In this document: positions 1-64,000 of the stretch, piece by piece | Position numbering within the stretch: the first letter of the stretch is position 1 | Layout of the letters: every line of letters starts with the position of its first letter | DNA from: Dermatophagoides farinae | Taxonomy: Eukaryota > Arthropoda > Arachnida > Sarcoptiformes > Pyroglyphidae | Direction: 5' to 3' | DNA length: 64,000 bases | Assembly: GCF_024713945.1 (NCBI RefSeq) | Contig: NC_134682.1 | Span: forward strand, 3,541,001-3,605,000 | Position numbers and translations under genes: made by a program | Notes under the pieces: generated by a model | Told to the model about the DNA's origin: nothing | Database searches by the model: none | What the model saw: only the letters and a program-made list of their open reading frames with translations

Positions 1-3000
1 GGGGTGATCAATGTTGTTGTTGTTGTTGTTGTCAATGTCCACATATCTTCAATGATGATGATGATGATAATAATAATGCTGATGATCATGATGTTGATGG
101 ACATTGAATTGAATGTATACCATTTTAATATCAACAATAAAGATTTTCACGATTCTTGGAGCAAGAAGAATTTCGATTTAGAAGAAATGAAGCTTTTTCA
201 TTTTCTTATTCTTCGTTCTTCTTTCATTTACGTATATAGAACACATGATGAAGATTTGAATCCGAATAATAATTTTTTTTTCCACAAATACACAGACACA
301 CACACACAAATAGCATTTGTTCTCCAGACTTTTCCGTTGTCATTATCGTTTCGTTTGTTTCGGTGGATTGTTGTTGTTGTGAATAGATAGTCGTCGGCCA
401 AGACAAAAGGCTAATCTGATTTTTATGATGTCCCTTTTTTTCCATCTTCTTCATCACATTTGTCTAGGTCTGTGTACCTGTTGTTTTTTTAAGAAAAAAA
501 CCGATTGTAATCGTATTAGTACATATTATGTTCGAATCAAACAGTGATAACAACAACGTACCAACGTACACAGGTGAGGAACTCAAATCCATCTGGAGTG
601 TAGTGAAAAATTTTTGTCTTGGTTTTTTTTTCTCGGTAATAAAATCACCATTTATTGTCTAATAATATACACACATACATCGATGATCAGGGCAAATCAA
701 TACAACAAGGACGACACAATGGATGTTGATGATGTGAAGACAGGTGAATGTGTTGTTTTGGTTGGCCATCCCGATTTTAAATCCTGATGATTCGAAAGAT
801 TGTATTATTATTATTTTGATTTCGAAATATTATTTAGGATTTATACTTACATATATGTAATAATCAATGTCGGTATTTTCATTCGATTTGGTGTGGCGAT
901 GGGAAAAATATTGATAAAATCTGTTTGTATTTTTTTTTTGACTTTTTTCTGTTGTTGTAAATAAATTTTTTTGTTTCTTCGTTGCCGACGATTTAGTTTA
1001 GAATTTGATTTTCTTGTTATTGTATTATCGGATATATGATGATGGTGACGATGAAGATGATGATGGATATGAATTATCTGATCTGTGTTTATCATCACAA
1101 ATGAATGATTACATTTGTAGCTAATTGAATCATCAGATTTATTCAAATTTCAAAAAAAAAAAATTCTTCTTGCAATGATAGATTATTATTGTTCCAGGAT
1201 CATTGTAGCGTTTTTTTGTTTTGTTTTCATATTCAAATATTTATATATTCTTATTGAATTGACGACTCAATTCATTTTGGCTGGAATGGAATAAAGGTGA
1301 AACAGACAGATGGTCAATTCATATTCAAATTTTTAAAGCCAGGCAGTGTCATCTTCATTCATTCATTCATTCATTCGATTGTTGGATGGCTACCTGATTT
1401 TCTCGGTGGTCAATGAATAAAGAGAGAAAGAAAAAAACATTATTTTGTGACAAATATTGTCAATAGTGTGTTAGTTTGTTGATTGTAAAGATTGGCATGA
1501 TGATGATCTTCCTACTGATTTGGTCATTATTTATTTTTGATTCACTTTTTTTCTGTCTATTGTTGTTATATATTCGAATGTCAAACACAATCCACCAGAT
1601 GACCATTCATTGGTGTGTGTGTGTGTGGTGTCTATTGTCATCCAAATCGGCTGATCCGATAACTTTTAGCAGTAGTAGTAATAATAGGCTATACTTCGAT
1701 ATAATTGGGTTCTTATTATTATCAATTATCAATCAATTTCTATTGTAATCATTTTTTATTTTTGACCAAATGGCCCCAAATATTTGTATTTGTATAATAA
1801 TAATAATAATAAAAAAACTAAATATTTGGAAACAACAAGATTGAGATATTTTTTTTTTGTTCATACATTCATTCATTCATCACTATGATGAATATAATTG
1901 AATTGAAAACTAAACTTTTCATTCGAACACAAGAGAAACACGGTTCACATTTTTACTGATCACCAATGATAGATTGGACATAGATTTGACCAATGGTCGA
2001 TGATTTGATAATCAATTGGCGCCATGATGGCCATACAAGAAAAAGTAAAAAAAAAACATTATGGTTTCAATTAAGTGTATCGTGCATCCAATGCGATAAA
2101 TTAATGTATGGATGATCACATATAGATATACGCGACTCCCACGAAACATTAATTTTCATTTTTGGTTTTATATATAGGCGATAATAACACCGGCACACAC
2201 ACACACAAATATTATAAGTCACTTTTAATCTTCAACAACAAGATTATTGGCCCAAAGTTTTTTTTTATTTTGTATACGTGATTGCATGTATATGTTTTCT
2301 TGATTTTTGCAAAAAAAAAAACGTACAATGTAAATCGATTGGTCACACACACACACTGAGTGTTGGTTGAACACATTATCATCAAAATAAGAAAAAAAAA
2401 TCTGAAAAGAAAATGTATTTATTTATTGGATTTATTCGCTCTTATTCTACCTGTTTGATTTTTATTTATTTATTTATTTAATTCCTTTGCATGGTTGTAT
2501 ATACTGACCTTTTTTCAGCCGATTTTCGAGCAATCTGTTTTGTCCAAGCCAATGATGCTGATGATGATGATGATGATGAAAATCTTGGGCTCTAAGTCTG
2601 TTTGTTGGTTTGTATATATTCAATTGTGAAATAGGATTAAAATGAATATATATTTCATGTGTGGTCAACATGTTGGAATGAAAGAAAGACACAGAGAGAG
2701 AGAGAAACATTATCAATGGCCAATATTTTTTTTTTTTTCAATAAAATCATCAGCAATTGATTTATGATCTGAATTGTTTATATTATGAAATATTTCATCA
2801 TTCGAGTTCCAAAAAAAAAAAAATAATAAAAAATCGACGACACCTCCATCTATTGAGTAGCTCATATTCATGCACATGTTCAACAATATCCTGTTGTATG
2901 AGCGTCCTCTACCATCGTGTGTGTGCGTTTGTGAAAAAATGTGTTTTTCTGTGATTAATGAGTGATGATGCGAAAACTTTTTTTTCTATGAAATTGTCAT

Positions 3001-3084
3001 CATTTTGGGTCGAAAAAATTTTCGAATCAACCGATGATATATTTTTAATATTGTGAAATTCGTTAATGATCTCCAAAAACCAAA
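1..3084. other. Non-coding, simple-repeat-rich region
   Basis: No gene can be supported here. The stretch holds short GTT and GAT triplet arrays (near positions 12-35 and 50-80), CA/GT runs (near 2190 and 2345), an ATTC tetranucleotide array near 1358-1378 and many A/T runs of 8-12 nt. Open frames in it translate to His-, Met-, Lys- or Phe-rich low-complexity peptides that follow the repeats. A short frame starting MFESNSDNNN at 528 meets a GTGAGG donor-like site after about 15 codons and could be an exon, but nothing confirms it. Confidence 0.6.
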
Positions 3085-4971
3085 ATGGATTCATCAAATC
3101 CAATCGGGTATTTACAAAATTTGTGTTCAAAAATTGGATGGCTTCTGCCTATTTATAAAGAAATTAAACCATCTCAACAATCTACCAATAAATTGATGTA
3201 TTCAACTCAATGTATATTGAATGATATTGTTGTCATTGGTGAATCGAATACGAAAAAAAATTCAAAAAAAGATGCTGCCATAAAAATGATGAAATCATTG
3301 AATGAAAATTATCGTTCAACTATAACAATATGTAATCTTCAAACTGGCATTAAAGGTAATTTTATTCTATTCATATAATGATTAAAAAAAATTCTTTTTT
3401 GAATGCAGAAGAAAAAATTCGATTACTACTTTCGGATATTCATTCAATAAAAACGATTAAAATGTTGTACGATATGCATAGTAATGGATTAGCAAAAGCT
3501 GAAGTGATTGTTGGCGATATATTGGATATGCTTGTTGCTAAGAAATTATACAATGGTTATACATATCAAAGTAGGTGTTTTTTTTATAATTTAGAATTAA
3601 TTCAATTAGAATAAATGTATGTATATATTAACCATAACCCATTTTATAGACCGTAAACTTTCTGTAACTTGTCAAGCTGAATTGATCAAAACGCCAGAGA
3701 TTGACAAGCAAACAAAACGTAAACGAAAATCAAAAAGAAATCGTTTGAATCGTAAATTTGCCATGTTGGATGAAGAAAAACCAAAAAAACAACACCAAAT
3801 GGACATTTTTCTTGGTACTGATGATGATGATGAAAATGAAAATGATAAAAGTTCAAAAAAAGATGTCCAAGATGACAATGACACTGATGATGACAACAAA
3901 TTTTTGGTTATCGATGATTTTACTCATCCGAAAATTGTGCCTGATCACAAACCAATTGTTCCATTGGATTCCGAAGTAAATGGTTATGATATTGAAAAGA
4001 AATCTGGCTCAGAATTTAGTTATTGTGATGGCGACAATAAAATTGTCAATATTGACAACAATAATATCAATTTTCAATCGGTTTCTTATCATCGTGACTA
4101 TAAAAAACTTGGTTTTGTTGAATCTGGTGAAGATCGTTCCAGAATTCTTTTGACTCATTCCATTAAAAATTGTTCGAAATTCATTTGTGCTAGTATGATT
4201 AACTCCGATGATGAAATAATTAATTGTGAAGCAATTATCGATGATAATGATAATGATCAACATCCAGAAATTGTTCCAACTGATTTTTCAGCTGATGATA
4301 AACAAAACGACACGAAAGAATTGACCATTGATGAATCCATTGCTCGTTATTATCAACCTGTTAGTGATGAAGAGATTAAAAAATTACAAGTTGGCTGTTG
4401 TAACACATATATGGATGATTTGTGGGAAGATTTCCAGAAAGATTTGAAAACAAGACAAAATATGATCAACGGCAATGATTCAGTCGATGATAATGACTCG
4501 GCTATAATTAATTGTGAACCAATGGTCGATGTTTCTAAATCGGTTCCTAATCAACATGACTATAAAATACCTGATCATAATGATCAATCCGAAGAAGATC
4601 GTTCCCGAATTCTTTTGGTTAATTCAATCAAAAATTGCTCAAAATTTACTTGTGCCGATATGATCGACGGTGATGATTTGGATAATTCGGATTCATTTGA
4701 TTATGAATCAATTGTAGATGATGATGATGATAAAAATCATCGTTCAGAAATGGTTTTTTGTAATGGCGAACGAAACGATAAGAAAAAATTAATCATTGAT
4801 GATTCTATTGCTCATTATTATCAGCCTATCAGCAAGGAAGAAATGAAAAAATTACAACTAGGCAGTTGTAATACATATATCGATGGATTATGGGAAGATT
4901 TTCAGAAAACATTGGAACCAAAACAAAAACTTGCTACCGATACTTTGTGTGATGGACTATTCCACAAATGA
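3085..4971 (+). CDS. dsRNA-binding-domain protein with acidic duplicated C-terminus
   Basis: Three exons join in phase: 3085-3355, 3409-3570 and 3650-4971 (introns of 53 and 79 nt, GT..AG), giving about 584 aa. Residues about 4-74 form a double-stranded-RNA-binding domain. It opens PIGYLQNLCSKIGW and ends with the basic helix GESNTKKNSKKDAAIKMM, typical of the Staufen/TARBP2/PACT/Loquacious dsRBM fold. Exon 2 (about 91-144) is helical and could be a small winged-helix-like domain; this is a guess. After a basic patch (KRKRKSKRNR) the rest is Asp/Glu-rich and contains a duplicated module, residues about 305-414 and 460-570. Each copy starts EDRSRILL and ends with a YYQP...LWEDFQK block. The start is the first ATG after an in-frame TGA at 3067 and has context CAAAATGG. 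AATAAA lies at 5078-5083. Binding of dsRNA is inferred from the fold. I do not recognise the C-terminal module, and orthology to a named RNAi cofactor is not established. Confidence 0.8.
4180..4926 (+). repeat. Internal coding duplication in the dsRBD gene
   Basis: Two copies of a roughly 110-codon unit lie in the last exon of the dsRBD gene (about 4129-4458 and 4594-4926). Shared blocks include SIKNCSKF, YYQP and LWEDFQK. The linkers between blocks differ in length and sequence, so the duplication is not recent. Confidence 0.75.
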
Positions 4972-5083
4972 ATGAACAACAATTGAAATGACTACTAATT
5001 TTTGAATCTTTTGAATGTATGTAATGTTTATACTTATTTTGATTTATTGAAAAAAAAATGATTCCTAATGACCAAATAATAAA

Positions 5084-8000
5084 ATCCTAAATTTATTTCA
5101 CCTATCAAATCAAAACATTTGATGATGATGATGATGAGTGTCAATCTTATTGACACCCCAAAAAAAAAACTTGAATCCTGTCAATGTGTGTTTTTTTGGT
5201 GGTGGTGGTGGTTGTCAAAATCTGTTTGATCAAAACTGAATCAGTGTTGTCTCCATCTCATTGATCAATTATTTCAATTTCTGATCAAACACATCTTGGT
5301 TCGGCATCTTTTTGATCTGTATTTTTTTCGCTTTCTTGTTCGCTCTCTCTCTCTATACTATCAAAAAAGTTCGGCGCACTTGATTTTGATTTTTTTTTCG
5401 AATTGAAATGGTCATTTTTCTTTGCTATCTTTTAAATGGTAAAACTTTATTTTTTTCCAAAGAAAATTTCATACAAACCATATGATGGACTATATGATAT
5501 TTCGATTCATCAATTGAGTAAAAACGAACAAAAATGAAAAATCCCGAATCACACACCCCATTATGTGATGATTAGAATAAGCCGATTTGCAATATAAGTT
5601 TTGTTTCGATTATTCGATTCAATATTCATCTATACAATGTTACCAAATCATGATGATGATGATGATCATCATCATCAACAACAACAACATTAAAATACGG
5701 ATTTGTAAATACCATTTAGGGTTGAAGGTCTTTCGATCATTATCAGCATCATCATCATCATCATTATGATGATGGTTATATGCAGATTGATTTTTTTTTT
5801 CATTTCGTTTCTTTACTTTGATTTGAACTTTCTGGTATTTCTTCTTTTTGATTTGATTTAAATTTTGCCCCGTAGCCAAGTTTTGTTCAATCAGGCGCGT
5901 CTCACAGTCACATAAATGTGATTTGATGATGATAAATTTTCTTCATCATCGTCAAGTTGGAGACAAGTTGTCATGATGATGATGATGATGTTGATGTTCA
6001 AAAAAAATGTTGATTAAGACTTGAAATCCATTCATTTATTTATCCACATTTGAAGAGAAACGGATCGGTAATTTTTTTTTAATTTAAAAAAAAATTCGAT
6101 TGTCGTTTTTTTTTCATTAATGACAAGTTGTGAGAAAAGAAATAAGCGTGAACAACCTGTTCACGATACCTGTAACCGGTGTTGTTGTTGTTTTTTTTTT
6201 TATATATAAACGTGATCAGTGTGTTTTTATTGTTGGCCTCTTGTTGTTGACGCCAGAGAAAGAATGATATTTTGTGGTGGACACATTTTTGTCATCGAAA
6301 AAAAAAAATTTTTTTCTTTGAATTTTGATAGCCATTTGTTCAATAAAATAAACTCTTGCTTGTTTTTTAGCCAAAGAAAAAAAAACGAAAAGGTCATCAA
6401 TAGTTTGTGTGTCTAGAGTCTAGACACACACACACACACAGAATGATTATGATCGTTGTTTTTGTTTCCATAAAACTCTTCATCTTTAGCATCATTTAAC
6501 ATTATGACGATGATGATGATGATTAACCAAACGATAGGTAGATAACAAACATAGATAGCATATTACTACCTGTGGAATGAATTTTGTGTGTGTCTGTATG
6601 TGTATGTGTATATATGATGATTATGGACTCTGAACTTGACTCTAAAGTCACGCGATAAACATACACATTGTAACCACTATGAAAACATCCAAACAGATTA
6701 CCATTATCATCATCATCATCATCATCGTCATCATCATTGTTTGCCTTTCTTTTTCTTCTGGTTCAAAGTTCCAGTTTTTTCAGTTAATTCAATTTTTTTT
6801 TGTTTTGTTTTGTTTTTCTCGACCATATGACGACGACATTGACTATATTGAAATGAAATGAAATGTGATGGAGATAAACGACATGTGTTTCGACGCTTGT
6901 CGAAGTGAAGTGAAAAAAAAATTGAAAAAAATTCAGTTTGACAGGTTGTTCGAAAGCAGAATGTGAAAAAAAAACCCGAAGAGCCTCTCAAGTTGCATGT
7001 AAAGATTTTTTTTTTATTTTGATGAAGACGATTCTCGACGATGCTTTCTATCTCTCTCTAGCTCGCACAAATTGATCGATAATAATAATAATAATAATAT
7101 TTGGCCACTACACAAATGTCTTTGTAGCAATACATACACACACTGCTTCATAATATTTACCTTTCTGCTTATTTTTTTTTTGTAAATCTGATCATCATCA
7201 TTGATCAATGAAGGAGATGTGATTCTTCCATGCAAACAGTGATTATTATTATTATTTTTTTTGTCCACTTAAATTAAATTAATTCTTTTGAATAATATGA
7301 TGACCTCCTCAGCACGTCTCTCTCTATCTATCTCAGTTTCTGTTTATTCATATGTATATATAGAAGTTCAAATCAAATCTCCCGAAAAAAAATAGATTGA
7401 TGGCCATCTTCGGTTAATAAGTGGCTATTTTGATGATGATGATGATGATGATGGTGGGCAATGTTGGTGAAGATGCTTTTTTGCTTCTCTTTTGAATATC
7501 TACAACAACAACAACAACAAATATTCGGCGACAACATTCAATCATTTGGCGTGTGTGGGAATAGAAGAAGAAGAAAAATTCAAGACCAAACACATTTTTC
7601 ACCATTGATTTTCGACATTGAACATATCCATCTATCGTTTCATTAATTTAGCTAATCTCAGGTTTCGATTTTTTTTTTATTTTATTTATTTATAATATAT
7701 GTTGGCTCCCACTATACACTATAAATCGATCGATCTTTTTTTTGCAGGTTCACTGTTTGACCCTCTAGATGTAGAGAATAAAATTAATTTTCATGAATAT
7801 CACTATATATACGAGATTGATGTAGAATCGACCTGGATTGTTCAATATATTACAGCATCATCACTTGTTGTATAATACACTTGTTGCACATATACATACA
7901 ACATATGGTTATTGTTAATCCATCGTTTAGTCACGAATTTTTGTTGTTGTTGTTGTTGTTGTTATTTTTTGGCAATGTCCATATAGCTTTATATTTCAGG

Positions 8001-11000
8001 TTTAATATATAATATGAATATTAATTGCATCTATGTTGCAGAACTTTGATTTAACTGATCATTTTTTTTCTTGAATATAAATCGAGTGAAAGAGAAAAAA
8101 AAAGATAGATTCGAACGATCCATTGGAATGTGTTTTTTTTTTACTTTGGCCATGGCAATAATGGAAGGGAGGGGGTAAAAATGGCAAAAAAAATCGTGAC
8201 TTTTAAATATGGAAAAAAAACATGGATAATTCGACAAATCTTGAAACGAATATGCATGTCAGAAAGGGATATGTTCGTTTATGTTTTCGATGTGTGTGTA
8301 TGTGTGTTTTTTTTTGTTGTTCGGGCTGTCGATCACCACCATCATCATCATCAACAAATTCAACCGGATTTATTTATCCATGCTAAATGTGAATGAAAGA
8401 TAATGAAATTCCTTCAAAAATAAATTGAGAGTTAATTATCCATAGACAAAAAAAAGGGGCATGGTCATCGTCGTCATCATCATCGTCGGATGTTGTCGCG
8501 CCCATCATCAATTGTTTGATCACAATGGTCGTGTGTCGATTGATAGCTAGATCGATCTATCGATAAGCAACCCAATCGATACGATTATTAATAATCCATT
8601 TATTACCATCGATGATTAACATTGTGTATGTTGACAAAACGAGAAAAAAAACAGGAAATTATCAAAGTAATAAAATTTGAATTTTAAAATCAAACTTTTC
8701 AATAAAAAACAAACTGTGAACCACTCCTCTCCTGTGAACACAGGATGTAAGATTGTTCCGTTGGACAAAAAAAAATAAAAAATAACAACAATCTTTGTTG
8801 GTTTACCGCTAACGGTTGAGGTTTTTTTTCATATTTATTTTGTCAAGTCAACGACCAACATTGGCAATGGGCAATGACTTTATTTATTTTGTCATTTTTT
8901 TTCTCTTTGGAACATTTTGTTTGTTGATGTTGTTTTCAATTTTTTTTTTCATTTTTTCTCGAGCATCCTTCAACTACATTCATTCATTACCAACAAAAAT
9001 AGGCGGACGTGTGACAAGCAAAAGAGAAAAGAAACAGTCTATTGTTATACGAGAAAAAAAAAAACACACACACAATAGGATGTTGTCGTGCTATATTTTC
9101 ATTCTTAAGATGTCAAATACCATTCACCATGATGATGATGATGATGATGAGTACGATTACTCCCCGGTTATTATCATGTCATCACGAATTTGGCGGGTTG
9201 TTGTTTTTTTTTTTTTTTTTTTGTTAAGGCAATTTTCTTGTCCCAAGTATATGTTGTTGTTGTTGTTGTTAAAAATGAAATGCCTGTCCAATTCCATTGA
9301 TGATGATTATTATAATTGAATTATATGTCGACATAGAGGGCTTGCCATTTCAACAAATCTCAAAATAATTCGGGTTGTAACCACAAACTCGCACACACAC
9401 ACACACACACATTTTGATTTGTTGTCTTGGCCTTGTGTGTTTTTTTTGTTTCTGTTGTTTTCCAAAATAAGAAAAAAAAATTCCAATTTTCTTTTATTTT
9501 TTTTGTCTAGTCAAAAATCAAAATGATCAGTAATGAAAAAAAATCCGAACTAACCAAAGGTGCCAGATTCAGAATTTTTGGCCATCAATCACACACACAC
9601 ACACACACGCACATTGTTAATATTTAGCTTTAATTGACTAATTTCATTAATATTAATGAATGATAATCGATCAATAGATTGATCGATTGATCACGTTGCA
9701 CACCTTTATATTAACAAATAGCTTAAATATTAATAATATTTTTCTTCATTTTTTTTTCTTTATGGTTAATATTTACTCGAATAATTATACCTTGACCATT
9801 TTTTTTGTGTGTGTGTTATATAATCCAATCTAACCATCCAAATGATGTTCATTATCAATCGATTCATTTTTTTTTTTTACTTCATTTCGCACCATAGCCA
9901 TGAGTGGGTAGTCCGGCAAAAAAAAAATCAATTTCACTACCAAAATTTGCCGGCATCAATTCTATCTATTCTATATATAAATCGCAAGTTAGCAAACGAA
10001 TTATTATTTTATTTTGGCTGTTAAAAAAAATGAGATAAAAACTATGAAAATTTGCTTGCGGCATCATCATTTGCTTGTTGCTGTTGTTGTTGTTGTTGTT
10101 GTTGTTGTTGCAAATCGATAGAGTAATAATTAGATCGATCGATATACGAAAGATGCCGAATGTTGATTATTATGTGGCCAATGCTGATGATGATGATGAT
10201 GATGATGAAGATGGTAAAAAAGCCAAACTAAAGAAAAAAAAGAGCAAAAATATGTAATAACCATCATCATCATCATCATCAATTGAATGAGATAAACACA
10301 TTGGTTTTACCTGTTTTTTTTTAATATCAATCAGAATTCAATCGAAATCGGCTTCAAAGTCCTCTTTTATGCCGACAAAGCAGTTTTTCATATTTTTTTT
10401 TTTGCTTCCTTTTCTTTATGTATGAATGTCCAGTCAAGAAAAAAAAGTATAAAGGGCAACCTGTCTATTTTCATCACTATTATCGATATATAAAAAAAAT
10501 ACCAATTTCCAATTCTATTCGATGTAACACACACACACACACACAGGTGTGTACAATGCATAGACAACAACATAAAGTTTCTTATGGCTAATTCAATGAT
10601 GACCATCATCATCATCATCATCATATTCGATATATAAATTTATTGAATTGGAAAATCAATTCATCATGCGCATATAGTATCCATTTGTTAAATATTGTAT
10701 ATGTCTGTGTATATATATTGTGTGTTGATGACAATTGATCATCAGGTAGTTGTTAATCCAATTTAAATACAGTCGACTTAACAGTGTGTCTGTGTGTGTA
10801 AGTACAGTGTTCCAGAAAATAATAAATAAATACTATTGTCTACATTTACCAAACCAAACCAATGTGATCAATTCCTAATCTCTCGCTCTCTTGCTCTACT
10901 TCTGTATGTAATTGATTTAGAAATATAAATGGCTGATTTATCTCTATCTATCTATGGCTTCAAAACTAATCCGATTATGTGGTATATATTGGCCATGCAT

Positions 11001-11607
11001 GCATGCATATGCTATATACAATGTCTATCGAATGATAATTTTGATTTGTCCAGACTTGTTGCATGCTTGCTTGTTCCTGGTAAACATTATCCAGCAGAAA
11101 AAAAATGAATGAAGAACAAAACAAAACAAAACAAAAAAAACCAATAGCCAAAATGTTTTGGTCCCTGTTCAACAAACAACAACAATTCAAGCTGGAAAAA
11201 CAACACTGGTTTTTATATTATCAAAACTGGCCCCAAACCTTTTAGCAAAAATAAAAAAATAACATGAATATGATTGTGAAACATATGTTACCTGTGTATT
11301 TGTGGATCGTTTGGTTTGTTACAACAAGAAAAAAAATGTGAATAAAAAAAACCTAGTCATTTCCCCATGCATACATTCAACAACAACGACAACGATGAAA
11401 ATGTTTTACAATTGACAATTTGATTCAAATTGTTTTCTTCATTCATTGAGCGCGCGAAAATAAAAATTGGTACAAAAAAAAAAAAAAAAAATAGATATTT
11501 GTGGCCCTCGGTTCCAACAATATCTATTTTACCTGTGTGTGTGTAAAGAGAAAACATTTATACAAGCATACAATAAAATAAATACTTGGCCCACAATCGG
11601 ATCGTAT

Positions 11608-11638
<31 letters not shown>

Positions 11639-14600
11639 CTCTCTCTCTCTTTTCACCTTTTGCCATTTAATTGAAATTGAATATTTGTACTGCTGTTGTT
11701 GTTGTTGTTGTTGTCAATACAAATATAAAAAAAACCAAATTCAATTTAAAAGATGCAATTCAAGATTATTCGATTTGATTTGATTTGATTTTGATCTGAA
11801 CGACCATATAGAGAGAGAGAGATACCTGCTGTTTCATTGTAAAATTGTTGACACAATGATCAAAACGAAAAGAAAAGAAAATTACATAATGATAATCATT
11901 ACAATCAAATCAAATGATTCTTTTTTTTTGTAATCAAATCAAATAATTTCTAGATGATCATGCTGTGTGTCCATCAAATATATATTTTTTTTTTTTTTTT
12001 GGTCATCATAATTCATCAATTATGTGTGATGCAAGGTCAACCTGTTGTTATCAAATGTGTCAAATACACACACACACACATGTTTTTGGTCAACAATGAT
12101 TTGACCTTTAAAAAAAATAACGAATTTTAATATTTTAACCAAAAAAAAAAAAAAATGATGATGATGACTTTGTCACCAGAGCAAAAAAAAAGAAAATTGT
12201 TTATTACAATCGGTAAACATATCACGACCAAAATCTACGAATAATAATCGATGATGATTATCGTTGATAAGATTCAAGAGTCGACAATACATACATACAC
12301 ACAGTAGGAATAGAATAAACAGCAGCAGCAGAAGCAGCAGCAGCAAATAAGCTACCAACAACTGTGTTCCATAAGATCCGATTCTTATCTTTTAAATATT
12401 AACTTTTCAACTTGACCAATGGTCATGTTGACATTCCGTTACAAACTATAGTCATCGATGATGATGATAATGATGACGATTGAACATGAACTATCGAGAA
12501 TTACCCCTGACAGTGTAAACATTGGTTAGAAGACAGAAAATCATGGCAGCATTTCATCGAACATATGTGTTTGTTTGTGTGTGTTTGCTCATAGGATTAA
12601 CAGTTTTTTGTTGTTGTTGTTGTTGTTAAGCCTTTCGTTCCTATAATTGATATGATATTTTCGAAATTTTGTTATATTCAAAATACTAAAAATATTTTGC
12701 CAACAAATCGAATTGCAAAATTGATTTCGATATTTATTTTTTTTCAATTAGTCATTTGAGACCATTTTTTGTTGTTGTTGTTGTTGTTGGTGGTGGTGTT
12801 GGTGGTTATATGTGTCTGTCTCCAATCGAATGGTAACAACAATATACCATCAATGGTCAATGGTAATCATTATCATTTGTTTGACTGGTTTTCTCATGTT
12901 TGCTCACCCCTGTTCCACCCTCTCAAAATAAGTGTATTTGTCTTGTCTTTGATGATGATGATTTGGCTATTGTATTGTGTATGCGTGAGACAGACAAATA
13001 TCACACACATACACACACACACACAAAAACAATATTTGATTGTCGAACAAATTGTACAATAACAAATGGCAAATTATTGCCTTGTACGACATAAACACAC
13101 ACACACAGATTTATTGTCGTTGGTTTTTTTCTGTTACATATATTTCATTCATTTTCATTCAAAGATTTTAAAAGATCAAAATCTAGTGATAAGAAAAACA
13201 ATAGAATGACACTTTATTCATTTGTCTGTTTTTTTTTCATTTACTTCGACACACACACACACACACCAAACACAATCTTACTTTGATTCAGTATCGATTG
13301 AATACAAATATTGAATTGACAATACAAATTTCGATTTATGTATGGTGCGACATTCATTACCGACATTCGGTTATTGTCTGTTTCATACATTTGTGTGGAG
13401 AAAAAAGGGTTTTCCTTCCATTTGCTTTGCTAGCTCTGTAATATGAGAAGGGCAAAATTTTCAAATTGCAACAATAGTCATATGGTGCTGTTAGAACATT
13501 TTTTTTTTGTTAGAATATGGAATGTCAGTTTCGATGAGCTTTCGTTTTTTTTTCTTGATGACTTTTTGTTGTTGTTGGCAAAACAAAAACATTCGACCAA
13601 CATCAACATACAGAAACAACAACAGTGGAAATGTATGTGTGTGTGTGTGTCTGTGGAATTCAAATTCGATTCAATCAACTGTTATGCTGATCATACCAGA
13701 TTACTTTCCAATGATGATGATGATGATCAATTCATTTGCCACTTGATTATCATACGATCGTGTGTGTGATCGATGGTTGGTTGGTTGGTGGCAATATAAG
13801 ATATCTGATTTCAATGGTTGGTTTCTGATTTCCTCAAATTATATCCATATATTGGTTGTATATATATATTGACCAATTATTTTATGTAAGAGACCTGAAG
13901 AAAAGCCGCCGTTTTCGTTTTCGTTGAATGTTGAACAACAGTGAATGGAAATCGGGAAATTAATCCATTGATCAAGTGAAATGTACCGCACACACACACA
14001 CAATCTATTATTATTATTATCGACGGTTAAGCCGATTCAAGTATACGGTAAACTTGCTCAATTTTTCGTAACAACAACAATAGCTTTAAATACAACAACA
14101 ACAACTAATTCCTGGTGATAATCCCTACAAGCGTCTCAATATAGCCATTGCCTTTTGAATGGCCTATTTGATACAAAAAAAAAATTTTTGGATCAATGAA
14201 CAATCGAATAGTCATCAAGATGGAATTTTATTTGATGAAAAAAAAACAAGAATACCATGTGTGTGTGTGTCTGTGTCTGTCGGTGCACTATTCTACATTT
14301 AAGAAAAAAAAATCTGGTCAGATCAGATTCCAATTTAGTGATGATGATCATCTGTGTCACAGATGTTGAAATGGTCATCGAATGTCCAAACAAACAAACA
14401 AACAAACAAATGAACACACACATACACACACACACACACACACATGGCGACAGAGATCATCTTTAATTCTCATTCGATTTTGTTTTAGTTTACATAGGGA
14501 GACATCAAACATTATCGCTAACCAAACACAAACTCGAAATAGATATTCAATTCCAATACAAGCAAGATGATGATCATGATGAGACATGTGATCGACATAT

Positions 14601-16294
14601 GCATGTTGTAGCAGCACCACAAACATGTTGGACATTATGGGCATACAATCACAACAGTGATTGATAACGATAATACACATGTGTATGTATCTATCTGTAA
14701 AAAAAAGATGTACCAGATTAGAACAAAAAAAAACAAACAAACAACAACTGAAGAAGAAACAGTCAACGATAATGGCAATGTAATGCAATGCGACACTAAT
14801 TGATTGATCGATTGATTTCAATTAGATATTCCACAATATTGCTTATCTTTTTCTCTCTCTCTTTTCTATCATCCATATGGGAACCTAATGTTTCTGATGA
14901 TGATAATTTGACCTTTTTGCCATTGTGAATATGCCAGGTGAACAGGATGATGAATATGATTGTGTTATGAAGTAGGAAATATATGCTTTTAACACCGATC
15001 CGGTGCCAATGTTGATGATGATGATGAAATGTGTATTCAATTTGCGGCTAAAAAAAATCATTTGTGATTAGATAACATTATCTCAAAGATGGAGAAAAAA
15101 AAGGGAGAAAGTTTTTTGCCATAAGTTTAAAAAAATTTTCGATTGAGTTCTAATCAATTAAAAGCTGTCATCTTGAACTTTTCATTCGGTAGTAGTAGAT
15201 GTATATGGATCCAACAAAAAAAAAACTAGATTTGACCCTGTGTCATGAACCTGTTTTTTTTGTTGTTCGTTCAAAATAAAAAAAAAATTCAGAATCAGCA
15301 ATTCAAATAACAGAAGCCGTGTTACTTAATATCCATTAACCTCATCATCATGATCATAGTGATCATTATCATGGAAAAAAATATCCGTTGCCATCGACAA
15401 CCACATTGATTCGTGAAATGGGTAATCGTCAACAACAACAACATTGGATTGTAATAAATTTTTAAATTTTATTTTTTTTCAAAAAAAAAACAGTCAGTCA
15501 TTCATATTTAAACATTTGAATTTTTTTTAGGGAAAGAAACAAAAAAAAAATGCTACCACATTTCTGATGAATGGAATGAAATGAAATAAAATGATCTGGT
15601 CGGGTCGCTTAATCCGTTTATTGTGTTCTTTTTCATCTGATTTTTTTACCCTGTTGTTGGCCTTGCTGATCCTGAGAGTTGTTCTTTTATGTCCATGTTA
15701 AAATTCAACAACAACCAAAAAAAAAATAAATTGATGATTGGTATTGGCTTTGAACTTTGAACTATTGAAAATTCCATACAGACACACCATTCAAATTTAG
15801 TCTGCATATTCAGGTATTCACTAAATGATAGAAAATGGTGAACATCATTCAGTCATGAAAATAGTCGGTTTTAGAAAAGAGAAGAGAAAAGAACGATGAA
15901 GTACCAAAATGGAAATTTATTTTTTTTTTCGTTGACTTGAATTTTCAACTTTTCAATAAAGGGATTAATGTCAACAAAATAGGAAAAAAAAACGATCCAT
16001 TCGCATTCAGATTCATTGAATGGCCATTTCCAAACAATGGACAACATATGGTCACAGATTGATCAACCACCACCAGCACCAGCACCACGTTTTTCAAACG
16101 TTGTTTTTTATCATTGTTGTTGGATCATTTTACTATCATTTTTTTTTTCACTAACACACAAGATAGTTTAATTGAATTTATATTCTACATTTAGTAGCCA
16201 GTGTATTTATGTTTATGTTTTTGTTGAGTATGTGTCGATGTCGGTGATAATCGGTAAAGCCATTATGGATTATTAGTATTTGGATGGATGAAAT
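5084..16294. other. 11-kb gene desert rich in microsatellites
   Basis: I see no supportable coding region. The stretch contains GTT/CAA arrays (near 7943-7963, 10082-10110, 11693-11714, 12771-12790), GAT/ATC arrays (near 5650-5690, 6705-6735, 10184-10207, 10261-10280), CA/GT runs (near 9393, 9590, 10528, 11612-11634, 14250, 14415-14443) and a CT run after the CA run at about 11635. Long frames here, for example at 8816-9319 and 14375-14821, encode only repeat-driven Phe/Leu/Asp or Cys/Val strings. It could be intergenic DNA or a large intron of a gene with small exons that I could not pick out. Confidence 0.6.
10082..10110. repeat. (TTG)n triplet array
   Basis: About nine uninterrupted TTG/GTT units. 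It is one of many arrays of the same two triplet families (GTT/CAA and GAT/ATC) in the window. A GAT array follows about 75 bp downstream (10184-10207). Confidence 0.9.
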
Positions 16295-17713
16295 CTAGTT
16301 TTTGAGCAGATTATACATAAGCATTAAACTTTGTAGATAAAAAAAGAAAAACTGTTTTCGTGACAACAACAACAACAACAACAACAACAAAAAAAAATTC
16401 AAACTCAATTAGAATCATGATGATGATCCTCCACATTGTTATCTACATACCTTGAGAAATGACATCATACTGATCAATGTGGCACGACCAAATATAATTC
16501 CATATTGATTTAACGTATGAATTTTTTCAATATATAAACTAGTATGAATATGTAATGATAATGGTCGTAGCGGAAAATGAACAGAATAATAAATAATTTT
16601 ATGTGAACATTTATGAATCTTGACCGTATATAGGGAACAAATTAAATGGATGACAAAAAAAATGACCGTTTGTTGTAAAATGACACCAGAAGCAAAAAAT
16701 TTCCAAAGATAAAATTGATTATTGTTATCGAAAAAATATGTGGTGATAATGAGCAATAGATTCATTGGAAAATTTGCTATTAAATATGATGAAAAAAGAT
16801 CCGATTCATAACATGTTAATCGATTAACTTGATCAAAATTATGGCCATGTAACCATAGAAATCGATTGACAATACGGCTATAATAACGAGGATGAGATTT
16901 GTTCATAATCAGTTTTGTGTTTAGAGTCGAATTTATTTGATCTAATTTCAGAAATATAGTCCATGTTATGACGATAAATTGATACATGAATAATAAATAA
17001 CAATGAGCCATCATAAATTGTGCACCATCGAAAAGTAAACAATTCAATAATGAACAAAGTATACGGCTTACTATCAACGAATATCGTATTGTAAGCCATA
17101 GAATATTCTCATTATCATCATGAATGATTCGATCAGAATGAGCTAAAAACATAGTCATCTTGTTGATGCACACATATATCGCATACAAGGCGAATATATC
17201 CATTAATAATGTAATTATTTGATTCTGTTGAATAAATTCAATCATTTTACCACGTATAAAATGGCAGATATTCTGTTGTTTATGTTGTTTATGTAGAAAG
17301 TAACGGTCACCATCCGATTTGAACAGGATCATATCCATCAAACGGACAACATTATCAGGAATATCTAAATAAAGTTTATAGATAAGATAAATGCCTAAAC
17401 ATGTAAGAAATACGCCCATTAAATTCATTGCATTAGGTAAACCATAAATGTAGAATATGTCGAATACCAAGATTCTGTGTTCATTATTTAATGGCAAGAA
17501 AAACAATAGCAGATAACGAAACAATTGAAACGTTTGAAACCAAATTATATGATTAATAATACGGTTAGCATCGGATTTTTGGCCAAAATTTGTTGATGAT
17601 ATAACCTTCTTATCATTGTTGGCCATTTGTGTTACTGTCTGAAGATATGATTGAAAATTGCTTAGATTTTTGATGGGAATCATTTCCGAAAAAATCCAAC
17701 GTATTAACGACAT
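16295..17713 (-). CDS. Putative gustatory/chemoreceptor-like 7TM receptor, copy A
   Basis: Two exons on the minus strand: 17713-16451 (421 codons) and 16351-16295 (18 codons plus stop), joined at a phase-0 intron of 99 nt (donor GTATGT, acceptor AACAG). The product is 439 aa. It is strongly hydrophobic with about seven predicted membrane segments and short charged loops. The last exon encodes FFFFYLQSLMLMYNLLKN. A phase-0 intron just before a very short C-terminal exon, with a hydrophobic last segment, is typical of arthropod gustatory-receptor-type genes. The start MSLIRW is shared with the two downstream copies. The likely role is as a ligand-gated sensory channel subunit in the plasma membrane. 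This family call rests on topology, length, exon structure and tandem arrangement, not on a decisive motif; another multi-pass family remains possible. Confidence 0.65.
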
Positions 17714-18369
17714 TTTTTTTTGAAAAAAAATTTAATAATACAATCAAGTCTATTGCCACATAAACAGTAATGGTTTCATATTCGTTTATCATTTATATTT
17801 AATTCAATTTCAAAATCAAACTGTACGCATTTTTTTTGCAAAAAAAAAAAAAACAAATCGATGCTTTGGTAAGAAAAAAAAATTCTTGATAAAAATGCCA
17901 TGTGATCATATTCACACAATGGCAGGCAGACACACAAAGAAAGATATCAGAAAAAAAACAACAAAGAATGTGGTTTATTGATCAATAAAACACTATACTA
18001 TAATGATAAAATATTCTTGTCTGTACATACTGATACAGAGAAATCATGTGGTTTATTCTGTATTCCAAGACAATGAGAAAAATGGTCTGAAATGTTTTTT
18101 TTTGTGAATAATGATAATGGTTATGGCATTGTAACAATAATAATTTTTTTGAATATGAAATGAAAAACCTTAAATTGAAAAATTCTATGTTTCATATTAA
18201 CACCAATATTCTTTATATATACAACTACATTTTGTTTGTGTGTGTGTGTGTGTGTATGTGTGTGTGAATAGTCATTATATATTCAATTATAGCCAATTTG
18301 CGTGTTTATGAGGTGAAAATCGATGAAACCATCATTATCGATGACATGATGATATAGCCAAGTGTTATA
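17714..18369. other. Spacer between receptor copies A and B
   Basis: About 650 bp of AT-rich sequence with A/T homopolymers and a GT run at about 18236-18266. No coding signal. It should contain the promoter of copy A and the 3' end of copy B. Confidence 0.6.
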
Positions 18370-19760
18370 TTATGCATTGAGCAGATTATACATAAGCAAT
18401 AAACTTTGTAAATAAAAAAAGAAAAACTGTTTTCAAGACAACAACAAAAAAAGAACAAATTGAAAATCATACAGAATTTTGATGAACATGCACATACCTT
18501 GAGAAAGAAAATCATGCTAATCACAACGGCTCCACCTAATACAATTCCATATTGTTTTGAAGTATGAATCTTTTCTATATATAAACTACTTCGAACATGT
18601 AACGATAATGGCCGTAATGGAAAATGAATCGACCAATAAATGAGTTTATGTGAACATTTATGAATCTTGATCGTATAAATGGAACAAATCAAATGGATGA
18701 CAAAAAAACCGATCAATTGTTGGCCAATAACAGCGGTAGCAAAAAATTTCCAAGCATGTAATTGATTGTTATTGTCGATTAAATATGTGGTCACAATAAC
18801 CAATAAATTCATTGGAAAATTTGCAATCAAATATGATGAAAAAAGATCCGATTCATAACTTGTTAATCGATCCACCTGAATAAATGTATGGTTATATAAC
18901 CATAAAAACCGATTGACAATACGGCTATAATAATGTGGATGATGTTCTCCCGAAATCGGTTTATTGTCCAGAAACGAATTGATTTGATCCAATTTCAGAA
19001 ATAATGTCCATGTTAGAAAAAGGAACACGTACATGATCAACATATAACAATGAGCCATAATGAATTGAGCCAAATCGAAAAACAAACAATTCATCAGTGA
19101 ACAAAGAATATAGCTTACCATTATCGAATATCGTATTGTAAGCCATAAAATATTTTCATCCTCATCATGAGTTATTCGTTGAAAAAATATGGTCATCTCA
19201 TTGATAAAGACATATATCGAATACAATGTGAACATATTCAATGCTAATACAAATAATTGATTCTGTTGAATCGATTCAGTCATTTTATGACGTATAAAAT
19301 GGCAGATATTCTGTTGTTTATGTTGTTTATGTAGAAAGTAACGGTCACCATGTGTTTTGAACAGGATCATATCCATCAAACGGACAACATTATCCGGAAC
19401 ATCCAAATAAAGTTTATAGATAAGATAAATGCCTAAACATGTAAGAAATACGCCCAATAAATTCATTACATTATTGATGCCGCAAATGTAAAATATATCG
19501 AACGCTAAGATTCTTTGTTCAGCGTTCAATGGCAATAAAAACAATAAAAGATAACGGAACAATTGAAATATTTGAAACCAAATTAATTTACTAATAATAC
19601 GGCTAGCATCAGATTTTTGTTGATCACGAAAATTTATACATAATATATGATGATGCTGTTCATTATGAGCAATTTGTTTTTGTAGCTGAAGATATGTTTG
19701 AATATAGTCAAGATTTTTGATGGGAATCATTTCCGAAACCAACCAACGTATTAACGACAT
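18370..19760 (-). CDS. Putative gustatory/chemoreceptor-like 7TM receptor, copy B
   Basis: Exons 19760-18498 (421 codons) and 18426-18370 (18 codons plus stop) are split by a phase-0 intron of 71 nt (donor GTATGT, acceptor AACAG). The product is 439 aa, exactly the length of copy A, with the same last-exon pattern FFFFYLQSLLLMYNLLNA. An open frame extends 12 codons upstream of this ATG, but MSLIRW aligns with the starts of copies A and C, so 19760 was chosen. The overall topology matches copy A (about seven membrane segments). Residues about 93-153 are almost identical to copy A (shared LYKLYLD-, NVVRLMDMILFK- and DRYFLHKQHKQQNICHFIR-type blocks), while the flanks are clearly more diverged. 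Function is inferred as for copy A. Confidence 0.65.
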
Positions 19761-20120
19761 TATTTTTTGTTGTAATGATACATAACCACTATGCAATGTT
19801 TCATATTCGTTTGCCTTTTATATTTGATTCATTTCCAAGTCAAGCTGCAGACTTTTTTCTTCGCAACAGAAAAAAAAACAGAAATCGATGCTTGATCAAA
19901 AGAACTTTTCCCGGTGTTTCAGTACAAAAATTAATCGAATTCAAAAATCCAGACGCAAATAGACAAATCTAAACACGGAAATGGTATTGAGAAATAACTA
20001 AAATATCTATGGCCCCGTATATATTGATTATTTTTTTTTTTTTTTTTTGACAACCATTCGGTTTTGTACAAATCCATAAATTTATCCAAATTGATTGTTC
20101 CATTGTTTTTTTTTTGATGA
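19761..20120. other. Spacer between receptor copies B and C
   Basis: About 360 bp, AT-rich, with a T run of about 20 at 20030-20048. No gene is seen. It is probably the 3' end of copy C plus the promoter of copy B. Confidence 0.55.
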
Positions 20121-21605
20121 TTAAATTGTTCCATAATTTAGAAGCGAATAAGTCATGAGTAAACCTTGTATATAATACAAAAGAAACTATGGTTTGTACA
20201 TAAATTTCAACATTATTCAATTCAACAACACCATTAATTTGATATATTTATATAGAAATGTTCACTTACCTGAATGAAGAAACGCATATTCATTAATTGT
20301 ATTCCACCTAATGTTAGTCCTAGGCGTTTATTGTTATGCATTCTTTCAATATAATTACTATGACGTAATCGTAATTGAATGGGCTCATATTTATAATAAT
20401 GTGCAAACAAATAAATTAATGGTCGTGAACATTTATGAATTTTGATCGTATAAATAGTACATAATAAATGAACGATGAAAAAGCCGATTATTTGTTGCAA
20501 AATGACCAATGTACAGAAAAAGTATAGGCCTTTCTGTTCAATTAATTGATTTTTACGTAGAAAAAATGTGGTGATAATTAACAATAAATTCATCGGTAGA
20601 TTAGCTATCAAATAACCGGTGAATAAATCCGATTCATATGATCCAACACGATTCATATGATCCAATGTGTGGCCATGTAAATGAAAAAAATATAACAATG
20701 TTTTACGATATTCAATTGGATTCATTTTGATTTTCGTTCGTTGTTGAACAATATTCAATATTTGATTGATTTGATCTAATTTCAAGAAAAATGTATAACT
20801 TAATGAATACAAAGAGATAAATGATAAACATATAACAATGAGCCATCATAATATTAGCACAATCAAACACGATAACATTGATGAATAATATGGTTATTCT
20901 TAAGGACAATCTTCACATATCTTGCTATGATCATCCATATTGATGATTCATAATATTGGTCCATAACGAGAAAATAATCACGTTCAGTGTATACAACAAA
21001 ATTGATGGCTATATACAATGAATAGAGTGTAAACAAATCTAAAAATGAGCAAATATTAATATTGAATTGAAATCAAACGAAAAAAAAAAGAAAAGAAAAA
21101 CAAACCTAAACATATGACAAAAATTTGATTCTGCATTATTGATTCGTTCAATTTACCACGAATATAACAACAAACATTGTTTTGTTTATGATTCTTATGG
21201 ATAAAGTAACGCCAATCTTTTTTAAATACAATCCAATTAGATCATTGTTGATAGTCGTTCAGGTAATTCATAATAAAGTTTTTTAAGCAAATAAATTCCC
21301 AATATGGTCACTATTATAGCCAATATGTTCATTAAATTGCTCATATTGTACAAATAGAATATATCAAACATAACGATACGTTGTTTATGTGATAAAGGCA
21401 TTGCATATATAAAGCCATAACGGATCAATTCTAGAATCTGGTAACAAATTAATTTATTGATTAATCGAGCCGAATCACATGAACTAGATTGGCCATCGTT
21501 TTTTATCATCAGACGAATATCTTTAGTTCGATGCAGATAAACGCTCATACAATCTAGATTCTTATATGGGAACATTTCCATGATGAACCAACGTATGATC
21601 GACAT
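20121..21605 (-). pseudogene. Broken third chemoreceptor-like copy (C)
   Basis: This is homologous to copies A and B along its whole length but needs three frame changes. The frame from MSIIRW (21605) hits a stop just after RLSTMI near 21237. The matching sequence continues in another frame (WRYFIHKNHKQN). It then has a GT..AG intron at 21105-21039 that copies A and B lack. It shifts again near 20905 (ARYVKIVL to RITILFINV) and near 20815 (LFVFI to SLSYTFFLKLDQI). After that it is open to a phase-0 donor at 20270/20269. A last exon, 20186-20121 (FLLYYIQGLLMTYSLLNYGT-type), matches the last exons of A and B. The splice sites and C-terminus survive, so decay is recent or the frameshifts are assembly errors. 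They do not fall in long homopolymers, which argues for real lesions. Confidence 0.7.
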
Positions 21606-24600
21606 TTTTGTTGTGTGGTGTTTTGTTGTGGATGAATTTTAACGAATGAACAAATTCTTGATCGTTGAGTGTGGTATAAATTCAAATTTACAGTAGTAAC
21701 TATGAGAATTTTAATTGTTTGATGAATTCAAGTGTGTGTGTGTGTGTGGTTGCTTAATTTTTGTTTAACTATTAGAATGTCAAATATTCAATTATTTATT
21801 GTCAAAAGAATCGACAATTTTAAGCTCCATTTTGATGAATTCCAATGAATACAAACATTGCCAAAAAAAAAATTTGAGTAATTAAAGTTGAAAATGGAAA
21901 ATTCATCATAATAATAATAACTACTATACAACTATACATCTACATGTGTTCATTGTGTGTGTGTGTGTGTGGGCACCTGGACCACCTTAAACATTTTTTT
22001 TTTTGTTTTTGATTACCCGCAGAGTGAAATTGATCGATTTGAATTGACTAATATTTAATCATGGTTTGAATTTAATGAATGTATTGTTTCAACAACAGCA
22101 ACAAAAAAAAACAATGGAGAGAGAGAGAAAAGAAAAGTTTAAACATAGCAAAACACAAAATATCATGAAATGAAAGTGATGAAATTGAAAAAAAAAATTT
22201 ACATAAATGATAATCATTACTGCTACTACTGACATTTATCAGACGAATAATAATTCTTTAAAGTTTAATCGAAAAATAATTACTTTTTTTTTGGTTGGTT
22301 CATCATCATAGCACCAAAGTTTTCAATTATTACAATTTGAATCTAATTGGAAATTGAAATTTTTTTTTTTTCGTTTTTTGTTGGCCAGAATCTGCTGGTT
22401 GTTTTCAATTTTAAATACATTTTATTATTATTATTATCATTGGTGGCCACAGACAGACTTGAACGAAAGAAAATGAAAAATTTTCGAGATAATAATCAAA
22501 TTCTTAAAAACTTGAAATTGATAATCGATCCGAACCGAACCGAAACAAAAAGAAAAAAAAATGGTGGTGGTGGTGGTGGCCCTATCAATCATCATTTGTG
22601 TGTGTGTTTGTTCATTTCATGGACAAGTTATGAATGTATAATGAGACACCAATAATAGCGCCCCATAAGCACGGATGAGATCGATAACAATCAACGCTAT
22701 CATTTATAATATATGTAAATGATTGGCCAATGGAAAAAAAAGTGATCCATTTCAGATTAGACATTTAATTTTTAGGGTCTTGTTTTCAGGTATGAAATTT
22801 GTATACAAACAAAAGAAAAATAGAATATCGAATCATGGTTCCAAAGAAAAAAGAAGAAAAAAAACACCACCAATCGATTTTTAAATCGCTGCACGTGTTC
22901 TAAATTTTTTTTTTGTGATTCATTGGTCAATTTGTTGTTGTTGATTAACGAAATTATGTATGGCGCTGTAGAATGATGATGATGATAAGTTTTATTGTTG
23001 TTGTTGTTGTTGTTATGGCTGACATCACGAACAATTTTTTTTGTGTCACGTGAAAAATAGATTAGACCTAAAATTGATGTGATCGCTAAACAATGGTTTG
23101 TTTATTTGTTTGTTTTTCTCAGTTTGGTTCAATTTTGCTTTTGGCCAAAAAAAAACATGGTCAAAACAAAAATATTTTCGTGACTTGAAATCATTGATGT
23201 TTTGTGGATTTTTTTTGGTTGTTGTTGTTATTGTTGTTGGGCCATGATTTACTGATTTTTTTTTTCTTTATTCTGGCCAAACATCACATTATTTATGCAG
23301 GTTTTTTCTCTCTTTTCCATGATGGTTTGGTTTCACTTTAAATGGATCATTTATATTATTTACTTGATGACTATTGGTGATTTTTGTGGATTTTAATTAA
23401 TTTTCATTTTTTTTTTAACCAGAGAAGCTGAAATGGAAGTTTTTTTTCCAATAAAAATCTAAAAAAGCAAAATTTATCTGCCAAAAATGTAAATGTACAA
23501 TATTTATGTGTAATACAAAATGAATGAATCCACATCGATATGATCAGCATGAGATTTTTTGTTTTTCTTTTAAATTTCGTCTAAATTTATTATTATTGTC
23601 ACGTTATATTTAATGTTGACGATGTCAAATATGTGTTCGATGTGTGTATGTGTGTGTATGACAGATTCTATGGAATCAAGAAAAAAAATTGCTCAATTTA
23701 CACCCAACTTGACAAAAAGAGAAATGATCATGCCATGGTCATGATCATGACATGTAAGGTAAGATCGAAGGTGTTTGTTGTTAACCATGTTTAAATGTTC
23801 GACAAGAATCTTTGATGGTCGGATGATGATGATTATGATGATGATGGTAATGGTTAGCTGTGTGTGTGTGTGTGTGTGTGTTTGCCCATGACCACCATTA
23901 TATACGATTGATATTGGAAGACGACAACTATGAGCCAATCAATTTAATGGCACCAATTATTTCTATTTTAAGAACTAACTTTTAAAAATCTATGGAACAT
24001 TTATCATTTATAATGGTTATTGTTGTTGTTGTTGTTGTTGACCATTTATTGGTCATCAAAATGTAGGCTTTTTTCTATCAATTCTTCAATTACTACATAC
24101 ATACACACACACACAGGTAGTTTGATTGGACCAAATAACAACAACAACAACAACAACAAGGTCCATCTTTGGTCTTGGCACATAAACAAATCAACAAAAA
24201 CGGGTGCTAGACATACACAAAATTTTAGATTTTTTACTTTAATGGGGAGCAATAAATCTTGTTGTCTATTTAAGTGTGTGTGTGTGTGTGTGTGTAGGTC
24301 ATTTTTGGCAATTGTTGTAGATATCTTAAAATTGGGGACAAGATGATGATGATGATCAAGATCATGATTATTATGATGATCATTGCTAATTCTGAACAAT
24401 TGCAATTGATTGCTTTTTTTTCTTTAGGAATAATTATGCTTGACCAATGTTCTCCATACACACTCACACAAAACAAATTTTTAGTGTTTTTTTTCTTGAT
24501 TGTTTGATCCGAATCAAAAATTTAAAGAAAAAAAAGATAAATAAATTCATTCATTCTCATTGCTTACTTTGTGAAAGAATAACAAAAAAAAAAATACCGT

Positions 24601-27600
24601 CAACATAAAAAAAAGTACCGTATAATTTTGAGTAATAAAAAAAAAATTGTCCCGTAATGGGCAGCAATCAATCTCTGCCCATAGTAGTATAGTCTCAGAC
24701 ACATTTCTTTTGGCTGTCATTCATTTTTCGGTTGGATTATTCGACAATATAGCGACAACAACATTTGTTATGGGTGCTTATTAACCAGAAGCACATGCGA
24801 ATAATCTAAGATGATAAAAGTTTTCATTTAAATTTCAAAAATTTTGATGCATTGATTGTGTTTTTTTTGATTGTTGTTGTTGATGATGATGATGATGTTA
24901 ATCATGTAGAAAATGGCCAACAACAACAACAACAACAAAAAAATTACTCAAATGTCCGACACCAAAGTATCCGTGTGTGTGTGTGTTTGTGTGCGTAAAC
25001 AGCAGAAGACAACAATAATAACAAGCCCCTTTTTAAATATAACAAGAACTGATCTGATTACAATAATCATCATCAATGATGATGATGATGGTCATCGCGT
25101 CATCGGTAAGAAAAAAAAAATGGCCAGACCCAAAAAAAATACCAGCCATATATCCAAAGTCCATTGTTCTTTATTTTCTTGAAACAATTGAATTTAGTGT
25201 GTGTATGTATTCGCCCAACAACAACAACAACAAAAACAATTCACTTTATCCTATCTATCTATCTGAATGACTAAAGAATGCGTAGGTTTCAATTAAATCG
25301 TTATGTTTTACTAGTCGTTGGCTAATTACTTATGACAAGAGATATTCAAACTGAATTGAATCAAAAAAAAAATTCGATAGATTGGAATTCATTTTTTTTT
25401 CACCCAAAAATATCCAGAAAACTTTGGCCATATTTTACCACTTGAGAAAAAAAATAATAAGATGATTAACCATTGATTCTGCTGTTGTTGTTGTTGTTGT
25501 TGTTGGCGCTTTTAGTATATAAATTCAGGCTACTGACTTCAGCCTGATTTTATTTGATGGTCATCGCCATTGCTGCAAAAAAAAAAAAAAAACAATTCAA
25601 GGCGTTGTTTCACCATAACAAAGTTAATGGACCTTTATATTGCCATCAAGATGCTTTGAATCTTTTGAATGAATGAATGATTGAATTGTTGATAATGAAC
25701 ATCATGAACAACAAAAAAAAACAGAACAGAACAGAACAGAACATTCATTCATTTAGAAATTGCATTCTAATTACCTTTTGAAATTGGCTATAAAAGAAAA
25801 GAAGAATAAAGAATTTTAAAATTCAAGACAATCCAATGTGTGATGATGATGATGATGATGATGATGGGATGCCCGATTTAATCACGATTTATTCACGATT
25901 CATCATAATCATCATCATGGATGCTGGAAACATCAGAAGCTTCAAAGCTCCACACCTCAAACCAATGTATTCTGAAATGGAGACAAATTTGCATTCAAAA
26001 AAAAAAAAAATTTTTTTTCTTTGGTTTCCTGTTGGGCTGTTGTATGCATTCACATAATTACATTCATTCAACCTCCGCAAATCACAACAAATGGTCATCA
26101 TCATCATCATCATCATCTATCTATCTAATCATTGATCGATAATGGTCATTATTACACAGAAGAAGAAGAAGAAGAAGAGAAACAATAAAACAAAAATAGA
26201 CCACCATCATCGTTGTTGATCATCAACAATAACAACAACTTGTTGATATGATGTTCATTTTGTTAATCAACATTTTTTTTTGGCTACGGTAATTCATCAA
26301 GATTCATACTGGCCATTGCCATTATTATCATCATCGATCAAGACCATTGTGTCCAGACACAGGATTGATCCAACAACAACAACAACAAATACAAATAAAA
26401 AATAAATATGCAGGTTCATTTCTTGTCTATCTAAATCTTTGCCTGTCTTTTTGTCAGGTTTTTTGTTTTGTTTCGTTTTCATTTTTTGTTTTGTTTTTTT
26501 TCTAGTCTATGAAATTCACATTCACTATTTGAATGTTATTGAACTATATTGAAGAACGTGAAATTTTTTTTTCATTTTCATTTATCCATTTACTCGTGAA
26601 CAACAACAACAACGACGACGACGACAACAACAACAAGATACCGAAGAAACCAAATTGCCAAATAGTGGTGGTTACACGCGCTTTCAAAAGGTCATTGGGT
26701 ATAGCCATCATCATCATCATCATCATCATCATTTGAGTTTTGAACCGCACATGATTACTCTCTTTGGACTATACGATGATTGACCATAACATAACATGTG
26801 TGGGACAACTACAACAACAACAACAAAAAAAAACCATATGCCAGATGCCTGTCTGAAATGGCCTCAATCCCCCTTACTTATTACAAATGGTCTTTGTGGT
26901 GGTCTTTCCACACACACACACACACACAGGTAACTTGTGTGCAAATCTTTCAAAATTTTTTTTTTCATTCCAACAATAAACATAAGAAGAAACCAGAGAG
27001 AGCGTGAGAATGGAATTTCGGTTATTTAGATGTGTCCAGATGATTGACTATTAGTTTCATTCAAAAATCATAACATATATTATATTGAATTATTATCGTT
27101 GTTGCACATGTTGTTTGTTCCATCATAATCATGATGCATGCATGTGTGTGTGTGTGTGTATGTGTGGAAATGGGGGTGTATAAAAGCCAGATGACCATTG
27201 AACCACTCGATAAATACAAGCATTACATTATAACAACTTATCATCACGATATAAATTATAATTTTTAAATAATAACCATTGGCGTTCTAGTTGTCCATTG
27301 TTTCACATAGATGGCATTGTTTTTTTTTAATAATTTCTTGATCCGTTTTTTCTATTTTATTTCTATGGATTCATAATAACCATAACAATGAACAGTGAAC
27401 AGATTCATTCAAGTACATTCAATCAATACTGTTCGATAACATTGATCAATAACTATGAATGATGACCATTTAATCACCACAGCTTGACCACCACCATGGT
27501 GTGTGGTGTATTTGAGTATATAATAAATAAATAATATATAAATCCCAAATAATCTGTCTATTATTCACACTACAGATCATTTAATCGGGTTGTGATCAGA

Positions 27601-28041
27601 CAATTTATATATATATAAGTTATAAGAGCTTTGAGCTTATAAACACCCACCCACACACACACACACATTGTCGCCAGACTATTCAATGATAATGGGGTAA
27701 AAAAAAAATCTGTGCCGTGTTTAACAACAAAAAGAACAGTACAATGATTGTACGTGATCAATATGGCTAGGTTACGATTTGATTCGCATTTATACTTGTG
27801 TATGTTCTTTTCATGGTTAACGGGGTAAATTGTATTGCATTTTTTTTTATTGTTGTTGTTGTTGTTGTTGTTCTGTTTAGTAATTTATCGTTGGATTTCA
27901 TTTTTTTTTTTTTTTTTTTAGTACAATCATCCAACAACTCTGTGTGTTCAACAGATTACATTTATTATGATCTCAATTCTTTAGCCATCCTAAATAGGTG
28001 ATTCATTCACATTCATTTTTTTTCATAGTGCAATAATAATA
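21606..28041. other. Non-coding, simple-repeat-rich region
   Basis: About 6.4 kb without a supportable gene. It contains CA/GT runs (near 21954, 23861-23882, 24275-24296, 26910, 27142), CAA/GTT arrays (near 22995, 24021-24040, 24138-24160, 25486-25504), ATC/GAT arrays (near 25841-25865, 26098-26118, 26706-26732), an AGA run near 26159-26178 and T runs of up to 21 nt near 27900. Frames here translate the repeats. Confidence 0.6.
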
Positions 28042-29070
28042 ATGATCGAACATTTTTTCAATTATTTGAACCAATTTTGGTTCGTACATCGATTGATTTT
28101 CATTGATTATCCAAATTATTTACGTACAGAAATCGATACAACCATCATCGAACTGTTGATTCAATGTTTGTGGAAATTATTTTTGGATAATAATTTTTTC
28201 ATTCGACCAGCATTCATTTTATCATTAAGTTTGTTCATAGTATCATTCATAAGAAGCACTGTGGTAACATCGATTGTTTCCAGATTTGTTCAAAATGGAA
28301 TAGTGGCCGAAAATGATGCACGAAAATTTTATGAATGTTTCTGGTGTTTTCTATGTCACTTGTTAACATTCGTAGTGACATGGATAGTGGTCAACAGTAA
28401 CAATTGTTTATTGGATCCGAAACAATTTTGGTCAGATATGAATCGTCAATCGATACCCATTTTGTATGGATTCATTTTTGCATTCAAAACCAGTTTCTAT
28501 ATTGATTCTACATATTCAATGATGTATGTGTATGTTAGTGAAAAAATGACACCAATCTATATGATACATCATATGACAACCATATCGTTATTAATATTAA
28601 GCTATATGACCAAAAATTATCTGAATGGTATCACTATAATCTATCTATTTGGCCAGGATACATTGCTTATGCAATTCAGTAAATGTATCATCAGAATTCA
28701 ATTGCAAATCATTCAACGTAATAGAAACTTGGTTCGTAGAATTTTATTCTATGGATTTGCCACTCTTTGGATGTATAATCGTATATATCGTTATCCATTG
28801 ATCATTATACCAGAATTGGCATTATTTGCATCGAAAAATTTCCATCTAGATTGGAGCATATTGGGCTATATATTGATTCTATTATTATGGATAATTTTAG
28901 TGGTCAGTCTTTTTTGGACAGTGTTTATTGTCAAAATTGTATCAAGTACATTGTTGGATCAAAAAGATATCTATCATTTGGATGTACAGGATAGCGAACA
29001 ACAACAACAACAACAACAGAAAAAACGGCAGCAGCAGCAACAGCGGACAAAATACAACAAACATGAATGA
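28042..29070 (+). CDS. Divergent ceramide synthase (TLC/LAG1 domain) family protein
   Basis: A single open frame of 342 aa. Residues about 94-290 resemble the TLC (TRAM-LAG1-CLN8) domain of ceramide synthases, ER membrane enzymes that N-acylate sphingoid bases. Visible family features are ARKFYECFW (the RKFxExxW start of the Lag1 region) at about 93-101, the HH pair at 176-177 in MIHHMTTISLLILSYMTKNY, and five to six hydrophobic segments. The normal HDxSDxxLE that follows reads QDTLLMQFS at 205-213: the His is Gln, the first Asp is kept, and the second Asp and the Glu are lost. Activity is therefore uncertain. No homeobox-like domain is present. The C-terminus is a short poly-Q/basic tail (about 319-340) encoded by a CAA/CAG array. 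AATAAA is at 29125-29130. An upstream 5' UTR exon is possible, as a long T tract and AG lie just before. Confidence 0.7.
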   Translation: MIEHFFNYLNQFWFVHRLIFIDYPNYLRTEIDTTIIELLIQCLWKLFLDNNFFIRPAFILSLSLFIVSFIRSTVVTSIVSRFVQNGIVAENDARKFYECFWCFLCHLLTFVVTWIVVNSNNCLLDPKQFWSDMNRQSIPILYGFIFAFKTSFYIDSTYSMMYVYVSEKMTPIYMIHHMTTISLLILSYMTKNYLNGITIIYLFGQDTLLMQFSKCIIRIQLQIIQRNRNLVRRILFYGFATLWMYNRIYRYPLIIIPELALFASKNFHLDWSILGYILILLLWIILVVSLFWTVFIVKIVSSTLLDQKDIYHLDVQDSEQQQQQQQKKRQQQQQRTKYNKHE

Positions 29071-29130
29071 ACCAAAATTTTTCATTTTAAAATGTGCTAA
29101 TCATATATAAATTTGAATTGTGAAAATAAA

Positions 29131-32100
29131 TATCACCCTATTATCATATATCAATATATCCACATAGAATTTGCATTTACAATTATGATTATTGTAGCTA
29201 ATAATCACAACAAAACTTATGGCTATGGGCTAGGTCAGGCCCATTTTTTTTTATTTTCTCTGATATCTGGTAACCACACATTTATACAGGACCTAAGTAT
29301 TTGATGATTATTGGTTGTGTAATATAATTTCCACTTTTCATCACACAAGATGTGGATGATTAATTGTGCACACCTATGATGTTGATGATGACGATGATGT
29401 TGATGATGTGATTTGTTCATTGAGAATGGCATATAATGCATCTACTACTCGATATATCTAACAAATTATCAGCTCTAAATTATAGTCATATTGTACAAAA
29501 TGAACAAATTGTTTATGATCAACAATGGAGAACAAACACACAAACTAGCACACACTATGGTTTCCAATTACAATGATGTAAAGTAATAATTGAGGATCGG
29601 TCATCATCATTCTTGTTCATTTGACCAATGGCCAATATTTAAAGATTAAATCTAGTGATGATGATAATGGTCAGCATTATCATCATCATCATCATATCCG
29701 CTTTGCCATTGTGGTCTCATCATCATCATCATCATCATGGATTATGAGATTGTTTGTGTGTATTGTTTATTTCGATGGTTTTGTGTTGATGGCAAGGTGT
29801 TAATGTGTGTTTTGTGTATATATGTTTTTTTTTGGTGTGTTTGTGTGCGTGCATAAGAATAATAATGATGACTATATGAGTATATAACAAGGTCTGTTTC
29901 ATATATAGAAATATAGAGATTTAATATTGAAATGAACAAAAAAAAACAACACACGAAAACATGAATGCGTGGGCCACGTTGTTGTTGTTGTTGTTGTTAT
30001 TTTTTTTTCTTCTTCGATCGACCATCACAAACGCATAAATCATAAGCTTAACCTGATTTGAATGGCCTTCATGTATAAATGACTTGAATGTTTTCAACAA
30101 CAACAACAACAGCAAAAAAAAACATTCCATTGCATCTCCATGTGAAACATAAAAAGCTTCAATGGAAACAAGCACCAAAAAAATAAAATTTTATCTTTAC
30201 ATACATCATTTTCACCAGTGAATTATGGCCCAAACTTTGGCATATTCATATCGGTTTTTTTATCTTTACAAAAAAAAATCATTCAATGATGATCATCTGG
30301 TAATGAGTTGTGTTTATTATTTTCATTTATCGTTATCGTTATATAATTAATTCCTTTGTTTTAGTGTTTGAACATTTAGATTCAACCTTGAAATCTAGAG
30401 ATTGTTGTTGTTATTGCCTCAAACCCTTCGCATAAATAACTCTATATATAATCATCATCATCATCATCATCATGTATTTTAATGGTATTTGGAGCCATCA
30501 AAACAAAACTAGTAATTTGGATCGACCATAAATTCTTACGAATTGTTTTTGTGTTTTTTTTTATGTTGATGATGATGATGATGATGTGTGATGACAGCCT
30601 GTCATTACATAATGATGACATGTGAAAAAAAAATGAAAGGCCCAAGGTAATAATTGTGTGTTGTTGATTAGAACCCTAGAATTATGTAAAAAAAAATGTA
30701 GCCATGCCATGTTTTTTTTTGTTTATACCATTGTTGATTTATCATTGATGATGATGATTAGATAATTGATCTAATCATCATCGACAATGTTGCTGTCACC
30801 AGCTGTAATTATGCAATGGAGAAATTATTTTAAAGAATTTGATCTCTCAATTGCGGAACGCAAAAATCATTACATCACTCTCCTTCCTTCACCTCCCCCC
30901 CCCCAAAAAAAAAATACTCAAGTTCAAGTGATTGGAATGTTTGTTCACATACAGCGAGAGAAATAGAGAAAAACAGAAAAAAAAACCAATCAAATCAAAC
31001 ATCGATAACCGAAACCAAATGAAAGAATATAGCCAATCGATTCGGTAAGGTCAATCCTAATGGCCACTGAATTGATCATAGTGTCAAGTTGATACTACCT
31101 ACTCGACTTTTTCTTTTTTTACGACAAGTTGTTGTATATGGTTGTCAAACATATTTGCCTTACATGCATAGATAATAGTTAGTCAGGCCTACTTATAGGT
31201 TCCCAAAAAAAACAGCCCTAAACAGCGATGGGCATCAATAAATTTTTTTTTATCTCAATTGATTTTTGGAACCAAACCGAATCGATTTTTGATTTTTTTT
31301 TATCATGTTTGTTGTTTACACACACACATCGATTTTCGTATTTCAATATACGACTGATAGAATAAGAAGAAGTTATATTCTAATTTGATTTTCGTAAACC
31401 ATAATGGTTCCAATTCGAAAAATGAAAACACCAATTTGAACCAGAAAATGTTCCATTTGAACATATGCCATGAAAATGGCATATCATTGAATGACATTTG
31501 TTATATACATTCATGCATGGGTAGTAGCAAACAGATCAAAACCAAACTATAGATTGACTAAACTGAATGAACCATATCAAATTGGCGGTCAAAAAAAAAA
31601 TTCGTTATGGTTGATCATTGTCATCATCCTCATCATCATCATCGGTTGAACAAAATTGGAACAAATGACAATAGTGGTCATCTTGGAATGTATGTGTGAA
31701 TTTCTTTCTATAAGTTTGATATTTATTTAAAAGATATTTTCGATTCATAATCACATTTTTTTTTTTGATCATTTTGGTGACACATGTGTTTATGTGTGGA
31801 CCATATGTTAGCCTTATCGATACAAAAAATATATGACCAATTGGTCACGGAATCGAATTGATGATGATGATGATGAGGATCCAAAACCAAACAAAATTGA
31901 CTATTAGAAACGTTGGTCATTGCTGGTTGTTGTTTAGTATTTTTTTTTTTTTGGCCATGTGTATGTTTGTGTATTGGCAATGGCCAGGGTCACGATTCAA
32001 AATCTGATTGTTGCCCATTAACGAAAGAGCAGCAATAACTAATTGTTAGCCATTGGGTGATTATCATCAAATTATCGACCAATTATCAAACTATGTTTTT

Positions 32101-35100
32101 TTTTGTGCGTGTATGTGTGTGATCATGTAATGAACCAATAAACCAAACTAGATATAAGCGATGGCAGCGGCAACTACACTTGACATCACGATCAAATTCT
32201 CGACAATGATGATTTCGACAGTTTGACGCTTCTAGCTAGTTACAAATAGTAACAAGTTTGCTAGATAGCAAAAAAAAAAAAATGAAATTCGTGCCACAAA
32301 TTCACAGCTTTTTGATTTGATTTGAATGATAATAATTATGATGATCCGACAGGTGATAAGTAGGTGTCGATCACGAACAATCATTCGATCATACCAAAAA
32401 AAAAAAAAAAAAAATAAGAGTAGGCCAGTAGCGCGTGAATCCGGTACGTGATTTTTGCCATTTCCGTTTAATGTGAGCAGATGATTTTGTTTTGGGTGGT
32501 TACAACCAAAAAAAAAAAAAAATTCGTATGCAGCAATCAAATTATTTGTCATGATTAATCAATGATCAATGAATCGAACTGAACTAGTCATGAATTAAAT
32601 TAATGATGAACACAGACAGAATTGATCTTTTTTTTCGAATATATGAATCGAATGACAAAATGAATTATTCATGGTCAAAAAAAAAAGAACAAAATCATCA
32701 TTTCAGAATGATTTGAATGCCCACTATACATAAAAACGGCTGTAACATATGGGCTAAATTGGTTTTTTTTTCGACACAATCTCAAAAAAAAATAAATTGA
32801 CACAAGTAGCCATTTAAACATAATGTCGTCGTTCATCAAGTGTCATTTGATTGGTTGTTTGAATCATCAAATTTCTATGTAATGAAAGAAAAATTTTTTA
32901 TTCATTGAATTCATTGAACAAAGCAAATTTTTCTTCACCAGAAAAAAAATTGATATAGCCGCTTTACCAAATATATAATAAATAAATTTGTTTAAAATGA
33001 ATGAAACGGGAAAAAAAACGGTGGCGACATTGCAAGAAAAAAAAATTGACTTTTCTTTATTTTTTTTTCGATGACAGTTTACTGTTGTTAGTTATGAATG
33101 AATGAATGAATATGAGCCTCCAAATGTCACACATATTTAGCTGCTGCTTTCAGTCATTCAGTATGTAGTTTCGGCATTCATATATGTTACACACAGAGAG
33201 AGAGAAGAAGATACACAGAAGTCAATAAGTCGAATAATGAGTATATATCATATTGAACAATTGAAAATCGATCAACAAAAGTCAATCTTTACCTATTCTG
33301 TATATCGGATATATATACACTCCAAGTCGAGAGTTTTTTTTCTATAGTGTGTAGTATAGTGTGTTTATGTATGCATGACAAAAAACAATCCGAAATCGAA
33401 TAATGGACCAAAACCATTTCGGTATAAATAATTCACAAATTTTCGATTCATTGATCACATGAAGAAAAATTTTCCGCCATTCATTCAAATTCATGTATGT
33501 ATGTTATGTTTCGAGAAGCCTACTACAAATCAATAATTTTTTTTTTTAAATTTTATTTCACATTTAGCCAATTCTTTATTTTGTGCGATTAATAATAAAA
33601 AATACGGAAAAGTGCCAAACGAGACACCGTTTTTTTTTGTCATTCACATGGCATTTTGTTTGTTTGTTTGAATGAATGCAAAAAAAAATAGAAAATTATT
33701 TACGAATACGTGGTCACCAGATTTTTATTCTCACTATGTCTGTCTCTCACTAAAATTGCAATTAACTCGAGGCGGGAATGATGGTAGTTTGTTCATTGAA
33801 ACCGCCATGGACAATAATAATAATAATCATGTCGATTTGTGGCGGGGGGGGGTGAAAAGGGATCTATTCATTCAATTTTTGGCCATTTAATCGATCAATA
33901 TATAATGATGACGACAATGACAATGGTGAATCAAACAAAAAAAAAAAAAGAATGGTCAATCCAAAGGCGACAAATATCCGATAGAGTGAGGGCAAAATAT
34001 ATCAGAACAAAGCCGGCAAAAGATTCGATTTGATTTTCATTCGACATTTTGGATATGGATGACCATCGGAGAGAAACAAACGAAAAAAAGAAATGAAAAA
34101 TAGAAAGGTGTGATCTCGACAACTTTCATCGATAACAAGTTTCTTTGGTTTTTTTTGGAACATTTTCAAAAAAAAAAATTGACACCCCAGTGTGGCTATT
34201 TCCAAATGCTCATCATCATCATCATCGATTGAATGATCATGGCCAATCAATTCATAGCTACATTTGATTCACCAACAATGACGGAATTGATTGATCTTGT
34301 TCAACATGATTATTGTTGTTATTCCAAATTATAATTAGCCGACCATCAACGATATTTTTGACCCTGATTTAAACTCAACAAAAAAAATCGAAAAATACAT
34401 TCTGGTCCATTATGATGATGATGATGAAATATGGCCGACATGGTTATATATAATGTATAGTCATCAATAGTGATTACTGACACATTCATTTTGGTCAACG
34501 ATAGCCAGAAGCAGCAGCAACAATAAAATAGGTGCAGTCCAGAAACGAAAAATTAGTCTCTAAATAGACCTAGCCAAATACATTCATTGGACCTCAAACA
34601 CCTTTATTGATTATCATCACCTGCTCGTCGTCGCCGTCGTCATTGGCTTCCCCACTTGTCACGTCCCCTTTTGTTCGTAAGTGATTTTGTTTATACGATT
34701 TGTTTTTGGATGATTTTTTAAACTATTTTTTTTTTGCCTTTGTAATTTCAGATTATCCAGAATAAAAAAAAATGCGACACTATTCAAATGCATAGGCCAA
34801 TCACATCTTTTTACATCATCAGTCTGTAGTGGTATTGGTATCGAAAATTCGTTACTGGCCAGTTTTTTTTTGTTGTTGTTGCTATCAACAACGATCAAAA
34901 ACGATTAATCTAATTGTAAATCGAATGTCAATACAACAATTTTCCAAGTGTAGGTAGTGAGTGGGCAACATATATACAGGTGTGTTATTCATAATAATAA
35001 TAAATAAAACAAATAAACTCATTGGCCAAGTGTATGTGTGTGTGTGTGACAAATCGATGATGAGAGCATGAAATAATTGAACAGCAGTTGGCTGATTGAT

Positions 35101-38100
35101 GATGGAAAACTTTTAGAGTTTTAGTTTTTTAGTATTATATAGAAATTAATTAACAATCACCTTCTACTACTTCTAAAGTTCTTACTCTCTGCATGATATG
35201 GGTGCAAAACCCTCTTAATATTTGCCAGTAGCTATAGCTAACTAAATATAGCTAGCAAGCATCAATTAATTGAATTATAATCCAAACAAGAATGTGTGTA
35301 TATATAACTTTGAAATTGATTGAATCTTGAATCTTGATGCAAAAATGCAAATGTCGGCCATATTGGTCATGTCTTATGTAATATATGCTGGTGAATGCCA
35401 ATATTTTCATACAGATGACTTTCTTTTTTTGGTTCATTAATCTTCGGTTATCTATTCGTACGAATCTCACTTGAATTTCTTTTTGATTGCTTGAATATGT
35501 TTCGATTAATTGATTAGCGTTAGGATTAATTTAAATATATAAATTCCATGCACATACATCATTCTTGCTAGTTTTTTTTTGCTTGTTCACACAAGAAAAA
35601 GATTGATTGTGATAGATCCACAGATAATTTTTGTTGCTCGTATATCACAGGTGTGAGAGTTAGTCAACAAGAAAAAAAGAGAATTTTCAGATTGCCAAGA
35701 TTGCCAAAAAAAAAAAATGTTCGACTTGTTGCATTCGTATGGTTTTTGTCTTTTTTTTTTTGCTCACAGTTAATATTTGACAGCTCAATAGTGAGAATCT
35801 ATCAATTATTCGGATATATCGATTATTATTGATCAGAACTCTGTGTGTGTGTTTTCATAAGTTCAATAAGCCAATCATTATCAATGACAGTTCAATAAAT
35901 AATAATTGCCATTCAAAATAAATTTGATCAATAGAATCTATCAATCGCCGATTGATATGGTCTCTAGGTCATTGTTGTTGTGAGTGGATGATAATAATTT
36001 TCTCACTTGACCAATGACCATTATTATTATTATTATTTGAAATGGCCCCTATGGCAACATTATCTGGTATATATTATTTTTGTAATTAATTTCAGTAACA
36101 ACAACAACATGGTCTAGTATGGTAGTGTGAAACAATTCACACTTGACAAATTAATAGCTACCAACACCACCACCACCACCACCATCATCTATCTATCAGA
36201 TGAATATTAGAAAAAAAAGAAGAAGAAATCAGACCTGCCAAAAACCTAGGCCATGAAGATGATGATCAATCACCATTTTTTTTTCTAGAATCCATTTTCA
36301 GATTCTGCAAACACACACACAGATATACACATGATCATTATAATCATAACACAAGATGATGATTCACATAGATTGATCGTCACAGCCTGGTCAATTTATA
36401 TTTTATTTTATTTTCTTGTTCAAGACAATGAAAATGTTTATTTTCTGTTCTGTTCTGTTCTGTTTTCAAATTTTTTTTTGTACATTGAAATAAATTGTTA
36501 TTTTGTTTATCTTTTTTTTTCTTTTGTTCACGATAGGTTTTTTTTTACTATAGTGTCAGTCTCATTGAGTGGCCCTGTGTGTGTGTGTTAATTTAAAAAT
36601 TAAATATTGACTCTCTCTCACCTCTCATATGGTCTCCATACACTATAGATGATTTTTTTTTACACACTTTCAAAGTCAATTGAGAATTGAAGAGATGGCC
36701 ATTTCTTGATGCATTTTTTTTTCTCGCAAAAATATGACGGCAGACGAAAACCTTGTTGATTGTCGGAGCTTCTTTTTCTTCTTCTTCTTTTTCTTCTTCT
36801 TCGAAGTTATCGATTAATATATATATTTGACTAAATCAACAAACAACGATGAAATGTGTGATGATGAAAAATGGGGGTGAAACGATGGGGAATGTGACTT
36901 AACTGAATGTTTATTTAGCTCCTGCGTTGGTGTTTTATTCGTTTCGCTTTATTTACAACAACAAAAAAAAAATTTCGGCGCCATCATAACCAATCCTACA
37001 ATTTCCAATGAATCAAGGAGTTGCCAATTTCAGTTTAGTTTATATTTTTTTAAATCAAATGAGATGAAAAAAAAAACTAAAAATTACCGATTGATTTGCA
37101 TCGAAATCTGTGTGATTCGAATTTAGATATTCTGCATTTATCATGGCCACCATTTTGAATTATGAAAACGGCTTCATTACAGATGCCGCTATCATCATAA
37201 TTCATGAATTAAATAAAAAAAATACCAACAAACAGACAATTTTTTCGGTTGACCGGCTTATGAATGATAAAAAAAAATAGCAATCAAATCATATGAATTA
37301 TGATTAACACACCTACTCTTCCACCCTCAACACCACATGTTGATCATCATTTGATTGATCAAAAAAAAAAAAAAAATTTTGTCTTTGGTATATGTGTGGT
37401 GGCCAAGGGTTTTTTTAGATTATCATTCACACTCACACACACACACAGGTGATCACGGAACTTGAAATCATTCTCAAATTTTATTTGAAAAAAAGTGAAA
37501 AAAAATATGAAATTCTATGTTCATTGCTGGAGGTCAGGTGAGAATTACCATCAATTATGAACGGCATCATAATCATCATCATCATCATCGATGTTTGAAT
37601 CGGATCTTGGATATATTATATAAATTAAGATGTCAGAATAATTGTTGATGATTGACATTTTATGTATGTGTATTATATATGAATTATTTCATAAAAGTCA
37701 ACAACAACAACAACATTTTGGCTAAATCAAATTGTTGGCTACATGCTGACAAACACACACACACACACTCATGGTCATCATTTGGCTTATGACAAATGAT
37801 CTTTTCTCATACTATTTTTTTCGTGTCTCTCTCTCTCTCTCTAAACTGTTTGAATCCACACGCATAACCGCCAACAATAATCATCATTTTTTTCCGTTTA
37901 TATTCCCAACATCAAGCTTATCTTGTCAAGAAATTCCTTGGTTCTCTAGAAAAAAAAATAACTTTAAGAAGTGTCTATTCGATATGAGAACATAATTCAT
38001 GATTATATTATACAAACGAAACAAGATTTTGACTAATTGTTGTTGTTGTTGTTGTTGTATATATCTATCGGTCGCGTTATCATCATTATGATTTTGGCAG

Positions 38101-38473
38101 CTCATTTTCATTCTTGTGGTGCTATACCTGTTCATTTGTACATTATTTATCTTTACTAATCTGGATCGTGTGGTCAAAACTCGGACACGATCGACATTTA
38201 CAACAACAACAAAAAAAATTACATGTCATCGTCAACGACCAAATTAATGGGCCGTTGGCGTGATATGATCATCATTTTATATTGTGTGTGTGAGTGTGTG
38301 TGTGTATGTGTGTCTGCATGATCGTTTTTTGACCATTAATTGAGCGATTAATTTGGTAAAAAAGCAAATCGGCTTATGTCAATTATATATTTGAGAGCTT
38401 TTTTCTTTAATAAGATGACCAGCAACACACTCCCTCATCACATGTACACGCAAAAAAAAATGTGAACAATTTT
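29131..38473. other. Non-coding, simple-repeat-rich region
   Basis: About 9.3 kb with no supportable gene. It holds ATC/GAT arrays (near 29681-29697, 29718-29740, 30450-30473, 30566-30586, 37570-37592), GTT/CAA arrays (near 29980-29998, 38039-38057), CA/GT runs, a C run at about 30895-30904, a G run at 33843-33851, an ACC array at about 36163-36184, a TTC-rich tract at about 36770-36800 and many A/T runs. Frames inside are low-complexity. Confidence 0.6.
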
Positions 38474-40218
38474 TTAAATAATGTTTGTCTTGTTACGACG
38501 GTTCTTTGTGCTATTGTTGTTATTGTTGTTGTTGTTAATGTTGGCCATAAATGGATGTTCACCAATCTGTTCGATTGTGGCTCGTTTTGTTGGCTGTATG
38601 GCCAACATCCATGATAGACAATCTCGACAATCAGAGCTTAATCGATAATTATAATTTCGAAGTCTTTTTTCAATATTTCTACCATATATTTGCGTGTACA
38701 ATGCATCATTACGATATTGTTGTTGCCATTCGTTGGATGGTTCAAATATTCTTTTCAATGCTTGCAGTCGTTCCTGTTTTGTATTGAAACGTACAACATC
38801 CAATGGATAGAAACCATGTAATGTATAGAATAGACAAACGCCCAATGCCCAAACATCACCTTTATATGCACAATATGGACTAATCATATCGATATTTTTT
38901 TTCGAATAAAAATAATATGAACGTAAAATTTCTGGCGCCATATAGATAGATGTGCCCACCGGTTTGAAGAATATTTCTCGTTCATCGTTGCTGTTGTTAA
39001 TATCTGTTGAACTTTCATCATTACGATGATCAAGCAACGTACTTAGACCAAAATCACATAGTTTGACTATATAATTAAAACGTTGATCAATTTTTCGATG
39101 ATGATTATTGTTAGTAGAAAAAGATGGTCGATGTAATAGCATATTGCTCAGTTTTATATCCCGATGTACGATTCGTTGTTGATGCAGAAATCGAACGGCA
39201 CTCACCATATCGGCAAACACTAAACGGCATATATTTTCATTTAATTTCCTGTAATTTTTTAGATATTGACTTAATGTCTGTGAATTGGCATATTCCATGA
39301 TAATGAAACAACATTTATATAATGGTGGATTCTGTTGTTGCTGTTGTTGTTGTTGTTGTTGTCCGATAGCCACAGCCGCCGCTGCTTCATCACCAGCCGA
39401 TTTATCGGTTGAATCACAATGGTTGATTATTACTTGATGATCATGATCATCGAATGGGCAATCATTTTCAAAATAATCAATCAATGTGACAATATTTTCA
39501 TGGCGACTAGCACGACGCATTATATTTACTTCACTATAGAATCGTGATTTCATTTTAATCGTATTGAGTATATTGTTATTTTTATGTTGTTGTTGTTGTG
39601 ATTGCGCATTCAATTTTTGCATTACATTCGATATCACTTTACATGCATAATGAATACCATTACGTTCAATATGGAATACTAAACCAAAACCTCCTTTGGC
39701 TAGAAACCAATTACTATCATTAGTTTCATATCCATTTTTATGTAAACATTTACGATACATTTGATTAGTCAGATATTCAAGCTGTTTATCATGTTTATCA
39801 ATTTTTTCATGCCATAAATTCTTAACAACAGGAGGAGAAGTTCGATCAGATCCAGAATTTTCATCATCAAGTAGTTTTATACCGTTTTCATTATGGTTAT
39901 TGTTGTTGTTCTGATTGATATATTGGACACCTGATCCAATGAATGGAATAAAATCGTTAGTTAGTCTAATTTGTTGATAAAAACAATCAAACACTGACCT
40001 TTATTATTATCCACGTTATTTGATGTGGATTGTTCTGATGATATATTTATTTGTTTAAAACCATTTTTTAATCGATCATAAACCCGGGTAATGCGTTCAC
40101 AGTAAATTTTGGTTTTTTCATTAATCAGAGTCATGTTGTTGTTATCGTTATCGTTATCGTTGCTGATTGCGGCTATTTGCGATAATGCCGGTTGTTGTTG
40201 TCGATTACCTGTTGCCAT
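38474..40218 (-). CDS. Ser/Thr protein kinase with poly-Q and poly-N insertions
   Basis: Two exons: 40218-39999 and 39930-38474, joined across a 68-nt GT..AG intron in phase, giving about 558 aa. The kinase domain (about 145-540) is complete. It has the glycine loop KGGFGLVF, the ATP-binding Lys in YACKVI (about 171), the alpha-C Glu in FYSEVNIM (about 207), the catalytic loop IVHRDIKLSN (Asp about 331), the metal-binding LCDFGLS (Asp about 366), YMAPEIL and a closing RATIEQIGEHPFM. All catalytic residues are kept, so it should be active. HRDIK together with GTSIYMAPE indicates a Ser/Thr kinase, broadly CAMK/AMPK-like; I cannot assign a subfamily. A roughly 45-residue insert with poly-Q (about 264-273) sits in the beta-4/beta-5 loop. 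Poly-N occurs in the N-terminal extension and the C-terminal tail. The activation segment is unusually long (about 40 residues between DFG and APE). Confidence 0.85.
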
Positions 40219-42455
40219 TCGAATAATTATTATGATCGGTGTTCTCTATTTGTCTGTCTGTTCAATGTGTCAGGTAATGTTTTTTTTTGTTTTGTTTGCG
40301 AATTGATTCACAAACAAAGCTTCACTAAAAATCAAGGTCGATTATTGACAAAATATATTAAAAAAGGCTTTCACCACAATATTGATAATTTTCACTCAAT
40401 TATCACACCTTCGATTGGATTTACAAATCAGAAAAATAATTGATTCAGAGAATTTGATGTAATAGATATTCTTCTACCCCCACGATGTTCTTTCCTTTTT
40501 TTTCGCTTGTGAATATGAATAAACTCGAATGGCCTTGTTTCTAGAATCTAAATGGCCACACTTGTTGTTGCATGAATAATAACACACGATAATCAAACAA
40601 AATTCCATAGATGATGAATTCTATGTGCTAAACATGGCCATTTTATTCGAAACCAAACAGCTAACAGCCAACAACGATAATTAATCATGATTGTTTATTC
40701 ACTTTATTTAATTCTAAACAATTTAGAATTTTTCATTAATTTTTTTCCAGCCCCTAATCAAGCAATGGAGAAATGAAAATAAAAATAAAATCATTGATCA
40801 AAGATCTAAGTAGTGTGTTGACAAAATTAAGAAAAAATATATATATATATTGATCCAATTTCAATCAGTAATCCAATCACATATTTGGCTTCAATCAACA
40901 AACAATAAGCTCGCCCGACAACAACAATGTTTTGATGGAATACCATTTTAGAGGTTGACAACAATATTTGATGATTGTGTATGTGTTTGTATGTGTGTGT
41001 TTTTTTTTTTTGGAACAAACACAATCAACACATGTCAAATATTCATTGATTACTTCAATGTTCTTGATTCATTCATTCATATGAGAAGCCATTATAATAA
41101 TAATAATAATGAATAAGTGACGATCAATAAATATCGATAAGGGCCTAGTCGTGCCAAAATTGAAGGAAATTTAGCAAAAGCGGACCAAAATATTTGTAAA
41201 TAACAGTTGTGTAAAAAAAATGAATACCATTTTTTTCACTTTTTCCCATTGTATCACCGTTACCGTTTTTTTTTTAAATATTTTGGTCATTGTTATTGTT
41301 ATTGTTGTTGTTGTTGTTGTTATTGGGGCCATTATTTGTTTGGTTTGATATACAACCAAATCATCATAAGATAGAAAGGAGAGAAGAAACACTTTGAAGT
41401 TTATATCGATTGCTTTTTGGTTATAGCCAATCACCAGTGTTTTATTTTATTTTTTTTTTTGTTGTCTTGTTTGGTTACATGTTGATTGAATTCGTTTCAT
41501 TCCTTCATCCGTTATATTCATTTATTCAATCATTCAGAAACCGAAGCAATCACACCAGTTTGGTTATCTTGATTATTCGAAATCATTCGACCATACTACA
41601 CACAGGACCCTATCTCTCTCTCTCTCTCTTACTGTTATCACATACAAGACAAGTTTACCTTGCATATATGATTGAATTGATTGTCGCCAAATGAATAATA
41701 AAAAAAAATTTGAAAGACATCGACCATTGTTTGGATGCATTTTCGCTTCATTCGGCTGGAATGGCCGAATTCAATATTAGATTGATTTCTGCTTCAACGA
41801 ATTTGAATCAAATCAAAAAAAAAGAAATAGTTTTTTCCTTTAAACCCTATTGGTCTAAAGCTTAATGGACTAAATATGATCAAATATGTGGTGGTAGTGG
41901 TGGTGAAGTATGATTTTTAGCCAGATTGTAGCTGACTGAAATCTCTCAAAAAAAATCCGGTGCAATCATGCGGATGCACCTATTTATCTCATCATAAATA
42001 CTATATAGTATTGATCATTCCATGGAAAAAACATATGCAACCAATTATCATCGACTAGCCTACCAACAAATAACAAATGTTACCATGGTCATGTGTGTGT
42101 GTGTGTTAACATTAATCTCGTTTCTCATTGATTAGTCACCAAGAGTTGGCCACTGTAAATGGAATTTTGATCATGATAATGATTGACCAGATTATAGCCA
42201 CCACCATGACCATTATCAATACCATCTGACATTGATCTAAATTGCATTATTATTTGAATCGCAATAAAATATTCTCGCCTCATGATCGTGATGATGGTTT
42301 CATTTTTGCAACAACACCTTGTTCATCATCATCATCATCATACTATCGACTAATTTACCTTTATATAAATGGAAAGGATTGCCGCTCTTGTTTATTGTTA
42401 AACATGTTGTTACAGAAAAAAAAACGTGTCCAACTAAATGGTCAAAATTTTTTCA

Positions 42456-42467
<12 letters not shown>

Positions 42468-42515
<48 letters not shown>
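42468..42515. repeat. (AC)24 microsatellite
   Basis: A perfect 48-bp AC run, the longest CA/GT array in the window. Confidence 0.95.
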
Positions 42516-42517
<2 letters not shown>

Positions 42518-43447
42518 TTTGAACACATACATATTTTTTTCCAACCGGGGACCTATTATTTACTGATGATAATGGTGATGATGATGATGATGATGAGGGC
42601 TAGTAATAATAATCTAGTATAATGTTTGGCATTCACACAAAAAAAAGTGTGAACCCATTTTTTTTTGTTTGTTTGTTTGTTTGTGATGGACACCGTATGT
42701 TGTATGAATTTGAATGAATGAATGAATGAATGTGAAATGTCTAGAATAGAATCGAAATATTTGAAACACATGTTTATTTGCTTGTTTGTTTGTCAAATGT
42801 TGTCGTTGTTGTTGTTGTTGTTGGCAATGTGTTTATGTGTGATTCTTTTGCCAATTATATTTGGCCAGATTTTTTTCTTTCTCTTCAAGTCTAGCACAAA
42901 TAACACAAGTTTGATTGTCGAAGTTATTTTCTTTTCAATCATAAATGTTATGATTTATGGCATTCCAAAATGTATTATTGTATATGAATGATCAAATAAT
43001 ATTTGCTGTCATATGGTTGATAAAACATACAGTTGACACTATCGATTGGTCAAATAATAATAATATAATATATTAGAAACCTTTAACTTGTCTTGTATAG
43101 TCGATTCATATATATGTAATCTTATTTGGCCGGCCAGTTATTAAAACATATATAATAACTGCAATCACAGACAAATGTGAACAGATTGACTGGAACAAAA
43201 AAAGGTAAAAAATTTGTATATGAATTTGTTTTGGGCCATAAATAATAATCACAACACGGATGCCAATAAAAAAAAAACGAAACTGGAGCTTTTGGTTTTT
43301 GATCGCGTGATCAATGGCCCAATTGCCCAGGGAATAGATGTATGTGTGATTACTGAGTGCATTGAATGCATAACGGGACAGGTGTTGTTGCCATGTCATT
43401 CTATATGATGTCAACTCCTCGAATCAATCTACAGCTTTGACCTTTCT

Positions 43448-43451
<4 letters not shown>

Positions 43452-43504
<53 letters not shown>
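43452..43504. repeat. (TC)26 microsatellite
   Basis: A perfect 53-bp TC run, the longest uninterrupted dinucleotide array in the window and the only large TC/GA one. Confidence 0.95.
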
Positions 43505-43509
<5 letters not shown>

Positions 43510-45734
43510 ACTATGGTTATTTGTATATCGATCGTTCGATGTGCAATAATAAGTATAGTAGTTCACCAAAACCAAAAGATTGTGACCTGGGCCACATATC
43601 ACCGACAACAACAACAAGTTGTCATTGTCGCCGTTTGACCTATAGATTGTGGTCGAAGTCGTCATCGTCATTAGTTATTACAAGCTGCTGCTTGTCGACT
43701 CAATGACCTCTCATAAACTTTCACCTTTGTCAAAAAAAATACATATTGGCAGGCAGAGAGACGACGATAGTTGATCATGATTGGAACACGATGATTTATT
43801 CGCCAATCACTATATATGTAAGAATCGTCCTGACGAAAGATGGAAGGGGCCAAGAATTTTATGTTTACAATGTGATCACTAGATTATCATCATATATTGA
43901 ATCAAAAAAAAAAAAAAAAAAAAAATAGGATTGCAACAAGTTTTTTTTATTTCATCTTATTTTATTTGTTTGATATAGTAATGGAGCATTGATTTAGTTT
44001 CATTGCAAAAGTGATAAAATAGTGTGTGTGTGTGTGTGTGTATAGTGATTGCACTTGAACAATTTTTTTTTCAATTCCATTTGACTTTGCCATGTGTTTG
44101 AATATGTAGGTATGTATTGAACCGTAACGGTGAATACTACACCATTGATGACCCCATCATAGGAAAAAAAGTCCAAATGAATGAATATACAACAACAATA
44201 GCTAATTGAAACATATGAATGGAATGTATACTATTCAGCATGAACGATGACGACTATGACGACAATTGAATATCAATGAAAATGCATTTTCATCTGCCAC
44301 AAATGAGTGACTAAAAAGGTCCAAATTGACTGTAAATTTGCTTGTGTATACCCTTTTTTCGTACTAAAGGGTACGATACATTTCTTTTCATTCCACCATG
44401 GTATTTGTCAAATAAACAATCAATTCAAATTGAAATTCATTTCATTCATTCATTCATTCTATTTTTTCGCAATAACATTTGGTCAACTCATTTTACACTT
44501 TATATATGTGTGTGTATGGCTTTGGCCACCAACTATGTCTCATAAAATATAAACACATTGATGACAATATCGAATGACCAAATAATCTATTTACCGAAAA
44601 AAAAAAATTTTTTTTTTTTGAACCAAATTAAAGATGCGCGACACATGATGTCTGATTATTGTGAGAATGTATCGTTTGTGCTGACAACTGATCCGTTAGT
44701 CAATGTTAAAGTGGCACTCAATCAATGTCAAGTCGACGACATGAGTAAATACACAGACAATATAATCACAGGCTTGATAGCTTAGAAATGAAGTTATTTT
44801 AGATACTGTGACCCACCCTTGTCACCTCGATTCAATTAAGCCACAATAAGTAGGCACAACTTTTTTATAGATCAATTTGGATCAATCAAGCAATCAATGA
44901 ATTGTGATTGAAATGACTGGAAAAAAATAATTCAAATCATCAAACAAGTTTGAATAAAAACAGAGGCTACAAAATGTCAACCAGTATTATCGTTTTTGTC
45001 TCTCTCCACCTGGACAACAAGAAGATATTGGTCATCAATATTCGACCTGTATCGACGGTGACCATGTGTCGAGTTGTAAAATGTTATCGACAATTTGGTC
45101 ATAACTCTTGTCGATCTTGGATCCGGGATCTTGATTGTCGTCATAATGGCCAAATATACATATAATACACACTACGCCATTATATTTTTGGTGATTTTCA
45201 TGGTAAATTGTGGATTGGCCAATTTGTGGCTAATTTTCGACTATTCGATCGATGCCACACACATCGCGTCGCATAGTCGATAGTCGAGTTGGCCATAAGA
45301 TTGTGATTGAAATGGCTGATATGAATTATATGGCAGCTAGTACTGGTTGATCATTCATCGGTTAGGCTAATTACTGGCTGATTGATTCATTAATTATTCC
45401 TACTATCATTGAGAATAGTTGACTGTCTGACTGGTTAGCTAGCTAGCTCTCTTGCTTGCCTGCTAAAATTGGTCCAATGAACTTAGTTAAATTAATAATG
45501 AAAAGATTTATTAGTAGACATCATAAGTTTTGACATAATCGACCTGTCCGACTAGTTGTGTGTGTGTGTGTGTGTGTATGTTTGTGTATTTGACAGTAAG
45601 AATTGATTGATTCTATAATCGATGATTTTGTTTGTCTTGTAGTCACATTGGAAAAACAATCAACAGGTGGCCATCGATCAGCAGCAACAACAACAAAATC
45701 TTGAACCGTTTCCAATGAATCTGGTCAAACATCA

Positions 45735-47537
45735 TCAAACAGCTTCATAAAGTTTCCATACACGATTTCTTAGCTCTTTTGATGCATAATGATCGGGATA
45801 TAGATTCAATGATTTCTGCACGTATTCATAGCTAAGATCAAAATGGCCAGAATTTTCTGCTAATAATGCTAGATTATAATGTGGTTCATATCTATGGTGT
45901 GTTTAAAAGAAAAGAACAAACAAATTTTGCTTACAGAATTGCTCAAGTTTAGACACAAACTACGTACAAATAAGATCCAACATTAGCTGATGATTGAAAA
46001 TAAGATTTAGCCTGTTGAACATTGGCTGTCGTTGTTGTTGTTGTTGTCGTGTTTGACCGTTGATATTGACCACCAGTTGTTCCAATGCCTTTAGTTATCT
46101 CTAAAACGCCGAGATTATTGTACGCTTCAGCATGATCATTGTTAGAAGATGAAGCTAACCGGAAACAGTACAATGCCAATTGTCGATCACCCGAACCAAG
46201 AGCCACATGGCCAATGTTATACCATATATCAGCTATCATTTCATCAGTCTCGGCAAACATGAGAGCTCGTTCAAAACAAGTGACCACCATATCGTACTGT
46301 TGTGAATAGAAACAGCAAAGGGCTATATTATTGTAGATTTCCGATTTGAATATTCCCATCTGCAGTAATCGCCGATAATAGCGAAGTGCAATCTCTGGTT
46401 GATCACTATAGAATTCATTCATAGCGATCGAAGCGATAGCTTCAATATCGATTGCATCATAAGTCAATATTGATCGATATAATCCGATCGATTCATCCAT
46501 TTCGTTCATCGATTCATGAATACGGGCAGCATATCGTAATAAAAGTGTTTCATTTGGATGTTTTTCCAGTCCTTGTCGATATAGATCCAATGCTTTCAAT
46601 GGCTGATCCATTCGAATGTACACTTTGCCTAACCATATATAAACGTCGACAGCCACTTCATAATGCTGTAATGCATCGCGAAAATATTCCTCTGAATCAC
46701 GAAGTAATGCCAATTTGTAATAACATTTACCGATCTGAGCCTGTTTATTTATTAATGATCAAACAAATTAAACATTAGATTATAATAATGAGATATATAA
46801 AGATGAATCAACTTCTATTACTTTCCACCACCAATCCATTTTGGCCATCTCTACGTTAGTCTTTATGGCTAGCTGTAAAGCTATTCGAAAATTACATTGA
46901 TTATGGAAAATATATTCAAAAAGAGCACGAGCCATTGGTGGCATTTTAGAGTATTTGTCCACATTCAAACGTTCTACGTTGAGAAATTCGCCACCACTTT
47001 CCTTCAAAGCTAACATCGAAGCTGTACCAAGACGAGCATGACGTCCAGAAGCAGTGGTCATAGGTCTAGCAGAATATCCAGTACGTGGTGCCGATAATGC
47101 AGATTCTAAAGATTGATTAGCACCAACACTGTTTGTACCAGGTCTAATCATTCCACTTAACGGTCGACCAGATTGAGTAACCGGTCGAATCGCTTGTGAT
47201 GTTGATTGTCGTGCTAATGATGTTGCTGTAGCTGTTCGAAGCGATGTTCCAGGACGAGCTGTTTCTGCTATTCGTGTTTCATCCATCAACGTTTCGGCTA
47301 TACCATCTTCGTCGGCTTCCAGATCATCAACATAAGTTTGTTCGGTCAAACATCGAAGTTTCAAACACCAGAAAATCTATCAATTACAATTATCAGTAAA
47401 TGCTGAATGATGGATAAAAATTGGATTGAACAAACCTGATTTTTTGGATTCTGTTCGATTTGTTCATTGCAAATTTCCATACATCGATCATGGTAACGGC
47501 GCCGATACAATGACATTGCATAACATAATGGATCCAT
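45735..47537 (-). CDS. TTC8: Tetratricopeptide repeat protein 8 (Bardet-Biedl syndrome 8), BBSome subunit
   Basis: Four exons on the minus strand: 47537-47436, 47376-46822, 46740-45968 and 45891-45735 (introns 59, 81 and 76 nt), in phase, about 528 aa. This is close to human TTC8 (about 540). The N-terminus MDPLCYAMSLYRRR matches the family start. Exon 2 carries the family hallmarks DEDGIAE, ARPGTSL, SGRPLSG, RLGTASML and ALFEYIFH. Exons 3-4 encode TPR repeats with highly conserved blocks such as FYSDQPEIALRYYRRLLQMG, WYNIGHVALGSGD and HAEAYNNLGVLE. BBS8 is a core subunit of the BBSome coat that carries membrane proteins in primary cilia; in arthropods this implies sensory-neuron cilia. A Thr-rich insert follows the last long TPR helix (a TTG/CAA array). 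The start ATG follows an in-frame TAA 18 nt upstream. A poly-A signal is present at 45512-45507. The gene lies about 400 bp downstream of INTS3 on the same strand. Confidence 0.95.
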
Positions 47538-47909
47538 GTTGAACAATTAAATGAACATTCAATAATCACAATACCAACTAAACATAGACAACATACACAG
47601 AATGTGATCACCATGGCAACAAACCTAATGGCTCGTCAAAACTTTATTTTTTCGCACTCACTTCATTAGCAAATTCTGTGCTAGACATGTTCACATTCAA
47701 TTACAATGATCTTAAATCCTCGTTATTATTTGAAATGATGATTTAGACATATTTACAAAAAAAAAGATAATTTCTAATCGAATATATGCACAGATGAGAA
47801 AATGAGGCAAATATCATGTAGTGACCATTAAAGACAACTTTCGGTTGATTATAATCGATTCATGTTTGTGGTCTAGTAGGGCTGGATGTAAATGAGTTGA
47901 TCTGGTAGT

Positions 47910-47915
47910 TTTATT
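47910..47915 (-). terminator. Poly-A signal of the INTS3 gene
   Basis: AATAAA on the minus strand, 28 nt past the INTS3 stop codon. It implies a very short 3' UTR, which fits the roughly 370-bp gap to TTC8. Confidence 0.6.
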
Positions 47916-47942
47916 TACAAGTTGATGTGTACAGTAAGTTGA

Positions 47943-50900
47943 TCAATCGCTGTCAAATCCAGCCGGTAGTCTACGTTTTTTATTCCGTAGATTCGATTTT
48001 GATATGGTCCGTTGTGGTACATCCTCCTAGAATCCAATATTCAGTCAGTGAATCATTTAGCCTAACCACATAACAACTTACTTCTGAAGAATCGGATTCT
48101 GTATCCGAATTATTGGCAGTCGTATTTTGATTTGATGATTTCTTGCTAGAAGTCTTTTTAGCTCCCGTTGTAGATGAATTTGAAGAGCTCGTTTTCCTTT
48201 GTGACCCAGATTGTGATGCCGTAGACGAGGAATTATTGGTTGAGCTGGCATTCTTACCATTACTACTGCTGCCATTATCGTTATCATCACAAGGCACATC
48301 GGTGAATAGATCGGCATATCTAATGAGAAATTATTTAATCTGGTATTATGTTTACAAATGATAAAGTTACTTTGTTTTTTGTTGGTTTGTACAGATCTGC
48401 TTTAATTGAACCAACATGGCTATCAATGCATCCTGGTTGAAAACTATAAGAAAAAACAAAGACCAAATAATAAGCCAAATTAATTGATATGTATTAAAAT
48501 CTTACAATTGACATCTTTATTGCTGGCGAATGTTCGTCTCATTTCGTCCAAATAGAAAAGCAACTGTTCAATGTTGGCAGTATTGTTCATCTTGTTCTTT
48601 GAGACATTGTTCAACACTCTAAACAAAACAAAAAAATCAATTAGAATGAGCAGGATCTATTAGGCAATCATCACCTTTTGTGTCGTTTAGTTGGAGAACT
48701 GATGATTGAAGAGACATAGGTGCCAATCACTTCACTAAGTTTGTCTTTCCAGCGTTTCGCCCAGTACAACAGTACGCTAAGCACAAGACAGGCATCGTTC
48801 AATTTGTGATGATCACGAGCCATAAATTGTTTCAGGTATTGATTGGTGGGCATTTCACGTTTGAACATCTGAACCAGATGACTATTCAATCCTCCTAAAA
48901 TGTCTACATGCAAACAAGGACAGAGATAGAAATAAATGAACACAATGAGTATTAAGAATCAATCAACAAAAAAAAATACCATTGTTTGAATCCAATTTGG
49001 ACAAGGCATTTAGATAAGAATCAGGAGTAAAGTCATGAGCATCCAACAGATCCCATAGTAGATGTTGCTGGATATGATCGAATTGGTTGGCCAACGCTAA
49101 TAAAGATAAATAGAAAAAAATTCATCTTAGTGAATGAATATAAGTTAATGATAACTTACAGATGATGACCGAGAGAGAATCTTTTTTGCACAATCGCAAT
49201 TGATCACGTTGTATGAGAATGACCAGGTATTGAACGGAATTGTAATCACCGAATTCGAGTATCATTCGGATTAGATCGAGATTGCCCACCATAATAGTAG
49301 GAAATGCTTTCATCACAGCAGGTATCAGGTAGAAGAATATATACAGATCATGCCAGGTAGCCGTTTCCAGATCAGCGATTAATGCCGTCGATAAATCTTT
49401 GGACATGCAACGAACCAGATCCCGGTAGACAGCCATTCGATCGAATGTATTGCCCGTAACGACCAGATAATGCAAAAATAGGAAACCGATTCTTACATTG
49501 TTCGTAGCCATTTCGGCCACTAGCTGCTTAAGATGAATGGCATTGTGACCACCGCTATTAGTTTCATCATCATCATTATCATCTTCATCATCATCGTCAC
49601 TAAAATTGCTCTTAGGTTTCTCTATTTCACGATGACATTTGACCAAAGCGGCAAACATTGTGAACAGAGGTCCATCAATCGATGCCTTCAATGCTCGTTG
49701 ATCTGGTTGATACCAACTCGTGTACGAATGCAGATAATAATCGGGAAAACGTTTCTGGCTCATATCCTCGTCTAGTATGGCCGACAAGATGATTGTCAGA
49801 TTAGGTAAAATATCGGCAATTGGCGATTCTTCATCTTCTTCATCATTGGACTGAATCAATTTTTTGACAAGTTCTTCCATTTGAGCACACTGGTCAGCAC
49901 GGTTTCTGACAGTCAAAGAATTTATTATTTCAGAGTTATTTGTGATTGTCAAAACTACTTACCTGGCATCATATAGGCGCTGAATAATGGATTTGATAGG
50001 TTCCAAATTTATTTGGCTGATCTGTTCTTGCATTTCTTGTGGTGATAGACTGTAAGGCGACTTTTCCTCTACTGTTGTCGATGAGTCGTGATAATTATAA
50101 TCTAATTGATGTTCAATGTAAGGGCTTTGGTGATGACTGATGGTCGAGGAATAACTAGAAGAATCAATAAGAGTGACATCATCACTGTTGTTCGATTCAT
50201 CGATTATGGTTACTACTTCAGGCTTGATCTGAATGTTTAAATCATTGCCATTGGGACTATTAGGATTAGAAAACATCGGGACTTCAGCTACCGATGGCGA
50301 AGCTATCTTGGCGTTTGGGAGATGATGTCCCATCATCAATGTGGGATTCATCGACGATGTAGAAGGCGACATGATTACCGATACCGGATTTCCTAGTGGT
50401 TGTTGTCCTATGTGTAATTGTTGTTGACCATTGTGGCTCATTTGATTAGGCCCAACAATGGCCGAACCTGATGATGATGAGACTGACGATGGGGATGAAG
50501 TGGTGGATGATGACATCACAGTCGAATTCAATATGTTGGCTATATATTCGGTCGAATTATTCATCGATATGATGGTAGATGTGGGAGTAGATGATGGTGA
50601 GGATGAGGAAGAAGAAGAAGGTGGAGGAATAGATTGACCAATCGAATTTATAGAACCATTGTTTTTGTTTAATGCCATGGTGCCAGATGAAACTTTTTTA
50701 GCTGTTGCGATCATTGGCTTCGAAACAATACCACTAGTTCCCGAGAAGCTGTTTGTTTTTTTCATCTTTTTGGCGGCTGGTTGTTTAGAACCAACAACTG
50801 AACTATTGGAGGCAAGTCTTGGATTTGTATCACTGGAATCGTTAATCAATTCATCCTCATCATCACTGAATTTGGAAGTAGGTGCTTGTCCCATGACCAT

Positions 50901-53460
50901 CGGAATTTGCGATTGTTGTTGCTGTGAATACATTATTGTTGGCATCTGTTGTTGGAGTGTTGTTTGCGGCGGCAAGTGGTCGATAGGTCCTTGTGTAGAT
51001 ATCTGTTTGGTGATAACATTGATCGGTTTAATATTAGTGAGTATAGGATTAATTGAAGTCGTGGTTATTAGAGAATGGGTTAGCGGATCGATCATCGGAT
51101 GTGAACCAGCTGTGACCACAGTGACTACCGATGAATTCGAGCAGGTCGATAGTAAGCGAACTGGACCGGAAGATGTGGCCATCATCATCGACGGATCAAA
51201 CTGACTAGTACCGGTTGCCGTAGCTTTAGTAGCAGTAGTGAGGGTAGTCGATTGGCAACAAGCAGTAGAATAAGTGGAAATATAAGAAGATAAAATGGTA
51301 GAAGCGGAAAAAGAACAAGTAACAGCAGCAGCAGTAGTAGTGAAGATTGTGCAGGAAGAAGGCGTAATGAATGTGGAAATTGTACTAGTAGTAATTGGCC
51401 AATTGCTATTAGTGACATTAAGTGTATGAGGTGATGTGGATGCCGAAGCCGAGACAATCTAAGGCAAGATCATATATCATGACAATAGCAACAGCATAAG
51501 AGGATCATATTGTCATCAATGGCAAATCAACTATATACTACTAACACTAAAACTACTCTCTAATCGATCCCACTGCACCCGAACACAACATCCGAATATT
51601 TCGCATTGTAACCATTTACTAACCTGATTGCTTCCGGCCAAGTAGTGATGACCATTGATTCCGGCCGATCCAGAACCTTGTAACGATGGCGGTTGAGGCT
51701 GTGAGAGCACTGGTTGAAACATTAATTGCTGTTGCTGTAGATCAGCAATATTTTGGATATCAGGAAATGTTTTCGTAATTAGTTGTCGTAAATGCTGCTC
51801 AATCTTGGTCGGATCAAACATGAAAGCCAATGAAGGGGTGACACGTTTGTCTACAAGATGAAATAAAGAATTTCGAATTCCCATTTTGATCTGTGGGGCC
51901 ATTGGAGGACAATATTCCACGGATATCTATAACATACAATATCGATAAACAATGCCTTTAATTGAATTATAATCAATAATGCCTACCCGACATAGAAAAT
52001 CTAACAATGCAGCTGTGATACCCGGATGGTTTTTAAGTGAAAAGTACATGACCAACATGCCTGGTTCAAGATCCATGATCATGTTGTTGTTAGAATCTTG
52101 AATGTCAAACATAAGCCAATCGTAGAATAAGGCCATTCGTGACCAGGGTAATGACACATTTTGTGGACAAGAGTTGAGAATCCAACCAATGATAGCCCAT
52201 CGTGGAACCATTCCCATAGCCATCTCTTCATTACTCGGATGTATCGAATTGCAAATAAATCGAATCAGATCGGTACGTATCAATTGATTATCTTGCGAAT
52301 TTAGGTATTGTCGTTGAAACCAATCCTGATAGCGACGTTGTGATCCAAAACGAACTTGCGAGATAAGAAAGTTTAATTTTTTCTCAATGTCAAACGTAAC
52401 GAGGAGTCGTATGAAGCGACGATGAGTTCTCGTGTGCATTACTTGTATCAGGTTAAACTTGGGAGATAGACTTGATGGATTGTTAAGCATCGTTTTCCAT
52501 AGCTGTTCGAATTCAGTTATCCTACACACTTGCTGCAATAAACGGATCAAATCTCGTCCAATGCCAAGAAAATCACCAAAACGTTCGGTGAGTAGACAGT
52601 GGCAATATTTCACAGCTTTCATCATCAGCCTTGAAGGAGGCATGAGGTCGGCAATTAGTCGAAGATATTTGACCAATGCATATTGCAAAAGAGGTACATT
52701 GCTATCATAGCAGAGTCGATATTCGATTAGAATGTTTAAAATGTTTTCGGCTAGAGTTTGATTCCGTTGACTCATATCACTTGGCACGATATTTCGCATC
52801 AGATTATAGAATATAGTCTCAATATTCTGTATGGAACTTTTGAGCAATTCTTTGCACAACAATAGTAAACGATTTCGAGCATGTTCGTGAAGACGTAAAA
52901 ATTTTTCTGTAGTGATTTGATTGATGTAACTACAAAGTAAAGTTCCGCCATCGCGATTCGACAATATGATGGTTATGAAAAGCTGTATTAAAGAGACATG
53001 TTAATCATTAAATCATGTTAGACAATTATCATACATACACGATGTGAATTATCACTTCCATTGTCGAGCAACATCGACACGATCAAACCAAGAGTAATCT
53101 CCTCAGAATATGTGACACTTTCACGACACATTCGTGTTAGCTCTTCGTGTATCTGATGTTCCGATTTGCCTTGTATCTGGTCCTGTACGAACTTATAATT
53201 GCGGCACATTTTCTACAAAAATGATTATAAAATGATAATACAAAAAAAAAACACAAACAGAATGGACTTACCTCTTCATAGTCGTCTTTGGTTTCTACTG
53301 GACTCAAAGCGAATAACCGTTCGAGATTCTGTTCCAACGTTGCCGGTTGTTGTTGTTGTGAAGAAATTAGATTAGAAGAAACAATATCCGTTTGTTGTTG
53401 TTGCTGTGATTGTAATGGTGGCATCGGTGGTCCTCCACCAATGTAATTCGATGTCGACAT
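47943..53460 (-). CDS. INTS3: Integrator complex subunit 3
   Basis: Twelve exons join in phase on the minus strand: 53460-53272, 53212-53039, 52982-51987, 51926-51624, 51458-49963, 49905-49160, 49096-48980, 48903-48675, 48618-48506, 48443-48371, 48319-48082 and 48026-47943, about 1585 aa. Conserved INTS3 blocks include IGRDLIRLLQQVCRITEFEQ, QVRFGSQRRYQDWFQRQYL, DLIRFIC..HPSNE, PRWAIIGW, LALFYDWL-like and ITAALLDFLCR. The C-terminus KKRRLPAGFDSD matches the basic-then-acidic end of the family. INTS3 is a helical-repeat scaffold of the Integrator complex (snRNA 3'-end processing, promoter-proximal termination). It also forms the SOSS complex with a single-strand DNA-binding protein in DNA repair. 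Human INTS3 is 1043 aa; most of the extra length is a Ser/Thr/Gln-rich insert in exon 5 (about residues 555-1000), where only an acidic FSDDEDEL patch is family-like. Splice choices at exons 2/3 could shift by a few bases. Confidence 0.95.
49975..51458 (-). other. Low-complexity insert of INTS3 (exon 5)
   Basis: Exon 5 encodes nearly 500 residues dominated by Ser, Thr, Pro, Gln, Ile and Asn, with serine runs such as PPSSSSSSSPSS. It has no visible fold except an acidic FSDDEDEL patch and a helical end (SPQEMQEQISQINLEPIKS). It separates the N- and C-terminal helical repeat blocks. The reading frame is open throughout and both splice junctions are in phase, so it is likely translated. Confidence 0.75.
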
Positions 53461-53878
53461 GAATGACGTTTTGACGATTTGTTTCTGATGTTGGCGTTTA
53501 AAATTACTTGATTGATATCATTCAATTTGGCATTCGTTTGTCGTTATTGTTGTTTGTCGTCGTTGTAATTGAACGATGGATGATTAGCGAGAGCCAGCCG
53601 AATTCATGATCCGATTATCAATAAATCATATGATGATTTTGCATCATATACTTTCATCTGTAATATTTAATTGTTTTCTTTTCAATCGAAACCGTCTCAG
53701 TTGGTAATATATAAATTTCTATTTCGACTATTCTAGATCAATTCACAATTACGATCAGGCCAAAATCAGATGAATCGATGACATAAGTCAAAAACCAAAA
53801 TAGATCGACAAATATGAGAAAATATAGTACATACACAAGCTAGACAATAAATGCCCGACAAATCGCCAGCCACTCACC

Positions 53879-53904
53879 AAAAAAAAAAAAAAAAAAAAAA
53901 AAAA
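53879..53904. repeat. Poly-A run of 26
   Basis: The longest homopolymer in the window, about 420 bp upstream of the INTS3 start. No retroelement body adjoins it and no target duplication is obvious. Confidence 0.9.
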
Positions 53905-54479
53905 CTCATCCACACACACACAGAGGCACAGTGAAAAGCAAAAGAACAAACACGCTGTTCATACCTGTTCATAAATATCGTATATCATTTAATTAAGATC
54001 CAAGGTCCTAGCCATCGTTAATACGATAGTAGTCATTGTAACAAAACAATTCAGCTAACAATCAATTCAAATTGGATTTAATTTGACCAGAAATTAGATT
54101 AACTATCAAGTCAAGGATATATTGGATTATAATTGATGTCCAATTATACCGATAGATGGCAATCAATTCAGTCATTCAGTTAGTTTTTTTTTCTATTTAG
54201 AATTTCAATGGATTGATGATGATGATGGATCCCGCCAAATTATTATTTGTTGATCTGATGAAATTTAATGATTATGGTTCGATCTGTCAACAGTACTACT
54301 ATAGTAAGTTTGCGTGTGTGTATGTGTGTGTCTATTTTGGATTTAAAATAAAATTTATCATATTTTATTTCACAACCAATTTGAACAATATTGAAACGGA
54401 TAATTGATTCGATATACATCTTGTCCAAAAGAAAATTGGCCGAATTTGATATAACTAGAATCGATTCATAAGTAGAAAA

Positions 54480-55663
54480 AGGCAATAATGAATGCCCATC
54501 ATTTTATATCCGGATATTCAGTATGATGGAATTTAGGCCACATTGTCCACAAATAACGATGAGATATGGTGACAAAAATATGCCCAGAAAAAAAGCCATG
54601 CCGTTCATGTTGGCAACAATTGTATGTTTGTCGATTACTTGATAACATGATTATGATGATGATGATGATGATGATGATGGCTTTCCATCCGTCATGTCAT
54701 TATCATCATCATATAATCATAAAATCAAAAAATTGCTGACAGGATTATCCATATACAAACCAATCGACTATATTCATCAACCAACGTACATCAAAGCTTC
54801 AGGTAAGATTTGATTCAATTATCTGGATTTGTGCATGCATACTAATAATCCATTGGTCGATCAAATTGATGATCAATAGATTTTCAAAATTATATTCACT
54901 TGATGGATAATTAGTAATTAGTAATGATGATGATGGTAAATCAATTTGTTTGCTTATATCATCCATACTGGATTATCAAATCGGTCATTGGAGATAATAA
55001 CATGGTCAATTGGCCAGATTGCAATGATGATAAGAAATAGAGGTGAGAATTAATCTGGACACAATGGACCATCATTTCTTCCTGTGAAACATATGATGAA
55101 GGTTATCAACGTGGATTAATGCTGCCATAAAGTTGGTGTCATTCGTGTGATTATTATGTCGTGGAAAATATAATTAAAAAAACGTGCAATCATACATTGC
55201 CACAATCAGCTGGTTGACAATCGTCGACAACGACTGGTGACGATCATTTCATAATGGGGAACAAACAAGTGTTAAAACAATTACCATAATTAGGACACCA
55301 ACTGTCTTCAAACTAACATTTATTCATAAAAAACAATTGTGGACACTATTTGAATTATGTGGACTATTAACACGCGAATAACATCAAAAAAAAAGCCAAA
55401 CGATTATTGAACTTTCGTTACGTTGGGTTCTCCATGCTTTTTGACGTGGTCCTTCATAGACATTTGATTTTTCTGTATTCATCACTCTTTGTGGTCAAAT
55501 TCGTGATGACCCCGACTTGCTACACATGCTTTATTGTGATATTAATTCATGGAGACATCTCCATTTTTCTAGAATGATCATCTTAGATTGATGGTTTGAA
55601 CAACACATTGAACTCTCATTAACACAACTCTGGCTCAATCACGATGATGAGCATATATAATAA
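54480..55663 (+). pseudogene. Possible decayed coding segment, unidentified
   Basis: Compared with its surroundings this stretch has mixed amino-acid usage in partly open frames, but with stops and frame changes. Examples on the plus strand are a frame at about 54,733-54,800 (LLTGLSIYKPIDYIHQPTYI) and one at about 55,407-55,660 that includes VFITLCGQIRDDPDLLHMLY and the further block INSWRHLHFSRM, interrupted by three stops. I do not recognise the family. It may be an old pseudogene, exons of an unrecognised gene, or chance. Confidence 0.25.
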
Positions 55664-57304
55664 TGATGATGATAATCAAAATTAATGCCATGATCATGAT
55701 GATGACCACAATCACATACCAACACTATTGATGATGATTATCATTGGCGACAACAACAAGTAAACAATCAGCTATATTGATAACCTCATTAAATTGAAAC
55801 TTAAATGACGGAACTACTGAAATCAAAACCAAAAGGTGTAACACTAAAATAGTAAATCTTACAACGCCCAAATTTAGAAAGTAATTTGACTGAATTGCCA
55901 ATTGTTTGATGATGATACAACGATCAAACAATCAAGTAAAAAAAAAGCTGACAACAACAACTGGTATTCTATGGTAGCAAGATGATGATGATGATGATGT
56001 CCAAAAAATAATAATGATCTTAAACCGTATTGGCTATAGAATAAGATCATTATAAACAGTCATCATGTTGTTTGAATTTTGGATCAAATTGGTTTGCCAC
56101 AACCATTATCAAGCATCATCACCAGACTATCATAGTATAATCATCATCATCATCCAAAATGATGATCATCGCCACCTAAATGACAAATGGATTTGTGTGT
56201 GTGTAAGTGTGTGGGACACCTTTGTTATCATTAGAAATTGGTTTGATCCAAAATGGGCAACAGACAGAAAAAAAAAATTGAAACGAATGGAATTTAAATG
56301 ACAGTTGATATATATGTTTAAAAAACCAACTACGACGACGACGACGATGTGTTTTATTTGTCAAAATGACTTGGATTCATTCTGGTTTTCCCCCAATTGG
56401 TTGAAGACCATTATTTTTATTTTTTTTTTGTGGGAGTGAGAGAGAGAGATTGAAAGTGAAAGTTGAAGTGAGAAAAAGAGTGAATTATAAAACTTTTTTT
56501 TTGTTTCGTTTTGTTTTGTTACATCGAATCAGGCTTGTTGAGAACAACAACAGTTGTTCTCTATCCACACACAACATCAAAAAAAAACAACACTATGTGT
56601 GCACATCCTTGCAATATTGGTTTTCTCTTCTTCTTAATACATAGGAAACGATTCATTTTCGATGTCTTGAACATTGATGTTCAATTTTTTTTAAATTTAT
56701 TCAACATTCATTCATTCATTCATTCATTCACAGATGATTACTATACATCATACATTGAGGAAAAAAAATTATTGACACTTTTTTGTGTGTTTCTGTGTGT
56801 GTGTGTGTGAATGTTTCATTTTTTTTCAGAAAAAAATATCGATTTAACGAATAAACGATTGGTCAAAGAAATTGTGATTTATTTTTAAAATAAAAACCAA
56901 TCAAACAAACCACTGGTCAACACAAATCACATTGTCATCGTATCCGTGGTCTTACCATTAAATCATTCAACTTGTTGTGTCACACATAATTGTCATTTTG
57001 TGTTTGTCTGTGTGTGGGTGGGTGTGTGTATGATTGTGTCTTTGTTTTCTGGTTTTTTGTTTCGACAAATATACCTAATCATAATTAAAGAGTTTGATAT
57101 TGAGAGAAAAAAAAAGAGAAAAAAAGATTTTGATATCAATATATTTATCGGATATAAAAAAAACCGATTTATTGGATGAAACCAGTGAAACTAAAAATCT
57201 TAATAAGTGGATGTGTCATAAGCATTTTGGCCATATAATTACAACAATATATACACGATAATCATACGTTTGTCATCATCAATCAATACAATCATTATTT
57301 GATT

Positions 57305-59032
57305 ATGGATCGGGTAAGTCTTATTCGATATATAATAATAATTCATTTTATTATCATTATTATTAAACTCTGGTTCTTTTTTTTTGCTTATTTGTTCACC
57401 TTAATCTTATCTGTACTAGTTACTATCGATCATAGTGATTGCCATATTATTACCTGCTACAATTTCGTTTGCATATTCAGTTCCACCACCATTAACCGAT
57501 GGTAATGATGTTGAAACGAATCGAGTTCTGGAACAATTCATATGGAAAAAAATAATTAGTGCACCAACAGATCCAAAAAAAGCGTATCAAGAATTACGAT
57601 CATCATTGGATGCGATCTCTCAACGTAATGACGATCACATTCAATTACCTGAATCGTTGTACATGTTAAGAAAATCAGTTATGCAACCTCGATCATTGAG
57701 ACGTCGATCATCGTATCCATCGCCTGCATCGAATGAATCGGCCATTCCATCCACATCGGAAACTAGCCCTGGACAACAAAAAATTTTCAATCATTACACC
57801 AATCTTGCTACGACCAACAAATATATTCCCGAATTTGGAGCTAAAGAGCTGTATCAACTAGTTGCTCCTATGGCCGGAAATCCTGATAAAGAACAGCCAC
57901 CTCTACCACAGCCGCCTTCACCAACACAGGATAACAATAACAACAATCACAAACAAACCGATATATCTATTGCTGGTCAATCGCAACCATCGTTGAACAA
58001 TCGTCGTGTGATCGATTATATACAGGAACAATTATCCGAATATCAGGAAATACTACGTAAACATCCGTCTAAAAAAAGAGCCTACAAAGCAATACAACAA
58101 CAAGATGCTAACGACATTTTGTCAATACACAAATATAACCGTAAATCACTGAATAAACAACGGCCAGCTACTTCTAATCGATTGGAAGAGGAAATCAAAC
58201 CTGAACAAGAAACCCAACAACAGGTTAGCCATCCACCGCCGGTCAAAAGTAAAAATCGTGGCCATCAACAGGCACAATCACAATCTATTTACGATATTCT
58301 GCCGATGCCATCATATGGACAGCTTAAGAATACAATCCGACCATATGGAGGATTCGGAAGCGATAATTATGGCAACAATATGATGGGATCAACTGGTAAC
58401 ATACCACCATCGCCAGCCACTCAATTATCATCTCCATTCGAAGCAAAACGGACATTTCAAATGGCACCATTGATGGAATATAAAGGATCAGAAATGGAAC
58501 AATATCCTGAACAGCAACAATATGAACCGACATCTCAAACATTGGAACCACAGATTATCGATGTTGTACCGGATGAGCAGCCAATTCAAATCGTATTCCG
58601 TTCATCATCGGCCAAAGTACAAGTAAAACAAGTGCATACACCCATACCTTATAATGACGTAGAAACTACAAGAACGGAAGAAAAACCACAACTAGTATTA
58701 CATAAACTGGTCAGGCCCATTGTACAGGTAAAATAAATTAAGAATCATTAATTATAAGAATAAGAATTTTAAATTGAAAAATCGTATAGCATCTGTTGCA
58801 TTTGCGTCCAACAAATGACACTGTTTTCTAAAATATGTTTTTATTCCATTTTTAATTTAATTTAATATATTCATTACAACAACAGGAAGTGATTGAAATT
58901 ATACAACCGTATCGGCGAGTTACCCAAGAGATTAGGCCTGTTCTGGAAGAAATCCGTACTGTCGTTGCAAAACAGGCTGATACCCAACGTATACAGAAAG
59001 ATCGATTGGGAAAAGGATCAAAAAAATGGTAA
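57305..59032 (+). CDS. Secreted Pro/Gln-rich protein with conserved-looking C-terminal helix
   Basis: Three exons: 57305-57313 (MDR), 57420-58727 and 58886-59032, all phase 0, giving 487 aa. Together exons 1 and 2 encode a clear signal peptide: MDR, then LLSIIVIAILLPATISFA, followed by YSVPPPL. The body is rich in Gln, Pro, Ser and Asn with no cysteine-rich fold and no membrane segment. The C-terminal part is distinct: a QPIQIVFRSSSAKVQVKQVH block, then LVLHKLVRPIVQ, and in exon 3 EVIEIIQPYRRVTQEIRPVL plus the continuing EEIRTVVAKQ. The alternating beta/helical character resembles extracellular, cuticle- or matrix-type proteins of chelicerates. That link comes from memory of similar motifs and is weak. 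The three-codon first exon is unusual but its donor (GTAAGT) is canonical and restores a perfect signal peptide. A poly-A signal lies at 59559-59564, so the 3' UTR is about 530 nt. Confidence 0.8.
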
Positions 59033-59739
59033 ACAACAACAACAACAACGATGGCAGGCAGGAACCTTATGAAAAAAAAAACACACACACATACAACTAT
59101 TGTCTACATAAATAAGAAAAATACACACAAATCATATCCGGATAATCACTGAAAAAGCAACATAAATATAGTATCATTTGTCTACTTTTTTGTCTACTTT
59201 TTTTCTCATCGATTTGTCATCAATCTAAACCAAACAAACAAAGTTCCTATCCATATTATACAAAATGACAAACAAACAAACAAACAAAAAAAGATGACCA
59301 TTAACCAAACAAATTATAAAAACTATGCATACAAAAAACACTGACCATTATATCTATATCTATCCGGTATCGAAATCGATATTTACACTTTGTTTTTTAT
59401 TCTTTTTTTTTTAAAAATAACCGTTTTTTTAATCAAAAATGTACGATCCCGATTATTAGTATTGTTCTCATACGAATCATCACCATTCATTCATTCATTC
59501 ATTTATTCATCTCATAATTTGCATAAATCATATAATTAATTTAAAAAAATAATTGATTAATAAAGTTTATAATACACAAAAAATTCTTATAAATTGAAAT
59601 TGGTTCAAATGTTGATGACGTACGTATCCTATGAACAACCCCAACAAAACAAACAACGTGATAATAGTGCAAAAGTAACGGAGCAAAACGTGTGCACGAG
59701 CGATGAAATAGGTGATGACGAACGACATTCTATAGAATT

Positions 59740-60795
59740 TAGATAGTCATTTTCGATTTCACCGTGATCAAATTAAACCAACGGATGTCGAGATCGAATC
59801 ATCACTGAAAATTCGAAAACGTTGCTCATTATCTGGGTGATAAAATTCAAAATGAAATCATCCAATTAATATGGAATGCCATCAGAAAAGAAATCTTGTG
59901 AATGGCTAAAGAAGTCAAATATTATTTCTCTATAATTCTGTATACCACTACAGATATTAGCCATAAAGAGCAATTATCAGTAGTAAGTGCGATTCATTTG
60001 CCTTGATAAAAGTATTATAACCAATGGCGAATTCACGAACGTTTTCTGGGTTTCATACCTCTTAATGATACAACAGGATAACAAGGTTTGTTTGATTCTA
60101 TCACAAATTTTTTTACAAATTTTGAATCTTAACATTAATGATGATGATTTACCAGGTCAATCCTACGATAATGGTGCAAATATGCGAGGTAAAAATAATG
60201 GATTGCGACAAAAAAAAATTCTTGAAATTAATTCAAGAGCTTTTTTTATTCCGTGTGCTGCTCATTCATTGAACTTGGTGGCTAATGATGCAGCTAAATT
60301 AACTTATGAAACAATCAATTTTTTTGCGTTGATACAAGAATTGTAAAAGTATTTTTCATCATCTACAAAAACGTTGGGCAACATTCAAAAGACATATGCC
60401 TAATCTCAATTTGTAAACGATTTTTACCACTCGATGGAAAAGCAGAATCGAAGCTATAAAGCCACTTAAATCAAATTTTTAAAAAATAAGTATTTCTCTC
60501 CATCAATTTGCAGATGATTTAACAAAAAATATGAAGTCTGAAGTTCAAGCTGTCAATTTGATTGAAAAAATTGAATCTTTTCATTTCTTATGTTCAATAC
60601 ATGTATGGCATGATATTCTAGTAAATCTTGCAAGTAAGATGATGCAAAACCCTACTTCTAATGTAGGTAAAATCATTGAAAATCTAAACAACATCATATT
60701 ACGATTGAAAGAATTTAGATCCGATGAATATTTTGACAAAAAATATAATAAGAATTTGGCAACTGAAATGGCAAATAGTCTTGATAATCAATTAA
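59740..60795 (+). pseudogene. Decayed hAT-type transposase (DUF4371/zinc-finger MYM-like), left part
   Basis: Conceptual translation in shifting frames shows hAT-superfamily transposase features of the DUF4371 / ZMYM-type group. In order they are a KIQNEIIQLIWNAI helix, then a stop, KEVKYYFSIILYTTTDISHK (the divergent first catalytic-Asp region), ERFLGFIPLNDTTG, SYDNGANMRGKNNGL, NSRAFFIPCAAHSLNLVAND, and a later KIESFHFLCSIHVWHDIL-like block. At least five in-frame stops and two frame changes are visible, so it cannot encode a working transposase. Terminal inverted repeats and target duplications of this element were not found. The sequence is cut at 60795 by a piggyBac-like insertion and resumes at 61649. 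Confidence 0.75.
60792..60795. repeat. TTAA target-site duplication, left
   Basis: TTAA directly abuts the left end of the piggyBac-like element. The matching copy is at 61645-61648. Confidence 0.85.
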
Positions 60796-60811
60796 CCCTA
60801 GAAAGGTAACC
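60796..60811 (+). repeat. Left terminal inverted repeat
   Basis: CCCTAGAAAGGTAACC, an exact inverted match to 61629-61644. It continues into CTACGTAAA, which is matched by the sub-terminal copy at the right end. Confidence 0.9.
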
Positions 60812-61628
60812 TACGTAAAATTTATGCTTTTTGCACTTCAAAATGTTCCAAAAAAACACTCACGATGCTAAGACAGCTGGAACCCCTTTCTATTCCTCAA
60901 GAATATATTTCTACGCCTTTAGAAATAGAAAAGATCCAGTTTTTGCCTTTTATCTGTTATCTATAAGCTTAGGCGTAAAAGCTTGTACGTAAAATTTACG
61001 TATAGTTGCCTGAATCAGCATAGAAAAATCTTAGAAAATTTTGCTGAGAGCGATAGTTTCGGAAATTTTTCCCAAAAAACGTCATTTATGAATAAAAATA
61101 ATTTTAATTTTTTTCTTTTTTTATCTTTTCACTTGTCAAAAACGTTTTTTGTCGCAATATTTTTTGAAATAAACGTCTTTTCTGTTCATTTGTTTATGTT
61201 TTTCACTTTATTCAAAATTAAAATGCTTGCAAAAAGCGTTTAACAACGACCGGATGTAAACGTTGTGGCACCGCCCCCGTGGCGAATATCAGATAAAAAT
61301 TTGTCAATCATGTTTCGAAACACAATCATCGATTGATTAATCATATTTACAGGATCATTTTTCATTTTTTCTTGACGCTGTGATAATTTCAAAATTGACA
61401 ATAAAAAAAAATTCAAAATTTACACCATATCTTTAATTTGATATTTTTGAACTTTCCACTTTTGAAAAATGATTTTTTCTTCTTTAATATAAAATAGAGG
61501 TGTGATTCAACGAATAAACGTTAAAATTTAACATAAATAATCAGATAAATAATTTTTATAGCGGAAATAAGTTAGGCATATCAACTACGTAAAATTTACG
61601 TAGGTTACCTTTCCCGCAATATCGATAA

Positions 61629-61644
61629 GGTTACCTTTCTAGGG
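61629..61644 (-). repeat. Right terminal inverted repeat
   Basis: GGTTACCTTTCTAGGG, the exact reverse complement of the left terminus, followed directly by TTAA. Confidence 0.9.
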
Positions 61645-61680
61645 TTAAGCAGTTATTCACCGATGAAAGAAGAAAAACCA
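61645..61680 (+). pseudogene. hAT-type remnant, continuation after the insertion
   Basis: Sequence to the right of the piggyBac-like element. If the element and one TTAA are removed, the host frame ending SLDNQL runs on a few codons before entering an A-rich tract. This supports insertion into a pre-existing transposon copy. The true right end of the hAT remnant cannot be placed. Confidence 0.45.
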
Positions 61681-63451
61681 AAAAAAAAAAAAGTTTTTTA
61701 ATTATAAATCACTGTTTTCCTCATTTTCTAAATATTTTAATTATCAACTATATATTGAACTTAATCTCAATAATGATCTTTTTTTTTAATTAAATGAATC
61801 AACTTGAAAGGATTATTACCTTATATATGAATGAATGGTAAATTCAGTTATGAATCAAAAAAAAAATCAATAAATATGAAACTTCGTGTTTAGTAGATTA
61901 TTTTGTTCATTTCGTTTTTTTTGTCAAAAAAAAAACAAACAAACAAACAAAAAAAATCAATCAATATTTTGGCGATGAATTTTCCTAGTATATGAACTAA
62001 CTAACTCATCATCATCATCATAATCAACAGGTAATGGTGTGTGAGTGCGAATGAATGAATGAATGAAAAAATGTTTTGCGTTCTGGTTATTGAAAATGGC
62101 TCGTGAAATTCAACTAAAGTGGCGATATGCGGAAGCTATTTCACGCTGCAATTTTTTTTCCTTCTTCTTTTTCATCTTCTTTTTTGTTATCCAATTGAAA
62201 TTTAATCGACCGATGATGCATCGCGGACATTCTATGAATGTAACAAACAAATAAACAACAACAACAACAAAAGTAGAAGAGAGATAAATGAGAAAGAAAA
62301 ACATTTTGATCAAAAAAAAAAAAAAAAATATAAGAAAATAGTTGGTCATCGAATTTCAGGTAAACGAAAATCGCTAATTCCAAATGGTCCAATTATTTTT
62401 GTAGATGGCCACACACACACACACTTAAAAAGGTTTTATTTATGCACGTGATACCATCACGAGTGATTGTTTGTCCATATTTCGATATGATTTCATAACA
62501 ATTGAAATTGGCCAATCAATTCGATCGATGCCATTGATTGTATATGTCAAACACATAATCAATCAATAATGTTGATGTGACCAAATAACCAACCAACCAA
62601 CCATCATCATCATCATTATTGTGATTATGATTACCTACTCTAAATATCTTTGCAATCATTTTAAGTTGACGACGATATTTTAGTCATCATCATCATCATT
62701 ATTATAATCGCTAACATACAATTTATGTTCATCACATTTTTTTTTGTTTGCTGATACAAATTGATGCTCATTCTCTTTCATTCTATTCTTCCGCCCCCCC
62801 CCATGATAATATAACAACCATTTTTATACACAGGATGATGAGATAATTCCAGGTCATTTATGTGTGTGTGTGTCTATGAATTTTATTTAGATCTAACATT
62901 GGTCATCTAACATTCGATTCTGACCACATATGACAGGTCATCATCAAAACAAAAAAAGCAAAATAGATTGTCGTTTGAACCGGACATTTTTGTGTTTGTA
63001 AATTTTTTTTTGTTTTGTTTCATTTTATTGTTTTTGTTCCTGGATTAAATAATCGCCTTATGATGATGACAATAGACATAATCCAGTTTGATGACACACA
63101 TGATGATGATGATGATGATGATGATGTGAACGACCGAAATCCATATTGTCTATTCGATTAATAAAATTATTTAATTTTCTTTTTTTTTTCAATAATCCAT
63201 TCGCGTGGTGAGCATTTCTTTCTTTCTCTCACACACACACTCTCATTCTCTAGTTTGGCCTATTGTATTCATTCCAACAGCATCCAATCATGATTGTTAA
63301 GCATATATAAATTGATTCAATTTGATCTGCCAAACGCCAATGTATAATTTAGATTTGTTGTTGTTGTTGTTGTTGTTGCCATCTTCACACGCGAACATTG
63401 ATTGTGTAACAGTGTCGAGATTTTTATCTGTACTTGTATTTCGTATTATAA
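61681..63451. other. Non-coding spacer before the last gene
   Basis: About 1.8 kb, AT-rich, with A runs, an ATC array near 62000-62020, CA/GT runs near 62409 and 62861, a C run at 62793-62801, a GAT array near 63099-63124 and a GTT array at 63357-63378. It should contain the promoter of the gene starting at 63452. No coding region is seen. Confidence 0.55.
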
Positions 63452-64000
63452 ATGATCAATAAATCTAAATCGAATAAAATGATGATTCGTTATGCATTAC
63501 CATCAATCATTTGGTCTATTATTTTATCCATTCTGGTTAATATGGATTTATCTGTGGCCACCGTACAAATACAATTAGAATCTTTACGACCAACTTCATC
63601 ATCATCATTATCATCTAGTTCGTCATTACAATCATCAAGCGCTTCATCATCTACATCGAATGCTTTGGCTACGGCCACCACCACCAATACAATAGTTGAT
63701 CATTCTTCCGATTTATTTGATCCGTCAATCCTTTATGGAGGTGTGTTTAAATCATCACCCACATCTAATTCGATTCTTCAAGCAGCTTTACCTGCTTCAA
63801 CAAGTAGTAGTAGTAGTAGTAGCTCGAATTTAGGGCAATCTATTCTTCGTCAACATCATCATACTCAAACACCAACCACTGTACCAGGTAGTTCACCATC
63901 AACATCCGATTATGTGTTCCAATTGTTACCACAAACAGAAAATGATGTTTCACATAGCTATCCTAGATCAACAGGCGTACATCAAGAAGAGCTATATGAA
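63452..64000 (+). CDS. Secreted Ser/Thr-rich protein, 5' part (runs off the window)
   Basis: The frame is open from ATG 63452 (or the in-frame ATGs at 63479/63482) to the last base, at least 183 codons, with no stop. The N-terminus is a signal peptide: a basic region, then YALPSIIWSIILSILVNMDL and SVATVQ. The rest is Ser/Thr/Gln-rich (SSSSLSSSSSLQSS, a serine run from an AGT array near 63807-63823). It has no cysteines and no recognisable domain in the visible part. Mucin-like or matrix-type extracellular proteins look like this, but nothing specific can be claimed. The C-terminal part lies outside the window. Confidence 0.7.
   Translation, partial: MINKSKSNKMMIRYALPSIIWSIILSILVNMDLSVATVQIQLESLRPTSSSSLSSSSSLQSSSASSSTSNALATATTTNTIVDHSSDLFDPSILYGGVFKSSPTSNSILQAALPASTSSSSSSSSNLGQSILRQHHHTQTPTTVPGSSPSTSDYVFQLLPQTENDVSHSYPRSTGVHQEELYE

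Follow-up and report, generated by a model that had tools for sequence, protein, structure and literature searches.

The window, which is the whole stretch of DNA analysed (64 kb), contains a transposon-like element that lies between two TTAA target-site duplications and interrupts the remnant of a coding region. The locus is composed of the following features, with coordinates given as positions of the window:

59914..60791, forward strand: broken remnant of transposase-like sequence, possibly hAT, into which the element is inserted; it has frame breaks, two TAA and a sub-threshold DUF659 match
60792..60795, no strand: left copy of the TTAA target-site duplication (TTAA is present on both sides in all 14 two-ended long copies aligned)
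60796..61644, forward strand: non-autonomous piggyBac-type element (MITE), 849 bp, in which no coding capacity was found
60796..60812, forward strand: left terminal inverted repeat, perfect, 17 bp, CCCTAGAAAGGTAACCT
60812..60828, forward strand: left subterminal palindrome-like repeat, bp 17-33, with 3 mismatches to TACGTAAAATTTACGTA
60986..61002, forward strand: additional internal palindrome TACGTAAAATTTACGTA, perfect
61586..61602, forward strand: subterminal palindrome TACGTAAAATTTACGTA of the right end, with its start 43 bp from the tip
61603..61612, reverse strand: repeat of the tip segment, AAAGGTAACC, adjoining the right palindrome
61613..61628, reverse strand: insertion specific to the right end, 16 bp
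61628..61644, reverse strand: right terminal inverted repeat, perfect, 17 bp
61645..61648, no strand: right copy of the TTAA target-site duplication
61649..61700, forward strand: open frame of the remnant continuing past the element, as read from the joined flanks

An earlier note on this DNA had described an 849-bp segment between exact TTAA duplications, and both duplications are indeed in place. Its terminal repeats, said to be perfect over 16 bp, are perfect, while their length has to be corrected to 17 bp. The window has 372 TTAA sites, and no other two of them that lie 100-1500 bp apart enclose perfect 16-bp inverted repeats; the same holds for perfect repeats of 10 bp. First-order Markov resamples of the window (n=20) yielded one 10-bp pair in total and not a single 16-bp pair. 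The 17-bp repeat starts with the tip CC[C/T]T, and short terminal inverted repeats with this tip are the definition of piggyBac-type ends given in PMC2872659. No Pfam family was matched by the longest frame of the element (104 aa). It resembles other MITEs in being short, non-coding, multi-copy and of uniform length (all 12 full-length copies measure 849-851 bp), and exceeds their usual size, which is stated in PMC2872659 to be under 500 bp.

We searched the window's own assembly (62.4 Mb in 22 contigs; all copy counts are lower bounds) with the element and obtained at least 46 matching stretches, at least 12 of them full length at 98-100% identity, as expected for the multi-copy family that had been suggested. 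The end pattern TTAACCCTAGAAAGGTAACC occurs 46 times with up to two mismatches, including 34 exact occurrences, compared to a single one for the pattern read backward. Fifteen long copies were aligned, 14 of which have both ends (L057 lacks the right one); two of these 14 carry internal deletions (L058, L059), and the count does not include decayed or nested copies. All 14 two-ended copies are bordered by TTAA on both sides, each in different flanks. This is the target site of the piggyBac superfamily, and a single TTAA is also present at a paralogous empty site described below. Taken together, the TTAA duplications, the perfect ends and the dispersed, nearly identical copies confirm that the element is a non-autonomous one of piggyBac type.

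The pairwise K2P divergence among the 12 full copies ranges from 0 to 2.28%, with a mean of 1.46%. Two copies on different contigs (L004 on C4 and L005 on C2) have identical sequences in different flanks, and L003 and L006 show no substitution and only one gap column, again with differing flanks. Because of this low mean divergence and the two identical copies on different contigs, we regard the elements as a young, non-autonomous piggyBac family that was recently mobile. Shared variants sort the copies into subfamilies, suggesting that the family was mobilised more than once. None of the 49 variable columns of the 12 full copies falls into the terminal 35+63 bp, compared to 5.6 expected (P=0.002), so that these copies are invariant in sequence over the full extent of both ends. 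Invariant termini would result if mobilisation was confined to copies whose ends were sound.

The two ends differ from each other in a way that the earlier note does not describe and that is known from the piggyBac element (IFP2) of the moth Trichoplusia ni (T. ni), a tool of genetic engineering. According to PMC7351741, the palindrome bound by the CRD in the T. ni left end (LE35) has a position that matches bp 17-33 of the mite element, and the right end (RE63) carries a 17-bp insertion and a sequence duplication before its palindrome. The authors of that structure call the asymmetric arrangement puzzling, and they report that the native enzyme supports both excision and integration in cells only for a combination of a left and a right end (PMC7351741). 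We aligned the ends of the mite element with the T. ni ends as printed in PMC3078864. Counted on these alignments, 27 of 35 positions are identical to LE35 and 45 of 63 to RE63. The alignment scores are 19.0 for the left and 21.0 for the right end; the highest values in 2000 shuffles each were 11.5 and 11.0, and the crossed pairs (left versus right) scored 10.0 and 9.5. With the first 10 bp fixed and the remainder shuffled, the observed score was reached once in 5000 shuffles for either end; with 16 bp fixed, it was reached in 0/5000 (left) and 3/5000 (right). Both elements share the TTAA target, the tip CCCTAGAAAG, a left palindrome at bp 17 and a right end whose palindrome is preceded by an insertion and by a second occurrence of the tip segment. 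They differ in the length of this insertion (16 bp in the mite element, 17 bp in RE63), in the start of the right palindrome (bp 43 versus 45) and in the palindrome itself, which is TACGTAAAATTTACGTA here and one around TGCGTAAAATTGACGCA in T. ni. In addition, the mite element has one extra internal palindrome and, unlike T. ni piggyBac, no transposase gene. As judged from these alignments, its ends reproduce the asymmetric layout that characterizes the T. ni piggyBac subgroup.

Very probably, then, the element is a young MITE that was moved by cut-and-paste through a piggyBac transposase acting in trans. The ends suggest an enzyme of the DDE piggyBac type, and their layout points to a member of the T. 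ni piggyBac subgroup. The core of this enzyme would have bound the tips and its C-terminal zinc domain the subterminal palindromes, and the unequal spacing on the left and the right may have served the pairing of the ends.

We looked at the piggyBac transposases of the same assembly. The PF13843 profile gave 14 matches, which were grouped into 10 places, and two intact transposase frames were found, at C2:4364159 (L009, 527 aa) and C5:3037117 (L010, 562 aa). An autonomous element with the ends of the MITE (CCCTAGAAAGGTAACC) was not found in the assembly. End sites of the CCCTAGAAAG type occur 57 times, 34 of them exact and 23 with one mismatch. Read backward, this short pattern gave 21 matches; the 23 one-mismatch sites therefore correspond to about the number expected by chance, and it is the 34 exact sites that carry the signal. 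The one-mismatch single sites at C1:1260728, C2:907496, C3:4925749, C5:2557966, C5:4599202, C8:2181643, C9:67889, C10:992219 and C10:3225872 lie outside the set that was inspected closely. The single end at C7:595743 was considered as part of an autonomous copy and rejected, since it runs into unrelated open frames. The L010, T. ni and piggyBat proteins also served as tblastn queries against L060-L063 and L026, with no convincing match.

The element had been thought to indicate an active or recently active transposase, encoded between the same termini. Recent mobility is borne out by the copies; that they point to an active transposase in this genome is not supported in this wording, and no element with these termini was found to encode a piggyBac transposase, as transposase places and end-like sites never coincide. 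A piggyBac stretch at C1:1076647-1077501 (L011) reads through three consecutive frames without stops, is about 28-29% identical to the other transposases over its first part and may represent either a decayed element or an intron-containing gene.

The source gene of the MITE's transposase may be missing from the assembly by extinction, by absence from the sequenced individuals or by loss during assembly. The last two cases amount to an autonomous partner with the MITE's ends that persists elsewhere, which we consider quite possible, while leaning against it. Since identical copies at different sites imply that the family was active recently, its enzyme should also have existed until recently; against its persistence, none of the 10 transposase places is found at a distance of up to 180 kb from an end-like site (n=57), a result that speaks for this assembly only.

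A trace of a suitable enzyme was obtained with the T. ni transposase as query. The sequence at C9:2920823-2921083 is 49% identical to it over 87 aa, is interrupted by two stops and reads KPQIVMTYNETKRSVDKFDQLCNNMSCNRK, which resembles a stretch of the T. ni protein; its identity to the L010 protein is 26% over 70 aa. Therefore, a T. ni-type transposase was probably once present in this lineage. The relic is short (87 aa), and a zinc domain (CRD) is not convincingly visible in it; within 3.2 kb around it, no MITE-type ends were recognisable. The similarity suggests that the relic could be what is left of the lost partner of the MITE.

Alternatively, the MITE might have been cross-mobilised by the intact transposases L009 and L010, if these recognised little beyond the CCC tip and TTAA. 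No other intact piggyBac transposase frame was found, and such an enzyme may be available now; for piggyBac-type MITEs of corals, PMC2872659 proposes cross-mobilisation via a short common motif. The two proteins are 99.8% alike over 509 aa; among solved structures, piggyBat (E=1.7e-72) is the closest to the L010 type, ahead of T. ni piggyBac (E=3.4e-43). On C5, the element measures 2894 bp (L070:2876-5769, or L070:2872-5773 with the flanking TTAA) and has the terminal inverted repeat CCCATTCACGACC and the ends CCCATTCACGACCA, whereas the right end of the C2 copy (L009/L069) was not found. This element shares the TTAA duplication and the superfamily (PF13843) with the MITE and differs from it in its ends, for which reason L009 and L010 were rejected as the likely partner. 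Its ends score only 2-6 against those of T. ni, compared to the scores of 19-21 for the MITE, and the palindrome TACGTAAAATTTACGTA is absent from it at up to 4 mismatches. Moreover, according to PMC11707139, piggyBat and piggyBac have zinc domains that differ in fold and recognise unrelated palindromes, and this difference would presumably extend to L010. We thus judge cross-mobilisation by the piggyBat-like enzyme to be improbable and favour a T. ni-type transposase acting in trans. The end pattern of the piggyBat-like element occurs 17 times in the genome without a mismatch, including the two ends of the C5 element.

Empty sites were searched by joining the flanks of the 14 two-ended copies at a single TTAA and comparing them with the assembly. 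One paralogous example was obtained, for L007: C3:2010787-2010940 aligns straight across the junction with 91% identity and retains a single TTAA, which is one of the empty sites that had been asked for. For 12 other copies, including that of the window, no empty paralogue was among the matches listed in the joined-flank search. For the left flank of the window's copy, the assembly contains a single other fragment (120 query bases, 77%), and no empty site was found there. For L008, a tandem relative of the locus at C9:2014032 was considered as an empty site and rejected because it is too gapped at the site.

Some further sequences carry related ends. Among decayed copies, L074 has CTAA at one end and ATAA at the other, while TAAA stands on one side of L075 and TCAA on both sides of L076. 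Three mini-elements of 51 bp (L071-L073) resemble the right end only; TTGA is present on one side of L071 and of L072, and L073 has TTAA on both sides. The three appear to be copies of a single locus that was duplicated. L076 (C4:6690079), L026 (C2:4085476) and L080 (C3:6495032) consist of related ends with little sequence between them. In L080 (C3:6495032-6495219), which spans less than 190 bp including the TTAA pair, a left-type end is present on both sides, a combination that is among those reported as inactive with the native T. ni transposase. In the region of L074 (C7:943800-947000), MITE fragments are clustered in both orientations and perhaps represent nested insertions.

That the nearly identical copies arose by segmental duplication or gene conversion instead of transposition is hardly credible: the mini-elements do look like a duplicated locus and conversion between copies may lower divergence, but each of the 14 two-ended long copies has a TTAA pair of its own and distinct flanks that return to their own place, and for one of them (L007) there is a paralogous empty site.

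Two of the 14 copies compared lie in open coding frames, in addition to the window's own host remnant. At L007 (C9:1974618-1975468), the frame obtained by joining the flanks has an above-cut-off match to choline/ethanolamine kinase (PF01633, E=3.8e-8); therefore, this copy interrupts an exon-like frame in one copy of a choline/ethanolamine kinase-like gene, as predicted from this match. L008 (C9:2020331-2021181), about 45 kb from L007, lies within an open frame of 320 aa with a weak zinc-finger match (PF13465, below the cut-off).

In the window, the element was thought to be inserted in a dead hAT transposase. The host is a broken, coding-like remnant: joining the flanks across the insertion restores an open frame of 121 aa, and the upstream part contains two in-frame TAA and a frame break. 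Its assignment to hAT did not hold up to the same degree, since the match to PF04937 (DUF659) gave E=0.021-0.035 and 14-15 bits, below the Pfam cut-off of 34.7. The remnant's place is absent from the matches of a DUF4371 profile search of the assembly, and its translation in one frame, with X at the stops, matched nothing. A stretch at C10:1715662 is 44% identical to it. The remnant also contains what we take to be hAT-like motifs, such as GQSYDNGANMRG, and a hAT transposase is a plausible reading of its sequence. Since the siblings of the element are 98-100% identical and the host frame is decayed, the remnant is the older and the element the younger of the two, as the earlier note had proposed. 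The only other DNA fragment that resembles the remnant (77%; C4:7085459-7086280, L079) lies less than 500 bp from another broken piggyBac-like stretch.

MITEs of piggyBac type are already known. In corals they are termed CMITEs, and autonomous piggyBac-like elements were isolated there (PMC2872659). Like the mite family, they are short and non-coding, are flanked by TTAA duplications and have CC[C/T]T-type ends. They differ in their end sequences and in the host; for the mite family, no matching autonomous element was found. The Pokey family of Daphnia includes the MITEs mPok1 and mPok2 (PMC4912750, PMC3849761), which are also non-autonomous members of the piggyBac superfamily in an arthropod. 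As described in these articles, Pokey differs in targeting a specific rDNA site besides other places; the likeness concerns this description and not the ends. PiggyBac is listed in PMC6327564 among the superfamilies present in all species investigated there. In the open-licence literature, taken without supplements, no piggyBac MITE family from mites was among the matches listed. The interesting part is the T. ni-like layout of the ends of a family for which no partner was found.

It is conceivable, though rather unlikely, that a T. ni-type system was active so recently in the mite lineage that the ends of the MITE are still functional substrates while the autonomous element has been lost. If so, these ends would perhaps be substrates even for the laboratory T. 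ni transposase, and the asymmetric layout would be constrained across insects and mites. A young family with the same layout and a different palindrome offers a natural test of which features of the ends matter. In addition, its copies can serve as insertion markers and testify to the recent activity of DNA transposons in the genome. As a separate observation, an astigmatid mite as the source of the DNA is indirectly supported by C1:5872170-5872620 (L083), which contains a relative of the mite group-2 allergens, with Der p 2 as best match (E=3.2e-30).
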